Part shown: in pieces, positions 1 through 64,000 of the stretch
How the letters are laid out: the number at the start of each line of letters is the position of its first letter
Numbering within the stretch: the stretch's first letter is position 1
Source: Halopiger xanaduensis SH-6
GTDB taxonomy: Archaea > Halobacteriota > Halobacteria > Halobacteriales > Natrialbaceae
Reading direction: 5' to 3'
DNA: 64,000 nt
Assembly: GCF_000217715.1 (NCBI RefSeq)
Contig: NC_015666.1
Coordinates: forward strand, 2,182,270-2,246,269
Translations under genes and position numbers: made by a program
The notes under the pieces: generated by a model
The model's database searches: none
The model's input: only the letters and a program-made list of their open reading frames with translations
Told to the model about the DNA's origin: nothing

Positions 1-184
1 GTCCGAAGTCGATCTCGAGGTGGGCGATGACGAAGTTCAGGTTCTCGAGGTCGACGTCGAAGACCTCGTCGACGTAGGCGACGCGGGCCTCCTCGAAGTA
101 ACTCGCGTAGACCGCGTTGTTGACGTGGTTCATCGTATCGAGGTCGCGGTACCGCACGTCGACGTCGACGGTGATCGGCTCCAT
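1..184 (-). CDS. Acyl-CoA thioesterase, hot-dog fold (partial, C-terminus outside window)
   Basis: The visible N-terminal 61 residues, read on the minus strand from an ATG at 182-184, carry the signature of the 4-hydroxybenzoyl-CoA/YbgC thioesterase family: an R-x-x-D-x-D-x-x-x-H-V-N-N core (RYRDLDTMNHVNN) followed by Y-x-x-Y-F-E-x-A-R. In that family the Asp in the D-x-x-x-H-V-N-N segment is catalytic in thioester hydrolysis. The gene runs off the left edge, so length and partner genes are unknown. The substrate cannot be inferred. The family call is firm. Confidence 0.85.
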   Translation of the reverse strand, partial: MEPITVDVDVRYRDLDTMNHVNNAVYASYFEEARVAYVDEVFDVDLENLNFVIAHLEIDFG

Positions 185-309
185 TTGTAACCCATCGAAC
201 GTGATTGCGGTAGAAGTGGACTGGGTTTCCGGCAGGGACGGCGCGGCGTTGCGACGGGAGCGGCGGCGCGTTCCCGTTCGAGAAAACCCGAACCAGTGCG
301 GCCGTTCGG

Positions 310-1113
310 TCAGCCGGCGAAATCGGCCAGTTCCTCGTTGATTTTCTCGGTTTCGTCGGTGACGAGACCGTGACCGCTGTTCTCGAAGCGAATCAGTTCG
401 GCGTTCTCGATCCCATCCTCGAGCACCTCGCCGGTGATTTCGATCGGAGTGACCTCGTCGTGGGTGCCGTGATAGATTTTCGTCGGGACGGTGATGTCGT
501 CCATATCCGGTCGGAGATCGGCGTCGCGCCAGGTTTCGGCGGAAGCGATCGTCGCGTGGCCGGCCGCTTCCATTCCGAGGCTCCAGATCCAGTGCAGCAG
601 CTCGTCGCTCTGGTCGGTGTGAAACAGCATCGCGGCGAACTCGGCGTTCATCTTCGCGCGGTCGGTCCGTGCGCCCTCGATCAGCGGGTTCACGTCCGAT
701 TCCGCGAGTCCGTCGGGGAAGTCCGGCTTCTCGGTGATGACCGGACTCGCGGGGGCCAGCAACGCGAGCCTGTCGACGTGAGCCTCGTCGTGTCGGCTCA
801 TGTACCGCGTTGCGGTCCCGCCGCCCATCGAGAACCCCGCTAACGTCGCGCCGTGGATGTCCAGTTCGTCGAGCACTGCGCGCACATCGTCGGCGAAGCG
901 GTCGTAGCTGTAGTCGCCGTACGGCTTGTCCGACTCGCCGTAGCCGCGGAGATCGATCCCGATGCAGCGGAACCCCTCCTCGAGGAGGTCGGTGAACTGG
1001 TACTCGAACATCCGGTGGTTGAGCGGCCAGCCGTGCAAGAAGACGATGGGGTCGCCCTCCCCGAGGTCGCGCACGAATACGTCGACGCCGTCGTCAGCCG
1101 TGATATAAGCCAT
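310..1113 (-). CDS. Alpha/beta hydrolase (haloperoxidase-like)
   Basis: A 267-residue cytoplasmic protein with the complete alpha/beta-hydrolase apparatus: oxyanion-hole H-G-W at 27-29, nucleophile elbow G-F-S-M-G-G with Ser95, acid Asp219 in the H-G-T-H-D-E-V-T-P segment, and His248 in S-G-H-G-L. The arrangement resembles non-heme chloroperoxidases and epoxide-hydrolase-like esterases, a group whose physiological substrates are seldom known. There is no signal peptide. It stands alone on the minus strand between the thioesterase and a hypothetical gene, with no operon partner closer than about 100 bases. Exact activity is not assignable. Confidence 0.88.
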   Translation of the reverse strand: MAYITADDGVDVFVRDLGEGDPIVFLHGWPLNHRMFEYQFTDLLEEGFRCIGIDLRGYGESDKPYGDYSYDRFADDVRAVLDELDIHGATLAGFSMGGGTATRYMSRHDEAHVDRLALLAPASPVITEKPDFPDGLAESDVNPLIEGARTDRAKMNAEFAAMLFHTDQSDELLHWIWSLGMEAAGHATIASAETWRDADLRPDMDDITVPTKIYHGTHDEVTPIEITGEVLEDGIENAELIRFENSGHGLVTDETEKINEELADFAG

Positions 1114-1212
1114 ACACCAACTGACACTTCGGCTACTGGCATCAAGGGGTACCTTTCATACTCCGAGCCGGCTTCCTCCTTCGAACAGGTACGAGCCCGC
1201 TGTCTAATGCCG

Positions 1213-2052
1213 TCAGTCCTCGTCTCCGTACAGTCGTGCGTGCTCGGCGCAGAACGCCGGCTCGCGCAGTTGGGCGTCGATTAGTTCCTCGTGGTAGTGG
1301 GCGTTGTAGAGTCGACACCCCTCCCGACCGCAGAATCCCTCGCCCGTCTCGAGGACGTGGTACGCCTGCAAGACGTAGCCCTTCAGCGCATCGGTAGTCC
1401 GCGGATCGTTCTCGATCAAAAAGTCGCCCTCGACCCGGTTCTCGAGGACCTCCCGCGGCGGCGTATCGCCCGACAGCAGGGCGTGGCGCTGCTTCTCTTT
1501 GTAGTACTCCTCGGGCTTTGCAGGCGCCTCGTAGAGCCCGGAAACCGACACCAGCGCCGGCTGGCCGAGGACGGTTACGCGCTTGTGCCAGCGGCCGTCG
1601 TGGTCGCCCCACGTGCCGATCGCCCGGTCGAGGACCGCGACGTGGAGCGTCTCGAGGTCGCGCTCCTCGTCCGGCAGCGCCGCATTGAGCGCTCGCTGGA
1701 CCTGCACGCCGTCGTAGAGCACGCCGCCCTCGCGTTCGGGGTGCTCGAGCGCGCGCTCTTCGTAGCGGATCGTCCCGAGCATCGTATTGCCGGTCTCGCG
1801 CTCGTGGGGCGATTTGACGCGCGCCTGGGCGAACCGTTCGGCGAGGTCCTCCGTTCGGTGCACGTCGAGGAAGCGACCGCGAACCGTCACCGTCGCGTCG
1901 ATGCGCGACTCGAGCCAGTCGGCGATCGCGTCGACGTCGGCGACGGGTTCGGTATCGTCGCCGTCGCCGTTGCCGTCGTCATCGTCCGCCCCTCGTGTGG
2001 CCTCGCCGGCGACGGGCGTCGGTGCGCGGTAGCAGATGACTCGCTCGACCAT
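1213..2052 (-). CDS. Haloarchaeal hypothetical protein, putative archaemetzincin-like (DUF6775-type)
   Basis: A 279-residue soluble protein. Residues about 20-40 are low-complexity and acidic (GADDDDGNGDGDD). The C-terminus carries a Cys/His-rich segment with C-G-R-E-G-C, an N-A-H-Y-H-E-E-L region and a final F-C-A-E-H. Its spacing recalls the C-terminal zinc-binding segment of archaemetzincins, and I recall halophile relatives being labelled DUF6775 putative metallopeptidases. However, no HExxH catalytic motif is visible, so protease activity is not supported. The ATG at 2052 is the natural start. No obvious operon. Confidence 0.6.
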   Translation of the reverse strand: MVERVICYRAPTPVAGEATRGADDDDGNGDGDDTEPVADVDAIADWLESRIDATVTVRGRFLDVHRTEDLAERFAQARVKSPHERETGNTMLGTIRYEERALEHPEREGGVLYDGVQVQRALNAALPDEERDLETLHVAVLDRAIGTWGDHDGRWHKRVTVLGQPALVSVSGLYEAPAKPEEYYKEKQRHALLSGDTPPREVLENRVEGDFLIENDPRTTDALKGYVLQAYHVLETGEGFCGREGCRLYNAHYHEELIDAQLREPAFCAEHARLYGDED

Positions 2053-2127
2053 GCACGAACTAGTGGTACCACTCGGTGAAACGCTTGCGGTTGGTCGACG
2101 GGCCGAGCGGACCGCACCGACGGCAGC

Positions 2128-3672
2128 CTACTCCACGACGATCCGACCGGTCTGCCCGCCCGTCTCGTGCGGGATGCAGCAGAACTCGTGGGTGCCCGCG
2201 ACCTCGAAGGTCCGGACGTACGCCTGCCCCTCGGTGATGGCGCCCCGACCGTTTTCCCAGCCCTCGCGGGCCGCCGACTCGGAGTCGAACCCGCCCGAGG
2301 CCCAGTACGTCGCGTCCCCGGGGATGGCGTCCTCGTAGGCGGTAACGGTGTGCGGTTCGCCCTCGACGTGTTCGAACGCGACCGTCGCGCCCGCTTCGAC
2401 CGTCAGTTCGTCGGGTTCGAACGACGCCGCGTGTATCTCGATCACGCGATCGGCGTCTTCGGGGACGGCGTCGACGACGTTCGGACCGCCCTCGAGTCCC
2501 TCCCGATGGCCGTGGCCGTCCTCGTGTCCGTGACCATGGTCGCCACCGTCGCCCGGCGCCTCCTCGAGCGCGCCGGTGACGGCGAACTGCGCCCGCAGCG
2601 CGGCCGCGGCGAAGTTGCCGGCCGCCTCGTCGACGCCCTCGCCGGCCGCGAGCGCCTCGATGTAGGCCTCGAGCTCGCCCTCGAACGCTTCGTACGCGTC
2701 GTGGTCGGCCTCCTCGAGCGCCTCGTGCGAGCGGGCGCTCTCGAACCGCCCGAAGGTATCGCGCATCACGTCCGCCGCGGTTTCAGAGTCGACGCCCTCG
2801 AGGTCGCTGAGGACGGCCGCGTCCCAGCCGCGAGCCTGCACGGTCGCCAGTTGGGCCGCGTGGGCGGCGGCGTCGTCGGCCGCGAGTTCGTACGCCGCGT
2901 CGGCGGCGGCCGTGAGCGCGGCGTCCACAGCGGACGCGACCCCCTCGCCGTTCTCGTCGCTCGCTGCCTCGGCCAGCGTCGGCAGTTCGCCCTCGAAGGC
3001 CGCGTACAGGTCGCCGTTCGTTCCGCTGAGTTCGTCGTGGACGGTCGCGGACTCCCATCGCTCCGCCGTTTCCTCGGCGAGCGTCTCGGCGGCACCGAAG
3101 TGGCCGGCGGTCGCGAGCACGTCGACGTCCGCGACGCGGGCGCCGAACAGCGCCATCTCGAGTGCGAGCGCGTTCGCCCCCTCGAGTCGCTCCCGCTGGG
3201 CCGCCTGCAACCGTTCGTCGGCGATGGCGGCTTCCTCCCGGACGCGCTCGAGGTCAGCCTCGTCGAGCCCCTCGAGGCGAAGTTCCTCGACGGCCTCCTC
3301 GAACTCTTCGTAGAGCTCGTGGTCGGTTCCCTCGAGTTGCTCGTGGGCGCCCCATTCGGCGGTCGCTGATTCGAACCGGGTGAGCGTGTCGCCGACGACC
3401 GTTCCGCCGGCCGCGAACTCCTCGGCGATACCGAGCGCGAGCGCGTCGGCGACTCGAGCGCGGATAGCGTTCCACTCGGCCGCGACGCCGAGTTCCGGAC
3501 CGACGGCGGTCGTCTCGTCCTGCTCGCTGCTGCTCGCGTCACTGCCGTTCGAGTCGCCGTCGCTCGAATCGGAGTCGTTCGTTCCCGTCCCGTCGGAGCC
3601 GCCCGTACAGCCGGCGACGGCCGTTCCTGCGACTGCTGCGCTCAACGCCAGTAGCTTTCGTCTCGTTGTCAT
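2128..3672 (-). CDS. Secreted lipoprotein: helical repeats, His-rich linker and cupredoxin domain (DUF5059-type)
   Basis: A 514-residue exported protein. The N-terminus M-T-T-R-R-K-L-L-A-L with an A-G-C lipobox near residue 21 predicts Tat export and lipid anchoring. An acidic Ser/Asp linker follows. Three alpha-helical repeats come next, each with an F/W-E-S-A-x(5-8)-H-E/D-x-L core followed by a D/N-x-x-x-Y-x-x-F-E core. A His-rich linker (HGHGHEDGHGH) leads to a C-terminal cupredoxin domain of about 110 residues. Copper ligands read as the His of E-P-H-T-V-T, Cys499 and His502; the axial Met is replaced by Gln507, as in stellacyanins. The promoter holds a perfect 18-bp palindrome of iron-box type just before the ATG, so the gene is probably induced by iron limitation. 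The layout loosely recalls EfeO iron-uptake proteins, which is inference. Confidence 0.85.
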   Translation of the reverse strand: MTTRRKLLALSAAVAGTAVAGCTGGSDGTGTNDSDSSDGDSNGSDASSSEQDETTAVGPELGVAAEWNAIRARVADALALGIAEEFAAGGTVVGDTLTRFESATAEWGAHEQLEGTDHELYEEFEEAVEELRLEGLDEADLERVREEAAIADERLQAAQRERLEGANALALEMALFGARVADVDVLATAGHFGAAETLAEETAERWESATVHDELSGTNGDLYAAFEGELPTLAEAASDENGEGVASAVDAALTAAADAAYELAADDAAAHAAQLATVQARGWDAAVLSDLEGVDSETAADVMRDTFGRFESARSHEALEEADHDAYEAFEGELEAYIEALAAGEGVDEAAGNFAAAALRAQFAVTGALEEAPGDGGDHGHGHEDGHGHREGLEGGPNVVDAVPEDADRVIEIHAASFEPDELTVEAGATVAFEHVEGEPHTVTAYEDAIPGDATYWASGGFDSESAAREGWENGRGAITEGQAYVRTFEVAGTHEFCCIPHETGGQTGRIVVE

Positions 3673-3675
3673 ACG

Positions 3676-3693
3676 TTTTAGGCTAGCCTAAAA
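3676..3693. promoter_or_regulatory. Iron-box-like operator, perfect 18-bp palindrome
   Basis: TTTTAGGCTAGCCTAAAA is its own reverse complement and ends 3 bases before the start codon of the cupredoxin lipoprotein. A TATA-like stretch lies about 25 nt further upstream, so the palindrome covers the predicted transcription start, the usual place for a repressor site. Its TTAGGC..GCCTAA arms match the two boxes at 39371-39419. TTAGG-type palindromes are the known target class of DtxR-family (SirR/Idr) iron regulators in haloarchaea. Confidence 0.75.
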
Positions 3694-3866
3694 TTGAAAT
3701 ATCTTTCGGGAATTCCAACCGAACGCAAGTTCCGCCGAGGTCCGCATTCAAACCCGACCGAGTTCTGCTGTTCGGTACCGTTAACACTGCTGCTGGATAG
3801 TTTTCACCCCGACATACCGGGGAAGTTGAATACCGGGCAGCAGGAAACGAGAGAATCGACGGTCCG

Positions 3867-6488
3867 TCAGCGGTACCAGCTACCGGTCCGGTCGGCTGTC
3901 ACGGCGGCACCTGTCGACTCGCCACCCCGCTCGAGGCTGGGCGTCGTCTCCGCGATCGCGTCCGCGAGATGGCGCTCGCGGACCTGATCGCCGTCGTGCA
4001 TCGCCCGCCGGGCCGCGTTGTCCGCGAGTAAGGCGAGGTCGCTGGCGGCGTACCCGCTGGTGCGCTCGACGACGGTATCCCAGTCGCAGCCCTCGGCCAC
4101 GGGCCGATCCGCGAGGTGGACCTGCAGGATCGCTTTGCGGGCCGCCGCGTCCGGCGGCGACACCTCGATCCGCTCGTCGAACCGGCCGGACCGCAACACG
4201 GCGTCGTCGACGTCCCCCGGGCGGTTCGTCGCGGCGACCACGACGACGTCCTCGTCCGCACTCTCGAGGGACTCGAGCTCGGTCAGCAGTTGGTTGACCA
4301 TCTGGCGTTGACTTGCGCCCCCGCTTCCGTGTCCACCGCGTGCGCCGGCGATGGCGTCGATCTCGTCGAGGAAGACCAGACACGGAGCGTTCTGCCGAGC
4401 GATCTCGAAGAGGTCCGCGACGTTCTGTGCGGGTTTGCCCATCCACTTGCTCGAGAGGTCCGCGGGCGACACCTCGAGGAACGCGACGTCGAGTTCGCCC
4501 GCGAGCGCGCCGGCGACGTGGGTCTTCCCGCAGCCGGGCGGCCCGTACAGCAGGATGCCGCCGGTCGTGCCGAGGCCGTACTCGGCGTACCGGTCGGCGT
4601 TCTCGAACGGGTCGATCACGGTCTCGTGCAGCCGGTCTTTGAGCGCGTCCATGCCGCCGACGTCGTCGAAGTCGCGGTCGACGCTGGGCGTCACTAACGA
4701 CCGGGCGCTCAACTCGACGCCGTCGGGCTGGGTGATCGTCTTGCCGTCGCCCAGCGCCGAGCCGGCCCAGTCGGGGACGCTCGAGTCGACCTCCTCGGCC
4801 GCCGCGAGCAAGTGGTCGGTTCCGATCCGCTCGTCGGCTCTGAGCGCCCGCCGCGCTGCGTCCGTCGCGATGTACTCGAGGTCGCTGGCGGCGTACCCCG
4901 CGGTGCGGTCGACGACGGGGTCGAGCTCGAGGCCGTCGGCCAGCGGCCGCTCTTCGAGGTGGATCCGCAGGATTTCCCGACGCGCCGGCTCGTCCGGCGG
5001 CGGTACTTCGATCTGCTCGTCGAACCGTCCCGTGCGAACGATGGCGTCGTCGACGTCGTCGAGCAGGTTCGTCGCCGCGAGCACGAGCACGTCGTCGCCG
5101 ACGTCCTCGAGTTCGGTCAGCAGTTGGTTGACCATCCCGCGTTCGCTCGTGCTCGATTGATCCTCGCGGGCGCTCGCGATGGCGTCGATCTCGTCCAGAA
5201 AGAGCACGCAGGGCGCGTTCGCCTCGGCGATGGCGAAGACGTCCTGCACGTTCTCGGCGGGTTTGCCCATGTACTTGCTCGAGAGATCCGCCGGCGTCAC
5301 CTCGAGGAACGCGTAGTCGAGTTCGCCCGCGAGCGCGCCGGCGACGTGGGTCTTTCCGCAGCCCGGCGGACCGTGTAACAGGACGCCCGAGACGGGATCG
5401 AGCCCGTACTCGCGGAACTCGTCGGGCCGCTGGACCGGCCCGATGACGGACCGGCGCAGCGTCCGCTCCAGTTCGACCATCCCGCCGACGTCGGCGAAAC
5501 AGCGGTTCGGGCTCGGATCGACGAGCGTCTCGGCGTCGAGCTCGGCGTCCTCGGGTTGTACCGGTCCGTCTCGGTCCGTTCGTCGGTCGTCGGCTTCCGC
5601 TTCGTCTTCATCTCCGTTGCCGTCTGCGTCTCGATCGTTGTCCCCGTCTTCGCGGGCAGTTGCACCGTCCGGCTGCCGATCGTCACTCGAGCGCTCGTCA
5701 TCAGTCTCAACGGCACTCCCGTCGGTGTCGACCTCACGGTCGACGCGATCGGCCGATTCGGACCGGTCGATCGCCTCGCGGATCGACGTGTGCGCGTACC
5801 GGGCCAGTCGACTCTTGTCCTCGCGGAAAAACGCCGACAGCCAGCCGTGGGTTGCATCGTCCGTGCGCGCGTCCTCGAGATTGCGGACGACGCCGATGAG
5901 GTCGCGTTCGTCCGGGCGGTACACCTCGCAGACCCAGAACGGGAGGTAGAGACGCGTCACGTCGACGACGCCCTCGAACGACTCGAGATCGAGGGCGTCC
6001 GGCAGGCCGAACGTCTCGCGCAGTCGGTCGGCGAACGAGGCGGTGATCGACTTCGGGTCCCCGAACGCTCGCGACTCGGCGACGTCATCGAACCGCTCGG
6101 GGAGCAACTGGCGCGCCCGCTGGGCCGGTACCTGGAAGTCCAACAGCACGGTTCGGCCCAGACCCGGCTCGTCGCGTCCGAAATCGTAGTAGTCGAGTGA
6201 GACCGTCCCGAGCGAATCAGTAGCCGACCGGTACTGCTGGAGGACGGCGTGGTTGTCCGCCCAGAGCCCGTCGAGCAGCGTCACGCCGCGGTCGGTTCGA
6301 TCGCTCCAGAGAATCGCGCTCGAGCCGGAATAGCAGTACTCGACCCGGAACACCGGGTAGAAGACGCGGTGGAGTCTGGTGAGTCGCGCGTCGGCCCCCA
6401 CCGACGCGACGGCGTTTTCCTCGAGCGCGTGGCCGATCGCCCCCGCCGCGGGCAGCGGTCGATCGACGTCGATCGCGTTCGGAATCAT
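3867..6488 (-). CDS. CDC48-like AAA ATPase with two AAA domains and a non-canonical N-domain
   Basis: From the ATG at 6488 the product is 873 residues. Both AAA modules carry a G-P-P-G-C-G-K-T Walker A, an F-L-D-E-I-D-A-I-A Walker B and an A-A-T-N sensor 1, about 270 residues apart. Each has K-Y/W-M-G-K-P in the pore-loop region. The first ~280 residues are not the double-psi/4-alpha N-domain of CDC48 or VAT; they contain the unusual segment F-R-V-E-Y-C-Y-S-G and an L-P-F-W-V-C-E-V-Y stretch. A ~70-residue Asp/Glu/Arg linker precedes AAA1. The frame stays open to a TTG at 6575, and a GTG at 6521 is also possible. Role: hexameric unfoldase or remodelling factor; substrate unknown. Confidence 0.85.
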   Translation of the reverse strand: MIPNAIDVDRPLPAAGAIGHALEENAVASVGADARLTRLHRVFYPVFRVEYCYSGSSAILWSDRTDRGVTLLDGLWADNHAVLQQYRSATDSLGTVSLDYYDFGRDEPGLGRTVLLDFQVPAQRARQLLPERFDDVAESRAFGDPKSITASFADRLRETFGLPDALDLESFEGVVDVTRLYLPFWVCEVYRPDERDLIGVVRNLEDARTDDATHGWLSAFFREDKSRLARYAHTSIREAIDRSESADRVDREVDTDGSAVETDDERSSDDRQPDGATAREDGDNDRDADGNGDEDEAEADDRRTDRDGPVQPEDAELDAETLVDPSPNRCFADVGGMVELERTLRRSVIGPVQRPDEFREYGLDPVSGVLLHGPPGCGKTHVAGALAGELDYAFLEVTPADLSSKYMGKPAENVQDVFAIAEANAPCVLFLDEIDAIASAREDQSSTSERGMVNQLLTELEDVGDDVLVLAATNLLDDVDDAIVRTGRFDEQIEVPPPDEPARREILRIHLEERPLADGLELDPVVDRTAGYAASDLEYIATDAARRALRADERIGTDHLLAAAEEVDSSVPDWAGSALGDGKTITQPDGVELSARSLVTPSVDRDFDDVGGMDALKDRLHETVIDPFENADRYAEYGLGTTGGILLYGPPGCGKTHVAGALAGELDVAFLEVSPADLSSKWMGKPAQNVADLFEIARQNAPCLVFLDEIDAIAGARGGHGSGGASQRQMVNQLLTELESLESADEDVVVVAATNRPGDVDDAVLRSGRFDERIEVSPPDAAARKAILQVHLADRPVAEGCDWDTVVERTSGYAASDLALLADNAARRAMHDGDQVRERHLADAIAETTPSLERGGESTGAAVTADRTGSWYR

Positions 6489-6676
6489 TCGCGTGCGATC
6501 ACCCGACTCGTTCGCGGCCGGCACCCCGGCGTCGCGTCTCGGTTCGACATTACGCCGCTCCTTTCGTATCGACAAAAATTACTTTACCGGTTGAAATGAG
6601 CCCGACGACCGGCCGCGGTTCAAAGCGGACGGCGACGGCGCGGGCGTCGACCGTGCCCGCGTCGGTTGCTGCCCGC

Positions 6677-7606
6677 TCAGTCGTCTGCCGGCGTCGCTGC
6701 GCGCGAGGTGATATCGACCGGTTCGGCGTCGACCTCGAGTTCGTCGAGCGCCACCTGCGCGGCGCGCTTGCCCGAGACGAGCATGGCGCCGAAGGTCGGC
6801 CCCATGCGCGGCAGGCCGTAGGTCGTCGCGGTGGCCATCCCCGTCGCGATCAGGCCGTCGTGGACGAGGCCGGTGTGTTCGACGACGGCGTCCTCGCTCT
6901 TGCCGACCCACATCGAGTCGTGGCCGGGCGAGTCGTGACCGGGCGCGCCGTAGCTGTCGTCGCCGGTCTGGTCCATGCCGGCGTTCTCCTTCGCGTCCTC
7001 GATGCCGGGCGCGTCGAGCACGCCGCGCTCGTCGAGTTTCTTGACGGCCATCGCGTCGTGGCCGGTCGCGTCGATCACGAGGTCGGCCTCGACCGCGATC
7101 GGGTCGACGCAGGTGATCTCGCGGGGCAGCGCGTGGACCGGCGTCCAGTTCATGACGATCCCCGAGACCTTGTGGTCCTCGCGGATGACGATGTCCGTGA
7201 ACTCGGTCATGTTCTGCATCTTCGCGCCGGCGTCGCAGGCGGCCTTGATGAGTCCGGAACAGGCCTCGGGCCCGTTGGCGATGTAGAGCCCCTCGCTGTC
7301 TTCGGACTGCTTGTGCGAGACGTCGAGTTCGTCGAGGATTTGCTGTGCGGGGTCTCGCACCGTCACCTTGTTCATCAGGAAGCCGCCGAGCCAGAAGCCG
7401 CCCCCGAGGTAGTTGTTCTTCTCGACGACCATCGTCTTGACCCCCCGCTCGGAGAGTTCCTTCGCCGCGGTCAGCCCCGAGGGGCCGCCGCCGACGATGA
7501 TGACGTCCGAGTCCGAGAAGTCCATGAACTCCTCGGTCCACTCCTGTCCGATTGCGCGCGTAACGTCGGCCTCGCCGACCTGACTGAACTGCTCGAATTC
7601 GCTCAT
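6677..7606 (-). CDS. thi4: Thiamine thiazole synthase Thi4
   Basis: A 309-residue homologue of Thi4, which builds the thiazole moiety of thiamine from NAD and glycine. The FAD/NAD-type Rossmann signature V-G-G-G-P-S-G at about 38-44 is followed by [10 protein letters not shown]. Cys166 in I-T-C-V-D-P occupies the position that donates sulfur in suicidal eukaryotic Thi4 and that is needed in Haloferax; methanogen enzymes using free sulfide carry His there. It is a single-gene unit. I looked for a TPP riboswitch in the leader (7607-7690) and saw no CTGAGA or pyrophosphate-sensor consensus. Confidence 0.95.
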
Positions 7607-7853
7607 ACAACTAGGTGGTAGGACTCAGTGGTGAAAAACCTATCGTGATGTTGCGCTGCTGATACGCGTCGGTCGTTTCGACCACTATGGTGCGCCTCGA
7701 GGGCTGTGGCAGGGGAACACCAGAATCGAAACGATGGAGAGACGGACTCGAGCCGAACGGCTATCGAACAGTGGCGTTCGAAAGCGGAAAACCGGCGCGC
7801 AGCGTCGATGGGGAGCCGCGGTCGCTAGAGGCGGTCCGCGACACGGTATTCGG

Positions 7854-8297
7854 TCACTCGGTGACGACGATCGTCCCGACCATTCCCGCCCTGATGTGGG
7901 GTTCGCAGAAGTAGGTGTAGGTGCCGGGCACCTCGAAGGTGTGCTCGAACGTCTCGCGGGGGCCGAGGCGACCGCCGCGGTTGTCGTGCCAGGCGTCGAC
8001 GGCCGTTTGCTCGTCCTCGAAGCCGCCGGTGGCGAAGTAGTCGGCGCCCTCCGGCAGGCTGGCTTCGCGGGCCGTGATCGTGTGGTCGGCGCCGCTCGTG
8101 TTCTTCCAGACGACTGTTTCGCCGACGGTCGCCTCGTACTCCTCGGGGACGAACGAGTTGCGGGTCATGCCGATGGAACAGTCGTTTCCAGCACAGAATT
8201 CGTCTTCGTCGTCGAAGACGCTCATGACGGTCGAGCAGCCGGCCAGTCCGGCTGACGCGGCGGTTCCGACGGCGGCGAGGTAGGCGCGCCGGTGCAT
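7854..8297 (-). CDS. Halocyanin-like blue-copper lipoprotein
   Basis: A 147-residue protein with a short signal and a G-L-A-G-C lipobox (Cys21), so membrane-anchored outside the cell. One cupredoxin domain follows, with the full type-1 copper set: His72 (A-D-H-T-I-T), Cys131 and His134 in F-C-E-P-H, and axial Met139. Halocyanins are small electron carriers. The start is the ATG at 8297, which gives the basic M-H-R-R signal; the frame stays open 27 bases upstream. It is divergent from pssA across a 173-bp gap. The Met ligand contrasts with the Gln in the larger cupredoxin protein at 2128-3672. Confidence 0.9.
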   Translation of the reverse strand: MHRRAYLAAVGTAASAGLAGCSTVMSVFDDEDEFCAGNDCSIGMTRNSFVPEEYEATVGETVVWKNTSGADHTITAREASLPEGADYFATGGFEDEQTAVDAWHDNRGGRLGPRETFEHTFEVPGTYTYFCEPHIRAGMVGTIVVTE

Positions 8298-8470
8298 ACC
8301 GTCCCGTAGGGAGCACCGCGACATAACCGCCGTGGTTCGCGGCTCGAACCGGGCGGCCGTCGCGGTCGCGGAGCGGTTGCGGAGCTGCCGAAACGCGGCC
8401 GAAAGTGAGTTCCAGCGACGCCGTGGCGAAACGAAAACACGTAAGGGATCCGCCCGCCGAATCGGCGAGT

Positions 8471-9196
8471 ATGCTTCCGCGGTTCGTCGGCCGGTTGGGC
8501 GTCGCCGACGCGGTGACGATCGCGAACGCCGCCCTGGGATTCGTCGCCGTCGTCGTCGCGTTCGTCGACATCGCCCTCGCCGCTCGCCTCATCCTGTTCG
8601 CGGCCGTCGCCGACGGACTGGACGGCATCCTCGCCCGCCGGTACGGCGGCACCGAGGCCGGCCCCTACCTCGACTCGCTCGCCGACGTCGCCTCCTTCGG
8701 CGTCGCTCCTGCCGTCCTCGCGTTCGTCGTCGTCACCCGCGGCCTCGAGATTACCCTCGAGACGGTCACGCCGGAACTGCTGCTCGTGGCGGTCATCTGC
8801 GCGCTGTTCGTCGCGACGGCGGTCGCCCGTCTCGGGATGTACACCGCCTACGACGTCGCGGCCAACTACACCGAAGGAATCCAGACGACGCTGGCGGCGA
8901 CGATCCTCGGCGCGGCGATCCTCGCGGGCGTCGCGGACCCGGTGCTCGTGCTCGCGGTCACCGCCGCGTTCTGTTACCTGATGGTCTCGCGAATCCAGTA
9001 TCCGGACCTCCTCGCGCGCGATGCGGGAATTATGGGCGTCGTCCACGTCCTCGCGATCCTCATCCCCGATTTCGCGGGTCGGACCTTCCCGTACGCACTG
9101 CTGACGCTCGGAATCGCGTACATGACGCTCAGTCCCTGGTTCTACTGGCGGCAGGATCCCCAGCCCGCGGAGACCGACGTGCATGGAAACGCTTAG
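8471..9196 (+). CDS. pssA: CDP-alcohol phosphatidyltransferase, probable archaetidylserine synthase
   Basis: A 241-residue integral membrane enzyme. The CDP-alcohol phosphotransferase signature is present (D51-G52-x2-A55-R56, then G64-x3-D68-x3-D72); the A-R to Gly gap is one residue shorter than the textbook spacing. About seven hydrophobic helices follow. By family it condenses CDP-archaeol with L-serine to make archaetidylserine, an ether phospholipid precursor. The ATG at 8471 is preferred over the upstream open frame because the hydrophobic core starts immediately after it. The HEAT-repeat gene follows 69 bases downstream on the same strand. Confidence 0.88.
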   Translation: MLPRFVGRLGVADAVTIANAALGFVAVVVAFVDIALAARLILFAAVADGLDGILARRYGGTEAGPYLDSLADVASFGVAPAVLAFVVVTRGLEITLETVTPELLLVAVICALFVATAVARLGMYTAYDVAANYTEGIQTTLAATILGAAILAGVADPVLVLAVTAAFCYLMVSRIQYPDLLARDAGIMGVVHVLAILIPDFAGRTFPYALLTLGIAYMTLSPWFYWRQDPQPAETDVHGNA

Positions 9197-9265
9197 GGCG
9201 ATCCTGGCACGACCGTCACGTATGGACAGTGTCACGCGTCGGCGTCGTCTCGCACGGGTGGTACC

Positions 9266-10675
9266 ATGAGTGAGGAATCGAACGGCGACGAGTCCGAGGC
9301 CGAAACCGAAGCCGAGGGCGAGGCGGCAGAAGAGGAGCAGTCCGCCGACCTCGAGGCCATTCGGACCCAACTCGAGGCGCTGAACGACGACCTCGAGGGG
9401 CTCCAAAGCGACCTCGAGGCGGCCGAGACCGAGGACGACCTCGACGTCGTCGAGGCCGACATCGAGGAGTTCCGCGCGGACCTCGAGGAAATCGAGATTC
9501 CGGAGCCGCCGGAGGAAGAGGAGGACGAGGACGAAGACGACGAGGAGTCCGAACCCGCGCCCGAGGAGGAACTCCAGGAGACCTACGACGAGATCGAGAG
9601 CGACGTCTCCGACCTCGAGGACGACCTCGAGGACAAGCGCGGCCCCTACGCCGGGGACGTCATCGGCGAGATCGACGGCGTCAGCAGCACGATCACGGGC
9701 ACCCGCTGGGCCGAGGAGGGCGACGGGGAACTGATCGACGCGACCGAGGCCTTCCTCGCGGACCTGAACGACCTGCTGGGAACCTCGGTGTCGCTTCCCG
9801 GCGGGCTCGAGCCGGCCAGCGGAGCCGAACTCGGCGAGAACGGGCAGGAGGAGAAGACCGTCCCCGACGAACTCGGCGCGACGCTCGACGAGGCGACCGC
9901 GGCCGTCGACGCGGCCGACCTCGACCCCGACGAGGACGCCGAGACGATCGCCGGGCTGCTCGAGGCGACCGACGAGTTCGAATCCGCGGTCGACGACGCG
10001 ACCGAGTGGACCGACCTCGAGGTGCGCGAACAGCTCCGCCGCGAGGGGTTCTTCGACGTGCTTGATCACATCAAGGACTTCCCGCCGGAGCTCCACGCGC
10101 TGAAGGTCCACGAGAAGCGCGGCAACGTCGACCAGATCCTGCTGGCCTACGACTCGCTGGGCTCGGAGTTCATGGAGGAACACTGCCTCGAGGCTCTAGA
10201 GCGGATGGGCCCCGAGGAGGCCATCGATCCGATGGTCCAGAAGGCGAATCGTCGGGACGAGGCTGCGATCCGCATCCTCGGCAAGATCGGCGTCGAGGAC
10301 GATCAGGTCGTCGACACCCTGCTGGACTACGTCGACTCCAACCCGACGCTCCAGCGACCCTCGTTCCGCGCGCTGGGCGAGATCGGCGCCGAGGACGCCA
10401 TCCAGCCGATCGCCGACCAGCTCGTCGCCGACGAGCCGGACGTCCGGAGCTGGGCCGCCCGCGCGCTCGGCCTGATCGGCGACACCCGCGCTATCGACCC
10501 GCTCGCCGACGTCCTCGAAGACGACGAGCAGGACCGCGTCCGCGCCAGCGCCGCGTGGGCGCTGAACCAGATCGGCACGCAGGACGCCCTCGAGATCGTC
10601 GCCGAGTACGAGGACGACCGCGCCTACCTCGTCCAGGCCGAAGCCGAGAACGTCGACCTCGAGCCGGCGGCCTGA
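9266..10675 (+). CDS. HEAT-repeat protein with acidic coiled-coil N-terminus
   Basis: A 469-residue, strongly acidic cytoplasmic protein. Residues about 1-120 are Glu/Asp-rich heptad-like sequence (repeated D-L-E-G-L-Q-S-D-L-E-type units). From about residue 250 to the end there are PBS-lyase-type HEAT repeats, recognisable by I-x-P-L/I-A-D-x-L and W/V-R-x-x-A-A-x-A-L-G/N-x-I-G units. Such solenoids act as protein-binding scaffolds; no catalytic residues are seen. It may be cotranscribed with pssA. Specific partners are unknown. Confidence 0.85.
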   Translation: MSEESNGDESEAETEAEGEAAEEEQSADLEAIRTQLEALNDDLEGLQSDLEAAETEDDLDVVEADIEEFRADLEEIEIPEPPEEEEDEDEDDEESEPAPEEELQETYDEIESDVSDLEDDLEDKRGPYAGDVIGEIDGVSSTITGTRWAEEGDGELIDATEAFLADLNDLLGTSVSLPGGLEPASGAELGENGQEEKTVPDELGATLDEATAAVDAADLDPDEDAETIAGLLEATDEFESAVDDATEWTDLEVREQLRREGFFDVLDHIKDFPPELHALKVHEKRGNVDQILLAYDSLGSEFMEEHCLEALERMGPEEAIDPMVQKANRRDEAAIRILGKIGVEDDQVVDTLLDYVDSNPTLQRPSFRALGEIGAEDAIQPIADQLVADEPDVRSWAARALGLIGDTRAIDPLADVLEDDEQDRVRASAAWALNQIGTQDALEIVAEYEDDRAYLVQAEAENVDLEPAA

Positions 10676-10723
10676 ACCCGATCGCGGCGCAACCGCTCTC
10701 GAGGTCCTTCTGTTCCCGCTCGC

Positions 10724-11485
10724 TTACCGTTCGTCCAGTACCACCGGAATCCCGCGGCTCGCCACGTCGCCCGCGAACACCTTCGAGTCGGCCTCGAGCT
10801 TCGGGAACGTGTTGTAGTGGATCGGCATGACCAGATCCGGCTCAAGCGTTTCGGCCAGATCTGCCGCGCCGTGGCGGTCCATCGTGTAATTCTGCGCGAT
10901 CGAGGGCATGAACAGCGAGACCTCCCCCGCGAGGTCGTCGTGGGCGTCGATCACGTCGCTGTCGCCGGTCCAGAAGCAGGGGACGCCGTCGACGGTCAGG
11001 AGGAACCCGCAGCCCAGTCCTTCGGGGTGGATCGGCTCGCCGTCTCGCGTGTTCGGTCCGTCGAGGTGATTGTACGCGGGGACGGCCCGCACGTCGACGC
11101 CCCTGACGGCGAGTTCGTCGCCGTAGCCGATTCGGTGGACGTCGTAGGGTAGCGTCTCGGGTTCGACGACGTCCCGGCCGCCCGCGTTGATCTGCTCGGC
11201 GGAGACGGATTCGTAGACGACCACCGTCGCGTCTTCGGCGGCGACGCGCTCGACGCCGTCGTCGTCGTAGTGGTGGTCGTGGGTGACGACCACGAGGTCG
11301 CCGTCCTGCGCGTCGTAGGGCTCGCCGCCGGGGTGTGGCGCCTCGCCGTACTCGTCCGCCCACGTGCCCTCGAGCGTCCCGTAGCGGCCGGGATCGGTGT
11401 AGATCACGGTACCGTCCGGCGCTTCGATGCGTGCGGTTGCGTAGCCGAGCCACGAGACCGTCAGCCCGTCGTGCGTGATCGCCAT
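10724..11485 (-). CDS. MBL-fold metal-dependent hydrolase (UlaG-like)
   Basis: A 253-residue metallo-beta-lactamase-fold protein. The first metal motif reads T-H-D-H-H-Y-D-D (69-75), a variant of H-x-H-x-D-H. A further metal-site Asp is in F-W-T-G-D-S-D, and a C-terminal His is in P-I-H-Y-N-T-F. Similarity is to the UlaG/L-ascorbate-phosphate-lactonase-like branch, whose haloarchaeal substrates are not established. The ATG at 11485 begins M-A-I-T-H-D-G; codons upstream of it stay open but encode no recognisable domain. It stands alone, convergent with the HEAT gene. Confidence 0.85.
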   Translation of the reverse strand: MAITHDGLTVSWLGYATARIEAPDGTVIYTDPGRYGTLEGTWADEYGEAPHPGGEPYDAQDGDLVVVTHDHHYDDDGVERVAAEDATVVVYESVSAEQINAGGRDVVEPETLPYDVHRIGYGDELAVRGVDVRAVPAYNHLDGPNTRDGEPIHPEGLGCGFLLTVDGVPCFWTGDSDVIDAHDDLAGEVSLFMPSIAQNYTMDRHGAADLAETLEPDLVMPIHYNTFPKLEADSKVFAGDVASRGIPVVLDER

Positions 11486-11620
11486 GCTCGGCACAACCCG
11501 TTCGCGTACCAAAAAACGGCGGGTCGGTTCGCCCGTCGAGGCCCGTCGAGACTCCGACAAAGGTACTTCCCGCACCTCACGACCGGTCGTTTAAGTACGA
11601 ACGGGCGGCCAGAGCGAGCG

Positions 11621-13438
11621 ATGCGTACTGGGGTCCGCCGTCGAGTCGCGTTCGCCGTGCTCGCCGCGCTCATCGTCTCCGCGTCCGGATTTGGCGCGGT
11701 CGTCGTGGCGTCGGGAACGGGGATGACGACATTCGGCTTCGCCGACTCGAAGGAGAGCATCCAAGCCGACTCGGATCGCGTCTGCCCGTCCGGTGCAGCC
11801 CTCGAGTCCGAAGCTGAACTCCAACCCCAACCGGGTCCGTCACCCCGGATCGTCGGCCTCTATCCGAATCCGACCACCCACCGAAACGTCGGCGAGTACG
11901 TCGTCCTCGAGTTTCCGACGGAAACCCGGGTCGACAACTGGACGCTCACCGACGGCCACACGACTGCCTCACTACCGAACGAGACCGTCACCGGCCGCGT
12001 CGCCGCGAGCGTGGATCCGAACGTCACCGAGGCGCTCACCGACGAGTCGGTGCTCGGACTCGAGGGATCGATCCGACTCGCGGCCGACGGCGACCGACTC
12101 GAGCTCCGGAACGGCACGCGATCAGTCGACGCAGTTCGGTACGAGCGTGCGCCGGCCGCCGAGCGGTGGTATCGGAGCGCGTCGGCCGATACCAGCGACG
12201 ACGAGCCGTCGGAGGGACGGTGGTGGCCCCGAGACGCAACCTGCCTCGGACCCTCGAGTACCGAAGTCGACGACGCGACGGTCTTCGTCCTTCCGGACGC
12301 GCCGGACGTTCCACGGGAGACCCTCCGCGAGGCCGACGAGCGGCTCCTGCTCGCCGGCTACACCGTCACTTCAGACGCCGTCGCCGACGAACTCGTCGCC
12401 GCGGCCGAACGCGGCGTCGACGTTTCGGTCCTGTTCGAGTCCGGCCCCGTCGGCGGCACGCCGGCGGCGACCGAACCGGTCCTCGAGCGCCTCGAGGCCG
12501 CCGGCGTCGACGTGCGAGTAATCGGCGGCGAAGGCGCTCGCTACCGCTATCACCACCCGAAATACGCCGTCGTCGACGACAGCGTGCTCGTCACCAGCGA
12601 GAACTGGAAGCCCTCGGGGATCGGCGGCGAGTCGAGCCGGGGGTGGGGCGTTCGACTCGAGGATCCGGCCCTCGCGGCCGACTTAGCGACCGTCTTCCGC
12701 GCCGATTTCGACGGCTGGGATACCCAGACCGGAGCAGCGTTCCGCGAAAACGCGACGTTCGTCACCGACGAGGGTGAAGACGAGGATCGACCCTCCGACG
12801 GTGCCACCGCGTTCCCGACGAATCACGATCCGGCCACAGTACCCGTCGAGTCCGCCGAGTTACTGGTCGCACCGGACAACGCCGAACCGCGCGTCGCCGA
12901 CCTCATCGAGAACGCCGACGACGAAATTCTCGTCAAGCAGGCCAGCATCGACGGCGAGTTCGCCCTCCTCGAGGCCGTCCTCGACGCGGCCCGCCGCGGC
13001 GTCGAGGTCGACATCCTGCTCGATTCGACGTGGTACCACGAGGACGAGAACGCCGCCGTCGCCGACCGCCTCGAGCGGGTCGCCGAAGAAGAGGGCCTCC
13101 CGCTCGAGGTGCGACTCGCCGACGGTACCGGACGGTTCGAGAAGATCCACGCGAAGGGCATCGTGATCGATCGCGAGGTGGCCGTGGTCGGCAGCGCCAA
13201 CTGGAACGAGAACTCGTTTCGGAACAACCGGGAGGTACTCTTAGCGCTTCACGGGGACGCAGCGGCGGAGTACTACGCGACCGTCTTCGGGGGCGACTGG
13301 GAGGGCGACTCGCGGTCGCTGCCGATCGGAACGGCCGTCGGCGTCGTCCTCGTATTAGCCGTCGCTGCGATCGTCGGCCGACGGTACGTTCGGTTCGGCG
13401 ACGGGCCTGGTCGCGGATCGGAACAGGGGGAGGCGTAG
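11621..13438 (+). CDS. Exported phospholipase D-family protein with lamin-tail-like domain
   Basis: A 605-residue secreted, membrane-tethered protein. An N-terminal hydrophobic signal (to about residue 30) is followed by a beta-rich region with R-I-V-G-L-Y-P-N-P and G-E-Y-V-V-L-E-F-P, typical of lamin-tail (LTD) domains. Two HKD modules form the phospholipase D active site: H-H-P-K-Y-A-V-V-D near residue 310 and I-H-A-K-G-I-V-I-D near 508. The second is followed by G-S-A-N-W-N-E-N-S. A C-terminal transmembrane helix (about 565-585) with a basic flank anchors it. The family hydrolyses phosphodiesters of lipids or nucleic acid; which applies here is undetermined. It is a single gene. Confidence 0.9.
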   Translation: MRTGVRRRVAFAVLAALIVSASGFGAVVVASGTGMTTFGFADSKESIQADSDRVCPSGAALESEAELQPQPGPSPRIVGLYPNPTTHRNVGEYVVLEFPTETRVDNWTLTDGHTTASLPNETVTGRVAASVDPNVTEALTDESVLGLEGSIRLAADGDRLELRNGTRSVDAVRYERAPAAERWYRSASADTSDDEPSEGRWWPRDATCLGPSSTEVDDATVFVLPDAPDVPRETLREADERLLLAGYTVTSDAVADELVAAAERGVDVSVLFESGPVGGTPAATEPVLERLEAAGVDVRVIGGEGARYRYHHPKYAVVDDSVLVTSENWKPSGIGGESSRGWGVRLEDPALAADLATVFRADFDGWDTQTGAAFRENATFVTDEGEDEDRPSDGATAFPTNHDPATVPVESAELLVAPDNAEPRVADLIENADDEILVKQASIDGEFALLEAVLDAARRGVEVDILLDSTWYHEDENAAVADRLERVAEEEGLPLEVRLADGTGRFEKIHAKGIVIDREVAVVGSANWNENSFRNNREVLLALHGDAAAEYYATVFGGDWEGDSRSLPIGTAVGVVLVLAVAAIVGRRYVRFGDGPGRGSEQGEA

Positions 13439-13519
13439 GCGGGGAGAGCAGGCGTGTCTCGAGGCGATCACGCTATCGGGGCGCTCGAGAACTCCGGTTG
13501 TACAATAGAACGCGCCGTG

Positions 13520-13954
13520 TCAGTCCGCATCCGCCGGATCGCTCACTTCGAGCCGGTCGCAGCAGTCCTTCTCGACGTTGAAACAGTCCGGACACTCCTC
13601 GGGACGGTCGATGATCGTATCGAGTCGCTCCGCGACCGTGTCGTCGATAACGCTCTCGAGCGCGCGGGCCTCGTCGCGAAACTCCTCGACCTCGAGGACG
13701 TTCGTCAGGAACCGCTCGATGATACAGTAGGTCTGCAGGGTGTCGTGAGCCCGCTCGAGCCCTTCCTCGGTCAGCGTCGCGCCCTTGTACTTCTCGTGTT
13801 CGACGAGGTCGCGGTCCTCGAGTTTGCCGATCATCTCGTTGACGCTCGCCGGGCTCACCTCGAGGAGATCCGCGAGCGTGCCCGTCGACGCCGGTCCGTC
13901 TTCCATCCGTTGTGCGAGGTAAATCGCCTTGAGATACTGATCTGCGGTGTTCAT
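13520..13954 (-). CDS. DtxR/SirR-family metal-dependent regulator
   Basis: A 144-residue regulator. A winged helix (about 1-60, with the V-S-P-A-S-V-N-E-M-I-G-K-L recognition region) is followed by a dimerisation domain to about 115. By eye, the E-A-C-x-x-E-H metal-binding helix of DtxR aligns with E95-A-R-A-L-E100-S101, so the Cys and His ligands are missing while a C-terminal cluster C121-x2-C124-x6-C131-C132 is present. It lies 100 bp downstream of a ferritin-like gene on the same strand, probably one transcript. It is a candidate regulator for the iron boxes at 3676 and 39371-39419, but that link is inference. There is no C-terminal SH3/FeoA domain. Confidence 0.88.
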   Translation of the reverse strand: MNTADQYLKAIYLAQRMEDGPASTGTLADLLEVSPASVNEMIGKLEDRDLVEHEKYKGATLTEEGLERAHDTLQTYCIIERFLTNVLEVEEFRDEARALESVIDDTVAERLDTIIDRPEECPDCFNVEKDCCDRLEVSDPADAD

Positions 13955-14054
13955 CGCGTCCCTCCGTTGCCGTTGGTGTTGTCGGTCGTCGGTACTCGGG
14001 TCGAAACCGATGTCGATGCCGCACGCGTCGCGGCGTCGTTCTCGGTCGCCCCGA

Positions 14055-14549
14055 TCATGCTCTGTGCTCCATGATCTCCGTGACCTCTTCGACGCCTTCC
14101 TTCTCTTCCTCGCGGATGTCGTACAGCGTCTCAAGCAACTGCTCGCGGTCGATCGCGAACTCGGCGTCCGAGGATTCGATCGCCTCGATGAGGTCGTCGT
14201 AGAACTTGTAGGCGGTCTCCTCGTTCGCCAGTTGATCGTAGAGGACGCCGTCGGTGTCCTCGGGCGGCCCGTACTGGGCGTCGACCAGGGCATTGATTTC
14301 CTCGTACGCCACCGTCTCGGCGTCGAGGTCGTCGATCAGCGCCTCGAGTCGCTCGCGGTGGTCGGCCGACTCCTCGCTGGCCTCCACGAGCAACTCCTCC
14401 ACCGCCTCGTCGACCTCCGCCCGTTCCTCCGCCGGCAGAGACTCGAGGTGGTGGGCGGCGCGTGACTCGACGACCTCCTCGAGCACGACCCCGATCTGCA
14501 GGAGCCGCGCCAGCTGGTGGTCGCTCGAGACGCGCTGTCCCAGACTCAT
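14055..14549 (-). CDS. Ferritin-like/rubrerythrin-like four-helix protein
   Basis: A 164-residue, almost wholly helical acidic protein. It has repeated Glu/His pairs spaced as in ferritin-like diiron folds: E-E-V-V-E-S-R-A-A-H-H near 25-35, E-A-S-E-E-S-A-D-H near 56-64, E-E-T-A-Y in the third helix and a terminal E-x-x-x-H region. This suggests iron storage or redox protection, although some ligands deviate and diiron binding is not certain. It sits directly upstream of the DtxR-family gene, which supports an iron-homeostasis role. No iron-box palindrome is seen upstream. Confidence 0.7.
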   Translation of the reverse strand: MSLGQRVSSDHQLARLLQIGVVLEEVVESRAAHHLESLPAEERAEVDEAVEELLVEASEESADHRERLEALIDDLDAETVAYEEINALVDAQYGPPEDTDGVLYDQLANEETAYKFYDDLIEAIESSDAEFAIDREQLLETLYDIREEEKEGVEEVTEIMEHRA

Positions 14550-14723
14550 ATCTCGATAAGTGAGCCGCTGTTACTTAGTCGTCTCGGAGCGATACCGGGG
14601 GAGTGGCACATTCTGCTCGCGAGGTCGGCTCGGATCCGGCGGTTCCAGACTACGGGCGGAGTCGGTGCTGAAGATCGGAAGACGAGAGAACGGAAGGAGA
14701 GTGGAGAGAAAGAACGACGCGCG

Positions 14724-15938
14724 TTAGTCGCGCTGTCGGAGTCGGGTCGCGATCAGTTCCTCGAGGTCGTCGCGCAGTTCGTCGACTGCGATCTCCTCGA
14801 GAACGGGCACGAAGAAGCCCTGCACGAGCATGTTGGTCGCGGAGCGCTCGTCGATGCCGCGGGAGGTCATGTACAGCAGGTCTTCGCGGTCGATCTGGCC
14901 GACCGTCGCGGAGTGGCTGGCCTCGGTGTCGTGGTTGTTGATGATCAGCTTCGGCGAGGCGTCGGCCTCGGACTCGTCGCTGAGCATCAGCGTGTTCTCG
15001 CGCTGGTAGGAGCTAGTGTCCCAGGCGTCCTTACCGACGTCCTGGACGCCCTCGTAGACCGAGCGGGCGACGTCGTCGGTGACGCCGCGGGTGACGAGGT
15101 CGGCCGTCGTGTGTTCGGCGCGGTGCCAGACCTTCGCGTCGAGGTCGAAGTGCTGGTCGTTGTGGCCGTAGAAGGCCCCGACGATCTGCGTCTCGGCGGA
15201 GTCGCCGTTGAGCTCCGTCGAGACGCCGGACTTCGTCAGCTGCGTACCCAGGTTGACCTCGATCCAGTCGATCGTCGCGTACGTGTCGGCGTCGCCGCGC
15301 TTGAGCGCGAAGTTGTAGGCCTCCTCCGAGAGGTTCTGGAGGCTGCCGTACTGGACGTTGCTGTTCTCGCCGGCGACGACTTCGACGATACCGCTGTAGT
15401 ACTGCTCGTCCTGCTCGGCGCCCGTCGACTGGCGCTCGAGGATGGTCACCGAGGACGATTCCTCGGCGACGACGAGCGTGTAGTTGAACAGCGAGCGGGA
15501 GTTCTGCTCGGTTCGGATGGTGACGTCCTCGGCGTCGACGCCCTCGGGGACGTAGACGACGGTCCCGGTGCTAAACAGCGCCGTCGAGAGCGCCGTCAGG
15601 TAGTTCTCCTGGGGATCGACGATGCTCCCGAAGTGCTCCTGCAGGAGCTCCTCGTGTTCCTGGACCGCCTCGGCCCACGAGAGGACGTCGACTTCGTCGG
15701 GACCGACCTGGTCCTTGTTCTCCGCGGCGTTCAGCGGGTCCACGAGCGACTCGAAGTCGAGTTCGTGGAGGTTCGTCCACTCGCGGCCCGGCGTCTTGAT
15801 GACGTCGGGCATGTCGAGCGCCTCGAGCGCCTCGAGCGCCTCGAGGCGGGTCTCCGTGAGCCAGTCGGGCTCGTCTAAGTTCCCGCTGATTTCGCGTACC
15901 TGTTCTGCCGTCAGATTGGCGTGTACCTGCGTGCTCAT
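14724..15938 (-). CDS. sufD: Fe-S cluster assembly protein SufD
   Basis: A 404-residue SufB/SufD-family protein with the long right-handed beta-helix core (about 120-330) and the C-terminal S-H-S-A-T-V-G-Q-I-D motif. It partners SufB and SufC in the scaffold that builds [Fe-S] clusters in the cytoplasm. Its ATG begins 1 base after the sufB stop codon, so the two are translationally close. This is the promoter-distal gene of the sufC-sufB-sufD order. Length is normal for the family. Confidence 0.95.
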   Translation of the reverse strand: MSTQVHANLTAEQVREISGNLDEPDWLTETRLEALEALEALDMPDVIKTPGREWTNLHELDFESLVDPLNAAENKDQVGPDEVDVLSWAEAVQEHEELLQEHFGSIVDPQENYLTALSTALFSTGTVVYVPEGVDAEDVTIRTEQNSRSLFNYTLVVAEESSSVTILERQSTGAEQDEQYYSGIVEVVAGENSNVQYGSLQNLSEEAYNFALKRGDADTYATIDWIEVNLGTQLTKSGVSTELNGDSAETQIVGAFYGHNDQHFDLDAKVWHRAEHTTADLVTRGVTDDVARSVYEGVQDVGKDAWDTSSYQRENTLMLSDESEADASPKLIINNHDTEASHSATVGQIDREDLLYMTSRGIDERSATNMLVQGFFVPVLEEIAVDELRDDLEELIATRLRQRD

Positions 15939-15939
15939 A

Positions 15940-17370
15940 TTATCCGAGGCTACCTTCCATCTCGAGTTCGATGAGGCGGTTGAGTTCGACCGCGTACTCG
16001 ATCGGCAGTTCCTCCGTGATCGGCTCGATGAAGCCGGCGACGATCATCTTCTTGGCGTCGTCGTCGTCCAGTCCGCGCGACTGGAGGTAGAAGATGTCCT
16101 CGTCGCCGATCTTGCCGACGGTCGCCTCGTGCGCGACGTCGACCTTCGACTCCTCGATCTCCATGTACGGCATGGTGTCCGACGTGGACTCGTTGTCGAA
16201 CATCAGCGCGTCGCACTCGACCGCAGTGGAGGAGTTCTCGGCGCCGTCGGCGATGTGGACGAGGCCGCGGTAGTTGGTGCGGCCGCCGTCCTTGGAGATC
16301 GACTTGGACTCGATGGTCGAGGACGTCTCGGGCGCGTTGTGGTAGACCTTCGCGCCGGTGTCGATGTCCTGACCCTCGCCGGCGAAGGCGATGGTGATGT
16401 GGGTGTCGGTCGCGCCGCGACCCTTGAGGATCGAGCACGGGTAGAGCATGGTGGCCTTCGAGCCCATGCTACCGGAGACCCACTCCATCGTGCCGCCGGA
16501 CTCGACGATGGCGCGCTTGGTGTTGAGGTTGAAGGTGTTCTTCGACCAGTTCTGCACCGTCGAGTACTGGACGTGAGCGTCCTCGCCGACGAAGACCTCC
16601 ACGCCGCCGCTGTGGAGGTTGTGGGTCCCGTACTTGGGCGCGGAACAGCCCTCGATGTAGTGGACCTCGGAGCCTTCCTCGGCGATGATGAGCGTGTGCT
16701 CGAACTGGCCCATCCCTTCCGAGTTCATGCGGAAGTAGGCCTGGACGGGCATCTCGACGGTGACGCCCTCGGGGACGTAGACGAACGAGCCGCCGGACCA
16801 GACGGCGCCGTGCAGCGCCGCGAACTTGTTGTCGCTCGGCGGCACGCAGGTCGTCATGAAGTGCTCCTTGACGAGTTCGGGGTGCTCCTGGACCGCGCGG
16901 TCCATGTTCATGAAGATGACGCCCTTCTCCTCCCACTGTTCCTGCATGTTCTGGTAGACGACCTCCGACTCGTACTGGGCGCCGACGCCCGAGAGGGCGT
17001 TCTTCTCGGCTTCCGGAATGCCGAGCTTGTCGAAGGTGTCCTTGATCTCGTCGGGCAGCTCCGTCCAGTCGTCGACGCCTTCGCGCTTGTCAACGTCCGG
17101 ACGGATGTAGGGGACGATCTCCTCGACGTCCAGCCCCGAGAGATCGGGCATGCCGGGCCAGTCCGACGGCATCGGCATGTTCTGGTACTGCTCGAGCGCG
17201 CGGAGACGCCGCTCGAGCATCCAGTCGGGCTCGTCCTTGTCCTCGGAGATCATGCGGATGACCTCCTCGGTCAGGCCCTTGTCGGATCGCACGGCGGCGT
17301 TCTCCTCCTTCTTGAACTCGAACCGCGCTTCGGTGTCAGTGTCTTTGAGGTGGTCTTGTTCGGAACTCAT
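15940..17370 (-). CDS. sufB: Fe-S cluster assembly protein SufB
   Basis: A 476-residue SufB, the main scaffold subunit of the SufBCD complex. It shows the family hallmarks Y-V-P-E-G-V-T-V-E-M-P-V-Q, I-E-G-C-S-A-P (with the conserved Cys that accepts sulfur) and H-E-A-T-V-G-K-I-G-D-E. The N-terminus has the L-x-K-G-L-T-E-E-V-I-R-type start common to SufB. It lies 61 bp downstream of sufC and abuts sufD, so sufC-sufB-sufD form one operon read on the minus strand. Confidence 0.97.
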   Translation of the reverse strand: MSSEQDHLKDTDTEARFEFKKEENAAVRSDKGLTEEVIRMISEDKDEPDWMLERRLRALEQYQNMPMPSDWPGMPDLSGLDVEEIVPYIRPDVDKREGVDDWTELPDEIKDTFDKLGIPEAEKNALSGVGAQYESEVVYQNMQEQWEEKGVIFMNMDRAVQEHPELVKEHFMTTCVPPSDNKFAALHGAVWSGGSFVYVPEGVTVEMPVQAYFRMNSEGMGQFEHTLIIAEEGSEVHYIEGCSAPKYGTHNLHSGGVEVFVGEDAHVQYSTVQNWSKNTFNLNTKRAIVESGGTMEWVSGSMGSKATMLYPCSILKGRGATDTHITIAFAGEGQDIDTGAKVYHNAPETSSTIESKSISKDGGRTNYRGLVHIADGAENSSTAVECDALMFDNESTSDTMPYMEIEESKVDVAHEATVGKIGDEDIFYLQSRGLDDDDAKKMIVAGFIEPITEELPIEYAVELNRLIELEMEGSLG

Positions 17371-17431
17371 AATTTGATTGTGTCTATGGTTACGGCCGTA
17401 GGGTTATGACGGTTGTTCTAGCCGGATCCGG

Positions 17432-18337
17432 TTACGCGGTGCCGTAGACGTCTTCGCGGACCCAGTCGTACCCCTTGTCCTCGAGCTTCTCGGCGAGCTC
17501 AGGACCGCCGCTCTTGGCGATCTGGCCGTCGAGCATCACGTGGACGTGATCGGGCTCGACGTAGTCGAGGATGCGCTGGTAGTGGGTGATCTGGAGGATG
17601 CCGGTGCCCTGCTCGTCGCGCAGGGCGTTGATGCCCTCGGAGACGTCCTGCAGGCGGTCGATGTCGAGCCCGGAGTCGATCTCGTCGAGGACGGCGATCG
17701 AGGGCTCGAGGATGGCGGCCTGCAGCACTTCGTTCTGCTTCTTCTCGCCGCCGGAGAAGCCGGCGTTGAGGTAGCGCTGGGCGAACTTCTCGTCCATGTC
17801 CAGCTGCTCCATCTTCTCCTGGAGGATCTGCTGGAACTCGGCGACGCCGACTTCGCCCTCGTCGACGTCTCCCTCCATCGGCGAGGTTTCGAAGCCTTCG
17901 TCCGCCTCCTCTTCTTCGCCTTCCTCTTCCTCGAAGAGCTCCTCGCGCTCTTCGATCTTGGCGTTGAGTGCCGTGCGGAGGAAGTTCGTCATCGTGACGC
18001 CCTCGATCTCGGCGGGATACTGGAAGCCGAGGAAGATGCCGAGCGCGGCGCGCTCGTTGGGCTCGAGGTCGAGCAGGTCCCAGGTGCGCTGATCCTCGTC
18101 GATCTCGATCTCGTCGCCGAACTCGTTCTCCTCGAGGTGGAGGAGGACCTCACCGTCGGTGATCTCGTAGGCGGGGTGGCCGGCGATGACCTTCGCGGTC
18201 GTCGACTTGCCGGACCCGTTCGGTCCCATCAGGGCGTGAATCTCGCCCGATTGGACCTCGAGGTCGACGCCCTCGAGAATCTTCTCGTCGCCGTCCGCCA
18301 CTTCTGCGTGCAGGTTGTTTAGCTCGAGACGTGCCAT
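17432..18337 (-). CDS. sufC: Fe-S cluster assembly ATPase SufC
   Basis: A 301-residue ABC-type ATPase. Walker A is G-P-N-G-S-G-K-S-T, the signature F-S-G-G-E-K-K-Q is characteristic of SufC rather than of transport ATPases, and Walker B is I-A-V-L-D-E-I-D-S-G-L-D. Compared with bacterial SufC (about 250 aa) it carries an extra highly acidic insertion around residues 135-165, a common haloarchaeal addition. It is the first gene of the suf operon. The promoter upstream contains an 18-bp palindrome (18384-18401). Confidence 0.97.
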   Translation of the reverse strand: MARLELNNLHAEVADGDEKILEGVDLEVQSGEIHALMGPNGSGKSTTAKVIAGHPAYEITDGEVLLHLEENEFGDEIEIDEDQRTWDLLDLEPNERAALGIFLGFQYPAEIEGVTMTNFLRTALNAKIEEREELFEEEEGEEEEADEGFETSPMEGDVDEGEVGVAEFQQILQEKMEQLDMDEKFAQRYLNAGFSGGEKKQNEVLQAAILEPSIAVLDEIDSGLDIDRLQDVSEGINALRDEQGTGILQITHYQRILDYVEPDHVHVMLDGQIAKSGGPELAEKLEDKGYDWVREDVYGTA

Positions 18338-18383
18338 AGTACTCTGTCATATGAACGGTGGGGCGTATCACTCATAACGGTTT

Positions 18384-18401
18384 CGTATCCAATTGGATAC
18401 G
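18384..18401. promoter_or_regulatory. Perfect 18-bp palindrome in the suf operon promoter
   Basis: CGTATCCAATTGGATACG equals its own reverse complement and lies 47-64 bases upstream of the sufC ATG. On the minus strand an AT-rich TATA-like stretch (about 18408-18425) precedes it by roughly a promoter length, so the palindrome would lie over the transcription start. The sequence differs from the TTAGGC iron boxes in this window. It is a good candidate operator for an unidentified suf regulator; no protein is assigned. Confidence 0.65.
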
Positions 18402-18543
18402 GTCTCGCATTAGAAAAATAATTTTCCGAAAGCTAAATTCGAGTTGTGCCCGACCGGGCCGCCGGCTCGCGATTCTGGTATGAATGGTCGACAGAGTGTC
18501 AGCTTGTGTCGAAGGGAGCGACCGAATCAAACCGGTCGAACGC

Positions 18544-21282
18544 CTACATGAAGCTGTCTAGGCCCGTCTGTTCCTGTCCACTCTTGACCTCTTCCCAGGA
18601 GACGTCCAGTGCCTCGAGGATTCGCTCGATCGGCCCCTTCAGGGTCTTCTCGAGCATCGTGTCGTAGTCGATCTCGAACTCCGGGGGAATCTGGTCCTCG
18701 TACTCGAAGCAGATCACGTCGGGATCGCGCTTGAACGCGCCGTAGAGGTGATCGGTCTGCGGATCGAATCCTTCTTCGCTCTCCATCCGTCGGAAGAACG
18801 CGGGGTCGACCCGGTCGAGGTAGAGCCGCTTGGGCTTGCTCCCGCGCTGGAAGTTGGTCCCCAGCAGGAGGTTCGCGTACTTCGCGCCGCGGACCTGCGC
18901 CGTGTCCGTGTCGTAGTTGTCCAGGCGCTTGCCGATCCCGCCCGGAATGGCGATCTCCTCGAGGCTCACCTCGCCGGCGAGCACGTCCTCGATGACCCCG
19001 TTGACGTACTCCTTGGCGCCCTCGATGTCGCCCTCGCGGACGATCATCTCGATGACCCGGTGTTGGACCTCCTTGGTGATCGGCGCGATGTCCGAACGCT
19101 GGTACTCGAAGCCGACGATGTCGATGTCGTTGACGTCTTTTCCTTCCTTCCAGGTGATGTGGCCGGCGTAGCGTTTCTTCTTGCCGGCCTGGAAGAAGCG
19201 CCGGTAGAGCTTCTCGAACTCGATCTGGAAGCGGTGGGCCTCGGCGTTCAGGTCCTCGCGCGCGAAGTCGTCGTACCGGCCGTTGATGTGCTCCTCGATC
19301 TCGAACGAGGTTTCGAGGGCCACCTCCTTCGAGACGCCGGGTCCGAGCTCGAGCATGACCGAGTCGGTGTCGCCGTAGGTGACTTCGTAGTCGAGTTCGT
19401 TCGCAGCGGTTTCCGTAAATTCGATCACTTCGCGGCCGGTCGCGGTGATCGCCGAGGCGGCCTCCTTGTCGTAGAGTCGGAACTGCTCCCAGCCCGAGAC
19501 GCCGTACAGGGAGTTCATGATGACCTTCACCGCGCCCTGCTGACGGTCGTACTGCTCGTACTCCGGGCTGCCGGGCTCGTACTCGTTTCGCAGTTCCTTC
19601 TTCTCCTCGCGCTCGGCGAGCAGTTCCGTGATCATCTCGCGCATGACGCCGTCCGGTTCCTTGCGGAAGTGGATCTCGTCGTCGCCGACCGGCGCGACGT
19701 AGGTCTCGCCGTCGTACTCGTCGGGGTCGACCTTCGTCTCCGGGCTGGCGTTGATCGTCGTCATGCACATCGGGTACAGCGACTTCAGGTCCAGCACCGT
19801 CACGTTCTCCTTGACGCCCGTGATGGGTTCGAAGACAGCGCCGCCCTCGTACTCCTCGCCGGCCTCCTGCTGGCCCTTCGAGGGCAGGGCGAAGCGCCCG
19901 TAGGCCTCGTGGAGGACGTACATGTCGACCGCGTCGCCGGGCGTCGGCGCGTCCTCGAGTTTACAGCCGACGAAGGAACGCACCTCGTCCCAGAAGGGGA
20001 TGATCTCCTGCTGGCGGTCGAGTTCGACGCAGAGTTCGACGTCCCGCAGGTTGTACGCCAGTAGCTGGGTAGGATCGTCCTCCCAGAGGTCGCCGATGTC
20101 GCCGGCGTACCGTTCTTTTCCGACGCCTAACTCCTCCTCGCCGACGGCGTCCAGCCGGTAGGAGTCCAGTTCCGAGAAGACCATCCGCTGGTAGCCGTAG
20201 AGCAGGTCGAAGACGATCCGCCCCTTGACGTCCGGGCCGCCCCAGTTGCTCCGCCAGACCTCGTCGACCCGCGAGAGCCGGTCGATGTTCAGATCGTACT
20301 CGTGGTGAGGGCCCTGCAGCTCCTCGAGGCGGTCGAGGAAGTAGGGGGCGTCGAAGTCCTCGAAGTTCCACCCCGTCAGCACGTCGGGGTCGGTCTCCTC
20401 GACGTACGCGAGGAAGTCGTCGAGCATCGCCTCCTCCTCCTCGTAGCTTCGGACTTCGTGGTCGATAGCGCCCTCGATCGGCTCGTACTCGGTGATCTCG
20501 GTGGGAATCTCGCCGTCGCCGATCGGCGCCTCGTAGAGCCACATGATGTACTCGTCGCGGTAGGAGTCGTGGCTGGTGAGACAGACGATCGGTTCCTCCC
20601 CGTCCTCCGGGAAGCCTTGGCGGTCGTCGACCTCGATGTCGAAGGTGTTGACGCGCGGGTTCGCGTCGGCGTCGACGGATTCGACCTCGTCGTGGGGAAC
20701 CACGAGCGAGTCGTCCTCGGCGCGCCGTTCGGGCACGCGGATGCCGCTGCGGACGTCCTTGTCGATCAAAAAGCGGTTCGGGAACAGGATGTCGGCCTCG
20801 TAGTGCTCGAAGTCGTCGCGCACCTTCCCGACGTCGCGGGGCGTCTGGCCGAAGATTTTGGTGAGCTTCTCGCCCCGGATACTCTCGTAGTGCTCGCCGT
20901 CCTCGTCGTACTCTTCGCTGCCCGTCAGCCGCTCGTACTGCTCCTCGGGGGGCCGCTCGAGCGTCTCGGTCGGCGCGTAGAAGTAGGGGCGGAAGCCGAC
21001 GACCTGGACGTGCTCGAGTTCGTCGTCGGCCGTGCGGCCGAACACGTGCATGATCGGTCGCTCCTCGTCGCCGTAGCCCGCGATGGTGTAGTCGACCTGC
21101 ATCACGGCCAGTTCGAGTTCCCCCTGGGGTTCGGGGAGCGTCTCCTCGAGAACGTCGATCACCTCGGCGGCGTTCGAGCCGCCGTTGCCGGCGACGTGTA
21201 CCGCCTCCTCGTCCGGCCGGTCGGCGGACTCGTCGTCCGCCTCGGAAAACTCCGCGAGTCCGGTTTGGCCCGCCTCAGTCAT
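18544..21282 (-). CDS. polB: DNA polymerase, family B (PolB)
   Basis: A 912-residue replicative/repair DNA polymerase. The 3'-5' exonuclease motifs are present: F-D-I-E-V (Exo I) and W-N-F-E-D-F-D (Exo II). The polymerase motifs are D-L-K-S-L-Y-P (A), K-V-I-M-N-S-L-Y-G (B) and Y-G-D-T-D-S-V-M (C). All are uninterrupted, so no intein sits at the motif A, B or C sites that are often occupied in haloarchaeal polB. The ATG at 21282 (M-T-E-A-G-Q) is preferred; the open frame extends upstream to 21444 through sequence without family resemblance. A Ser/Asp/Glu-rich N-terminal ~40 residues precede the conserved fold. It sits upstream of and on the same strand as suf. Confidence 0.96.
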   Translation of the reverse strand: MTEAGQTGLAEFSEADDESADRPDEEAVHVAGNGGSNAAEVIDVLEETLPEPQGELELAVMQVDYTIAGYGDEERPIMHVFGRTADDELEHVQVVGFRPYFYAPTETLERPPEEQYERLTGSEEYDEDGEHYESIRGEKLTKIFGQTPRDVGKVRDDFEHYEADILFPNRFLIDKDVRSGIRVPERRAEDDSLVVPHDEVESVDADANPRVNTFDIEVDDRQGFPEDGEEPIVCLTSHDSYRDEYIMWLYEAPIGDGEIPTEITEYEPIEGAIDHEVRSYEEEEAMLDDFLAYVEETDPDVLTGWNFEDFDAPYFLDRLEELQGPHHEYDLNIDRLSRVDEVWRSNWGGPDVKGRIVFDLLYGYQRMVFSELDSYRLDAVGEEELGVGKERYAGDIGDLWEDDPTQLLAYNLRDVELCVELDRQQEIIPFWDEVRSFVGCKLEDAPTPGDAVDMYVLHEAYGRFALPSKGQQEAGEEYEGGAVFEPITGVKENVTVLDLKSLYPMCMTTINASPETKVDPDEYDGETYVAPVGDDEIHFRKEPDGVMREMITELLAEREEKKELRNEYEPGSPEYEQYDRQQGAVKVIMNSLYGVSGWEQFRLYDKEAASAITATGREVIEFTETAANELDYEVTYGDTDSVMLELGPGVSKEVALETSFEIEEHINGRYDDFAREDLNAEAHRFQIEFEKLYRRFFQAGKKKRYAGHITWKEGKDVNDIDIVGFEYQRSDIAPITKEVQHRVIEMIVREGDIEGAKEYVNGVIEDVLAGEVSLEEIAIPGGIGKRLDNYDTDTAQVRGAKYANLLLGTNFQRGSKPKRLYLDRVDPAFFRRMESEEGFDPQTDHLYGAFKRDPDVICFEYEDQIPPEFEIDYDTMLEKTLKGPIERILEALDVSWEEVKSGQEQTGLDSFM

Positions 21283-21491
21283 GGTATCCTGCTTTGCAGT
21301 CGCCGGATAAAAACCCCCGCAATCCCGGTCTCGACCGGCCCGGTTCGCCCGCCGAAGACGACGCGCCGTCCCCGGATCGTCACACGATGTGAACTGTTCC
21401 CGCGGGCTTGCGGGAGCAACAAGACATATAATGTGGTAACACATACCATAGCAATAGGTGATTGAGGTTGTCTACCCGAACCGACGACGCG

Positions 21492-21641
21492 ATGGACGAA
21501 CGCGAACCGAGTAGTGAACCCGCGGGTACCGAGACGATCGAAGCGTACGAGACCGACGACGGCGTCGTCTTCTACGACGCCGAGAACCCCCTCGCGTGGG
21601 TCGAGACGTCCCGGACGCTGGCGCTGGACGAGGTCGCCTGA
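21492..21641 (+). CDS. Small conserved haloarchaeal protein (DUF7331-like)
   Basis: A 49-residue acidic ORF starting at ATG 21492 and divergent from polB. It contains I-E-A-Y-E-T-D-D-G-V-V-F-Y-D-A-E-N-P-x-A-W, a compact pattern that I recall from small haloarchaeal proteins of unknown function. Codon use is typical of the chromosome. There is no signal peptide or membrane segment. Function unknown. Confidence 0.6.
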   Translation: MDEREPSSEPAGTETIEAYETDDGVVFYDAENPLAWVETSRTLALDEVA

Positions 21642-21700
21642 TCCGAACCGGGCAAGTCTAAACGCGAATCCTTTTCTTGCCGCCCTGCGACGCTGCCAAC

Positions 21701-22417
21701 GTGGCCTCCGACCGACCCGACGAGGCGGACGCCCCCGACGAGCCCGTCCCGGACGCAAACGCCGCCGACGGAGCCGGGGACGCGAACGCGGAGCGCGAAG
21801 ACTCGTCCTCGTCCCCCGATCGCAACCCGGACAACGACGCCCTGTCGATCCCGAGCGTCGGAACCGAAACCGCCGACTCGGGCCTCTGGTCGGACCTGAA
21901 AGCCGACCTCGAGATCGACTCGATCGACGTGCCCGAAGTCTCGAACGACGTCGCCGACGCTGACGTCGATGCCGGTGCCGACGCGTCGACCGAGATGACG
22001 CCCGACCCGTCGGACGCGCCGCCGGAGCTCGTAAAGACCTTCTGGGCGCTCGTGCTCGTCATCAACGCCGCACTGTTGGCCGTCTCGCTCGGACTCCTCC
22101 TTCTCGTCTTCGAGGGCGCGACGAGACGCGGCGGCGCGTTGTTGGCCGGTGGACTCATCCTCTTCGGGTTCGCAGTTCGTCGCTACAGAGCCTATCGGCG
22201 ATCGGACGAGCGCGCCGATGCGGACGCCGAGGCGAAGGCGGACGCCGACTCGGAGAACGAGGCAGACGACGACTCGAAAAGCGAGGGAGACGACGGCGAC
22301 GGCGATCGTGCAGCGTCGGCCGACACCCCTACGAACGCTGACGAGTCAGCGAGCGGCGAAACATCTTCAAACGATGTGGCCGAACAACGGTCACCGGACG
22401 ACTCTGACCCATCATGA
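21701..22417 (+). CDS. Membrane protein with acidic N-terminus (DUF7322-like)
   Basis: From the GTG at 21701 the product is about 238 residues (a TTG at 21677 is also in frame). It has a long Asp/Ala-rich disordered N-terminus to about residue 110, two closely spaced transmembrane helices (around 125-145 and 150-170), then a basic stop (R-R-Y-R-A-Y-R-R) and a second acidic tail rich in Asp, Ser and Glu. The next gene's ATG overlaps its stop by 4 bases, so both are likely cotranslated. Function unknown. Confidence 0.7.
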   Translation: MASDRPDEADAPDEPVPDANAADGAGDANAEREDSSSSPDRNPDNDALSIPSVGTETADSGLWSDLKADLEIDSIDVPEVSNDVADADVDAGADASTEMTPDPSDAPPELVKTFWALVLVINAALLAVSLGLLLLVFEGATRRGGALLAGGLILFGFAVRRYRAYRRSDERADADAEAKADADSENEADDDSKSEGDDGDGDRAASADTPTNADESASGETSSNDVAEQRSPDDSDPS

Positions 22418-22920
22418 AAACCGTCCAGGACGACACCGGTAAACGGTACCTCTTGCTCAAGCGGTCCGAACAGGCGAGTCTCGTGCGCGATCCGGAGAGC
22501 GGCAACGAGTGCTACGTCCAGAACGATCGCCTCGAATCGACCGACGAACATCCCTTCGAAACGGCCGCACGAACCGTCCCGAGTGCCGTCCGGACGCTCC
22601 TCGAGGCCGTGCCGGACGAGCAGACGCTCGGCCTCCTCGTCGAACTCGAGCGCCGCGGCCCGCTCGGCGTCCGGACGCTTCTCGACGCGAGCGCCTTCTG
22701 CGAGAGCGACCTCCACGGCCGGCTGACGGTACTGACCGCCGCCGGACTGCTCGCCGAGACCGAGGTCGACGGCGAACGCGGCTACCGAACGACCGAGGAC
22801 TGTGCCGACGCGCTCGCTGTCATCCGGTCCGACGTGTCCGACGCGGGCGACGAGTCGGCAACCGACGACGCGATCGACGTCGGGGAGGGCTCAACGCAAG
22901 CGAACGAAACGGAAACGTAA
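22414..22920 (+). CDS. Hypothetical protein with possible winged-helix core (DUF7346-like)
   Basis: A 168-residue soluble protein. The first ~45 residues contain R-Y-L-L-L-K-R-S-E-x-A-S-L-V-R-D-P. Residues about 65-125 form a helical region with L-E-R-R-G-P-L-G-V-R-T-L-L and L-T-V-L-T-A-A-G-L-L-A, which looks like a winged helix. The tail is acidic. It overlaps the preceding membrane-protein gene by ATGA and converges on rad50. I recall this pair as conserved beside mre11-rad50 and polB in haloarchaea; a role in DNA metabolism is only suggested by context. Confidence 0.7.
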   Translation: MKTVQDDTGKRYLLLKRSEQASLVRDPESGNECYVQNDRLESTDEHPFETAARTVPSAVRTLLEAVPDEQTLGLLVELERRGPLGVRTLLDASAFCESDLHGRLTVLTAAGLLAETEVDGERGYRTTEDCADALAVIRSDVSDAGDESATDDAIDVGEGSTQANETET

Positions 22921-22953
22921 GCGAAACCGATCCGGAGATCCGTTCTGCAGGCG

Positions 22954-25638
22954 TCAGTCGGACGCGAGGAGTTCCATCTCCGGCGGCTCGCCGCGCTCGA
23001 GTCGCGAGCGGTTCGACGTGGCGTCCTTCTCGACGCGGACCAGGGAGTCGGCCGCGCCGACGAGTTCCTCGTCGTGGCTGACGACGACGATCTGTTCGAC
23101 GCCGAGTTCGCGCATTGACTCGACCAGGGAGACGAGTTGCGTGACGTGGCCCGAGTCGAGGAAGACCGTCGGCTCGTCCAGAATCAGCGGCGGCATCGGC
23201 GCGGTGCCCTCGACGCCCTCGGCGAGCAGCCGGTAGATCGCACATCGCAGGCTGAGATTGAACAGGGCCCGTTCACCGCCGGATAGCTGTTCGGGCTCGA
23301 GCGCCTCGCCGTCCTTCTGGAAGACCGTCAGGCGATAGTCACCGTCTAGTTCGATCGAGGCGTAGGAGTCGTTCTGGTAGACCAGCTCGAACGTCTCGTT
23401 TAATAGTCGCTCGAGCGTCTCGACGTTGCGCTGTCGCAGTTCCGACCGCAGCTCCCCGTAGGTCGTCTGCAGCGTCTCGGCTTCGTCGTACAGCGACTCG
23501 AGGCGGTCGCACCGTTCCTCGAGGCTCTCGAGCCGGTCACGTAGACGCTCGAGTTCCTCGAGTTCGTTTTCGACGGCGCCGATCGCATTTTGAATCTCGG
23601 TGCGCCGTTCCTCGAGGTCCTCGAGTTTCGCGTCGACCTTCTCTATGTACTGCTCTGCGTTTTGCTTGTCCTCGCGGGCGGTTGCGACGCGCTCCTCGTC
23701 GAACTCCGACTCGAGGTCGCGTTTGCGCTCGCGCTTGCTCGAGAGCGTCTCGCGGCGCTCGTCGTTGAGTTGCTGCCAGTTCCGCCGACGTTCGCGGTAG
23801 TTCTCGATCTCGCTCTCGAGATCCTCTCGCTCGTCGTCGATCTCGGCGATGCGGCGCAGCGCCTCGAGCGTCTCCTTGATCTCGCCGCGCTCGCCGTTGA
23901 TCTCGCCGAGCTCTTCGCGCTTCTCGGCGACCTCGTCCTCCAGTTCGGCGGCCTCCTCGCGTTTTTCTTCGGCCTCGCTCTCGTACTCCTCGGCGTCCTC
24001 GAGCAGGTCCTCGCGCTGCTCGCGCCGCTCCGCGAGGCTCTCGCGCTTCTCGGCGACTAACTGTTCGACGTTGTCGCGGTTCTCCTCGAGTCGATCGACG
24101 CGGCGCTCCGCTTCGCGCAGGGCTTCGGCGCGCTCGATCCGCTCGTCGAGGTCGTCGCGTTCGGCCTCGAGTTCCTCGAGTTGCTTTTCGAGGTCCGAGA
24201 GTTCCTCGCGCTTGTCGTCCAACACGTCGACGTGGGGCGAGTCCTTGACGGGCTGGCCGCAGGTGGGACAGTTGCCCTCCTCGAGCAGCCGTTCGCCCTC
24301 TTCGATGGCGTTTTCGACGGCCCGAATGTCGGCGGTAACGTCGCCGATCTCGTCAGTGCGGTCTTCGCGCTCGCTTTCGAGGTCCTCGAGGTGGGCGGCG
24401 GCGTCGCCGAACTCGATCGGCGCGTCGTCGAACTGTTCGCGGGCGGTTTCGATATCGTCCTCGAGGTCCTCGAGTTTCTCTTCGCGGTCCGCGATGTCGT
24501 CCTCGTCGCCCTCGATGCGCTCGGCGAGGTCGTCGGCTTCCGTGCGCGCTTCGTCGGCCTGGGACTCGAGGTCGTCGGCCTCCTCGCAGAGCCGCTCGAT
24601 CTCGCCGTTGGTCTCCGTGATCGCGACGCGGACCTCCTCGAGGTCGTCCCGCAGTTCTTCGTCACGGGCCTCGAGTTCCTCGATGCGGGCTTCGACGGCG
24701 TCGGTGTCGGCATTGGCAGCCTCGAGGTCCGCATCTGCGAGCAGGTCGGCCCGTTCCTCGGCTAACTCCTCGCGCTCGGTCTCTAGTTCGCGGATCTGCT
24801 CTTTCGCGTCCTCGCGCTGCTGTTCGGTCTCGGAAATCTTCGACCGCAGGTCGTCGATCCCTTCCTCGAGGTCCGAAATCTCCTCCTGCGTTTCGGCGTG
24901 GCGCTCGAGGACGTCTTCGGCGGTGTCGAGCGTGTTCTGGGCCTGCTCGCGCTGGGTTTCGTAGTGGTCGATCTCGTCGGTAACCTCGGCCCGCTGAGAC
25001 TCCAGATTGTTCAGCCGCTCGTGAAGTTCCTTGTCCTCCTTGCGCTCGACCTGCTTGCGGACGTCCTCGAGAACCTCGCGCTGGCCGTCCAGCACCGACT
25101 TGACCCCGAGGCGGGCGTCGCTGGCACGTTCGCGGTAGTCCTCGAGCGCGCCCAACTGGAGGAGGTCGTCGATCATGTCCTGGCGGTCGCTCGGCGAGGC
25201 GTGGATGAGCTTGTTGACCTCGCCCTGGCGGACGTACGCGCAGTTGACGAACGCCTCGGCGTCCATCCGCAGGAGTTCGGTCACCTCGCGGCGCACGTCG
25301 CGGGCGCCTTCGATCGTCTCGGTGGGCGTCTCGAGGACGCATTTGGTCGTCGTTGCCCGATCCCCGCGTAGTTTCAGGTGGCGCTCGACGTGGTAGTCGC
25401 GGTTGTCGTGGGTGAACCACAGTTCGACCTCGGCCTCCTCCTCGCCGGTCGTAATGACGTCGTCGAGGGTCCGGTCGTCCAGCGCCTTCGAACCGTACAG
25501 CGCGAAGAAGACGCCCTCGAGCAGCGTCGACTTGCCGCTGCCGTTGACGCCGTGGACGACGGTGACGCCCCGGTCGAGGCCGAGGTCGGCGTCGCCGTAG
25601 CATTTGAAATTCCGCAGGCGGATGCGATCGACCCTCAC
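22954..25638 (-). CDS. rad50: DNA double-strand-break repair ATPase Rad50
   Basis: An 894-residue SMC-like ATPase. The N-terminal lobe has G-V-N-G-S-G-K-S-T (Walker A). Two long coiled coils flank a zinc hook C-P-T-C-G-Q near residue 455. The C-terminal lobe has signature L-S-G-G-E-R-A-L-F and Walker B/D-loop [11 protein letters not shown]. With Mre11 it tethers and processes DNA ends. Its start codon overlaps the mre11 stop by 4 bases, indicating translational coupling and stoichiometric production. Family-typical length; nothing is missing. Confidence 0.97.
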
Positions 25639-27041
25639 GCGAAATCACCCAGGGAGGCGGTGTCGGCGTCGGCGGGTTCCTCGTCGCCGGTCTCTGCTGC
25701 GTCGTCGGCCGCGGGAGTTTCATCAACCGCTTCGTCGGCAGGTTCCGCGCCGGCGGCATCGTCGCTCGAAGCCTCGGCTTCAGCCGTCGCGTCCGAACCG
25801 GCCGCCGCAGCGTCGGCGGTCGAGTCGGCGTCGGCCGCGGGTTCGGTTCCAGCGTCGCCGCGCAACTGATCCGCGACCGTCGTCACATCCTCGTCGCTCG
25901 GCTCCCGCTCCGGCGCTGGTTCGAACGCGGAGTCGTCCTCCTCGAGCAAGTCCCGAACGCGGCGTTCAACGGATTCGCGGACGTTCGCGTCCGCGAGGTC
26001 GTCGTTGCGGACCGTCTCGTCGATTTCGAGGGCGGCGTCGCTCAGACCCAGATCGCGGACGCGCTCGCGGACGGCGGCGTCCGGATCGGCGAAGCTGACC
26101 GACACCTCCTCGTCCTCGTCGGGTAACTCGCGGCGGTCGTTGACGCGGGCGACCAGGGCGCCGCGGTCGATCGCTAGTTCCTCGACGGCCGCGGGGGTGA
26201 TCGGCCGGCCCTCGCCCTCGATCGTGACGATGACGACCGCGTCCTCGAGGCCGGGATCGTGCTGGCGGACCCGCTCCTGCACGCGGTCGATCCCCTCGTC
26301 GGCCTCGAGTTCGACGTCGACGAAGACGAAGTCCCGCGTCTCGGCGATCGCGCGGCGGCTGATGGCGACCTCGTCGTCGAACTCGACGAGGTTGTAGCCG
26401 CGGTCCTCGCGCTCGCTGGCGCTCGCGCGCTCGGTCGAGCCGCAGTAGGTGACCCACGCGTCCTGCACGTCCGCCGTATCGGGCGCGTGGTTGTCCCCGA
26501 GCAGGACGGCGTCGAAATCGACCGTCGACTCTGCGAGGAGGCGTTCGGTGTCCCAGTCAGCGTGCGCGAACGGCTCGAAGAGCCCGTGGCTCACCAGCGC
26601 GGTGCGGTCGGCCGCGTCGGGCACCGGCTCGAACTCGTACTCGAGATCCTCGCGCCGCGAGCGGGGGACGAAGTCCAGGCCGTAGAACGCGACGTCGCCG
26701 ACGACTTCGGGGTCGGCGCCGAGTCGCGTCGCCAGCCCGAGATCGGCGAAGAGGTCGAGCCACTGGGCGTCGCGCTTCCCCTCGTGGTTGCCGACGACGG
26801 CGAGAAAGGGGATGTCGGCGTCGGCGAGGGTTCGCAGAATATCGATGGTTCCCTGCAGGTCGAGCAGTCCGGGGCGGCGGTCGTGAAAGAGGTCGCCGGC
26901 GTGGATCACGGCGTCGACGTCGTCGTCGACGGCGTCCTCGACGACCCCCCGGAAGGCCGCGAGGAAGTCCCGGCGTCGCTCGGGCGAGTTGTACTGCTGG
27001 TACCCGATGTGGGTATCGCCCGTGTGGATTACCCGCGTCAT
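25635..27041 (-). CDS. mre11: DNA double-strand-break repair nuclease Mre11
   Basis: A 468-residue calcineurin-type phosphoesterase. The metal-binding motifs are in order: T-G-D-T-H-I-G (Asp9, His11), [17 protein letters not shown] and G-D-N-H. The C-terminal ~100 residues are low-complexity Ala/Asp/Glu/Ser sequence, longer than in thermophile Mre11 and typical of halophile tails. It is the first gene of the mre11-rad50 operon. The enzyme provides endo- and 3'-5' exonuclease activity in the complex. Confidence 0.96.
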
Positions 27042-27208
27042 TGGGCAGTCGTTGGAGAGCGGGGCCTAAAGGGGTTCCGCGACCGCGGTGAAAGTAAATC
27101 GCACCGACCGGTCGCCGTCGCGAACTGACCGTCGAGACGAGGCGAAACGATCGAAAATCGAAAAACGGAACGGAGGCAGGGCGGCGCGGCGACGCTCGAG
27201 CGTAGCGG

Positions 27209-27478
27209 TTACGAGTCGATATCGAGGCTGTACAGCCGCTTGCGGGCGTCCGAGAAGGAGAACCGCGAGTCGATGACGTTCTCCTCGTCGAGCCGGTTCA
27301 GCGCGTAGCGGACCGTCCGCGACGGCAGCAGCGTCTCCTCGGCGATCTGCTGTTGGGTCATCGTGTCGTTGTACTCGAGGACTTTCGCGACGAGTTTGGC
27401 GCTGGGCGGCAGATCGCGGACGTCCTCCCAGCTCCCCCCGTCGTCGGCCTCCTGTCGGATCGACTCTGAAGCACTCAT
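27209..27478 (-). CDS. MarR-like winged-helix protein
   Basis: An 89-residue regulator starting at ATG 27478. The helix-turn-helix reads M-T-Q-Q-Q-I-A-E-E-T-L-L-P-S-R-T-V-R-Y-A, followed by a wing with V-I-D-S-R-F. It is divergent from pan with a 123-bp shared promoter region. This small winged-helix gene beside the proteasomal ATPase appears conserved in haloarchaea (recollection). Target unknown; autoregulation or pan control is a guess. Confidence 0.8.
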   Translation of the reverse strand: MSASESIRQEADDGGSWEDVRDLPPSAKLVAKVLEYNDTMTQQQIAEETLLPSRTVRYALNRLDEENVIDSRFSFSDARKRLYSLDIDS

Positions 27479-27601
27479 CACGTACCCCTTTCCAATACGG
27501 AGTGATAATATTTTCTGTTTCGTGTGATGCTTGTTGGTTATATTCTCTACGGGGTGTGCTGACCCGAAGCCTCTTATGAACCAACCCCCAAAGCACGTGT
27601 G

Positions 27602-28819
27602 ATGACCGATACTGTGGACGACGTCGACCTCCCCTACGACGAGGACGAGGCGTCCCAACAGGAGAAGATCCAGGCGCTCGAGGAACGGCTGGAGGTCCTC
27701 GAGTCGCAAAACGAGGAGATGCGCGACAAACTCCTCGACGCGAACGCCGAGAACAACAAGTACCAGCAGAAGCTCGAGCGGCTGACCCACGAGAACAAGA
27801 AGCTAAAGCAGTCCCCGCTGTTCGTCGCCACGGTCCAGGAGATCACGGACGAAGGCGTCATCATCAAGCAACACGGGAACAACCAGGAGGCCCTGACGGA
27901 GGTCACCGACGAGATGCGGGACGACCTCGAGCCCGACGCTCGCGTCGCCGTCAACAACTCGCTTTCTATCGTCAAGACGCTCTCGAGCGACACCGACGTG
28001 CGGGCTCGCGTGATGGAGGTCACCGAGAGCCCGGAGGTTAGCTACGAGGACATCGGCGGCCTCGAGGAGCAGATGCAGGAGGTCCGCGAGACCGTCGAGA
28101 TGCCGCTGGAGAGTCCCGAAATGTTCGACGACGTCGGGATCGACCCGCCGAGCGGCGTCCTGCTGTACGGCCCGCCGGGCACCGGCAAGACGATGCTCGC
28201 GAAGGCCGTCGCGAACCAGACCGACGCCACCTTCATCAAGATGGCCGGCTCGGAACTCGTCCACAAGTTCATCGGGGAGGGCGCCAAGCTCGTCCGCGAC
28301 CTGTTCAAGGTCGCCCGCGAGCACGAGCCCGCCGTCATCTTCATCGACGAGATCGACGCCATCGCCGCCAAGCGAACGGAGTCCAAGACCTCCGGTGACG
28401 CCGAGGTCCAGCGGACGATGATGCAACTGCTCTCCGAAATGGACGGCTTCGAGGACCGCGGCGACATCCGCATCATCGCCGCCACCAACCGCTTCGACAT
28501 GCTCGACCGCGCAATTCTGCGCCCCGGTCGATTCGACCGCCTCATCGAGGTGCCCAAGCCGAACCAGGAGGGCCGCGAGATCATCTTCCAGATCCACACC
28601 CGCAACATGAACGTCTCCGACGACGTCGACTTCGCGGAACTGGCCGAAGAGGCGGAAGAGGCCTCCGGCGCCGACATCAAGGCCGTCTGTACGGAAGCCG
28701 GCATGTTCGCCATCCGCGACGACCGCACGGAGATCCAGATGGAAGACTTCCGCAACGCCTGGGACAAGGTGCAGGCCGAATCCGACGACGCCGAGGACGT
28801 CTCCAAGACGTTCGCCTGA
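27602..28819 (+). CDS. pan: Proteasome-activating nucleotidase (PAN)
   Basis: A 405-residue AAA ATPase that unfolds substrates for the 20S proteasome. It has an N-terminal coiled coil (about 15-65) with a following OB-fold segment, Walker A G-P-P-G-T-G-K-T, Walker B V-I-F-I-D-E-I-D-A-I-A, sensor A-A-T-N-R and R-P-G-R-F-D-R. The chain ends S-K-T-F-A, so the C-terminal Hb-Y-X tripeptide that opens the proteasome gate in archetypal PAN is not apparent. The ATG at 27602 is used; a TATA-like CTTATGA centred about 26 bp upstream fits a leaderless mRNA. Confidence 0.95.
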   Translation: MTDTVDDVDLPYDEDEASQQEKIQALEERLEVLESQNEEMRDKLLDANAENNKYQQKLERLTHENKKLKQSPLFVATVQEITDEGVIIKQHGNNQEALTEVTDEMRDDLEPDARVAVNNSLSIVKTLSSDTDVRARVMEVTESPEVSYEDIGGLEEQMQEVRETVEMPLESPEMFDDVGIDPPSGVLLYGPPGTGKTMLAKAVANQTDATFIKMAGSELVHKFIGEGAKLVRDLFKVAREHEPAVIFIDEIDAIAAKRTESKTSGDAEVQRTMMQLLSEMDGFEDRGDIRIIAATNRFDMLDRAILRPGRFDRLIEVPKPNQEGREIIFQIHTRNMNVSDDVDFAELAEEAEEASGADIKAVCTEAGMFAIRDDRTEIQMEDFRNAWDKVQAESDDAEDVSKTFA

Positions 28820-29067
28820 GGCCGGTCCGAGGACCTCCACCCTTCCCGACGCCTCCGATATAGCGGTCTTTTGCTCCGGGTTTCTGCGGGTTCGCCGTTT
28901 TCGGCTTGTCGATTCGATTTCGGGATCGAGCGTATACTTTATCGTCGAGGGCAGTTTCCCGAGACGTGCTCGAGGGTGCAGTCGAACGCCGCTGTCGGTA
29001 CTCGAGGAGAATTGTCGGCCCGCAACAAGCGTTCGTAAGGGCCGGAGCGTCAGCAGTGCAGAGACGA

Positions 29068-29205
29068 CTACAGCGCTCCGAAGACCAGCCACGGCACGAC
29101 GAACAGCGCTACCGTCAGGACCGCGAGGATGACGAGATAGCCCGCGACCGTGCTCGCCGCGGTGAGCCACGCCGGATGCTCGAGATCGGTGCGAGTGAGT
29201 GCCAT
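29068..29205 (-). CDS. Small single-pass membrane protein
   Basis: A 45-residue ORF from ATG 29205. A polar N-terminus (M-A-L-T-R-T-D-L-E-H-P-A-W-L) leads to a long hydrophobic helix of about 28 residues ending in V-P-W-L-V-F-G-A-L. It is divergent from guaAA with about 95 bp between the starts. Codon use is chromosomal. I recognise no family function; such small membrane proteins are common in haloarchaeal genomes. Confidence 0.6.
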   Translation of the reverse strand: MALTRTDLEHPAWLTAASTVAGYLVILAVLTVALFVVPWLVFGAL

Positions 29206-29300
29206 ACGAGAACGTCCAGCGGACGACCCATAAACGTGCCGACGAACGGCGGTTGCGCGTTCCGGACCGTTTTTACCGGCTGACTCGCTACGGACACGCA

Positions 29301-29855
29301 ATGACGAAAATCGTCGTGGTGGACAACCACGGACAGTTCACCCACCTGGAGCGCCGGGCGCTTCGCGACCTCGGCGTCGAGACGGAACTGATCGACAACG
29401 ACACGCCCCCCGAAGACGTCGACGCCGACGGCGTCGTCCTCTCCGGCGGCCCGGACATGGACCGGATCGGGAAGTCCCCCGAGTACCTCGAGGCCGATAT
29501 GCCGGTGCTGGGTATCTGTCTCGGCATGCAACTGATCGCCGAGGAACTCGGCGGCCGCGTCGGGGGCGGCGACTACGGCGGCTACGCCGACGTCACCGTC
29601 GACATCGTCGACAGCGACGACCCGCTCACGGGATCGCTCCACCCCGACACGCGGGTCTGGGCGAGCCACGCCGACGAGGTCAAAGAGCTCCCCGCAGGCT
29701 TCGAACTGACCGCCGAAAGCGACGTCTGCGACGTCGAGGCGATGAGCGACACCGACCGCGACATCTACGGCGTCCAGTGGCACCCCGAAGTCGCCCACAC
29801 CGAGGAGGGCGAGGAGATCTTCGAGAACTTCATCGAGATCTGCGAGTCGCAGTAG
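29301..29855 (+). CDS. guaAA: GMP synthase subunit A (glutamine amidotransferase)
   Basis: A 184-residue class I glutamine amidotransferase. The nucleophile is Cys73 in G-I-C-L-G-M-Q and the His161/Glu163 pair lies in Q-W-H-P-E-V. It releases ammonia from glutamine for conversion of XMP to GMP. Archaea split GMP synthase into two genes; the ATP-pyrophosphatase subunit B is not in this window. The ATG at 29301 gives the canonical M-T-K-I-V-V-V-D-N-H start; an upstream in-frame extension has no similarity. Confidence 0.93.
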   Translation: MTKIVVVDNHGQFTHLERRALRDLGVETELIDNDTPPEDVDADGVVLSGGPDMDRIGKSPEYLEADMPVLGICLGMQLIAEELGGRVGGGDYGGYADVTVDIVDSDDPLTGSLHPDTRVWASHADEVKELPAGFELTAESDVCDVEAMSDTDRDIYGVQWHPEVAHTEEGEEIFENFIEICESQ

Positions 29856-30139
29856 CGGTCCCGTCGTCACTTTCTCTCGGACGCTCTCGCACGTCTGTTA
29901 CCGGCACGGCTATCTCTCTCGCTCGGGTGTCCGCTGCGCTATTCGGAACGCGTCCCAGAGCGCGTAGGTGAGCCGCTGGAGCAGCGGATCCAACGCGGAC
30001 GGAATACGGCCGACTCGAGGCCTCGAGGAACTCAGGACGCAGCGACTGCTCTACTGGCTACTGGAGACAGCGACGGCTCTCGAAAGCGCGTACCGACGGC
30101 CGAAACGCCGCCGATGAAGAAGCGGAGTCGGTGTCGCTC

Positions 30140-30406
30140 TCAGGCCGCGTCCGCGTCCTCGAACAGCTCGTCGACCGCCTGGCGCGCGGTGAGCGCCGCG
30201 TCGTCGGCGACCTGCTCGGGGTCGGGCCCGTCCTCCTCGTCCGGCCCGTTCAGGTAGACGTCGACCTCGAGGACGCCGTCCTCGAAGGTTACGGTGACGT
30301 CGAGATCGCGCACGTCCGATTGTTTGTACTGCGAGAAGACGTAGCCTTCCGCAGCGTCAGAGGCCGTCTGCACGACCTCGTCGTCGGTCGGTTCGCCGCT
30401 CGACAT
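30140..30406 (-). CDS. DUF3194 family protein
   Basis: An 88-residue acidic protein with the pattern A-E-G-Y-V-F-S-Q-Y, L-D-V-T-V-T-F-E-D-G-V-L-E-V-D-V-Y and a C-terminal Q-A-V-D-E-L-F-E-D. This is typical of the small archaeal DUF3194 family found beside prefoldin beta. Its ATG directly abuts the prefoldin stop codon with no gap, implying an operon. Function not established; the association suggests a chaperone accessory role. Confidence 0.85.
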   Translation of the reverse strand: MSSGEPTDDEVVQTASDAAEGYVFSQYKQSDVRDLDVTVTFEDGVLEVDVYLNGPDEEDGPDPEQVADDAALTARQAVDELFEDADAA

Positions 30407-30799
30407 TTATGCGCCGCCGGCGCCCGGACCGCCCGGGCCGGCCGGACCGCCCATGCCGCCGCCGAGGAGTTCTTCGAGCTCCTCCTGGAGGCTCTCGAAC
30501 TGATCCTGGACGCGCTCTTCCTGCTTCTCTAAGGTCTCGAGGCGGATCTCGAGGGAGTCGACCTTGTCCTCGAGGTCGTCCTGAGCCTCGTCGTAGTCGG
30601 TCTCGACGAGGAGTTCGCCGACGTTGCGGTACATCGTGGTCTCGTCGTCGATGTTCTCGAGTTCGTCGAGCGCGTTTTCGGCCTCGGTGAGGTTCGTTTC
30701 GGCTTCCTGCTTCTGGACGGCGACTTCCTGGGCCGTCTCCTGCAGGTCCTGGAGCTGTTCGATTTTCTCCTGTGCCTCCGGCGGCAGATTGCCTTGCAT
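30407..30799 (-). CDS. pfdB: Prefoldin subunit beta
   Basis: A 130-residue prefoldin beta subunit. Two coiled-coil helices (about 5-50 and 70-110) flank the beta-hairpin region with [10 protein letters not shown]. The N-terminus [16 protein letters not shown] is near-invariant in the family. Prefoldin delivers unfolded proteins to the thermosome. The C-terminal tail is Gly/Pro/Ala-rich ([12 protein letters not shown]). It is cotranscribed with the DUF3194 gene. Confidence 0.95.
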
Positions 30800-31005
30800 A
30801 TTTCGACCGTCGCCCTCCGGACTGATAAAGCCAAGCTTTATCGTCGACCCGGAGGGGCCGATTCACAGATCCGTTCCACCGACCTCGTTTTGCCTCCTCG
30901 AGGCGCTATTTTCGCGGTTTCCGGGACGTGACTCGAGCGCCGCCGAATTTGCTTCCGATCAGAAACATGGCAATCCTTTTCCGCGGCGCAACTGAATCCG
31001 AGGGT

Positions 31006-31380
31006 ATGACGGACGAAAACGAATCCGAACCCGAAGCCGGGTCCAACGGCGACGACGGGGACGAGGAGAAGTCGTTCCGCGAACGAGTCGAGGAGATTCG
31101 CGAGAAGCGCGCCGAGGAAGCCGAGGGCGAGGGCGACGCGCCCGAGAGTCCGTTCGGCGGCGGTGGCGGCCCCGGCGGCATGGGCGGGGGCGGCAACCCC
31201 TTCGCGCAGATGATGGGCGGCATGATGGGCGGCGGCCCCGGCGGCGGTCCGGGCGGCCGCGGCGGCAGCGACGAGAGCAACGAGGAACTGGTCCGCGAGG
31301 TCCGCCAGCTCCGCGACGAGATGCGCGACCAGACCCGCGCGTTAAAGCGGATCGCCGACGCGATCGAAGACGACAACTGA
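31006..31380 (+). CDS. Gly/Met-rich haloarchaeal hypothetical protein
   Basis: A 124-residue protein with three parts: an acidic charged helix (E-R-V-E-E-I-R-E-K-R-A-E-E), a central Gly/Met/Pro-rich stretch (G-G-M-G-G-G-G-N-P-F-A-Q-M-M) and a C-terminal helix (V-R-Q-L-R-D-E-M-R-D-Q-T-R-A-L-K-R-I) likely to form a coiled coil. There is no signal or membrane segment. It is divergent from prefoldin beta. I do not recognise a function. The start ATG at 31006 follows a suitably spaced AT-rich stretch. Confidence 0.7.
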   Translation: MTDENESEPEAGSNGDDGDEEKSFRERVEEIREKRAEEAEGEGDAPESPFGGGGGPGGMGGGGNPFAQMMGGMMGGGPGGGPGGRGGSDESNEELVREVRQLRDEMRDQTRALKRIADAIEDDN

Positions 31381-31485
31381 CGACGCAGCGTCGACATCGC
31401 TGCCGCTTTTCGTTTCGGTTCGACGAGATCGACGCGCAGCCGGTGCTGGAACCGTCACCGGCGAGTTCGAACGGCGGGCTCGACG

Positions 31486-32379
31486 TTAGTCGCGCTCGGC
31501 GCGAGTCTTCTCCGATTCTCGCTCGGCCTCGGCGGGGCCGCGGCCGCCGATCTGTCGAAGCCGCGGGAATCTGTTCGCGGCCCACTGGGAAACCGACCAG
31601 CGACCGACCAGCGCGTGCGCCAGGGCGACGCTGACGTACGCCAGCCCGAGCCCGGCGACGACGTCGGTCGCCCAGTGGATCCCCAGGTACATCGTCGAGA
31701 CCGCGACCGAAATCCCGAGCGCGAGGGCGACGGCGAGCCACTTCGGGTAGATACTCCGCGTACGATACGCCAGTAACGCGACCGTTCCGGCGAGCGACGC
31801 GTGCAGCGACGGGAACACGTTGGTATTGCGGTTGACCTGCCGCGTGAGGTGTTGGTACTCCGGATACGTGTCGTACAGCAGCGCCGTGACTTCGGGCATC
31901 ATGTTCCGCGGGCCGTAGGCGATGACGAAGATGTAACACACCAGTCCGAGCGCGTAGTTCAGCGTGTAGGCCGCCAGCAGCTCCCGAAGGGGCCGCGTGT
32001 TCGAGAGCGCGAAGTAGGCGATAACGGGGAAGACCAGCAGGAAGACGTAGCCGTAGATGTAGATGAACGAGAAGTACGCCGTCGCCGCCGGCGTCTCGTA
32101 GGTCTGCAGCCAGAGGATGAACTGCCCCTCGAGGTCGAAGATCGTCCCGGTCAGATTCCAGCCGATGATCCACGAGAGTTCGGGGCCGATCAGCCTGATG
32201 TCGCTACTCCCGACCAGGACGAGCGCGAGCACGGCGGTGACCGGGGCGATCGCACGAAGTCGCTCGCGCCACTCGCCGATAGTGGCGCGGAGCCGGTATC
32301 GGCCGACGAAGACGACGATTCCGATCAGGACCATGAGCGTCACGACGGCGACCAGTTGCGTCAGGACTTGCGCGAGCAT
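31486..32379 (-). CDS. PAP2/Aur1-like membrane phosphatase or phosphotransferase
   Basis: A 297-residue polytopic membrane protein with about six transmembrane helices. The PAP2-superfamily active site is present as F-P-S-L-H-A-S (motif C2) and S-T-M-Y-L-G-I-H-W-A-T-D (motif C3). The L-H-A-S and G-I-H-W-A-T-D forms resemble the inositol-phosphotransferase (Aur1/Ipt) branch more than classic P-S-G-H lipid phosphatases. It could transfer or remove phospho-head groups on membrane lipids. Its ATG shares a base with the upstream gene's TGA (TGATG at 32377-32381), so the two are translationally coupled. Confidence 0.85.
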   Translation of the reverse strand: MLAQVLTQLVAVVTLMVLIGIVVFVGRYRLRATIGEWRERLRAIAPVTAVLALVLVGSSDIRLIGPELSWIIGWNLTGTIFDLEGQFILWLQTYETPAATAYFSFIYIYGYVFLLVFPVIAYFALSNTRPLRELLAAYTLNYALGLVCYIFVIAYGPRNMMPEVTALLYDTYPEYQHLTRQVNRNTNVFPSLHASLAGTVALLAYRTRSIYPKWLAVALALGISVAVSTMYLGIHWATDVVAGLGLAYVSVALAHALVGRWSVSQWAANRFPRLRQIGGRGPAEAERESEKTRAERD

Positions 32380-34379
32380 CAGCGTCTCACCCGTAGTCGG
32401 CCCTCGCCGTCGTAGCTGAACCCGGCGCTTTCGAACGCGTTCCGGGCCGCAGCGACGTCGATCTCGCCGTCGGTCCCGAGGAACGGCGTCTCCGGGTCCT
32501 CGCCGTCCCAGCGGAGACTGTCGGGCGTCCACTCCTCGGTGACCGGCGCGGCGATCGGCCGCGCGTGGCCGTCGAACACCGCCTCGACGAACCACTGCTT
32601 GTCGAGCACCTGTGCGACGCACCGCCGGAAACGCGGGTTGCTGAACGGCGCCTTCCGCGCGTTGAACCCGAGGTGGTAGAACAGCCACGACTCCGACTCG
32701 AGGACCTCGACGTCCTCGGGTAGCTCGCCCGCTTCCGCGTCCCCGAGGAGGTCGTCGACGACGTAGCTCTCGAGAGCGGTGCTGGTGATATCGGCCTCGT
32801 TCGTCTCGACGCGTTCGATGGCGGACGCGCTTCGCGGATCGATCAGGAACCGGAGCCGATCGGGGGTCACCCCGGGCAGGGTGACGCCCTCGCGGGCCGT
32901 GAAGTGATCGTCGAACCGCTCGAGCGTGACGTGCTCGCGCTCGCTTCGAGTCGCGAACTGGTAGGGGCCGCTGCCGACCGGCGGGACGTTGTTCGTGACC
33001 AGCGCCTCGCTCGTGCCGAGCGCGACGCGGTAGCCGGGAACGTCGGCGGCCGCCGCCCGCGGCTCCCAGATATGTTTCGGCAGAATCGGCACCGTCAGCG
33101 CGCGCTCGCCGACGGCGCGACTCGCGTCGACCGTTATCTCGAGGCGGTGGTCGTCGAGTCGGTCGACGGACTCGACGGCGTCGACGCGGCCCCGATAGAG
33201 CGGCGCTGGGGCGTCGACCTCGAGATCCCCGAGGCCGGTGTCGGCGAGGAACCGGTACGTGAATCGGACGTCCTCGGCGGTCAGCGGCTCGTCGTCGTGG
33301 AATCGGCAGTTCTCGCGCAGTTCGACCGTCATCGTCTCGCCGGCGTCATCCCACTCCCAGTCGGCGGCGAGCCACGGTTGGAGGTCGCTGGTCGGCGCGG
33401 TCCCCGCGTCCGAAGGGGCGGAGTCGCTACCATTGCCGCCGCTTTCGTCGTCCGTGGTACCGGTGGTAGACTCGCCCCCGTCGTCTTCCGTCTCGGCATC
33501 GGTGTCGTCTTCCTCGAGATCCGCGCCGTCGAAGTCGGTGCTCGAGAGGGGAACGACCGCGAGCGAATCGTACAGCAGTTCGATGATCGTCCCGCGGTTC
33601 CGGTACTCGGCCGAGAGCGGATTGAGGTTCTGCGACGGCCGGGCATCGACGTGGGCCGTTCGTAACACCGCGGGCTCGTCGCCGTCCGCGTCGTCGCCAC
33701 CAGATCCGTCGCCCGACTCGAGCGCGGGGCCGCGTTCGAGCCCGAGGTAGCCGAGCCGCGACGCGGGGTGGCCGTCGCCCCAGCCGGCGAACCGGTCCGT
33801 CCGGACCAGCCGATACTCGTCGGGAACGCACAGCGGCACGAACGGCTGTTCGACCGCCAGCGCCTCGAGCGTCTCCTGAACCGCTGCCTGTCGGTCGCCC
33901 CCGTCGGCCGCGCGCTGGGCCTCGAGGAACTCGTCGAACGCCAGATTCGCGTAGCCGAAGGGGTTCTGCCAGCCGCGCTCGTCGGCGTAGCGGGAGTGCA
34001 GCGCCTCGTAGAGGTAGGACGGGTCGGTGCCGCCGGGGTGGCGGCCGACGTAGACGTCGAAGTCCTGGTTGATCAGGATCGCGCGCAGGAATTCCTCGTT
34101 GGATCGCATCTCGATCGAGGCGTCGATGCCGACGGTTTCGAGGGCGGCCGCGATCTCGCGGGCGAGTTGAATGCTCTCGCGGTCGCCGTCGGCGGGGAGG
34201 GTGGTGATCGTCAGCGAAAGCGGTTCGACGTCGTCCCGGTTGACGACACTTCTGACCCGGCGGATACAGCCGCTGGTCGACACCGCTGCGCCGGTTCCGG
34301 CCGCCGCCAGCATCGCTCGGCGGCTAATCGATCCGCCGTCGCAGCTATCGTTCTCGTCGTTCGGCTCGGATCCGATCAT
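32379..34379 (-). CDS. Oligopeptide/dipeptide-type ABC substrate-binding lipoprotein (orphan)
   Basis: A 666-residue solute-binding protein of family 5. A Tat-like signal (S-R-R-A-M-L-A-A-A-G) ends in an S-G-C lipobox. Two substrate-binding segments are separated by an acidic Asp/Glu/Ser/Gly insertion at about 270-320. Family features include Y-D-S-L-A, F-H-D-D-E-P-L-T-A-E-D-V and G-S-G-P-Y-Q-F. No permease or ATPase gene is nearby; the next gene in the operon is a PAP2/Aur1-like enzyme. The ligand is unknown. It may serve a distant transporter or act in sensing. Confidence 0.9.
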   Translation of the reverse strand: MIGSEPNDENDSCDGGSISRRAMLAAAGTGAAVSTSGCIRRVRSVVNRDDVEPLSLTITTLPADGDRESIQLAREIAAALETVGIDASIEMRSNEEFLRAILINQDFDVYVGRHPGGTDPSYLYEALHSRYADERGWQNPFGYANLAFDEFLEAQRAADGGDRQAAVQETLEALAVEQPFVPLCVPDEYRLVRTDRFAGWGDGHPASRLGYLGLERGPALESGDGSGGDDADGDEPAVLRTAHVDARPSQNLNPLSAEYRNRGTIIELLYDSLAVVPLSSTDFDGADLEEDDTDAETEDDGGESTTGTTDDESGGNGSDSAPSDAGTAPTSDLQPWLAADWEWDDAGETMTVELRENCRFHDDEPLTAEDVRFTYRFLADTGLGDLEVDAPAPLYRGRVDAVESVDRLDDHRLEITVDASRAVGERALTVPILPKHIWEPRAAAADVPGYRVALGTSEALVTNNVPPVGSGPYQFATRSEREHVTLERFDDHFTAREGVTLPGVTPDRLRFLIDPRSASAIERVETNEADITSTALESYVVDDLLGDAEAGELPEDVEVLESESWLFYHLGFNARKAPFSNPRFRRCVAQVLDKQWFVEAVFDGHARPIAAPVTEEWTPDSLRWDGEDPETPFLGTDGEIDVAAARNAFESAGFSYDGEGRLRVRR

Positions 34380-34555
34380 AGATGCGGTGACATAGTGGGC
34401 GAATAGAGATTTCCGTCGAATTTGGTTGCGTACCCACGGTTCGCCGGTGGAATATAACTAAGTTGTGTTCCGCGTACGCGGCGCTCGCCGGCGAGTCGCC
34501 GCATCGAGGGAACGCAACACCAATACGTGAACCGCCACAACGCACGCACGTCACG

Positions 34556-34834
34556 ATGAGCATCGCCGCCGAGCGACTCGAGCGCCTGCACGACCTCGCC
34601 AGCGCGGCGGCAGCGGACGGCGACGACGAACGGGCCCGCTACTACGTGCAACTCGCCCGCCGCGTCGCGGAGCGAAACCGCCTCTCGCTTCCGAAGCAGT
34701 TCCGGCGGTTCACCTGCGACAACTGCGACCGCTACCTGCGGCCGGGCTCGAACGCCCGCGTCAGGCTGCAGGACGGACACGTCGTCATCACCTGCGATTG
34801 CGGCGCCCACGCCAGGTACCCCTACGAAGGGTAG
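34556..34834 (+). CDS. rnp4: Ribonuclease P protein component 4 (Rpp21)
   Basis: A 92-residue Rpr2/Rpp21/SNM1-family protein. An N-terminal two-helix region (E-R-L-E-R-L-H-D-L-A and Y-Y-V-Q-L-A-R-R-V-A-E-R-N) is followed by a zinc ribbon with Cys54, Cys57, Cys80 and Cys82. It binds the specificity domain of RNase P RNA for tRNA 5'-end processing. The ATG at 34556 gives the standard length. A YhbY-type RNA-binding gene follows 106 bp downstream on the same strand, as in other haloarchaea. Confidence 0.93.
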   Translation: MSIAAERLERLHDLASAAAADGDDERARYYVQLARRVAERNRLSLPKQFRRFTCDNCDRYLRPGSNARVRLQDGHVVITCDCGAHARYPYEG

Positions 34835-34940
34835 GTGGGTACGGTCGCGAGCTGCGGCCGAGTACGTGCGGAGTGCTGACACGGCGGACGGCGAGCCGGT
34901 TCGCGAAGATTCAACTGCATCGACTCCCTTACTCGGGGCT

Positions 34941-35189
34941 ATGGACCAACAAGAACTCAAAAAGCGCGCACACGACCTCGACGTAACCGTCTGGGTCGGC
35001 AAGAGCGGTATCGAATCGGTCGTCGACGAACTCGACGATCAGCTCTCGAACGCGGATCTGGTGAAGGTGAAGTTCCTGCGGGCCGCCCGCGCCGGCAGTT
35101 CGACCGAGGAGAAGGCTGCCGATCTCGCCGAGCGAGTCAACGCTGACCTCGTCGAGACGCGCGGGCACACCGCCGTGCTGTATCGATGA
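34941..35189 (+). CDS. YhbY/CRM-domain RNA-binding protein
   Basis: An 82-residue single CRM domain. It shows W-V-G-K-S-G-I (the family G-K-x-G loop, as in V-x-I-G-K-x-G-I), L-V-K-V-K-F-L and a C-terminal R-G-H-T-A-V-L-Y-R strand. Such proteins associate with pre-ribosomal RNA and probably aid ribosome assembly. Its stop overlaps the MscS gene start by 4 bases (ATGA), a tight coupling to an unrelated membrane protein. Confidence 0.92.
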   Translation: MDQQELKKRAHDLDVTVWVGKSGIESVVDELDDQLSNADLVKVKFLRAARAGSSTEEKAADLAERVNADLVETRGHTAVLYR

Positions 35190-36139
35190 TCGGCGACGCC
35201 GAATCGGTTTCCGCGTCGCTTCCGAACTTCCGTCCGCTGCAGGCCGATCCTACCGGGCCGGTCGAGCGCGGCCTCGAGCTGGTCGGGCTCGAGGATCCTG
35301 CGCTGTTGAACAGCGTCGCGGGGGCGCTTCGGTTCGTCCTCGCGTTCGTCGTCGTCTGGGCGCTCGGCCGCTTCGTCGTCCTGCCGCTCGTGCGGCGCGC
35401 CTTCGATCGGCGCGGTCTGGACGAGCACGCGCGGAATCCGCTATTGATCCTGACTCGGTTCGGGATACTGTTCGTCGCGATCGCGGTCGCGTTCGGTGCC
35501 GGCGGATTCGGCAACTTCCTCGTCTCGATGGCCGGCATCGCGGCGGCCGGCGCCCTGGCGATCGGGCTGGCGATGCAGAACGTGATTTCGAACTTCGTCG
35601 CGGGCATCTTCATCTACACGGACAAGCCGTTCCGGATCGGCGACTGGATCGAGTGGGACAACGGCGACTACGCGGGCGTCGTCGAGGACATCAGCCTCCG
35701 CGTGACCCGCGTCCGAACGTTCGACAACGAACTGCTGACGGTACCCAACTCGGTGCTGACGGACGACGTGATCAAGAACCCGGTCGAGGGCGACAAACTG
35801 CGGCTGAAGTTCGTCTTCGGCATCGGGTACGACGACGACATCGAGCAGGCCACGACCATCATCGTCGACGAAGCCGAACGCCACGACGGTATCGCGGACG
35901 AGCCGGGGCCCAGCGTTCGCCTGACGGAACTCAACGACTCCGACGTCGGACTCCAGTCGCGGTTCTGGATCGAGAACCCCTCGCGGTCCGACTTCGTCCG
36001 GATCAAGGGCGAGTACATCACCGCCGTCAAGCGACGGTTCGACGAGGAAGGGATCGACATCCCCTACCCCGTCCGCACGCTCGATGGCGATCTGTCCCTG
36101 AACGGGGCCGGTCAGAGGGTCGTGCAACCGGCCGAATAG
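35186..36139 (+). CDS. Small-conductance mechanosensitive channel (MscS family)
   Basis: A 317-residue MscS. Hydrophobic helices lie at about 47-72, 90-110 and 112-140; the third has the Gly/Ala-rich pore pattern (G-I-A-A-A-G-A-L-A-I-G-L-A-M-Q). The beta domain follows with F-R-I-G-D-W-I-E and T-V-P-N-S-V-L. It relieves turgor on hypo-osmotic shock. The start ATG lies within the last codons of the YhbY gene. The C-terminal domain ends normally; no truncation. Confidence 0.93.
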   Translation: MIGDAESVSASLPNFRPLQADPTGPVERGLELVGLEDPALLNSVAGALRFVLAFVVVWALGRFVVLPLVRRAFDRRGLDEHARNPLLILTRFGILFVAIAVAFGAGGFGNFLVSMAGIAAAGALAIGLAMQNVISNFVAGIFIYTDKPFRIGDWIEWDNGDYAGVVEDISLRVTRVRTFDNELLTVPNSVLTDDVIKNPVEGDKLRLKFVFGIGYDDDIEQATTIIVDEAERHDGIADEPGPSVRLTELNDSDVGLQSRFWIENPSRSDFVRIKGEYITAVKRRFDEEGIDIPYPVRTLDGDLSLNGAGQRVVQPAE

Positions 36140-36167
36140 GGCCGCTGCGGCGACTCGGCGCCACCCA

Positions 36168-36983
36168 TCACCACTCCTCGACCGTGGCGTTCGCCGGCGG
36201 CTCGAACGCGAACCGCTCGTCCTCGAAGCCGGTGTTGAACGTCACCGTCTCGTATTCCATGGTCAGCTCGTGGCGCTCGCCGTTTGCACCCTCGTAGACC
36301 AGCCGCTCTTTCAGCGGGTAGTCGTACTCCGCGTCGATCCAGAGCGACCACTCGATCACGCCGAGGTCGGTCTCGACGGGAGCGGTCTCGAGCGGGACGA
36401 CGAACTCGGTGTTCCCGACGAGCACCGAGACGTCCCGCTCGACGGTCCCGTTTTTCGGCTCGATTTCGAGGACGTGGGCCTCACGGTCCGCGATCTGCTC
36501 TGTGCCCGCGTACTCGAGGTCGTACAGTTCGCGTTGCTCGGCGGCCATGTCGGCCCGATCGGAGCGGACCGCCGCGTCGTCGAACGGCTCCGCCGGTTCG
36601 AAGTAGTACGCCGTCTCCGCGTCCGGATCGTAGTTCCAGGTCGCCGAGGCGTTGGACACGTAGCGGTCGCCGATCACCGACGGCTCCGACGCGTTCAGCA
36701 CCTCGCTGCGCTCGTCGGTGTAGGGCCGTTTCTCGATGCGGATACGTTCGAAGACCGTGTCGTTCCCGGCGGTCATCTCGGCCGTCCGAATTCCCTCGAG
36801 GTCCTCGAGGTCGTCGGCGTGGACGTACGCGCTTTCGAAGAGCGCGTCCGGCTCGGGACTGGCGGCGGCGTCGGCCCCGGAACCGCTCCCGTCGCTCGTC
36901 GGCACGGAGACCGCACATCCCCCGAGCGCGACGAGCAACGCGACCGCCCCGAGGAGCGCGGCGAAGCGACGAGGTGTCATCAC
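36168..36983 (-). CDS. LolA-like lipoprotein
   Basis: A 271-residue exported lipoprotein with a hydrophobic signal and an L-G-G-C lipobox near residue 23. The mature part is beta-strand-rich (R-I-E-K-R-P-Y, Y-V-S-N-A-S-A-T-W-N-Y-D, H-V-L-E-I-E-P-K-N-G, E-W-S-L-W-I-D-A). This resembles the LolA/MucB/RseB-type open barrel seen in haloarchaeal outer-surface lipoproteins. It stands alone and converges on mscS. Substrate unknown. Two tandem Met codons (36983 and 36980) could each serve as start. Confidence 0.75.
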   Translation of the reverse strand: MMTPRRFAALLGAVALLVALGGCAVSVPTSDGSGSGADAAASPEPDALFESAYVHADDLEDLEGIRTAEMTAGNDTVFERIRIEKRPYTDERSEVLNASEPSVIGDRYVSNASATWNYDPDAETAYYFEPAEPFDDAAVRSDRADMAAEQRELYDLEYAGTEQIADREAHVLEIEPKNGTVERDVSVLVGNTEFVVPLETAPVETDLGVIEWSLWIDAEYDYPLKERLVYEGANGERHELTMEYETVTFNTGFEDERFAFEPPANATVEEW

Positions 36984-37063
36984 ACGTGTTCACCGAGAGA
37001 ACGGTTCTAAACTTTTTCATCGGCGGGGCGGCCGACGGTTGCGGCGGACGTCCGATTCCACGG

Positions 37064-38002
37064 CTACGACTCCGCCGTCGAGACGACGTAGACCCCCGCA
37101 GCCATGACGAGTCCGCCGAGGACGAACCGCGGTCCGAGGGGCTCGCCCAGCACCGTCGCCCCGAGGAGGCCGCCGACGACCGGCTGCGCGAAGAAAAACG
37201 CCGAGATGACGCTGGCGTCGACGTACTCCATCCCCTTGTACCAGAGGTACCACGCCGCGGCGGTGCCGAGCACGCCGAGGTACAACACCGCCGCGACGAG
37301 CGCCGGCGTCGGCTCGATCGCCCGCAGCGACGCGTCGGTGAGCGCGACCTCGAGCGGCACCAGCGCCGCGAGCATCGGCACCGCGGCGAGCGTGGAGTAG
37401 GTCGCCGTCTCGAGGGCCGAGTAGCGGTCGATCAGCGGCTTCCCGCGGACGGTGTAGAGCGCCCACGTCGCGCTCGCGATCAGGAGCATGCCGATTCCGA
37501 TCGTCGGCGTCGAGCCACCGGCGAGCGTCGAGAGGTCGTACTGTCCGGTCAGCACGAGTACCGTCCCGGCCAGCGCGCCGACGATACCGGCGACGAGACG
37601 CCCGGTGAGGCGCTCGCCGAGCATCGTCACCCCGAGGAGGATCGTGAAGATCGGCGTCAGGACGGTGATGAGCGAGCCCTGACTGGCGGTCGTCATCGCG
37701 GTCCCGAGGAACTGGGTCGTCATCGAGGCCGTGATGACCGCGCCCAGAGCGACGAATCCGAGCAGGTCCCGGCGCGCGAACCGTCGGCGCGGGTACCGCA
37801 CGCGGACGACGAGCAGCAGCGCCGCTGCGCCGACGGCGATTCGGAGAAACGCCAGCGTCACCGGCGGAATCGATTCGAATCCCCACATGCTGACGACGTA
37901 GAGCCCGCCCCACAGCACCGCCGCGGCGAGGGGGGCCAGCGCGAACAGATACGTCGTACAGAACCGTCGCAAGCGAGCGACTCGAGCGTACGAACGACTC
38001 AT
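37064..38002 (-). CDS. DMT-superfamily transporter (EamA family)
   Basis: A 312-residue polytopic protein with ten predicted transmembrane helices arranged as two EamA repeats. The first contains W-G-G-L-Y-V and the second A-T-W-A-L-Y-T-V-R-G-K-P. A typical E-P-L-G segment precedes the last helices. The family exports amino acids or metabolites; the substrate is not predictable. The ATG at 38002 begins M-S-R-S-Y-A-R with a basic inside loop; an upstream extension overlaps the SRP RNA gene and is rejected. Confidence 0.88.
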   Translation of the reverse strand: MSRSYARVARLRRFCTTYLFALAPLAAAVLWGGLYVVSMWGFESIPPVTLAFLRIAVGAAALLLVVRVRYPRRRFARRDLLGFVALGAVITASMTTQFLGTAMTTASQGSLITVLTPIFTILLGVTMLGERLTGRLVAGIVGALAGTVLVLTGQYDLSTLAGGSTPTIGIGMLLIASATWALYTVRGKPLIDRYSALETATYSTLAAVPMLAALVPLEVALTDASLRAIEPTPALVAAVLYLGVLGTAAAWYLWYKGMEYVDASVISAFFFAQPVVGGLLGATVLGEPLGPRFVLGGLVMAAGVYVVSTAES

Positions 38003-38148
38003 CGGTCGCACGTAACGGCAGGGGTAATATGGTCCCTTCGAACGGCGACGTGATTGTCGCGGTCGGCGCCGCCGGTACCGGACGACTCGAGTAGCAACGG
38101 CGACGACTGCTGTTGCTCTGCAAGCGAGAGGAATGAAGGATGACGTAT

Positions 38149-38460
38149 GAATGCGGAAGCCGCGATTGCCCGGCGTTCCGGCCGGGGGAATCCCGGTTGC
38201 CTTCTCCACCCCGCGACCCGTCGAGCGACAGGTGTCCGGCGGTCCACTGCTCGCTTCCGCGCCTGATGGGCTGTCGCCGGCTAACCGCGATGGGGCGTCC
38301 CTGCGGACGGCCACCGCGGACCGCTGTCCCCGACGGACGAGGCTTCTCTGTTGGCTCCCGGGGCCCCGGCCGGTCTGACCGGACGCCCGCGGTGTTCGGT
38401 CCCCGCTAATGACCGTAGCGCGGGTAGTGAGCAGGGCCAAACTGCCCGACCTATCCATTC
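38149..38460 (-). ncRNA. Signal recognition particle 7S RNA
   Basis: Read on the minus strand, 38265-38247 gives CAGGCGCGGAAGCGAGCAG, the universally conserved SRP54-binding helix 8 loop (CAGGx3GGAAx3AGCAG). Near the 5' end, AGGTCGGGCAGTTTGGCCC followed by a CCCGC...GCGGG hairpin matches the archaeal Alu domain, and GCGTCCGG pairs with the distal CCGGAACGC to form helix 5. GAATG at 38460-38456 can pair with CATTC at 38153-38149, setting the ends within a few bases. Length is about 312 nt, close to other haloarchaeal 7S RNAs. A CCTTAAGG TATA box is centred 21 bp before the predicted start. Open frames across this region are not genes. Confidence 0.92.
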
Positions 38461-38598
38461 CCTCGTAGGGGGTAACACCTTAAGGGCCTTTCGCCTCCGT
38501 AATCGCTCGACGGCGTGCGGGTCCTTCGCGGAAGCGACGAGCCGCGGTCGCGACGAGCGCAGCCGCGGACCGTTGGTTCGGTGCCTCGAGACCGATGC

Positions 38599-39303
38599 TC
38601 ACTCCTGCTCGAGGTCGCCGTGATCCGCCGCGCCGGATTCGCCCCGTTCCTTGTCGGACAGCGGGACGGCGAGCACGAGCAGCGCGAGGTAGTAGCACCC
38701 GACGACGGCGGCGATGACCGTGCCGTCGACGCCGGGAAGCGCGGCGCTTTCGGGGAACGGGGTGTCCGGGTTGAACGCCCAGAGGTGAAACACCCAGCTG
38801 GCCAGCATCGCGCTGATCAGGGGCAGGTACACCCGTCGCAGTCGGTGGCTGAACGCGCCGCGGTAACTGATGTGAGGCGTCGGATTGCGGTAATCCTCGC
38901 TCAGTTCCGCCCGCCAGGCCGACCGCTCGACGCCGGCCGAGGGATCGAGCGCGTTCGCGAAGAGGTTCTCCTGCAGGACGCGAACCCGCGATCGCCAGAT
39001 GTCGTAGGTTTGGAACCGGCGCGCTTCGATGAACAGGAACGCGGTGCCCATGACGACCCCGGCGAGGATGACCGCGTGGGACACCTCGCCGGAGAACGCG
39101 TACGCGACGATGGCGGCCATGATCGTGACGGCCCAGTTCGTCGTCGTATCCAACCGGTCGCGCCAGGAGACGGCCCGTTCCACCTCGCCCCGATAGAGGT
39201 GCGCCGCGACGGAGCCGAGCCCGGTACTCTGATCGACCATTTCGCGGCCGACCTCGCGCTGTTCGGGTGCTTCCGGATCGAACTCGGAGTCGCCGTCGCT
39301 CAT
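38599..39303 (-). CDS. DUF2270 membrane protein
   Basis: A 234-residue protein with the DUF2270 layout: an acidic start, H-L-Y-R-G-E-V-E-R-A, then W-R-x-R-L-D-T-T-T-N-W-A leading into paired transmembrane helices (about 57-95). R-R-F-Q-T-Y-D-I-W-R-S-R-V follows, with two more helices near 160-185 and 192-215. The family is widespread in haloarchaea and cyanobacteria without known function. The gene is divergent from the siderophore-binding protein; the iron box at 39371 lies 68 bp upstream of its ATG, so co-regulation is possible. Confidence 0.88.
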   Translation of the reverse strand: MSDGDSEFDPEAPEQREVGREMVDQSTGLGSVAAHLYRGEVERAVSWRDRLDTTTNWAVTIMAAIVAYAFSGEVSHAVILAGVVMGTAFLFIEARRFQTYDIWRSRVRVLQENLFANALDPSAGVERSAWRAELSEDYRNPTPHISYRGAFSHRLRRVYLPLISAMLASWVFHLWAFNPDTPFPESAALPGVDGTVIAAVVGCYYLALLVLAVPLSDKERGESGAADHGDLEQE

Positions 39304-39370
39304 ACGCGGCTCTCATCGCCGCAGCGCCAACACCCTTTCACCGGCACCCGTCGGGTCCCGCCCCAGGCAT

Positions 39371-39419
39371 TTCGGCTCGCCTAAAATAGAAACCGTTTTG
39401 AATAATTAGGCGAGCCTAA
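39371..39419. promoter_or_regulatory. Two iron-box-like operators flanking the siderophore-binding-protein promoter
   Basis: Site 1, TTCGGCTCGCCTAA at 39371-39384, and site 2, TTAGGCGAGCCTAA at 39406-39419, start 35 bp apart and share the TTAGGC-N2-GCCTAA consensus (one mismatch in site 1). Site 2 ends 5 bases before the ATG at 39425, and an AT-rich TATA-like run lies between the sites. They match the palindrome at 3676-3693. Interpretation as DtxR-family repressor sites follows known haloarchaeal iron regulation. Confidence 0.75.
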
Positions 39420-39424
39420 ATCGT

Positions 39425-40573
39425 ATGACCGAACGATCGACGACCGGACCGACGCGTCGGAAACTGCTCGCGATCGGTGCCGGAACCGCACTGACGAGCG
39501 GACTCGCGGGCTGTGCTCGAACCGAGACGACCGACGACTCGAGCGGCGAACACACCGTGACGATGGAGCCGATGGGCGAGGTCACCTTCGACTCGGTTCC
39601 CGAGACGTGGATGGCCTACTTCAGCACCTACGGCGACATGGGGATCGCGCTCGGCCAGCTCGAGGGGCTCCAGGGACTGATATACACCGATAACTGGCCC
39701 CTCGAGTTCTACGAGACGCTGCCGGGCGTCGACGTCTCGTTCGACGACGTTCCGCAACTCGCCGGGAGCAACGGCATCGACAAGGAGATCTTCTACGAGC
39801 TGGATTGCGACGTTCACCTGATGGACCCGAACTTCGTCGCGCGGCTGGACGACAACTGGGACGACGACGATTTCGAGGAGATCGAGACCAACGTCGGCCC
39901 GATCGTCGGCAACAACATCCGCCGCCGCGACGAGAACTGGCACGACTACCGCTACTACGACCTCTACGAGGCCTTCGAGATCGTCGCGACGCTGTTCGAC
40001 GAGCGCGAGCGGTACGACGAACTCGAGGCCATCCACGACGAGTTCCAGTCGACGCTCGAGGCCGACCTGCTGCCCGAAGACGAGCGCCCCGAGATCGGCC
40101 TCGTCTCGATCAACTCCGACTTCGAGACCGGCTCGTTCTACGTCTACCCGCTCGAGAACGGGAATGGCCGCAAGCAGTATCAGGATCTCGGCGTTCGCGA
40201 CGCGATCGGCCCGCACCTCGACGCCTCGTACGGCGAGTGGGACTACGAACAGCTCCTCGAGGCCGATCCGGACGCACTGGTGTTCTCCTACGGCTTCTCG
40301 CACGCGACGGCCGACCAGTTCGAAGAGCGGATGGACCTGATGCGGGACGACCCGACGGGATCGGAACTCGCGGCCGTGCAGAACGATCGCCTCTACCGCG
40401 GCGGGACCGCCTACCAGGGGCCGATCATCAACCTGCTCCAGACCGAGATCGCCGCCAAGCAGTTCTATCCGGACGTCTTCGGCGCGTGGGACGGCCTCGA
40501 GACGCTCGAGAACGCCGACGAACAGTTGGTCGATCACCGACGGGTCGCCGACGTCGTGACCGGCGAGTTCTGA
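39425..40573 (+). CDS. Iron-siderophore ABC transporter substrate-binding lipoprotein
   Basis: A 382-residue periplasmic-binding protein of the FepB/BtuF class. A Tat signal (T-R-R-K-L-L-A-I-G-A-G) ends in an L-A-G-C lipobox near residue 30. The mature protein shows the E-x-x-x-x-F-D-S-V-P-E-T-W start and helical-backbone two-lobed layout of ferric-siderophore receptors, with V-H-L-M-D-P-N-F in the first lobe and D-P-D-A-L-V-F-S-Y in the second. Two iron-box operators precede it, so expression is probably iron-repressed. No permease or ATPase gene is adjacent, so it must work with a transporter elsewhere. Confidence 0.9.
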   Translation: MTERSTTGPTRRKLLAIGAGTALTSGLAGCARTETTDDSSGEHTVTMEPMGEVTFDSVPETWMAYFSTYGDMGIALGQLEGLQGLIYTDNWPLEFYETLPGVDVSFDDVPQLAGSNGIDKEIFYELDCDVHLMDPNFVARLDDNWDDDDFEEIETNVGPIVGNNIRRRDENWHDYRYYDLYEAFEIVATLFDERERYDELEAIHDEFQSTLEADLLPEDERPEIGLVSINSDFETGSFYVYPLENGNGRKQYQDLGVRDAIGPHLDASYGEWDYEQLLEADPDALVFSYGFSHATADQFEERMDLMRDDPTGSELAAVQNDRLYRGGTAYQGPIINLLQTEIAAKQFYPDVFGAWDGLETLENADEQLVDHRRVADVVTGEF

Positions 40574-40641
40574 TCGACTCGGGGATTGCCCGCGACCGAG
40601 AGCGGGCGCGGGACCGGTCGGCCGGAAATCGGTAGGGCCGG

Positions 40642-40800
40642 TTACGCCTCGCCGGCTTCGGCGCCCTCGACGGCGGACTCGGTGCCGCCGTGACGGACGA
40701 GTTGGGCCGCCGCAGCGGCCACGATGACAGCGACCGTCCCTGCGGGGACGGGATTGCCGCGTTCCTGTAACCGCGAATGAATTGTGCCACTGATCAACAA
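40642..40800 (-). CDS. Possible small hydrophobic protein (TTG start)
   Basis: A 52-codon open frame on the minus strand from TTG at 40800 (or 40797). It contains V-P-A-G-T-V-A-V-I-V-A-A-A-A-A, possibly one membrane helix, and an acidic Glu/Ala tail. A purine-rich AAGGA immediately precedes the TTG. It fills the gap between the siderophore-binding protein and the divergent NSS transporter. The sequence is protein-like but there is no ATG or GTG start, so it is uncertain. Confidence 0.3.
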   Translation of the reverse strand: MLISGTIHSRLQERGNPVPAGTVAVIVAAAAAQLVRHGGTESAVEGAEAGEA

Positions 40801-40835
40801 TCCTTATGCGCGCCGAGTTAGTTCGCTGAGACAGA

Positions 40836-42263
40836 ATGGTACGTGAAAGTTGGACGAGTCGGACCGGATTCATCCTGGCCGCGGTCGGCAGCGCCGTCGG
40901 CCTGGGGAATCTCTGGCGGTTCCCGTGGATGACCGCGGAGAACGGCGGCAGCGCCTTTCTGCTATTGTATTTACTCATCGTCCTCGGCGTCGGAGTACCG
41001 GGGTTGCTGGCCGCGTTCGTGATCGGGCGACGGTCGAACCGGAACCCGGTCGGGGCGTTCAAATCGCTCGCCGGATCGCGCGTCTGGACGGTGCTGGGCG
41101 CGCTCTGCGTCCTCACCTCGGTCATCCTGATGTCGTTCTACAGCGTCGTCGGCGGGTGGATCCTTCGGTACTTCCTCGAGAGCGCGACGGGCGCCTACTT
41201 CGCGGCTCCCGAGACCCACTTCGCGTCGATCAGCTACGGCGCCGAAGCGTTCGGGTACCAACTCGCCGTCCTCGCGGCCACATCCCTGATCGTCGCTGCG
41301 GGGATCAGACGCGGCATCGAGGCGACGACGAAGGTGATGATGCCCGGCATCGTCGTATTGCTCATCGGGCTCGCGGTCTGGGCGGCTCGACAGCCCGGCG
41401 CCGCGCAGGGGTACGAGTTCTACCTCAGGTTCGACGGGACCTACCTCGCGGAGAACTTCCTGGCGATACTCGGGTCGGCCGCCGGCCAGGCGCTGTTTAC
41501 CCTCTCGATCGGCAGCGGGACGATGATCACGTACGCCTCCTACATCGATGACGACCGGTCGCTGCCCCTCGACGCCTCGGCCATCGCCGTGTTCAATCTC
41601 GGCATCGGCATCCTGGCCGGGCTCGTGGTGTTCCCGCTGCTGTTCTCCTTCGCGTCGGGACCGACCGAGGGCGGCCCCGGCGCCCTGTTCGTCGGTCTCG
41701 CCGGCGCGTTCGCGAGCCTGCCCGGCGGCCGACTCCTCGGCGGGGTCTTCTTCCTCGTCGTCCTCCTCGCCGCCCTCACGAGTCTGATCAGCATGCTCGA
41801 GATCCCGGTTTCGTTCCTGGTCGACGAGTTCGACCTCGAGCGCTCGACGGCGACCGGGGGGTTATTCGCGCTGGTCGCCGTTACCGGCGGCGTGAACGCG
41901 TTCAGCCCCGCGGTGTTTACGCTGTTCGCGGATCAGCTCGTTAATCTGCTTCTGGTGCTCGGCCTGACCGGATTCATGGTGTACACGGCCTGGGTACTCG
42001 GTCCTGCCGCGATTGATGAGTACCTCAAAGGCGCGGGACCGATCTCGCGCCCGCTGGTCGTCCCGTGGCGATACGCGATCGGGACCGTCTTCCCGGCGTT
42101 CCTCCTCTTTACGTTCTACGCCGACGTCGCGGCCCTCGTCGGACTCGCGGCAGGACGAGGGCTGTTGGTGGTCACGGCACTGCTGACGTTGCTGCTGCTC
42201 GTCGGCGTGGCTCGCCGCTCCGTCTCCGATACCCGGCCGCAACTGAACGAGAGCGCGGACTGA
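40836..42263 (+). CDS. Sodium-dependent transporter, NSS/SNF family
   Basis: A 475-residue membrane protein with about eleven or twelve helices. The first helix carries the NSS sodium/substrate motif G-S-A-V-G-L-G-N-L-W-R-F-P, with unwound-helix E-N-G-G-S-A-F just after; later A-L-T-S-L-I-S-M-L-E matches helix 8. It imports amino acids or related osmolytes with Na+. Several bacterial NSS genes are paired with a tiny MetS-like subunit; the doubtful ORF at 40642-40800 lies on the opposite strand. A CCTTATGCG TATA-like element lies 31 bp upstream of the ATG. Confidence 0.94.
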   Translation: MVRESWTSRTGFILAAVGSAVGLGNLWRFPWMTAENGGSAFLLLYLLIVLGVGVPGLLAAFVIGRRSNRNPVGAFKSLAGSRVWTVLGALCVLTSVILMSFYSVVGGWILRYFLESATGAYFAAPETHFASISYGAEAFGYQLAVLAATSLIVAAGIRRGIEATTKVMMPGIVVLLIGLAVWAARQPGAAQGYEFYLRFDGTYLAENFLAILGSAAGQALFTLSIGSGTMITYASYIDDDRSLPLDASAIAVFNLGIGILAGLVVFPLLFSFASGPTEGGPGALFVGLAGAFASLPGGRLLGGVFFLVVLLAALTSLISMLEIPVSFLVDEFDLERSTATGGLFALVAVTGGVNAFSPAVFTLFADQLVNLLLVLGLTGFMVYTAWVLGPAAIDEYLKGAGPISRPLVVPWRYAIGTVFPAFLLFTFYADVAALVGLAAGRGLLVVTALLTLLLLVGVARRSVSDTRPQLNESAD

Positions 42264-42447
42264 CTGACGTCCGTCGCTCGGCAGAAACTGAATTTTCGCC
42301 GTCGTTTGAGGGCGCACAAGCTCTCCGTAAACAAATAATGCCGGCGGGTTCGCAGACCTCGCAGGCTCGTCGATCGACTCCGCTTCGACGAACGGGACTC
42401 GCTCGAGCACCGCAGCGCAGATGGCGCTCCGATCTCGACGAGGGACC

Positions 42448-43344
42448 TCACTGCTCCATCCGTTCCTCGAGTGGCGTCGAGTCCGCCTTGATCGACGCGT
42501 AGACCCGTTCGGCCCACTCGCGGGCCATCGGCGAGTCCGTATCGACGAACACCTGCAGCAGCCCCGTATCGTCGTCGTATCCGCCGAGCCCGACCCGTTC
42601 GTCGAAAAGTGCGAGTCCGTAGGGGAGGTTCTCGCGGGTTCGAAGCGTCAACTGGCCGCGGTCGATCGCCTCGGTCACGCGAGTCGGATACGTTTCACGC
42701 AGTTTCTCGGCGACGTGTGGCGTGTAAATCAGTTCGGCCTCGGTGGCGTCGAACACGCGTTGATAGAACTCGCCGATCATCAGCGGCGCCAGATGCGTCG
42801 TATTGAACCCCCGGAACGTCTCCGATTCGCCGACGAGCGAGATGAACCGCTCGGCGGGCCGGTCCGGAACGGTCGGTTCGGCGACCGTCACGGTCGAATC
42901 GATCATCGGTTCGATGGCGAACTCCGCGTGGTGCGGACAGATCGCGTCCAGCAGCGGCCCCATCCGGTGAACGGTGCTCACGTTCGCCTCGAACCGGAGC
43001 ACTTCGTCGGTGACCGCCTCGCCGCGGCCCGTCAACCGGAACCGACTCTCGACCTTCTCGACGAACCCCTGTTCGTCGAGCCACTTCGTCAGGCGGTGGC
43101 TCGTCGCCCGCGAGACCTCGAGGCGGGCTTCGATCTCGCGGCGATCCATCGGTTTCGCTCGGAGCGCCTCGAGGATCGGCCCGTGCCGGACGATGTCGCC
43201 GAGATGGTCCGGGTCGGCGCGAGTGCCCGCCGCGTCGAGGCGCTTGCCGAGATACTGCTGGTTCCGCGCGTTCTGCATGACGGCTTCCACGATCGGCGAC
43301 GCCGGCGGATTGAACGCGAGTCGGTCGTTTTCGGGCGAGTCCAT
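42448..43344 (-). CDS. Haloarchaeal winged-helix regulator with ligand-binding-like C-terminal domain
   Basis: A 298-residue protein. After a short N-terminus, residues about 55-115 form a winged helix (R-R-E-I-E-A-R-L-E-V-S-R-A-T-S-H-R-L recognition region). The C-terminal ~170 residues form a domain typical of the haloarchaeal family with N-x-T-x-L-A-P-L-M-I and R-T-x-E-N-L-P-Y-G-L-A-L-F-D-E, related to methanogenesis-regulatory-protein-type sensors. The ATG at 43344 is preferred over a GTG 54 bases upstream. It is divergent from a methyltransferase gene, which it may control. Confidence 0.82.
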   Translation of the reverse strand: MDSPENDRLAFNPPASPIVEAVMQNARNQQYLGKRLDAAGTRADPDHLGDIVRHGPILEALRAKPMDRREIEARLEVSRATSHRLTKWLDEQGFVEKVESRFRLTGRGEAVTDEVLRFEANVSTVHRMGPLLDAICPHHAEFAIEPMIDSTVTVAEPTVPDRPAERFISLVGESETFRGFNTTHLAPLMIGEFYQRVFDATEAELIYTPHVAEKLRETYPTRVTEAIDRGQLTLRTRENLPYGLALFDERVGLGGYDDDTGLLQVFVDTDSPMAREWAERVYASIKADSTPLEERMEQ

Positions 43345-43495
43345 GTCAGTTACTAGCTCGAGATAGGATGGCACGGGTAGTAGTTCTATCTCGTACACGA
43401 CGTGAGAGTCCGTCTCACGTGCTGAAACCGCGTTCTACCCGTGAAACGGAATTTCCGTGGATGAGGCCAATATGTCTGCCGGCCACCGTCTAGGT

Positions 43496-44578
43496 ATGGC
43501 ACTACCGACTACCGCCGACGAACCGGTCGACGAAGAAAAACTGGACGAACTCCTCGGAATGGCCGTCGCCGAGCTCGGGGCGGCCTACTACGCGCCGCTG
43601 ATCGTCATCGGCGACAGGCTCGGCCTCTACGAGGCGTTGGCGGACGGCGGCCCGTTCACACCCGCCGAGCTGGCCGAGCGGACCGACACCGTCGAACCGT
43701 ACGTCAGCGAGTGGCTCGCCGCGGGAGCGGCCGGCGGCTACGTCACCTACGATTCCGAGACGGGCCGCTACGGCCTCACGCCCGAGCAGGCGGCGCTGCT
43801 GGCCGACGAAGACAGCCCCGCGTTCCTCGCCGGCGGGTTCCAGGGGTTGATGGGATACCAGCGGAGCCTCTCGGCGATCGAAGCCGATTTCCGAACTGGC
43901 GAGGGCGTGGGCTGGCACGAACAAGACGGCGACGTGTGCCACGGCACCGAGCGCTTCTACCGGCCCGGCTACGAGACGAATCTCGTGGCCGATTGGATCC
44001 CCGCGCTCGACGGACTGGACGCGAGGCTCAGGGCGGGTGCGCGCGTAGCCGACGTGGGCTGCGGTCACGGCGCGTCGACGGTCATCATGGCCGAGGCCTA
44101 CCCGAATTCGGCGTTCGTCGCCGTCGATTACCACGATCGCTCGATCGAGGTGGCGCGGCAGCGAGCCGACGAAGCCGGTGTCGCGGACCGGATCGGGTTC
44201 GAAGTGGCGACCGCGACGGAGTTTACCGGGACCGACTACGACCTCGTGACGATGTTCGACGCGTACCACGATATGGGCGATCCGGTCGGCGCGGCGTCGC
44301 ACGTCCGGGAGGCGCTCGCCGACGACGGGGCGTGGATGTTGGTCGAACCGTTCGCCAACGACCGGGTCGAGGACAACCTGAACCCGATCGGGAGGGCGTT
44401 CTACTGCGCCTCGACGATGGCCTGCGTCCCGAACTCGCTCGACCAGGGCGGCGCCCCCGTCTTGGGAGCACAGGCCGGGGAAGCGCGGCTCCGCGAAGTG
44501 ATCACCGAAGGCGGATTCACGAGCGTCCGCCGGGCGACCGAGACGCCGTTCAACCTCGTGCTCGAGGCCAGACCGTGA
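43496..44578 (+). CDS. Class I SAM-dependent methyltransferase with N-terminal winged helix
   Basis: A 360-residue protein from ATG 43496 (in-frame starts also at 43472 and 43457). Residues about 10-110 form a dimerisation/winged-helix domain as in plant-type O-methyltransferases (L-G-L-Y-E-A-L-A-D, T-P-A-E-L-A-E-R-T). The SAM-binding motif V-A-D-V-G-C-G-H-G-A-S is near residue 185, with acidic V-D-Y-H-D after strand 2. The acceptor substrate is unknown. It is divergent from the regulator at 42448, a common arrangement for a local regulator-enzyme pair. Confidence 0.88.
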   Translation: MALPTTADEPVDEEKLDELLGMAVAELGAAYYAPLIVIGDRLGLYEALADGGPFTPAELAERTDTVEPYVSEWLAAGAAGGYVTYDSETGRYGLTPEQAALLADEDSPAFLAGGFQGLMGYQRSLSAIEADFRTGEGVGWHEQDGDVCHGTERFYRPGYETNLVADWIPALDGLDARLRAGARVADVGCGHGASTVIMAEAYPNSAFVAVDYHDRSIEVARQRADEAGVADRIGFEVATATEFTGTDYDLVTMFDAYHDMGDPVGAASHVREALADDGAWMLVEPFANDRVEDNLNPIGRAFYCASTMACVPNSLDQGGAPVLGAQAGEARLREVITEGGFTSVRRATETPFNLVLEARP

Positions 44579-44774
44579 TGCCGTTCCCGTCCAACTGGCG
44601 CAAACGGCGTCGCCGAACCGCCGGGACGGCATCTCGAGGCCTTGCATCCGGGTTCCGGGCGCGCCCGCTCGCACCACGGCTGATCACCGCGAGTGCAGTA
44701 AGTAAATCGAACGGACCGCCGCTCGAGGGTTTCGGAGGAAAAGGCCCATTATCCGGCCGATACATCGAACAGGT

Positions 44775-45104
44775 ATGGGACTCGGCAGCACTGCAAAGAA
44801 GATTCAGGGCCTCTCGGAACGGGCCGAGGCGATGTACAAACAGGTACAGAAGCTCCAGGAGCGGATCATCAGCCTGGAAGAGGAGATGGACGACACCCAC
44901 GATACGGTCAACCGGATCGACCACCAGTTGACCGAGCAGCGCGCACTCCTGCTGGCTATCGCGGAGGAGCAGGGGATCGACGGCGAGGAGATCCTCGCTC
45001 AGGCGGCGATCGACGAGGCCGAACTCGAGGATGCGGACGACGAGTCCGAGGCGACCGACGGCGAGTCTGCATCGGCAGACGGCGGCGAGACGACCGCCGA
45101 GTAA
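44775..45104 (+). CDS. DUF5798 family coiled-coil protein
   Basis: A 109-residue protein. The N-terminal half is one long helix (K-K-I-Q-G-L-S-E-R-A-E-A-M-Y, V-Q-K-L-Q-E-R-I, D-T-V-N-R-I-D-H-Q-L) predicted to form a coiled coil. The C-terminal third is an acidic Asp/Glu/Ser tail. The pattern matches the small haloarchaeal family I recall as DUF5798. No catalytic motif, no signal, function unknown. Monocistronic. Confidence 0.8.
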   Translation: MGLGSTAKKIQGLSERAEAMYKQVQKLQERIISLEEEMDDTHDTVNRIDHQLTEQRALLLAIAEEQGIDGEEILAQAAIDEAELEDADDESEATDGESASADGGETTAE

Positions 45105-45348
45105 GTCGGAACGAACGCCCACCCGGCGGACGGCTACGCCCCTCAAAAAGCGACCAGTTGTGAACGATCGCCGCTTTGGTCGCTGCGGTCGTTGATCCGA
45201 TAGACGTCGCTCCCGGCCCGCAACCGCGTTCTCTCGTCATCAGGCCGGCCGGCGTCCGCTTTCTGACGGCCACCGTCGTTGCGTGAGGACGTCGCACGGC
45301 TCAATCGGAACGACAAACCTAACAGTAGTGGCAACTTTTGCCATCACA

Positions 45349-46329
45349 ATGACTACTCACGAGCAGCCGTTGGATTCGGTCCTCGAGACGATCGGCCGGA
45401 CGCCGCTCGTACGAGTACAGGACGGGCCGGCCGACGTCCGCATCTACGCGAAACTCGAGACGTTCAATCCCGGCGCCAGCGTGAAGGATCGGATCGGCCG
45501 CTACATGGTCGAGCGAATGCTCGAGCGCGGCGACGTCTCCCCCGACGGGACGATCGTCGAACCCACCGCCGGGAACACGGGGATCGGGTTCGCGATCGCC
45601 GCCGAACAGCTCGGCCTGGACGCCATCTTCGTCGTCCCCGAGCGGTTCAGCGTCGAGAAACAGCAGCTCATGGACGCGCTGGGCGCGGAGATCATCAACA
45701 CGCCCACCGAGGACGGGATGGGCCGCGCCATCGAACGCGCACACGAACTGGCCGAGGAACTCGACGACGCGGTCGTCCCCCAGCAGTTCTCGAATCCGCT
45801 GAACGCCGAGGCTCACTACGAGACCACCGCGCCGGAGATCTACGAGGCCGTAGACGGCGAGGTCGGCGCGGTCGTCGCCGGCTGCGGCACCGCCGGCACG
45901 CTCATGGGGATCGCCGAGTACGCGCTCGAGCGGGATCCCGACACCCACGTCGCGGCCGTCGAACCCGAAGGTTCGCTCTACGGCGAAGCTATCGGCGAGG
46001 ACCGCGAGGAGGGCGAGTACAAGATCGAGGGAATCGGCACGCACGACCTCGAGACGAACGAACTCTTCGACCCCGAACTCGTCGACGACGTCTTCGCCGT
46101 CGCGGACGAAGCCGCTCACGCGGAACTCAAACGACTCGCACGCGAGGAGGGCCATCTGGTCGCCTCGAGCGCCGGCGCCGCCAGCGTCGCCGCGAAGCAC
46201 GTCGCCCGACGGATTGCCGACGGCGACCTCGAGACGCCCCACGACACCGTCGTGACGATCTTCCCCGACTCGAGCGAGCGCTACCTCTCGAAGGGGATCT
46301 ACCGCTCGTTCGAGGAGTGGAGTTCCTGA
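45349..46329 (+). CDS. cysK: Cysteine synthase (PLP-dependent)
   Basis: A 326-residue fold-type II PLP enzyme. Lys46 in G-A-S-V-K-D-R is the cofactor lysine; P-T-A-G-N-T-G-I is the substrate-binding loop; A-G-C-G-T-A-G-T binds the PLP phosphate. It condenses O-acetyl- or O-phosphoserine with sulfide to cysteine; a cystathionine-beta-synthase role cannot be excluded from motifs, though the C-terminal CBS domains are absent. The ATG at 45349 begins M-T-T-H-E-Q-P. Single gene. Confidence 0.92.
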   Translation: MTTHEQPLDSVLETIGRTPLVRVQDGPADVRIYAKLETFNPGASVKDRIGRYMVERMLERGDVSPDGTIVEPTAGNTGIGFAIAAEQLGLDAIFVVPERFSVEKQQLMDALGAEIINTPTEDGMGRAIERAHELAEELDDAVVPQQFSNPLNAEAHYETTAPEIYEAVDGEVGAVVAGCGTAGTLMGIAEYALERDPDTHVAAVEPEGSLYGEAIGEDREEGEYKIEGIGTHDLETNELFDPELVDDVFAVADEAAHAELKRLAREEGHLVASSAGAASVAAKHVARRIADGDLETPHDTVVTIFPDSSERYLSKGIYRSFEEWSS

Positions 46330-46494
46330 TCCGAAAGCGTCGTTCGTCGTGTGTGCGTGGCGACCGTAACCGTGACCGTGACCATAACCGAGATTTCCTC
46401 CGCCAATCACGCAATCGGCAACGCCGGGGCTTCGACCGCGCGGTGAGTCCGTCGAACCGCCGCCGACTGCCGCTGTCCAACCCGCCGGGACGAC

Positions 46495-46689
46495 TCAACT
46501 CGAGGTCGGCGTCCGGGAAAGCGTCGTTGCGTCGACGACATCTAGCTCGTCGTCGCGCTCGGCTTCCCAAACCCGAAGGACGAGGTGTGCCTTACAGTGG
46601 TGCTCGACGAGTTCCATTCCCGTCTTCCGGTTCCTGAGCACGAGTTGGCAGGTCCCGTCGTTCGAACAGCTCCCGGACCGGTCACACAT
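46495..46689 (-). CDS. Small Cys-rich protein, putative zinc binder
   Basis: A 64-residue ORF. Cys2, Cys8, Cys14 and Cys32 with the H-H-C pair (His30, His31) could bind one zinc ion. The segment C-Q-L-V-L-R-N-R-K-T-G is followed by H-H-C-K-A-H-L-V-L-R-V-W. It overlaps no other gene and uses chromosomal codons. Probably a real haloarchaeal small zinc protein; function unknown. Confidence 0.55.
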   Translation of the reverse strand: MCDRSGSCSNDGTCQLVLRNRKTGMELVEHHCKAHLVLRVWEAERDDELDVVDATTLSRTPTSS

Positions 46690-46843
46690 GGGTACTGGTA
46701 ACGCGTACTCCTCTTGCGGGTAAGTCTCTGTCGGTCAGTATCAACAATGAGAGGGAACCGTTAGCGCCGCGTCGGGTGCGATGACGGCTAATTCGCCGTT
46801 CGAGGCTCCACAAACCCTCGCCGCGTTCGATCCCAATCACCGC

Positions 46844-47263
46844 TCAGGCAACCAGTCGTCGGTGTTCGACCATCATACACCGATCCTGAACGACCTGTCG
46901 ACCCGCCTCGAGTACGCGCTCGGCCGCGGCGTCGTCCCGAATTCCCTTCTGCGTCCAGACGGCCTTCACGTCGTCGCGCTCGAGGGCCGCGTCGACGATG
47001 TCGCCGACCTCCTCGCTCGGCCGAAAGATACAGACGACGTCGATTTCCTCCTCGACCTCGGCGAGGCTGTCCCGCGCCGGCCGGCCGAGAATCTCGTCCG
47101 CGAACGGATTGACCGGGATCACCTCGTAGCCGCGTTCGTCTAAGTACGCCGGAATGTCGTGTGCCGCCTTCCCCGGCGTGCTCGAGCAGCCGACGACGGC
47201 GATCGTCTCGTACTCGAGGATCGAGCGAATATCGGCGTCGGACTCGACGGATTCGACAGCCAT
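46844..47263 (-). CDS. CoA-binding domain protein
   Basis: A 139-residue single-domain Rossmann protein of the CoA-binding family (YccU-like). It shows I-A-V-V-G-C-S-S-T-P-G-K at about 21-32, G-Y-E-V-I-P-V-N-P, D-V-V-C-I-F-R-P-S-E and W-T-Q-K-G-I. Related domains occur in succinyl-CoA synthetase alpha; stand-alone members bind CoA and may regulate. Monocistronic. Confidence 0.92.
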   Translation of the reverse strand: MAVESVESDADIRSILEYETIAVVGCSSTPGKAAHDIPAYLDERGYEVIPVNPFADEILGRPARDSLAEVEEEIDVVCIFRPSEEVGDIVDAALERDDVKAVWTQKGIRDDAAAERVLEAGRQVVQDRCMMVEHRRLVA

Positions 47264-47372
47264 ACGCGATACTAGGAGGCTGTGCCTATATACTGTCGGC
47301 CGTGCTGAACTACGTCTGACCCTAGCTCCGGCCCCTGCCGTTCAGTCGTTCAACTGTCTATTGGGTCGACCG

Positions 47373-48005
47373 TTACGTGAGGCCCGCGGTCCTGATCTCG
47401 GGATCGTCCCCCTCCTCGATCTCGACGATGCCGTCGAACAACTGTTTGAGCGTGTTCATCGTTTGATCGTCGTGAGCCGTCGAGTCGATGACGTAGACGC
47501 CCATCGCGTCGGCGCTCTGAATGCGGCCCGTAAAGACGTGGAGGAAGCGGAAAACCGTCTGGAGATCCGAGTACATCAGCAGCGTCGATACCGAATCCAG
47601 CAGGACGCGGTTTTCGGTCACGCCCCGCTCCTCGTAGAACTCCCGAAGGAACTCCGAGAGCTTGATCCCGATCCCGGTCATGTCGATCGGCGACGACGCG
47701 TACTTGATACGAGGGTCGTCCTCGACGGCGCCGATTCCGCGCTGTTTCGTCACGCAGTCGACGATCCCGATCGTGGCCTCGTCGCGCTCGAGGCCGTCTA
47801 CATCGTCGAACCGCTCGAGGACCTTGTCGGCGCTGTCCTTGGTCGTCACGACGATCGAGCCGTCGTTTCGGACGGCACCGTTCGTGAGGATCTCGTAGGC
47901 GAGTTGACGTTTCCCGGTCAGCGGCGGCCCTGCGATAAGGACGTTCGTCCCCGGGTCGAGTTCGGCGTCCGGGAGGGCATCTACGAGATTATACATAATA
48001 CTCAT
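47373..48005 (-). CDS. RecA-superfamily ATPase (KaiC/HTR-like)
   Basis: A 210-residue single RecA-like domain from ATG 48005 (the frame stays open to 48041). Walker A is A-G-P-P-L-T-G-K-R near 25-33 and a Walker-B-like R-V-L-L-D-S-V-S-T-L is near 130. The C-terminal acidic segment ends the domain without a second module, unlike KaiC. Such RadA/KaiC-related single-domain ATPases are abundant in haloarchaea and often signal-linked; exact role unknown. An AT-rich promoter region precedes it. Confidence 0.82.
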   Translation of the reverse strand: MSIMYNLVDALPDAELDPGTNVLIAGPPLTGKRQLAYEILTNGAVRNDGSIVVTTKDSADKVLERFDDVDGLERDEATIGIVDCVTKQRGIGAVEDDPRIKYASSPIDMTGIGIKLSEFLREFYEERGVTENRVLLDSVSTLLMYSDLQTVFRFLHVFTGRIQSADAMGVYVIDSTAHDDQTMNTLKQLFDGIVEIEEGDDPEIRTAGLT

Positions 48006-48157
48006 ACACGTCTCAGCCGTGGCGACAACCACTGCTGGCACCGCTGTCTCCGCCGTGCGTGATAGGAGAATACAGGAACCAGTTTATAATCCTTTTGATT
48101 AGTTGTCAATTAGCGATCGCCATTTCGAACGGCAATCAAACCCGGCGAGTCCGTTCC

Positions 48158-49018
48158 TTACAGTCCGCTTACGGCAGGTACTGCGCGACCGACGATAAAC
48201 GCCAGCGACGCGAGAAACATCCCGTACTTGAGATGGGACTGGCCGGCGGTTGGATCCCCGACGCTCTCGGCGGCCGCGTAGAGCATGATCGCGTCCGCCG
48301 GCACCACAACGAGCAGGTACGCGACGCCGAAGTACCCGAGCAAGTACGGAACCGGACTGGCGAGGACGGCGATCGCGAGGAGGATGGCGCTGAGCGCGAT
48401 GGCACGTCGTTCGCCGATGGCGATCGGGAGCGTACGCAGGCCCTCCGCGCGGTCGCCTTCGATATCCTCGACGTCCTTGATGATCTCCCGCGTAAGCGTC
48501 GCGATTGCCGCCAGCAGCGCTAGCACCACCGCCGGTTCGACGTCGCCGTACTCCCCGACCGCCGCGGCGCCGAACAGGAACGTACTCCCGACGAGGTAGG
48601 CGACGACCGCGTTGCCGACCCCGGGAAGCCCCTTGAAGAACTCGGTGTAGGCCACCAGGGCGACGAGGTTGACGACCGCGATCCCGATCGCGAGCAGCGG
48701 CAGCGTGACCGCTAATCCGGTGGCGAGCGCAAAGAGGACGAGGCTGTAGGCAAGCGCTCCGCGAGCACTTACCGCACCCCGCGGAATCGCTCGTTCGGGC
48801 TGGTTGATCCGATCGATCTCGCGGTCGAAGTAGTCGTTGATCGCGTTACCCGCGCCGACCGCTAAGCCGGTCGCCGCGACCGCAGCCGCGACCGCGACTG
48901 GCGCTTCGGTCACCCCGCCAGCGACGAACGCCCCGATGAACGTCAGGACGCTCGCCGCGATCACGTTCACCGGCCGCAGCAACTCGAGCAACCCGCGCAC
49001 CGTCTCTCCCGCAGTCAT
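48158..49018 (-). CDS. UbiA prenyltransferase, digeranylgeranylglyceryl phosphate synthase
   Basis: A 286-residue membrane prenyltransferase with about nine helices. The two Asp-rich motifs are present: N-A-I-N-D-Y-F-D-R-E-I-D (first) and D-V-E-D-I-E-G-D-R (second). The segment I-N-Q-P-E-R-A-I-P-R-G is typical of the archaeal (S)-2,3-di-O-geranylgeranylglyceryl phosphate synthase group. It adds the second geranylgeranyl chain in ether-lipid synthesis, upstream of CDP-archaeol and PssA (also in this window). Other UbiA substrates are less likely. Confidence 0.9.
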   Translation of the reverse strand: MTAGETVRGLLELLRPVNVIAASVLTFIGAFVAGGVTEAPVAVAAAVAATGLAVGAGNAINDYFDREIDRINQPERAIPRGAVSARGALAYSLVLFALATGLAVTLPLLAIGIAVVNLVALVAYTEFFKGLPGVGNAVVAYLVGSTFLFGAAAVGEYGDVEPAVVLALLAAIATLTREIIKDVEDIEGDRAEGLRTLPIAIGERRAIALSAILLAIAVLASPVPYLLGYFGVAYLLVVVPADAIMLYAAAESVGDPTAGQSHLKYGMFLASLAFIVGRAVPAVSGL

Positions 49019-49153
49019 CTCGTTGCCGGGAGTGCTCAGGCAGGCCGGTTAAACGGTGCGATCCGGCCCGCGTTCGAAAGTGCATCTCGCAGTGGACGAC
49101 GGTCAGTAGGATTCCGTTCGGAAGAATACAGTCACGTTCAGATTCACAGCCCG

Positions 49154-49336
49154 TTATCGCCACTCCTCGAGATCGCAGAGGGTGCCCGCCTCGACCGAGA
49201 TCCACTTTCTCACCCGCTCGTCACCGCTGGCATCGACGGGAACGGCCGTCCAGAGCCCCTCGTCGTCGGTCAGCAACTCGAGCGGTGCGGTGCCGTCGTA
49301 TCCGTCGTCCGCGACGGGGGATTCATTCACCGTCAT
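49154..49336 (-). CDS. Small haloarchaeal protein (DUF7511-like)
   Basis: A 60-residue ORF from ATG 49336. The sequence A-P-L-E-L-L-T-D-D-E-G-L-W-T-A-V-P-V-D-A is followed by R-K-W-I-S-V-E-A-G-T-L-C-D-L-E-E-W, a compact pattern shared by small acidic haloarchaeal proteins. No signal or membrane segment. It is the last core-type protein gene before the tRNA and island. Function unknown. Confidence 0.65.
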   Translation of the reverse strand: MTVNESPVADDGYDGTAPLELLTDDEGLWTAVPVDASGDERVRKWISVEAGTLCDLEEWR

Positions 49337-49518
49337 ATGCGTCGCTACGAGCGCCATATAAAGAGCCGCGCCGCTAATTTCCAGCCGCTGGGAATGTGAG
49401 ACGACGTCGGCGGGCTCGAATAGATGACTGCAGTCGGGGCTTTAGCAGTGTGCCTACGTCTGTCGGAATGGGTGAAAATCGAGTCACTTATACGGACCCA
49501 TCGGATACGATATGGCGA

Positions 49519-49593
49519 GGGCGCTTAGCTCAGTCTGGACAGAGTGCTTGGCTTCGGACCAAGTTGCCGCGGGTTCAAATCCTGCAGCGCCCA
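49519..49593 (+). tRNA. tRNA-Arg (anticodon UCG)
   Basis: A complete cloverleaf of 75 nt: acceptor GGGCGCT paired with AGCGCCC plus discriminator A, D-arm with AGCTCAGTCTGGACAGAGTG, anticodon stem CTTGG/CCAAG closing loop CTTCGGA (anticodon TCG), and T-arm GCGGG-TTCAAAT-CCTGC. No CCA is encoded and no intron is seen. A CTTATACGG TATA-like box about 29 bp upstream fits a haloarchaeal promoter. The accessory region begins just after it, so its 3' end is the probable integration site. Confidence 0.96.
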
Positions 49594-49645
49594 TAACGCG
49601 CCATAACGATTAGGAGTCAACAGACGGCGTCGGGGTACTTTTAAA

Positions 49646-49671
49646 GACACCCACCTTCGCAGGTGGGAGTC
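49646..49671. repeat. Strong hairpin just downstream of tRNA-Arg (possible IS200/IS605-type end)
   Basis: GACACCCACCT and AGGTGGGAGTC are inverted copies with one mismatch, separated by TCGC. A hairpin of about 11 bp with a tetraloop and flanking TTTTAAAG resembles the subterminal hairpins of IS200/IS605-family ends in haloarchaea, or a terminator. No transposase or TnpB gene is next to it, so it would be a solo remnant. Confidence 0.5.
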
Positions 49672-49889
49672 CATTATGCCGCATATTGGGGGTCGACTCC
49701 GTCATGCGATTCGCTAGAGTCAACATTGAGATGCGTTCACATAATTCTATGGGCCTTACTAGAACATGTTAAATCGGAATTGTACATCTACTGCTCACAG
49801 CTATGGACCTAAGCAGCAATGTTGCAATATTGGCGCATTTGTGGGTCTAAGATTGAGGGATAATTCGTGTTAACTGAAATTTCTTCCAC

Positions 49890-50249
49890 CTACCCGAGAT
49901 AATCTTCATCAATCAGCTTCTGAAGAGAGACGCCCTCAAGCCTGTAGAGGAGCTCTCCCAGTTCGCTATCGTCGTTGAACTGGTAGAGAGGGCTATGTCC
50001 GCCCTCAATATCCCGAGTGTGCTTGATGACATCAAGACGCTCCAGAGTGTCAATATTATTATAGACAGTACTACGGGCTACGCCAGCAAGCCGGGAGACC
50101 TCAGACACGCTAATATCCCGGCCCCGTTCGGAGATGAACGCCCCGATAATCTTCACCCGAGCACTGTCTCCAAAGAGATACGTCAGCGGCGCCTCCTCAG
50201 CATAGTGGTCAGTCTCAACCGCGGTCTGGTGAGTCGGCTGCTCAGTCAT
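49890..50249 (-). CDS. Winged-helix transcriptional regulator
   Basis: A 119-residue protein with a central winged helix (about 25-95). F-G-D-S-A-R-V-K-I-I-G-A-F is the first helix, and V-S-E-V-S-R-L-A-G-V-A-R-S-T-V-Y-N-N is the recognition part. A short C-terminal helix (L-L-Y-R-L-E-G-V-S-L-Q-K-L-I) ends the chain. Such small regulators are frequent on haloarchaeal plasmids and proviruses. It is the first island gene after the tRNA. Target unknown. Confidence 0.8.
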   Translation of the reverse strand: MTEQPTHQTAVETDHYAEEAPLTYLFGDSARVKIIGAFISERGRDISVSEVSRLAGVARSTVYNNIDTLERLDVIKHTRDIEGGHSPLYQFNDDSELGELLYRLEGVSLQKLIDEDYLG

Positions 50250-50406
50250 GCTATTTCATGAATGGTCCTTCCCGCCCATAACTGTTTCGTAGAAAATCCA
50301 TACCTGTAGTACCTCTACAACAGGTTGAGCTCAAGTGTTGAGGGTTAATAGATGCCAATCGGGCATTATTCACTTCCCCCCACCCACATAGCTAGATAAT
50401 GAAGTC

Positions 50407-50688
50407 TTAATCGGTCCCGATGCCGAAGGGGACATCACCTCCGTTATCCTCGATGAATTCGATTGCCGCCTGCTCGTCCACGATGTGATAAGTTCCCGTT
50501 GCACCATACTCGGCCCAACCGGCTTTGTTTTGAGTCACCATCTCATCTAAAAGTTCCTTCCCCCGACCACGAGCGTGGCTGGGGAGGACGCAGACAATCG
50601 CTTCTTCGGGCGCATGACGCGCATTCTGGAATCCGCGCCGGAGCGCCTTCTCGGTCATCCGGACCTCCATCGCCTGGTCAGATACCAT
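50407..50688 (-). CDS. Hypothetical protein
   Basis: A 93-residue acidic protein I do not recognise. Visible segments include A-L-R-R-G-F-Q-N-A-R-H-A-P, E-A-I-V-C-V-L-P-S-H-A-R-G-R-G-K-E-L-L and A-A-I-E-F-I-E-D-N-G-G-D. The pattern suggests an alpha/beta fold with one central strand (I-V-C-V-L-P). No signal or membrane helix. It lies between the first regulator and the long repeat-bearing gap; both are on the minus strand. Confidence 0.6.
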   Translation of the reverse strand: MVSDQAMEVRMTEKALRRGFQNARHAPEEAIVCVLPSHARGRGKELLDEMVTQNKAGWAEYGATGTYHIVDEQAAIEFIEDNGGDVPFGIGTD

Positions 50689-51397
50689 TCGTGCGTTGTT
50701 GCTAGTCCCCCCACCAGTTTAAATCTTTTGTGGGGCTCGGTGATAATACCCTATATACGACTATAAATTATTGAACAATCCGTATCACACTTCCGGACCA
50801 GTCCGGCGCCCTCGGTCGCGTATGCTGAACCCATACCTACGGTCCGTCTTCGGCCTGGGATGCTCACATCGGGCGGCCGCATACGGTCTGACGTGGAACT
50901 GGTATGTCGTCTACGTGCGCGTACATCCCCTTTCTTATCGAACTGGTAGTCCAACCACGCCTCTTGGCTACCGGACGCCCATTGTCGAATAAGCCTGCTT
51001 GTAATGAACCCACCAACCTGTGCGACGTAGGGACGTGAATAATCCCATCTCTTATCCTACGTCACATATTGGCGAATTATGGGGAATAAGACCGCTCCTT
51101 ATTCAACACCTCATGTTAGCTGATTGGGAGAATAAGGTGATAGCTTATTCGCGCACTGCCAGATGAGTTCAATGATAGCGTGCACGCGTAACCGAGGTGA
51201 GTGGTTGCACGAGTTTCACGGCCCGGGGTGTCGTTAGTATGGTAGATTAAAATCGCAAGGCGTGAAACTGGCGGATGAAAAGCTATCTTGAATTCGACTC
51301 ATCAATACCATTCATTACATTGGATTAGAGCGAGATAGATTGGGGGGTGTAGCCGATAACGCAACTTTTTTATCTATGGGGTTTGTACATGGGAGTG
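50689..51397. other. Long intergenic region with inverted-repeat array (GHKL gene promoter)
   Basis: 709 bp without a convincing gene. It holds an AT-rich promoter-like CTATAAATTA near 50760, a weak 56-codon frame from ATG 50822 (+), and from 50987 four spaced GAATAAG-type inverted repeats. A TTTTTTATCT TATA-like box at about 51365-51374 lies about 26 bp before the GHKL ATG. A minus-strand frame (50751-50954) is also open; neither shows a recognisable domain. Confidence 0.6.
50987..51150. repeat. Array of GAATAAG-N7-CTTATTC inverted repeats
   Basis: Boxes 51084-51104 and 51130-51150 are exact GAATAAG-N7-CTTATTC (7-bp arms, 7-bp spacer). The box at 51037-51057 is a near copy (GAATAAT-N7-CTTATCC). 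At 50987 only the left arm GAATAAG is intact. Starts are 50, 47 and 46 bp apart, 4 to 5 helical turns. Regular spacing suggests cooperative protein binding: operators for the downstream ATPase gene or replication iterons. Confidence 0.75.
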
Positions 51398-53683
51398 ATG
51401 AACGGTTCCGACACTTACGACCTCAAGCCGTCCAAGGAAGCGTATCAGGCTGTTAAGTCCGACGTTACTCCTGTGTCGGCTTTTAAGGAGCTCGTGGACA
51501 ACGCGCTCGATAACTGGCGGCGCGTCCTCGATGGGCTCGACCCGGTGACTATTGAGATTGAGTACCACGATGGCGGGCCGGATGGGGAGGACGAGGTTGT
51601 TATTCGTGACGATAGCGGTGGTGTTGAGGAGGACGACCTCCAGATTCTCTTTGCCCTTGGTCAGTCGAAGAAGGAAGATATTGCCGGCTCTATCGGTGCC
51701 TACGGCATTGGCGCGAAGAAGGCCATCCTCAACCTCGGGAATAAGGCGACTATTCGTAGTCGCCACATGTACGCCGATACCGGCTTCGGGTTCACCATCG
51801 ACGAGGAGTGGCTTCAGGATGACGAGGATTGGACTGTCGAGAAGGAGGAGTACGAGGACATTGAGGCGGGGGTCACTGAGATTCGCATTAGCGACCTCAA
51901 CACTCCTTGGAATAAGTACCGGGAGAACCTCGTTGAGGACCTCAGCAAGACCTACCAGTACTTCCTGGACCCCGACAGGATGGAAGACTTCGAGCCCGTC
52001 TCTATTATCATCCGTGAGTACGATACGGATGGGGAGGCCACCGATACGATTGAGGTGGAGCCTCCTGAGCCTGTTGACTGGTCGTTCACTCCGATGGATG
52101 GCTTGTTCGTGCGCCGCTACGAGGGTATTGACCTCCAGTCTAAGGAGTTTGAGGCCGAGGTCACTCTGAACGTGACTGTCGGTCTCATGAGGGAAGCCAG
52201 TGCCGAGGATTCCGGGGCGGACATCTTCTGCCAGAACCGTCTCGTTCTTAGCGGGGTCACGGATGAGCGTGCTGGCTTCGGTATGGGTAGCAATTCGTCC
52301 AAGCTCGGGAAGTTTTCCGGCCAGCACCGGAGGCTTCGCGTTATCATCGAGTTCGAGACGGAGGGCGACGCGCGGATTCTTCCTTGGGACGCCCAGAAGT
52401 CCGACATCGACCCGTACACCCGGGTTTCCCGCGCTGCCCGCGATTGGATTGGTCGCATCGTTAGGCCCTACTACCTTGCTGCGGGCGCCTACGACCACGT
52501 CCCCACGACGCTCACTCGTCCCTACGACAGGGACTGTGAGCATTCCGTCACCAAGCATCTTGACGACCCCTACGATTACGAGGGTCGCAAGCGGGTCATG
52601 CACAAGCCTGATACCGACTTCTCGGATGCGAAGGAGATTACGGAGCGGGTCGATGTGACTACCGCTCTTCGGATTTACTCGCCGGACCCGCTCCCTGATG
52701 AGTTCGAGCCTGCCTACCGGGAGGAGTTCCTGCGTACCCTTCGGGATGAGTACGACATCGACGTGGACCGTGAAGAGTCGATTCCGACTCCGTTCATTCC
52801 GGCTGCTGAGGTTCCCGATGACCTGGATATGGATGAGTCCCACCGGACGCGGATGAACCTGACCCAGCACGCGCGTGAGGACGCTGCTGTGGACCCGCCC
52901 CAGCGCAAGGTTGGGTTCCCTGACTGGCAGCAGCCCCTTTATGACACGTTGCTTCGGGAGCAGATTCTGAGCCAGCAGGCGGATGAGGACGCTGATAAGG
53001 AGCCCGCTCAGCGTACTGTCGGGTTCCCCGATTGGGGGCAGGCTCGTTATGAGGAGTTGCTCCAGGAGAAGCTTGATTCCGATGTCGACCTCGAAGAGCT
53101 GGAGACGGTCGAGCTTGGTTACGACTTCGATGTTGAGGAGTTGAAGACTAGCGAGGTTGATGAGGACGAGGAGAGCGACGAGCCGGAGGAGCCTGCCGAG
53201 GGTGAGGAGACTGACGAGCTGGAGGAGTCGGACGATTCTCCTGACATCGATGGGGAGACTGGCGAGCTGGAGGAGTCGGACGATACTCCTAACATCGACG
53301 AGGAGACTGACGAGCTGGAGGAGTCGGACGATACTCCCGACATTGATGAGGAGAGCGATGTCGAGAGCATTGATTCCGAGAGGCCGGCGTCCGATGTCGG
53401 CAAGTCTAGCGGAGAGAGTGTCGATGGGGTTGATACGGATGACGAGCCTACCCAGATTGAGTTGTCGTCCGATACTGGTACGTCTTCTACCGCCATTACG
53501 CCTCACGACACCGACGACAGTGAGACGACGATTGAGACGAGTGGCCAGGTGTTGGAGCTGACCGACGAGCAGTGGAACACCCTTGTCGAGGCGCTTGGGC
53601 TCGACGAGGATGCCACCACTGAGGAGGTCCGGGAGCGGCTCTTCGAGACGATGGATACCCTTCGGAAGCTCCCGACGTCGTAG
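51398..53683 (+). CDS. GHKL ATPase, MORC/MutL-like
   Basis: A 761-residue protein (ATG 51398; 51389 also in frame). Bergerat-fold motifs: F-K-E-L-V-D-N-A-L-D (Asn35), D-D-S-G-G (71-75) and G-S-I-G-A-Y-G-I-G-A-K-K (97-108). A transducer-like domain follows, with L-P-W-D-A-Q-K-S-D-I-D placing Lys334 where MORC/MutL/gyrase proteins hold a phosphate-sensing lysine. Residues about 500-560 contain two copies of a V-G-F-P-D-W unit. An acidic 16-residue triple repeat (about 605-652) and a C-terminal helical domain (L-T-D-E-Q-W-N-T-L-V-E-A-L-G-L) complete it. No nuclease motif is seen. Codon use is richer in T-ended codons than in the core genes. Function unknown; a defence role is plausible. Confidence 0.85.
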   Translation: MNGSDTYDLKPSKEAYQAVKSDVTPVSAFKELVDNALDNWRRVLDGLDPVTIEIEYHDGGPDGEDEVVIRDDSGGVEEDDLQILFALGQSKKEDIAGSIGAYGIGAKKAILNLGNKATIRSRHMYADTGFGFTIDEEWLQDDEDWTVEKEEYEDIEAGVTEIRISDLNTPWNKYRENLVEDLSKTYQYFLDPDRMEDFEPVSIIIREYDTDGEATDTIEVEPPEPVDWSFTPMDGLFVRRYEGIDLQSKEFEAEVTLNVTVGLMREASAEDSGADIFCQNRLVLSGVTDERAGFGMGSNSSKLGKFSGQHRRLRVIIEFETEGDARILPWDAQKSDIDPYTRVSRAARDWIGRIVRPYYLAAGAYDHVPTTLTRPYDRDCEHSVTKHLDDPYDYEGRKRVMHKPDTDFSDAKEITERVDVTTALRIYSPDPLPDEFEPAYREEFLRTLRDEYDIDVDREESIPTPFIPAAEVPDDLDMDESHRTRMNLTQHAREDAAVDPPQRKVGFPDWQQPLYDTLLREQILSQQADEDADKEPAQRTVGFPDWGQARYEELLQEKLDSDVDLEELETVELGYDFDVEELKTSEVDEDEESDEPEEPAEGEETDELEESDDSPDIDGETGELEESDDTPNIDEETDELEESDDTPDIDEESDVESIDSERPASDVGKSSGESVDGVDTDDEPTQIELSSDTGTSSTAITPHDTDDSETTIETSGQVLELTDEQWNTLVEALGLDEDATTEEVRERLFETMDTLRKLPTS
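53210..53353 (+). repeat. Three 48-bp tandem repeats inside the GHKL gene
   Basis: Units at 53210-53257, 53258-53305 and 53306-53353 encode T-D/G-E-L-E-E-S-D-D-S/T-P-D/N-I-D-G/E-E. They differ by only a few bases, implying recent duplication or slippage. Copy number probably varies between strains. The segment is acidic and likely disordered. Confidence 0.9.
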
Positions 53684-53736
53684 TCTCTCTCCTTATTCTC
53701 TTAACCTGAAGTCTAGCATTTATCAGAGCCGCGCTT

Positions 53737-53961
53737 GTGGAATCAGTGTTGGGTGAGGCCAGAGAGTTCGTATTACCCCATATGTCCTCTAAGTATGGGG
53801 CCACAGAAAGCGATGTAGAGATTCGAAGAGTGAGTGTCTTGTCGAAACTACTCGATGGAGAACAGAAGCATGAACCTCTCTGTGACCTCTGTGAGACATA
53901 TCTTGATGAGCTTGATTCTCTCCTCTTTGAATGGGAGTGTCGGTCAAATACTTCTCACTAG
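53737..53961 (+). CDS. Small hypothetical protein with C-x2-C
   Basis: A 74-codon frame from GTG 53737 immediately after the GHKL gene. It contains Y-G-A-T-E-S-D-V-E-I-R-R-V-S-V-L-S-K-L-L-D and C-D-L-C-E-T-Y-L-D-E-L-D. The helical, charged content looks protein-like. It ends tail-to-tail with a 4-bp overlap against the zinc-ribbon ORF at 53958-54125. Function unknown; start uncertain. Confidence 0.45.
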   Translation: MESVLGEAREFVLPHMSSKYGATESDVEIRRVSVLSKLLDGEQKHEPLCDLCETYLDELDSLLFEWECRSNTSH

Positions 53962-54125
53962 GACTCCAGTCGTACGGGCTCCCCGCACCGAGCGCACTCA
54001 CTACGCCGATTCCTGTCGGTCGGGTTCGCTCCCGTGTATATTTTCCATCCACAAACCGGGCACATTCTCCATCCTCCATCGTGTTCGTCTGGACATTGCG
54101 GCCATACATAGCTCTCATTTGACAT
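53958..54125 (-). CDS. Small zinc-ribbon protein
   Basis: A 55-residue ORF from ATG 54125. Cysteines occur as W-P-Q-C-P, M-C-P-V-C-G-W and C-A-R-C-G-E, spaced so that two C-x2-C knuckles can form a zinc ribbon. Such mini-ribbons occur often in haloarchaeal viruses and plasmids. It is convergent with the preceding small ORF. Confidence 0.55.
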   Translation of the reverse strand: MSNESYVWPQCPDEHDGGWRMCPVCGWKIYTGANPTDRNRRSECARCGEPVRLES

Positions 54126-54225
54126 ATTTGTGATGCTCGAATATGGCCCCAAAGGTTTGTTCCACTTCGAGACAGAGAGTATAAGATGCGCTCTTTATCT
54201 GCTGTTCCACGCTATCTCAATACGT

Positions 54226-54414
54226 ATGACCGCCGAGGACTGGACACACGCCGAGGCAGAGGCGACCCGTGAGGAGACCGCTGACGCGGCGGGGATGTCC
54301 CCGAAAGAGATGGCCAGCCGCCGTGCGCTCCCGCTCCCCAACCGCGACCGAGCAGGCTGGCCTGGGGCATGGGAGGTCGTCGTCAACGAGAGCGGGGAGG
54401 TGGCCGATGATTGA
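54226..54414 (+). CDS. Small hypothetical protein, first of an overlapping trio
   Basis: A 62-residue acidic protein from ATG 54226 (M-T-A-E-D-W-T-H-A-E-A-E-A-T-R-E-E-T). Its C-terminal G-W-P-G-A-W-E-V-V-V-N-E-S-G-E resembles a small beta hairpin. Local GC is higher than in the flanking island DNA. Its stop overlaps the next start by 8 bases. Unrecognised. Confidence 0.5.
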   Translation: MTAEDWTHAEAEATREETADAAGMSPKEMASRRALPLPNRDRAGWPGAWEVVVNESGEVADD

Positions 54415-54739
54415 CGAGCAGTCGTGCCAGACTATCGACCCGCTCCCCGTCGCCGAGACACCGCGTGGTGATGGGCCAGCGGCCGAGCTGCGAGCGGAAC
54501 TTAGGATGGCACGCGAACTGCTGGCCGTCCGTGAGGCGCGAACGGGGCAAGGACAGCCCATCACCCCGCCCCCCTCGTCCGTCACCCGCCCCCGGTTAGC
54601 CGCACTCTCAGACAGCCAGCTCCGTGACCACATTACCCGGCTTGAACGGGACCTCGCTGATGTGCAGCGCGGGTTCGAGAAAGCGGAATATGCCCCGCTG
54701 AACGGTCGCTTGGACTATGTCGAGGGGGATGACCAATGA
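54407..54739 (+). CDS. Hypothetical coiled-coil protein, second of the trio
   Basis: A 110-residue protein from ATG 54407. It has two helical, charged segments, A-A-E-L-R-A-E-L-R-M-A-R-E-L-L-A-V-R near 25-42 and S-D-S-Q-L-R-D-H-I-T-R-L-E-R-D-L-A near 68-84, separated by a Pro-rich loop. A short coiled coil is likely. It overlaps both neighbours, so the three genes form one translationally coupled unit. Function unknown. Confidence 0.55.
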   Translation: MIDEQSCQTIDPLPVAETPRGDGPAAELRAELRMARELLAVREARTGQGQPITPPPSSVTRPRLAALSDSQLRDHITRLERDLADVQRGFEKAEYAPLNGRLDYVEGDDQ

Positions 54740-54903
54740 CAGGCATCAGCATCAGCATCGGCGACACGACAGTCTCGGTTGAGGGTGCGCCGGACGACGA
54801 CCTCACAGATGTCTCCCGGGCATTACACGCTGAGTTGGACTACTTGTCAGAACACCACCCTGCCCTCATCGTCGAGGTCTCACCAAGCGCAGACCAGTCG
54901 TAA
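54736..54903 (+). CDS. Small hypothetical protein, third of the trio
   Basis: A 55-residue ORF whose ATG at 54736 overlaps the preceding stop as ATGA. It reads M-T-G-I-S-I-S-I-G-D-T-T-V-S-V-E-G, then D-L-T-D-V-S-R-A-L-H-A-E-L-D-Y-L-S. The strand-then-helix pattern and overlap support a real gene. Function unknown. Confidence 0.5.
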   Translation: MTGISISIGDTTVSVEGAPDDDLTDVSRALHAELDYLSEHHPALIVEVSPSADQS

Positions 54904-54916
54904 ACACGCGTGCATA

Positions 54917-55087
54917 ATGCGCGGCCACGAAAATCAGGTCTGCTCAGTTCGCGAAGTCGGTCATCACTCCATTCGCGTCTCGGGGTGCGTCATCGTCAAG
55001 CGAATTCAGCGGCGGTACATCGCGCGGAGGGTCGCCGAGGTCGCCGAAATCTTTTGCCACACCTCTATATGCGTGAATACGTGCTAA
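54917..55087 (+). CDS. Possible Cys-containing small ORF
   Basis: A 56-codon frame from ATG 54917, 13 bases after the trio. It contains V-S-G-C-V-I-V-K-R-I-Q-R-R-Y-I-A-R-R-V-A and ends with several Cys. It is basic, unlike most haloarchaeal proteins. It converges on the recombinase gene, leaving 7 bases. Support is weak. Confidence 0.3.
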   Translation: MRGHENQVCSVREVGHHSIRVSGCVIVKRIQRRYIARRVAEVAEIFCHTSICVNTC

Positions 55088-55094
55088 GGTTTGG

Positions 55095-55715
55095 TCACAG
55101 TTGGACGGCCGACATCTCGCGGCCGATGGTTTCGGGTTTCGGTTTCGCTAGGTAGGGCTCAATCGCCTCATAGCTGCTCCATCCCCCAATTGACATCATT
55201 ACACGTACTGGCACGTCTTCATCTACGAGGTGGTGCGTTGCCCAGCTTCTCCTCAGGTCGTGGCTGGAGACCGAGAGCCAGCGGTCACTGCGGGTTCCTT
55301 CTTTTCCATCGTTCGAGTGTACGTCCTCAGCCGCCTCGGAGACCCAGCGCCGGATAGAGCTGGTCGAGGCGTCAACGAACGGTTCATCATCGGCGATGCT
55401 ACGCTCATCCGCGTAGATGTCCAGCATGTCTTTGATGCGACCGGGGAGGTAGGCGTCCCGAGTCTTCTTCTCCCCGCCCCGGGTGTTCTTTCCCTTGAGT
55501 TCGAGTTCCCAGTACTCGCCCTCGCTGTTCCAGTTGATGCCTTCAGGCCGCGCGGACGGGACCCCGCTTGCACGGGAACCGACAAATCCCATCAGGCGCA
55601 TTGCGATTCCGCGTTCCCAGTCGACTGTGCGGGCGGCCTTGGCGATGTCCTCGACCTCGTCGGGGTAGTTTAGCCAGCACTTCGTTCGCTCACCGGAGTC
55701 GTCAATCCTAACCAT
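55095..55715 (-). CDS. Tyrosine recombinase, catalytic domain only
   Basis: A 206-residue XerC/D-type recombinase. The catalytic set is legible: Arg48 (V-G-S-R-A-S-G-V), a Lys in L-K-G-K-N-T-R, His152-x2-Arg155 (S-H-D-L-R-R-S-W-A), Trp179 (G-G-W-S) and nucleophile Tyr188 (P-Y-L). It lacks the ~100-residue N-terminal core-binding domain, either naturally short as in some haloarchaeal elements or truncated; the region upstream (55716-56177) holds no in-frame extension. It could resolve or invert element DNA. Confidence 0.82.
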   Translation of the reverse strand: MVRIDDSGERTKCWLNYPDEVEDIAKAARTVDWERGIAMRLMGFVGSRASGVPSARPEGINWNSEGEYWELELKGKNTRGGEKKTRDAYLPGRIKDMLDIYADERSIADDEPFVDASTSSIRRWVSEAAEDVHSNDGKEGTRSDRWLSVSSHDLRRSWATHHLVDEDVPVRVMMSIGGWSSYEAIEPYLAKPKPETIGREMSAVQL

Positions 55716-56177
55716 AGTCGTATTGTTAGAACTATTCGCTTATAGATTTATCGTATATTTGTCATTCACTAGGAGCACGACGACTGAATCAGCCGAGAAT
55801 CAGGATTTAAGCGAGAATCTGCGGGCGACGTAATCGTCTTGTCACACAACTTGACTACGCTCAACTCGATTCACATGTGAAACAGAACCGGCACACTCTT
55901 CGTTTCATATCTGAATCGAACTGCATGGCGAATGTCACGACATGCGACAAGGTCTGACTGCAAACCCTCGCACACTTGGCCGCACATCGGAGCTTCCGGC
56001 TGGGAGACCTCCCCATTGAGGAGAGTGAACGGGTCACGGCCGCCCGGGTTTGGAGTGTAATGGAGCACATGGGTATCCTGCATCGCACGGGTCAGACGGA
56101 CATTCCTATTCACGATGGGAATGTATCTCCAGTCCCGATACATTTATCTCATTTACATGATGAGCTCTCGCCATTAG
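55716..56177. other. Intergenic region with coding-like winged-helix remnant
   Basis: 462 bp without an intact gene. From 55958 to about 56101 (+) one frame reads L-Q-T-L-A-H-L-A-A-H-R-S-F-R-L-G-D-L, then A-A-R-V-W-S-V-M-E-H-M-G-I-L-H-R-T-G, which looks like the end of a winged helix. It is preceded by a stop and lacks a proper start. Probably a decayed regulator fragment. An ATTTATCT TATA-like box near 56144 serves the nuclease gene. Confidence 0.35.
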
Positions 56178-57728
56178 ATGGCCCGAGAGGACACGGATTT
56201 ACCGTTTGGTGACGCGTTCTCACCCGCTCAATTGGAGACAGGAAAGGGTGAGCCGGCGGAACTGGTTGTCTTGCTGGAAATGGCGAAGAAATATGAAGGT
56301 CAACCAGATGACTTCGACCAAGCCATTGCCGACCGGTTCTTCTCCGATTCTAACGAGCCAAGCGTACGTGCGAAGAACGTACGTCTCGGAATGCGTGAGG
56401 GGGCAGGATACGGTATCGTACACGAGGACCTGTCGTTCACTGAGATTGGGGAGGAACTGTACGAACTACGAGACGATGAAGAGTCGATGTTCGAACAGTT
56501 CGCCGTCCACATCCTCCAAGAATTGCACGGGATGAAGGTCATCCAGATTATCGAGGACCTGATGGCCGAGGGGAGGCAAACGACGAACGCAAACATCAAA
56601 GAGGCGTTACGGAACCAGTACGGATTCCACGTCGACAGAACAAGCAACCACTGGTCACAGATGCGGGCGTGGTTGGCGAAGACCGGCGTTGTAAACACCG
56701 GCATCCACATCTACGACCTCGACCGAAATCGTCTCGAAGAACTCGTCGGTGTCGACTCAGATGCTATCCTCGAACTCGACGGTCTTACCGAGGAGCAGCA
56801 GACTTTCTTGCGAGGTCTCGCTCTCATCGACCCAGTGAAGCCGATTCCAAACACAGAGGTTCGCAAAGTCGCTGAGGCCGCGTATGGCGTCGAGCTTCCT
56901 CAGAGCAAGATTTCGGACCTCATCCTGAATCCGCTCGAAGATTCGGGGTACATCACCTGGAAGAATCCATCTGATGTAACGGGTAAACCCAACCTCGTGG
57001 AACCGACCGACCAGTTTGAGGCAGAGGTCATGAAACCCGTATTGGAGGACATCAGTGAGCGTACTGGTGTACCCCGCCCTGTCCTCCGCCTCTCGTTTGA
57101 CGAAATCTCCGAGCGGTTGGACTCCGACTCCACACACGAAAAAGGGGTCGCACTGGAGACCCTCGCCGTGAAGATAGGACGAATGCTCGGCTTGGAGTTC
57201 GCCGGGTGGCGCGTCCGCGGTCAGAAGACCGGCGGGTCCGAGGTCGACGTAGTGATGGACGAAGTCGACACAACGTTTGGTCGGTGGCAGATACAATGCA
57301 AGAACATCAAGGACGACCTCGAAACCAAGCACGTGGCCCGAGAGGTCGGCATCGCTCGGATGCTGCAAACGAATACCATCTTGATGGTAGCCCGCTCAGG
57401 TCTCTCGGGTGATGCAAAGCTGTACGCCAACCGCATTATGCGTCATGAGAATATCTCTATCCTGTTTCTCCACGGTGACGACCTCGACCAGTTCGACGAG
57501 AGGCCCGAACACCTCGCCGAGACGCTACAGGATGAGGCCAACCGTATCAAGACCCTCAAACGCCTCGACCGCCGTGACATGGTTGAGGAGGGTGACGGTG
57601 AAGGCAAGATGACGTACGATGAGGAGGAGGCTCTGGAAGAGTATCAAGAGGATATAGCGGAGTACATCACCGACGAAGAAGACGTGCAGAACTCGCTAAC
57701 CGATTTCGCCCCGGATGAGGACAGTTAG
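56178..57728 (+). CDS. Mrr-like restriction endonuclease (PD-(D/E)XK)
   Basis: A 516-residue protein. The nuclease core at about 322-400 shows G-V-A-L-E-T-L-A (Glu327), S-E-V-D-V-V (Asp357) and W-Q-I-Q-C-K (Gln373, Lys375), the D...QxK arrangement of Mrr-type enzymes. The ~300-residue N-terminal part contains winged-helix-like units, probably for DNA recognition, and the C-terminus is an acidic coil. Its stop overlaps that of a DNA methyltransferase gene on the opposite strand, consistent with a restriction-modification pair; a methylation-dependent (type IV) role is also possible. Confidence 0.85.
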   Translation: MAREDTDLPFGDAFSPAQLETGKGEPAELVVLLEMAKKYEGQPDDFDQAIADRFFSDSNEPSVRAKNVRLGMREGAGYGIVHEDLSFTEIGEELYELRDDEESMFEQFAVHILQELHGMKVIQIIEDLMAEGRQTTNANIKEALRNQYGFHVDRTSNHWSQMRAWLAKTGVVNTGIHIYDLDRNRLEELVGVDSDAILELDGLTEEQQTFLRGLALIDPVKPIPNTEVRKVAEAAYGVELPQSKISDLILNPLEDSGYITWKNPSDVTGKPNLVEPTDQFEAEVMKPVLEDISERTGVPRPVLRLSFDEISERLDSDSTHEKGVALETLAVKIGRMLGLEFAGWRVRGQKTGGSEVDVVMDEVDTTFGRWQIQCKNIKDDLETKHVAREVGIARMLQTNTILMVARSGLSGDAKLYANRIMRHENISILFLHGDDLDQFDERPEHLAETLQDEANRIKTLKRLDRRDMVEEGDGEGKMTYDEEEALEEYQEDIAEYITDEEDVQNSLTDFAPDEDS

Positions 57729-58750
57729 TCGAGTTCCGCGAACTCTTCGAAGTCGTCTAGGGCGCTCTGGTCCTCGTCGATGATTTTATCGATTTCCTCC
57801 ATCGTCATGAAGCGTACCTTGGAGGTTTGCAGGTATTTCTCCTGCAGCTCAAATGCGAGCCACTTGCGGCCGAGGTCTTGCGCGACACGCCCAGTCATGT
57901 TGCTGCCAGCGAAGATGTCGAGGACAGTGTCGCCCGGCTCGGACAAGAACCGGATGAAGAAATCGGGTAATTGTCTCGGGAACCGTGCTGGGTGCGAATC
58001 GACATCCAGCTTCTTGCACGCTTTGAGATAGTGTGTATTCGACGCGGTGTTGGCGATTTCGAGAAGATTCGGTGGGATAGACCCCTTTTCCTTTGGGTCG
58101 TCAAACTTATCGCTGATGTCGTGCCCAGAGGGTCTCTTCTTGTCCTTATATCCGTTCTCCATCAGCTCCTTCTGCGAGTCGGAATATTCCTGGAGAACAC
58201 GGACGTTGTCCGCCTCTGGCCGTTCGGTCTTTGAAAGGCACCAGACGTGGTTCACAGCGTCCTTGCAGCGGATACGCTCGATAGTGACCCACTGCGCTGG
58301 CGTAGGGAGCTTGGCAGGGTTGTACCAGTAGAAATCCTGTGCGAGGTGGAATGGGCCATCGCTACCGGCGAGGCGAGTGAGTAACTCGAAATGGTAGATA
58401 GAGCGGACTGGTTTGCCCTTTTCCCAACCGCCACCGATGTCGATGACCCAGCTACCGTCCTCCGTGAGAACGCGGTAAACCCGGTCGGCGAAGTCCATGA
58501 ACCAGTCGTTGTACTCGTCCGGGTCTTTGTTGCCATATTCCTTCTTCTTCTGGAGTCCAAACGGCGGAGAGGTGACCAGCAGGTCGATACTCTCCTCTGG
58601 CAACTCGTCCAGAAGCTCAAGGCTATCTCCGAGATACGCAGCCCCGTCATTTGTCTGGTAATAGGGCTCGGAGTCCAGCAATTCGGTCAGTTCAGTATTC
58701 CCATGCATCGTGGTCTCTTCGGGTTCGGTTGTTGTACGTGAGGATGCCAT
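57725..58750 (-). CDS. Beta-class DNA methyltransferase (probable N4-cytosine)
   Basis: A 341-residue SAM-dependent methyltransferase. The catalytic motif T-S-P-P-F (60-64) is N-terminal and the SAM motif D-I-F-A-G-S-N (278-284) is C-terminal, the beta-class order. T-S-P-P-F/Y favours N4-methylcytosine; N6-adenine is possible. H-P-A-R-F-P (253-258) is typical of this group. A variable target-recognition region lies between (about 140-245). ATG 58750 is used, though Met15 (58708) could be the start. Tail-to-tail with the nuclease with a 4-bp overlap. Confidence 0.9.
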   Translation of the reverse strand: MASSRTTTEPEETTMHGNTELTELLDSEPYYQTNDGAAYLGDSLELLDELPEESIDLLVTSPPFGLQKKKEYGNKDPDEYNDWFMDFADRVYRVLTEDGSWVIDIGGGWEKGKPVRSIYHFELLTRLAGSDGPFHLAQDFYWYNPAKLPTPAQWVTIERIRCKDAVNHVWCLSKTERPEADNVRVLQEYSDSQKELMENGYKDKKRPSGHDISDKFDDPKEKGSIPPNLLEIANTASNTHYLKACKKLDVDSHPARFPRQLPDFFIRFLSEPGDTVLDIFAGSNMTGRVAQDLGRKWLAFELQEKYLQTSKVRFMTMEEIDKIIDEDQSALDDFEEFAELD

Positions 58751-58950
58751 TGGGACTTAATTAAGACGTGGTTTGTGGTTCTGCAGTGCTATCAGAGAGA
58801 CGCAAATTCCCCTAGAACGAATTGTACGCGTCACATATCATGCCATGCACAAAGCCATAATAAATGTTTTCAAGATGAGCTGAAAGGACAGGATATTGAG
58901 TTGTCTCGGCCCTCTGTGTAGGTTGTCTGTGGCCGACTGTTTGCCAGCTC

Positions 58951-59157
58951 TCAGCGGGCTAGAGGGAAAGGGGGGTCCCAGTCAGACAAGCGCGCTAGGT
59001 GCGCGTCCGCGTGAGACTCAGTCGGTCTCACTTTGTCGTCATCAAGCAACTCGTCGAGTTTGTGTCGGTGATTGATGCAGAACTTGGTTCTCCTACGGGA
59101 ACTTAGCGTCGTTCGGACATGCTCACCGCTACTGGTCTCGTTCTGACCAAAGGTCTA
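58951..59157 (-). pseudogene. Coding-like stretch without start, downstream of winged-helix gene
   Basis: Continuing in frame after the double stop of the 59158-59745 gene, the minus strand stays open to a TGA at 58951. It reads R-R-R-T-K-F-C-I-N-H-R-H-K-L-D-E-L-L-D-D, then H-L-A-R-L-S-D-W-D-P-P-F. This is protein-like but has no ATG, GTG or TTG near its beginning; an out-of-frame ATG at 59120 (M-S-E-R-R, stop) may be the original start before a frameshift. The rest of the gap 58751-59157 holds AT-rich promoter sequence for the methyltransferase. Confidence 0.35.
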
Positions 59158-59745
59158 CTAGTCATTCCCCTCACTGGCTGCCTCCATCGCTGCCTCGAAG
59201 TCCACATCCGCTTCGAGTTCATGTTCGAAGAGGTGCCGTGTTGCCTTCATGTATCGCTCGGCGACATCCAGCCACTCGTAGAAGTACTCTACGTCCGCGG
59301 CGAGGTCATTAACCTCCTCCCGGATGGCATCCGTATCGACATCCCGACGTGCCATCTCCTCTACGCGGTCAACACGTGACTGGAGAGTCCACACGGTCTC
59401 CTCGATTTGGGCGCGCTGCTCCCCCGAGCCGCGGACAACCGAGAGCAGTGACTGGAGGTCTCCCCGAGCGTGCAGCGTATAGCCGCTGCTGGTCATGCGG
59501 AACTGCTTGGGTGGACTTCCTCCGCCGCCCGCAGCCTCATCCTCGCCACAGTCTCGCAGATACCCTGTATTGGCGAGCTTGTTGGTGGAGTGCTGTACCT
59601 GTCCATTGGTTAGTCCCGTCGCTGAAGAGATGTTGCTGCGGTTCAGGTCTATCCCCTCTCCGCCTCGGGAGACAAACAAATCTAGTACGAGGGCGTCGTT
59701 CTCGTTCAGTACTGTCCCCTCGACCCGCTTAGAACGTTGTACCAT
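59158..59745 (-). CDS. Winged-helix protein with long coiled coil
   Basis: A 195-residue protein from ATG 59745 (a GTG lies 12 bases upstream). The N-terminal winged helix (about 10-80) contains S-N-I-S-S-A-T-G-L-T-N-G-Q-V-Q-H-S-T and a Gly-rich wing (G-G-G-G-S-P-P). Residues about 100-185 form a helical coiled coil with repeated Glu/Arg heptads and an aromatic segment V-E-Y-F-Y-E-W-L-D. It is probably a dimeric DNA-binding regulator of the element. Confidence 0.75.
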   Translation of the reverse strand: MVQRSKRVEGTVLNENDALVLDLFVSRGGEGIDLNRSNISSATGLTNGQVQHSTNKLANTGYLRDCGEDEAAGGGGSPPKQFRMTSSGYTLHARGDLQSLLSVVRGSGEQRAQIEETVWTLQSRVDRVEEMARRDVDTDAIREEVNDLAADVEYFYEWLDVAERYMKATRHLFEHELEADVDFEAAMEAASEGND

Positions 59746-59972
59746 AGCGGGTAGCACATGTCAATCTAAGCGCAAAGGTTATCGGGTCAAAACAAGTCAA
59801 AACCCAGCCATGAGGTGTACTGCCTGAGAAGGCTTGATACGGCTGTGAACCTTTCCCAACGACACCTCTTTTGTGGGGGTGGCGGACAATAGTGAATGAT
59901 GGACCGAGCTATGGATGTGGGGATGCCGGCAAGGGAGAAGAATGTAAAGGCTGTCTGTGAAGAGTGGGCCCG

Positions 59973-60098
59973 ATGGAGGCAACTCAAACCTCCGAGAACG
60001 TGGATGCGAAGGTCTCTCTCAACAGGGTTGGTGAGCGGTACAAAAGATTCCTGAGGCGAGAAGGAAACGAAGAGAATGGAAGTCTGGCCGAGCTATGA
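59973..60098 (+). CDS. Candidate 41-residue basic small protein
   Basis: From ATG 59973 the frame encodes M-E-A-T-Q-T-S-E-N-V-D-A-K-V-S-L-N-R-V, then G-E-R-Y-K-R-F-L-R-R-E-G-N and stop. The helical, charged composition looks like a real peptide. Its stop overlaps an ATG (ATGA at 60095-60098) of a further 30-codon frame. Too short for homology-free certainty. Confidence 0.4.
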   Translation: MEATQTSENVDAKVSLNRVGERYKRFLRREGNEENGSLAEL

Positions 60099-60318
60099 AC
60101 CTGGGGAGTCCGGCGCGCAATGAGAGTGCGTATCGAGGTTATCAAAAGAGTACTGAAGACACAGGTTCACAGATAATAAGTATATAAAATTGAATTGGAC
60201 TACGCTGAAATTGATGTTTTCGAAGTTACTCCAAATCCATCTATCGCCTGGTATTGGGCGATTCATGGCTTCTACTGTCCATCCCGATTTACATAGAGAC
60301 AGGGTCAGGGGTAGCTGT

Positions 60319-60395
60319 GTAGGGCGGTAAGCGGCGCGAGCGTTCTGCGAGCGCCGTGTTTTCCCCTACGCGCCTCTTAGGCGCATAGCCCTAAG
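60319..60395. repeat. Cluster of nested hairpins
   Basis: GTAGGG (60319-60324) pairs with CCCTAC (60364-60369), enclosing CGGCGC (60332-60337)/GCGCCG (60351-60356). Immediately after, GCGCCT/AGGCGC (60370-60384, 3-nt loop) competes with CTTAGG/CCTAAG (60376-60395). Alternative exclusive stems in 77 bp suggest a structured RNA, a double-strand origin-like element or a recombination site. Confidence 0.6.
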
Positions 60396-60629
60396 CGGGG
60401 GTGGGATGATTGTAGCCCGCCGTGTATGGGCTAGGTTCTGGGTTGAAACTAGGCGTGCGCCGGTCCAGATAGTGGTTATATCGTGGTATAAATTCACACG
60501 GAATTGGTGCTGATAAGTTACTACGCTGTTGCGAAATTGAGTAATCGCTGGTGATATACTGATTCACGGCGAAAAAAGAAGTGCAGAATAGTGATGCCTC
60601 TATCGAGCGAGCTGACCCGCCGCTGGGTA

Positions 60630-62348
60630 TTATCTTAAGGCGATGTCCGTATCGGTGATGTCGCCGTGTTCACGGGCGACTTTGAGCATTTCCCAGCAGT
60701 CCAAGCGTGAATGGTTTGGCAGCGGGGTGTACTCACCGGTGGCCGTGTCTGGGGTGTTCTCGTCGTCGCGGTCCGCTTCGGGTGACTCTTTGCTGGTGTC
60801 CTTCTCCACTCCGCGGAATTGACCGCTGAACCAGCCTTTGAGGCGCTCCCATGCGCTGTCCGTTTCGCGTTCCTTCTTGCGTTCGCGGCGTTCCTCGCGT
60901 GCTTCTCCGGGCGTCTTCCCTTCGTCGTTGATGGTGTCCTCGACGGTCCCTTTTGCCTCGGGGGTTTTCCAGGTGATGACGAGCGGCGTGCCCGGCGTCT
61001 TGCGAATGATGCCCGCCTCGTTGAACCTGCGAATGTAGTTGCGGACTGTGTCGTACGCGAGACCGGTCTTGTCCATAATCTCTTGGTAGGTCGCGCCTTG
61101 GTCGCCGCGCTCGTATAGGACGAGCAGGATGTCGCGGAACGAGTTGGTCTGTCGACGGCGCAGGTAGTCCTCGACGGCGTGGCGTAGGTCCGGGTCGTTG
61201 CGATAGGATTCGAGTTGCTGGCTCCGGGCAGACAGAGTGGGGGTCTCGACGCTGATTCTGCCTGTTTGGGCAGTGAAGTGCAGGTCGGAGACCAGTGCGT
61301 TCGCGTCGAGGCCAGCGAACCGCAGGTGTCCGATACAGATGCGGGCGAGGTGGTGGCGGACCTCGTCGAGGTATCGCCGATGGACTGTACCTTTCGCGGC
61401 CGCCTCTATCTTAGGGTGGTTGAGCGGGTCGTCGTCGGCTCGGAGATGTACGTTCTTGTCGTTATACGTCTTGAGCATAATGCCAGTGTCTGGCACACTG
61501 TCGTCGCAAAGGGATTCAGGCGTCTCGAATCCGATGGTATCGAAAGCGCCAGCGGCAGCGTCTACTCGCTTGATACCGTAGCGGCCGCGTTTGGCCTTTG
61601 CTCGGGATTCGAGGGATGCCCCTTGGATTTCCATGAGGGCGAAACTGTTCCCGATGGCGTGGACGACTCCCCGCTCGTACTCTTTGCTGTAACGGTAGTG
61701 GGCTTCAAGTTGACCGACATGTTCGGTAGCGGGGTACGGTTCATAGAGGTCATGCACCAGCGACTGCGCGGCGAGGTCGTCGAGGTCCGTGAATTCTTTG
61801 ACAAGGGCGCGGAGGTAGATACGGGCGACAGCGTGGGCATCTTCGAAGTTCTGCAAGTATGAACCCTGGACTTCGATGTAGCTTCCCTCTTTGCGGTCTC
61901 CGTCGTCGGCCTTCGGCCATGTGACGGCGTCGCCGCTGCTAGTCTCCATACCGTGGCTGCGCCGCCGGATGGTCATGCTCGCCTTCGCGGGCGTGCCCGG
62001 TTTCGTCTCGTCGGACTCGTACAGGCCTATCGAGTACTCATAGAGATTGCTGCCGTCGTAGTAGTGGTCTCCCTGCCATGACTTGATGCCGACGTAGTAC
62101 TCGGCGTCCCCCGCCGTGTGTGGCGGGTTAATAGGTCCGGCAAGGAACGGCTCGCGGTTCTCTTCGTCGCTATTGTGGAGTGATTGGACGAGCTTCCATA
62201 GCTTGAGGTACAGCTCGTTGTCATCGTTGAGCTGGTATTTCCACACACCTTTGTGGACAATAGGCTGACTCTCGAAGGTGTCTTCGACGAGTTCGAGAGT
62301 CGTTTTCTGTTTGCCAGTTGGAATGCTGGCGCTGTTCGTCAAACTCAT
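60630..62348 (-). CDS. Plasmid/provirus-type protein with winged helix
   Basis: A 572-residue protein. The N-terminal ~390 residues contain Y-Y-V-G-I-K-S-W-Q-G-D-H-Y-Y-D-G, R-G-V-V-H-A-I-G-N-S-F-A and L-A-R-I-C-I-G-H-L-R-F-A-G. A winged helix follows near 405-465 (A-T-Y-Q-E-I-M-D-K-T-G-L-A-Y-D-T-V-R-N-Y), then a charged Glu/Arg linker and a terminal helix. I recall similar proteins from integrated haloarchaeal plasmids and proviruses (DUF7845-type). Its size, wHTH and adjacent structured DNA suggest replication initiation or control; no polymerase, HUH or helicase motif is seen. Confidence 0.7.
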   Translation of the reverse strand: MSLTNSASIPTGKQKTTLELVEDTFESQPIVHKGVWKYQLNDDNELYLKLWKLVQSLHNSDEENREPFLAGPINPPHTAGDAEYYVGIKSWQGDHYYDGSNLYEYSIGLYESDETKPGTPAKASMTIRRRSHGMETSSGDAVTWPKADDGDRKEGSYIEVQGSYLQNFEDAHAVARIYLRALVKEFTDLDDLAAQSLVHDLYEPYPATEHVGQLEAHYRYSKEYERGVVHAIGNSFALMEIQGASLESRAKAKRGRYGIKRVDAAAGAFDTIGFETPESLCDDSVPDTGIMLKTYNDKNVHLRADDDPLNHPKIEAAAKGTVHRRYLDEVRHHLARICIGHLRFAGLDANALVSDLHFTAQTGRISVETPTLSARSQQLESYRNDPDLRHAVEDYLRRRQTNSFRDILLVLYERGDQGATYQEIMDKTGLAYDTVRNYIRRFNEAGIIRKTPGTPLVITWKTPEAKGTVEDTINDEGKTPGEAREERRERKKERETDSAWERLKGWFSGQFRGVEKDTSKESPEADRDDENTPDTATGEYTPLPNHSRLDCWEMLKVAREHGDITDTDIALR

Positions 62349-62810
62349 CGACCATCACCAGACACCTCCGTTGGTGGGGTGGGGAGGGCGTGTCTTGCCA
62401 TGAGCAAAACCACAATGCGACGTAGCCCATTTAGGTCTGTCGCGTACTTGGAAGCATAATCGTGGGTAGAACAACCCTAATTGTCGGCAGATATATACAC
62501 CTCTATGAAGGTAATAAATACGCGGCGCTACATGCGCCCGTCTGTCTTGCCAACTCCCGTGTGGTCCTTCTAACCAACCACTCTTTCAATACGTTTCACC
62601 GGAACAAGCATTTGGTACACCCCGCGTCCACTCCCCTTGGGCCATTAATACTAATCCCGACACCTATTTAAAATACTTTAGCAGCGGAGGAGAAGACGAT
62701 TTACTCATAGCAGCACAGGTCTTCTATAAAAATCTTCTACTATGTGATAGTTGTGTGTAGATTGACATGATAAGGCTTAAACGGCAAGTCCCCGGCGGGT
62801 CGGATACCGC
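62349..62810. other. Divergent promoter region between the 572-aa gene and the integrase
   Basis: 462 bp, AT-rich, no convincing gene. It has several TATA-like stretches (AGATATATACACC near 62490, CCTATTTAAAATACTTTA near 62665). A GGCTTAAACGG box near 62773-62783 sits about 30 bp upstream of the integrase ATG. No direct repeat matching the tRNA-Arg 3' end was found. Confidence 0.5.
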
Positions 62811-63962
62811 ATGAGCGAAGAAGAACAACCCTCCCCCACGGACCTCGCCAAGTTGGTCTCCGATAGTGTAGAGGACCTCCTCCACGATGCGGGGGTCGTC
62901 CCCAACCTAGAACCGATGACGCCCCGAGAAGCGGTCAATGAGTACTTCAAAGTGCGCGACTTGAAGCCGAAAACGAAGAACAAGCACGAGTCAAGCCTCG
63001 GGTTCTTCGTCGACTGGGGTGAGAACGTGGCCGGTATCAGCGAGATGAATTTCCTCTCCGGGAGCGACCTCAAAGATTACCGCGTATGGCGACGGGAAGA
63101 GTCGTCAGAACAAGTTGACGAACTGAGTCCCAAAACAGAGGAGACGGAGCAAAAAATCGTCCGTAAGTTCATCAAAGTATGCGGGACATTCGATGCTGTC
63201 CGCCCCGGATTGCACGAGCACGTACTCATCCCCGACCTAGACGATGAGGATGAGGTCCGCAATACGGTCCTCGATTCTGAAACTGTCAAACAAATCCTCG
63301 AACATCTCCGCAAGTACGAGTACGCCACCCGAGAGCACGTTATATGGGAGCTGTTCGCGTCTGCAGGGCCGCGACTCGGAGGCATCCGCTCGCTGGACGT
63401 GGACGACTACGAGCGCGGAGACTCAGGACCGTACCTCAAACTCCGCCACCGGCCTGATACGGAAACTACCCTCAAAAACGGCAAGGATGGAGAGCGCAAC
63501 GTCTTCATCTCCGAGTCTTTGGCGGAGGTGTTAGACGACTACATCAAAGACCAGCGCGAAGACAGCGAGGACAAGTTCGGACGTGAACCCCTGCTATCGA
63601 GCAAACAGGGCCGCCTCGCCGAGAGTACCATCCGAAACTACGTCTATGCTTGGACGCGGCCGTGCGTCCTTGGCAGAGGCTGTCCGTACGGAAAGGACCC
63701 AGACGAGTGTAAGGCAGCGCAGCGGAACAACTGGGCGTCACAGTGCCCGGGGAGCCTCTCGCCTCATCCTATCCGCAAGGGCTACATCACGCAAGAGCTC
63801 AACTCGGGAGTTCTGATGGAACACCTTAGCGACCGGTGCGACGTATCGGAGAAAATCTTGGAAAAACACTACGACAAGCGAACCGAGGCCGAGAAGATGG
63901 CCACCCGGAAGGAGGCCATGCAGGCTCTGACTCGGTTGGAACCAGGATACGGTGAGAAGTAG
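62811..63962 (+). CDS. Site-specific tyrosine integrase (haloarchaeal provirus type)
   Basis: A 383-residue integrase. An N-terminal core-binding domain (about 35-135) precedes the catalytic domain with Arg188 (A-G-P-R-L-G-G), Lys near 222, His319-x2-Arg322 (P-H-P-I-R-K-G) and Tyr354 (K-H-Y-D-K-R). Four cysteines (285, 291, 300, 312) just before the His-Arg motif form a likely zinc insert that I recall from haloarchaeal integrases. It would catalyse integration and excision. It is the last complete gene; a short minus-strand frame abuts it at 63963. Confidence 0.92.
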   Translation: MSEEEQPSPTDLAKLVSDSVEDLLHDAGVVPNLEPMTPREAVNEYFKVRDLKPKTKNKHESSLGFFVDWGENVAGISEMNFLSGSDLKDYRVWRREESSEQVDELSPKTEETEQKIVRKFIKVCGTFDAVRPGLHEHVLIPDLDDEDEVRNTVLDSETVKQILEHLRKYEYATREHVIWELFASAGPRLGGIRSLDVDDYERGDSGPYLKLRHRPDTETTLKNGKDGERNVFISESLAEVLDDYIKDQREDSEDKFGREPLLSSKQGRLAESTIRNYVYAWTRPCVLGRGCPYGKDPDECKAAQRNNWASQCPGSLSPHPIRKGYITQELNSGVLMEHLSDRCDVSEKILEKHYDKRTEAEKMATRKEAMQALTRLEPGYGEK

Positions 63963-64000
63963 TTAGAGGTTCCGCAAGAACTTCCGGCGCTGCTCCATCT
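63963..64000 (-). CDS. C-terminal end of a minus-strand gene (partial)
   Basis: The last 38 bases read on the minus strand end M-E-Q-R-R-K-F-L-R-N-L followed by TAA, starting the base after the integrase stop. The tail-to-tail arrangement and basic helical ending suggest a real gene, but only 11 residues are visible. Confidence 0.4.
   Translation of the reverse strand, partial: MEQRRKFLRNL

What the first reader, a model, noticed from the sequence alone, without database searches (positions are those of the whole stretch)
51037..53683. Island GHKL (MORC/MutL-like) ATPase behind a regularly spaced inverted-repeat array
Seen: complete Bergerat-fold motifs, a K334 transducer lysine, duplicated V-G-F-P-D-W units and a triple acidic repeat, with no nuclease domain; upstream are two exact and one near-exact GAATAAG-N7-CTTATTC boxes 46-47 bp apart. 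Known: MORC/MutL-type ATPases occur in restriction-linked prokaryotic systems (described by Aravind and colleagues). Inference: this may be an undescribed defence or DNA-topology system in which the ATPase autoregulates through the array.
Basis: partly seen in the sequence, partly recalled or inferred. Interest (0 to 1): 0.7.

Follow-up and report, generated by a model that had tools for sequence, protein, structure and literature searches.

The report
Mobile haloarchaeal MORC ATPase with operator array
A salt-loving archaeon carries, on a mobile DNA island, a distant relative of the animal and plant gene-silencing ATPases called MORC, preceded by a small array of identical DNA boxes; its relatives in other archaea sit next to DNA-methylating enzymes and several different antivirus systems, which suggests a reusable part of archaeal immunity.

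Summary
ORF 51398-53683 encodes a 761-aa GHKL+S5 ATPase. Upstream are GAATAAG-N7-CTTATTC boxes at 51037 (2 mismatches), 51084 and 51130 (exact). The protein carries the published MORC-family signature GhXhhpXXRhl (GADIFCQNRLV, residues 273-283). Its family profile matches MORC2/3/4 better than MutL, TopoVIB or Hsp90, and no histidine-kinase dimerisation domain was found.

The gene is cargo of a 15.5-kb low-GC element integrated at tRNA-Arg. The box array is specific: across 391 Halobacteria genomes the exact palindrome occurs four times, three of them upstream of this gene or of its homologue in another genus (spacer 8 there); a reversed control gave none. Other homologues examined lack it. 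The binder is unknown, so autoregulation is not shown.

Homologues are not in random contexts. Eleven of 25 loci have a D12/Dam adenine methylase within about 100 bp on the same strand. These pairs adjoin DndFGH-like genes (in genomes without dndC) or Pycsar genes; the closest relative lies beside DrmA/DrmB and a methylase. The window copy has no operonic partner; the island's restriction-modification pair occurs elsewhere without it.

Verdict: a new haloarchaeal variant of the known prokaryotic MORC kind, probably defence-related; the array is a probable dedicated operator.

The parts
49519..49593 (+). tRNA-Arg (TCG), integration target
   Evidence: ARAGORN, Rfam
49581..49594 (.). attL core CCTGCAGCGCCCAT at the tRNA 3' end; exact copy (attR) 65078-65091, just beyond the window (L059:1078-1091); element about 15.5 kb
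   Evidence: exact 14-bp repeat; GC 0.52-0.60 inside against about 0.66 outside; integrase genes at the far end
49890..50249 (-). 119-aa winged-HTH protein; candidate local regulator
   Evidence: HTH_IclR E=4e-6; no homologue in G062, which also has the boxes
50407..50688 (-). 93-aa ORF divergent from the MORC gene, function unknown
   Evidence: no Pfam or NCBIfam match and no plasmid tblastn match
50987..51007 (+). possible degenerate box: left half-site GAATAAG only
51037..51057 (+). box 1, GAATAATCCCATCTCTTATCC (2 mismatches)
51084..51104 (+). box 2, exact GAATAAG-N7-CTTATTC
51130..51150 (+). box 3, exact GAATAAG-N7-CTTATTC
51342..51373 (+). likely core promoter: G-run 51342-51347 and TATA-like TTTTTTAT 51366-51373
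   Evidence: sequence; similar order of elements upstream of the homologue in L038; inferred
51398..53683 (+). MORC-family GHKL ATPase (761 aa; alternative starts 51383 and 51389)
51470..51886 (+). GHKL (HATPase_c_3) domain
   Evidence: Pfam PF13589, E=8e-13
52214..52246 (+). MORC-family signature GADIFCQNRLV (residues 273-283) in the S5 domain
   Evidence: motif from PMC2292703
52397..52399 (+). K334, invariant transducer lysine
   Evidence: alignment A1
52859..53074 (+). tandem duplication of the VGFPDW..Y unit (2 x 108 nt)
   Evidence: single copy in homologues
53168..53354 (+). acidic 48-nt repeats
55095..55715 (-). integrase remnant (206 aa)
   Evidence: Phage_integrase E=4e-7
56178..57728 (+). 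Mrr-like restriction endonuclease
   Evidence: PF04471 E=6e-6; occurs without MORC in two plasmids
57725..58750 (-). N6/N4 DNA methylase; same family as the methylase beside the closest MORC homologue (L005)
   Evidence: PF01555 E=1e-36; 55% and 41% identity in two stretches
60630..62348 (-). DUF7845 + HTH protein of the element
62811..63962 (+). tyrosine-integrase-like protein; a second, convergent one occupies 63963-64982, mostly outside the window

Best explanation
The gene encodes a prokaryotic MORC-family ATPase, an ATP-gated dimeric DNA clamp built from GHKL and S5 domains, with a haloarchaea-specific C-terminal region. It is carried as probable defence cargo on an element integrated at tRNA-Arg. 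Relatives often pair with an adenine methylase and adjoin unrelated effector modules. The most likely role is therefore to sense or hold DNA of wrong methylation or topological state and license an effector. In the window the partner, if any, acts at a distance: the island methylase and restriction enzyme are the nearest candidates. The inverted boxes are operator sites of a dedicated dimeric regulator that controls the MORC gene. Shown: the MORC signature, the mobile element, partner linkage in homologues, and specificity and partial conservation of the boxes. Inferred: clamp action, defence role, regulator identity.
For: MORC signature with all GHKL motifs and K334. Profile hits: MORC2/3/4 E 5e-9 to 5e-7, then MutL 1e-4, TopoVIB 3e-4, Hsp90 family 4e-3. 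Fold matches to SMCHD1, TopoVIB and MORC2/3/4. Element: att repeat, GC drop, integrases. Homologues patchy, 24 of 391 genomes. D12 MTase within about 100 bp on the same strand in 11 of 25 loci. Pycsar genes in operon with MORC+MTase (L047, L049, L052) or convergent with it (L039). DptF/G/H after Dam+MORC in L043 and L044 and divergent in L033, with no DndC in those genomes. DrmA (E 1e-127), DrmB and a methylase beside the closest homologue. Boxes: 3 of 4 exact occurrences in 391 genomes lie upstream of MORC genes in two genera, control 0. Arms and spacer length are kept while spacer and flanks differ. Eukaryotic MORC2 acts as an ATP-dependent DNA clamp and compactor (PMC12216690).
Against: No partner gene is in operon with the window copy, and the island restriction-modification pair exists elsewhere without MORC. 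Boxes were found in only 2 of 25 loci; the closest homologue L005 has only a half-site. The candidate wHTH is not shared by the second box-bearing genome. AF2 mean pLDDT is only 61 and the C-terminal half is poorly modelled. No functional data were found for any member of this family.
Confidence: 0.6

Rival explanations
1. The ATPase binds its own box array. Either it autoregulates, or the array is a loading site at which the MORC dimer closes on DNA, as ParB does at parS.
For: MORC is the only gene found so far that is common to both box-bearing loci. Spacer length is constant within a locus but differs between loci, 7 against 8, as if it tracked a locus-encoded binder.
Against: No sequence-specific DNA-binding domain is recognised in the protein. 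The other homologues examined lack the array. Eukaryotic MORCs bind DNA with little sequence preference (own knowledge). Neighbouring genes were compared over about 20 kb only.
Confidence: 0.2
2. The MORC works in one system with the island's Mrr-like endonuclease and N6/N4 methylase, as a restriction-modification accessory in the sense of Iyer et al. 2008.
For: Same element. The methylase belongs to the family found divergently beside the closest MORC homologue L005. MORCs are known neighbours of restriction-modification genes (PMC2292703).
Against: Genes are 2.5-4 kb apart with an integrase remnant between. The endonuclease with a methylase occurs without MORC in Haloplanus rubicundus and Roseivivax marinus plasmids. 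G062 has the boxes and MORC but no such methylase.
Confidence: 0.25
3. The window gene is an orphan relic: a defence ATPase separated from its methylase and effector, kept or decaying on a mosaic island.
For: No operonic partner, nearby integrase remnant, no recognisable gene between about 53.7 and 55 kb.
Against: The 761-codon frame is intact, catalytic residues are kept, and the operator array and promoter resemble those of another genus.
Confidence: 0.2
4. The boxes act in RNA, as hairpins of a leader transcript.
For: The arms can pair as 7-bp stems; folding z = -2.1 in the window; in L038 box 1 both arms change together.
Against: In L038 the fold is no better than shuffles (z = -0.55) and box 1 does not form its own hairpin in the predicted structure. 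No Rfam match other than the tRNA. The likely TATA box lies downstream of the array.
Confidence: 0.07

Closest known systems
Prokaryotic MORC family in restriction-modification systems (Iyer, Abhiman and Aravind 2008, PMC2292703)
   Same: GHKL + S5 architecture, basic transducer residue, GhXhhpXXRhl signature, sporadic mobile distribution, methylase neighbours; the closest homologue is beside an SF2 helicase (DrmA-like).
   Different: That paper found mostly cytosine methylases and three archaeal MORCs. Here adenine D12/Dam methylases predominate, with DndFGH-like, Pycsar or DISARM-like neighbours. The window copy is alone, with a box array.
Eukaryotic MORC2/3/4 and SMCHD1
   Same: Best solved-structure matches by profile (MORC2/3/4) and by fold (SMCHD1, MORC2/3/4).
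   Different: No CW zinc finger or eukaryotic chromatin-reader domain found; haloarchaeal C-terminal region.
paraMORC1-5 (PMC2292703)
   Same: GHKL + S5, restriction-modification contexts.
   Different: They lack the MORC signature, which this protein has; no nuclease or TIR extension found here.
mzaABCDE and the MORC-associated candidate system of PMC9523054
   Same: MORC-type ATPases linked to antiphage genes.
   Different: No Z1-helicase or AIPR family match among the island proteins scanned.
Tiamat (PADLOC TmtA)
   Same: Weak match confined to the GHKL domain, E=1.5e-4.
   Different: TmtA models are 1302-1655 positions long and match only about 100 positions here.

Membership tests
Prokaryotic MORC family | all GHKL ATP-binding motifs | tested here: met
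   ExxDNxxD, DxxGG, GxxGxG invariant in 22 homologues; Pfam E=8e-13
Prokaryotic MORC family | S5 domain with signature GhXhhpXXRhl | tested here: met
   GADIFCQNRLV 273-283; 0.3% of shuffled window proteins contain it. Most homologues have the relaxed form (T at the second position or a polar residue after R)
Prokaryotic MORC family | basic residue of the S5 domain (K/R finger) | tested here: met
   K334 invariant
Prokaryotic MORC family | closer to MORC than to other GHKL families | tested here: met
   MORC2/3/4 are the best profile hits; by fold SMCHD1, TopoVIB and MORC2 score similarly
Prokaryotic MORC family | operon with SF2 helicase, methylase or nuclease (typical, about 70%) | tested here: inconclusive
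   Not met for the window copy; DrmA-like helicase and methylase near L005; methylase operons in 11 of 25 loci
Sensor histidine kinase | HisKA/DHp dimerisation domain beside HATPase | tested here: not met
   no such Pfam match; S5-like strands follow the GHKL domain in the model
MutL | better match to MutL than to MORC; C-terminal endonuclease domain | tested here: not met
   MutL profile E about 1e-4 against 5e-9 for MORC2; NCBIfam MutL far below cut-off; no MutL C-terminal Pfam match
Tiamat | full-length TmtA match | tested here: not met
   GHKL stretch only
mza system | Z1 and AIPR partner genes | tested here: not met
   absent among the island proteins scanned with Pfam
DISARM (locus L005) | DrmA, DrmB, DrmC plus methylase | tested here: inconclusive
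   DrmA and DrmB matched, but below NCBIfam cut-offs; methylase present; DrmC not identified
Any anti-virus defence system | measured protection | not testable with these tools
   needs challenge assays

The most novel reading that the evidence does not exclude
MORC plus an adenine methylase is a portable self/non-self front end of haloarchaeal immunity. It is plugged separately into a DndFGH-like restriction module that does not depend on phosphorothioation, into Pycsar cyclase/membrane-effector signalling, and into DISARM-like helicases. In the box-bearing lineage the MORC dimer itself recognises the inverted array as its operator or loading site.
Probability: 0.22. Interest if true: 0.8.

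Novelty: new variant of a known kind. Interest (0 to 1): 0.52.

Why it matters
MORC proteins silence transposons and methylated DNA in animals and plants, and their prokaryotic kin were proposed in 2008 as restriction-modification parts without, to my knowledge, a direct test of an archaeal member. Haloarchaea offer loci where MORC and an adenine methylase adjoin effector modules (DndFGH-like, Pycsar) in compact sets, so the question of what an ancestral-type MORC does could be tested in a genetically tractable archaeon. The DndFGH-like genes without dndC would also qualify the published statement that DndFGH is confined to bacteria and would suggest a methylation-coupled form. The operator array gives a direct handle on regulation.

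Tried and rejected
Histidine kinase, MutL, Tiamat and mza membership: rejected. The PDB sequence search with the single protein gave only chance hits; the family profile resolved it. Further viral-contig scans with subfamily alignments found no relatives; the eight distant viral hits served only as rows for structure prediction. A search for two-box arrays in viral contigs found three contigs; genes near the match were read in two of them and no MORC gene was seen: treated as chance. The third exact-box genome, G218, has the box (spacer 6) between an acyl-CoA-dehydrogenase-like gene and a regulator-like gene: chance. The island wHTH as the shared regulator: no homologue in G062. The 93-aa divergent ORF: no relatives on plasmids. 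A trans-acting Dam in the window genome: its only D12 methylase is unlinked, about 22% identical to a Dam-type partner and about 30% to the Pycsar-type partners. An in-phase fourth box at 50987: only its left arm fits and its spacing is 50 bp, so it is not counted.

Full report
Observation. The ORF and the array are as described. The frame is 761 codons from ATG 51398 (longer starts at 51389 and 51383). Two exact GAATAAG-N7-CTTATTC boxes (51084, 51130) and one with two mismatches (51037) are spaced 47 and 46 bp. The expected number of exact boxes in the 700-bp intergenic stretch is about 3e-6, and none of 3000 Markov shuffles gave a repeated exact dyad. The two exact copies share only arms and spacer length, which is the mark of protein-binding sites rather than of a recent duplication.

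What the protein is. All GHKL motifs and K334 are invariant in an alignment of 22 homologues (A1). The S5 region carries GADIFCQNRLV, which fits the GhXhhpXXRhl motif that Iyer et al. used to separate MORCs from all other GHKL proteins (PMC2292703); most homologues keep it in a slightly relaxed form. The family profile finds MORC2, MORC3 and MORC4 structures first (E 5e-9 to 5e-7), then MutL, TopoVIB and Hsp90-type proteins. The AF2 model is weak overall (pLDDT 61; GHKL and S5 parts mostly 60-90; C-terminal half poor). Foldseek on it gives SMCHD1, TopoVIB, MORC2/3/4 and TRAP1; the MORC3 and MORC4 matches have the lowest rmsd of the fifty listed, about 6 A. No histidine-kinase dimerisation domain or nuclease domain was found.

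Where it lies. A 14-bp repeat of the tRNA-Arg 3' end (CCTGCAGCGCCCAT, 49581) recurs at 65078, just past the window. The stretch between is GC-poor (0.52-0.60 against about 0.66) and ends in two convergent integrase-like genes. The MORC gene, an Mrr-like endonuclease, an N6/N4 methylase and a DUF7845 protein are its larger cargo. The endonuclease with a neighbouring methylase is found without MORC on Haloplanus rubicundus and Roseivivax marinus plasmids, so the pair can stand alone. The island methylase is nonetheless related (55% and 41% in two stretches) to the one divergently adjacent to the closest MORC homologue, L005.

Homologues and their partners. The single-protein search hit 24 of 391 Halobacteria genomes, in 19 of 86 genera. 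A family profile added weaker and more distant members and found few outside the class. Neighbourhoods of 25 loci were compared. Eleven have a D12/Dam adenine methylase within about 100 bp on the same strand; ten are, and the eleventh is L052, whose MORC gene is interrupted by a transposase-like gene. In L047 and L049 the order is MTase-MORC-PycC-PycTM with gaps of at most 61 bp. In L052 it is MORC-MTase-PycC-PycTM with a different D12 methylase. In L039 the Pycsar genes are convergent with MORC-MTase. In L043 and L044 MORC-Dam is followed by DptF, DptG and DptH homologues; in L033 these genes are divergent. The three genomes concerned have no DndC match, whereas a 2019 study reported no archaeal DndFGH (PMC6459918). 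Beside the closest homologue L005 lie DrmA (E 1e-127), DrmB (5e-33), an N6/N4 methylase and a HerA-like ATPase. DrmA and DrmB score below the NCBIfam cut-offs and DrmC was not found, so 'DISARM-like' is as far as I go. Other clades adjoin TFB-like and UvrD-PDDEXK genes. No methylase motif was found near about ten loci, so the pairing is frequent, not universal. The neighbour ORFs were called with a simple composition score, so small genes may be missed.

The array. In 391 genomes the exact palindrome with spacers of 6-9 occurs four times: twice here, once upstream of the MORC homologue in G062 (another genus of the family), and once in G218 between unrelated genes. The reversed control gave none. 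G062 has a second box, AAATAAG-N8-CTTATTT, 54 bp away, with both arms changed together. A G-run, a TATA-like element and the start codon follow in the same order in both loci, with the array further upstream (about 215 bp from box end to TATA in the window, about 105 bp in G062). No other homologue has a convincing repeated dyad; the best of the rest, L039, was reached by 2 of 100 shuffles. The boxes are therefore a specific, conserved but lineage-limited property of this MORC gene. A dimeric winged-helix regulator is my preferred binder: haloarchaeal TrmB is known, from memory, to use half-sites 7-8 bp apart. The island wHTH is a candidate, but it has no homologue in G062. Binding by the MORC itself remains possible.

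Mechanism. Eukaryotic MORC2 is an ATP-driven DNA clamp and compactor (PMC12216690). A clamp that closes on DNA and signals, through its C-terminal region, to exchangeable effectors would explain the methylase pairing and the varied neighbours. For the window this is inference by homology. No step has been measured.

Novelty. Prokaryotic MORCs and their restriction links are known, and MORC-associated antiphage candidates have been named (PMC9523054). The haloarchaeal adenine-methylase pairing with DndFGH-like, Pycsar and DISARM-like neighbours, and the operator array, I did not find described in the papers searched. Most subscription journals are not in that library.

Noticed in passing
L033, L043, L044 (DptF/G/H homologues): DndFGH/DptFGH-like genes in haloarchaea beside Dam + MORC, in genomes without DndC; a 2019 paper states DndFGH is not found in archaea. 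This suggests a methylation-coupled form.
   Followed up: partly
L047:8411-13007, L049:143-4723, L052:8077-13992, L039:5911-10435: Pycsar cyclase and PycTM effector next to MORC + D12 methylase; same-strand operons in three loci, convergent in L039, with two different D12 methylases.
   Followed up: partly
L005:254-14144 (Haloquadratum MAG): DISARM-like DrmA/DrmB beside N6/N4 methylase, MORC and a HerA-like ATPase.
   Followed up: partly
L052:8838-10004: A transposase-like gene interrupts the MORC gene of an otherwise intact MORC-MTase-Pycsar operon.
   Followed up: no
L046:5-3624, L048, L050, L056: TGT/DpdA-like, DpdC-like, BrxC/D-like and one unannotated protein recur together within about 10 kb of some MORC homologues; possibly a 7-deazaguanine DNA-modification set.
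   Followed up: no
L035:6572-7678, L048, L050, L053: TFIIB-repeat (TFB-like) gene divergent from or near MORC in some clades; may be a dedicated transcription factor.
   Followed up: no
L060:2310-3902 (IMG/VR contig): A 530-aa GHKL relative on a contig with a terminase-like gene; also a 275-aa gene just upstream.
   Followed up: no
window 56178-58750: Convergent Mrr-like endonuclease and N6/N4 methylase on the same tRNA-Arg element.
   Followed up: partly
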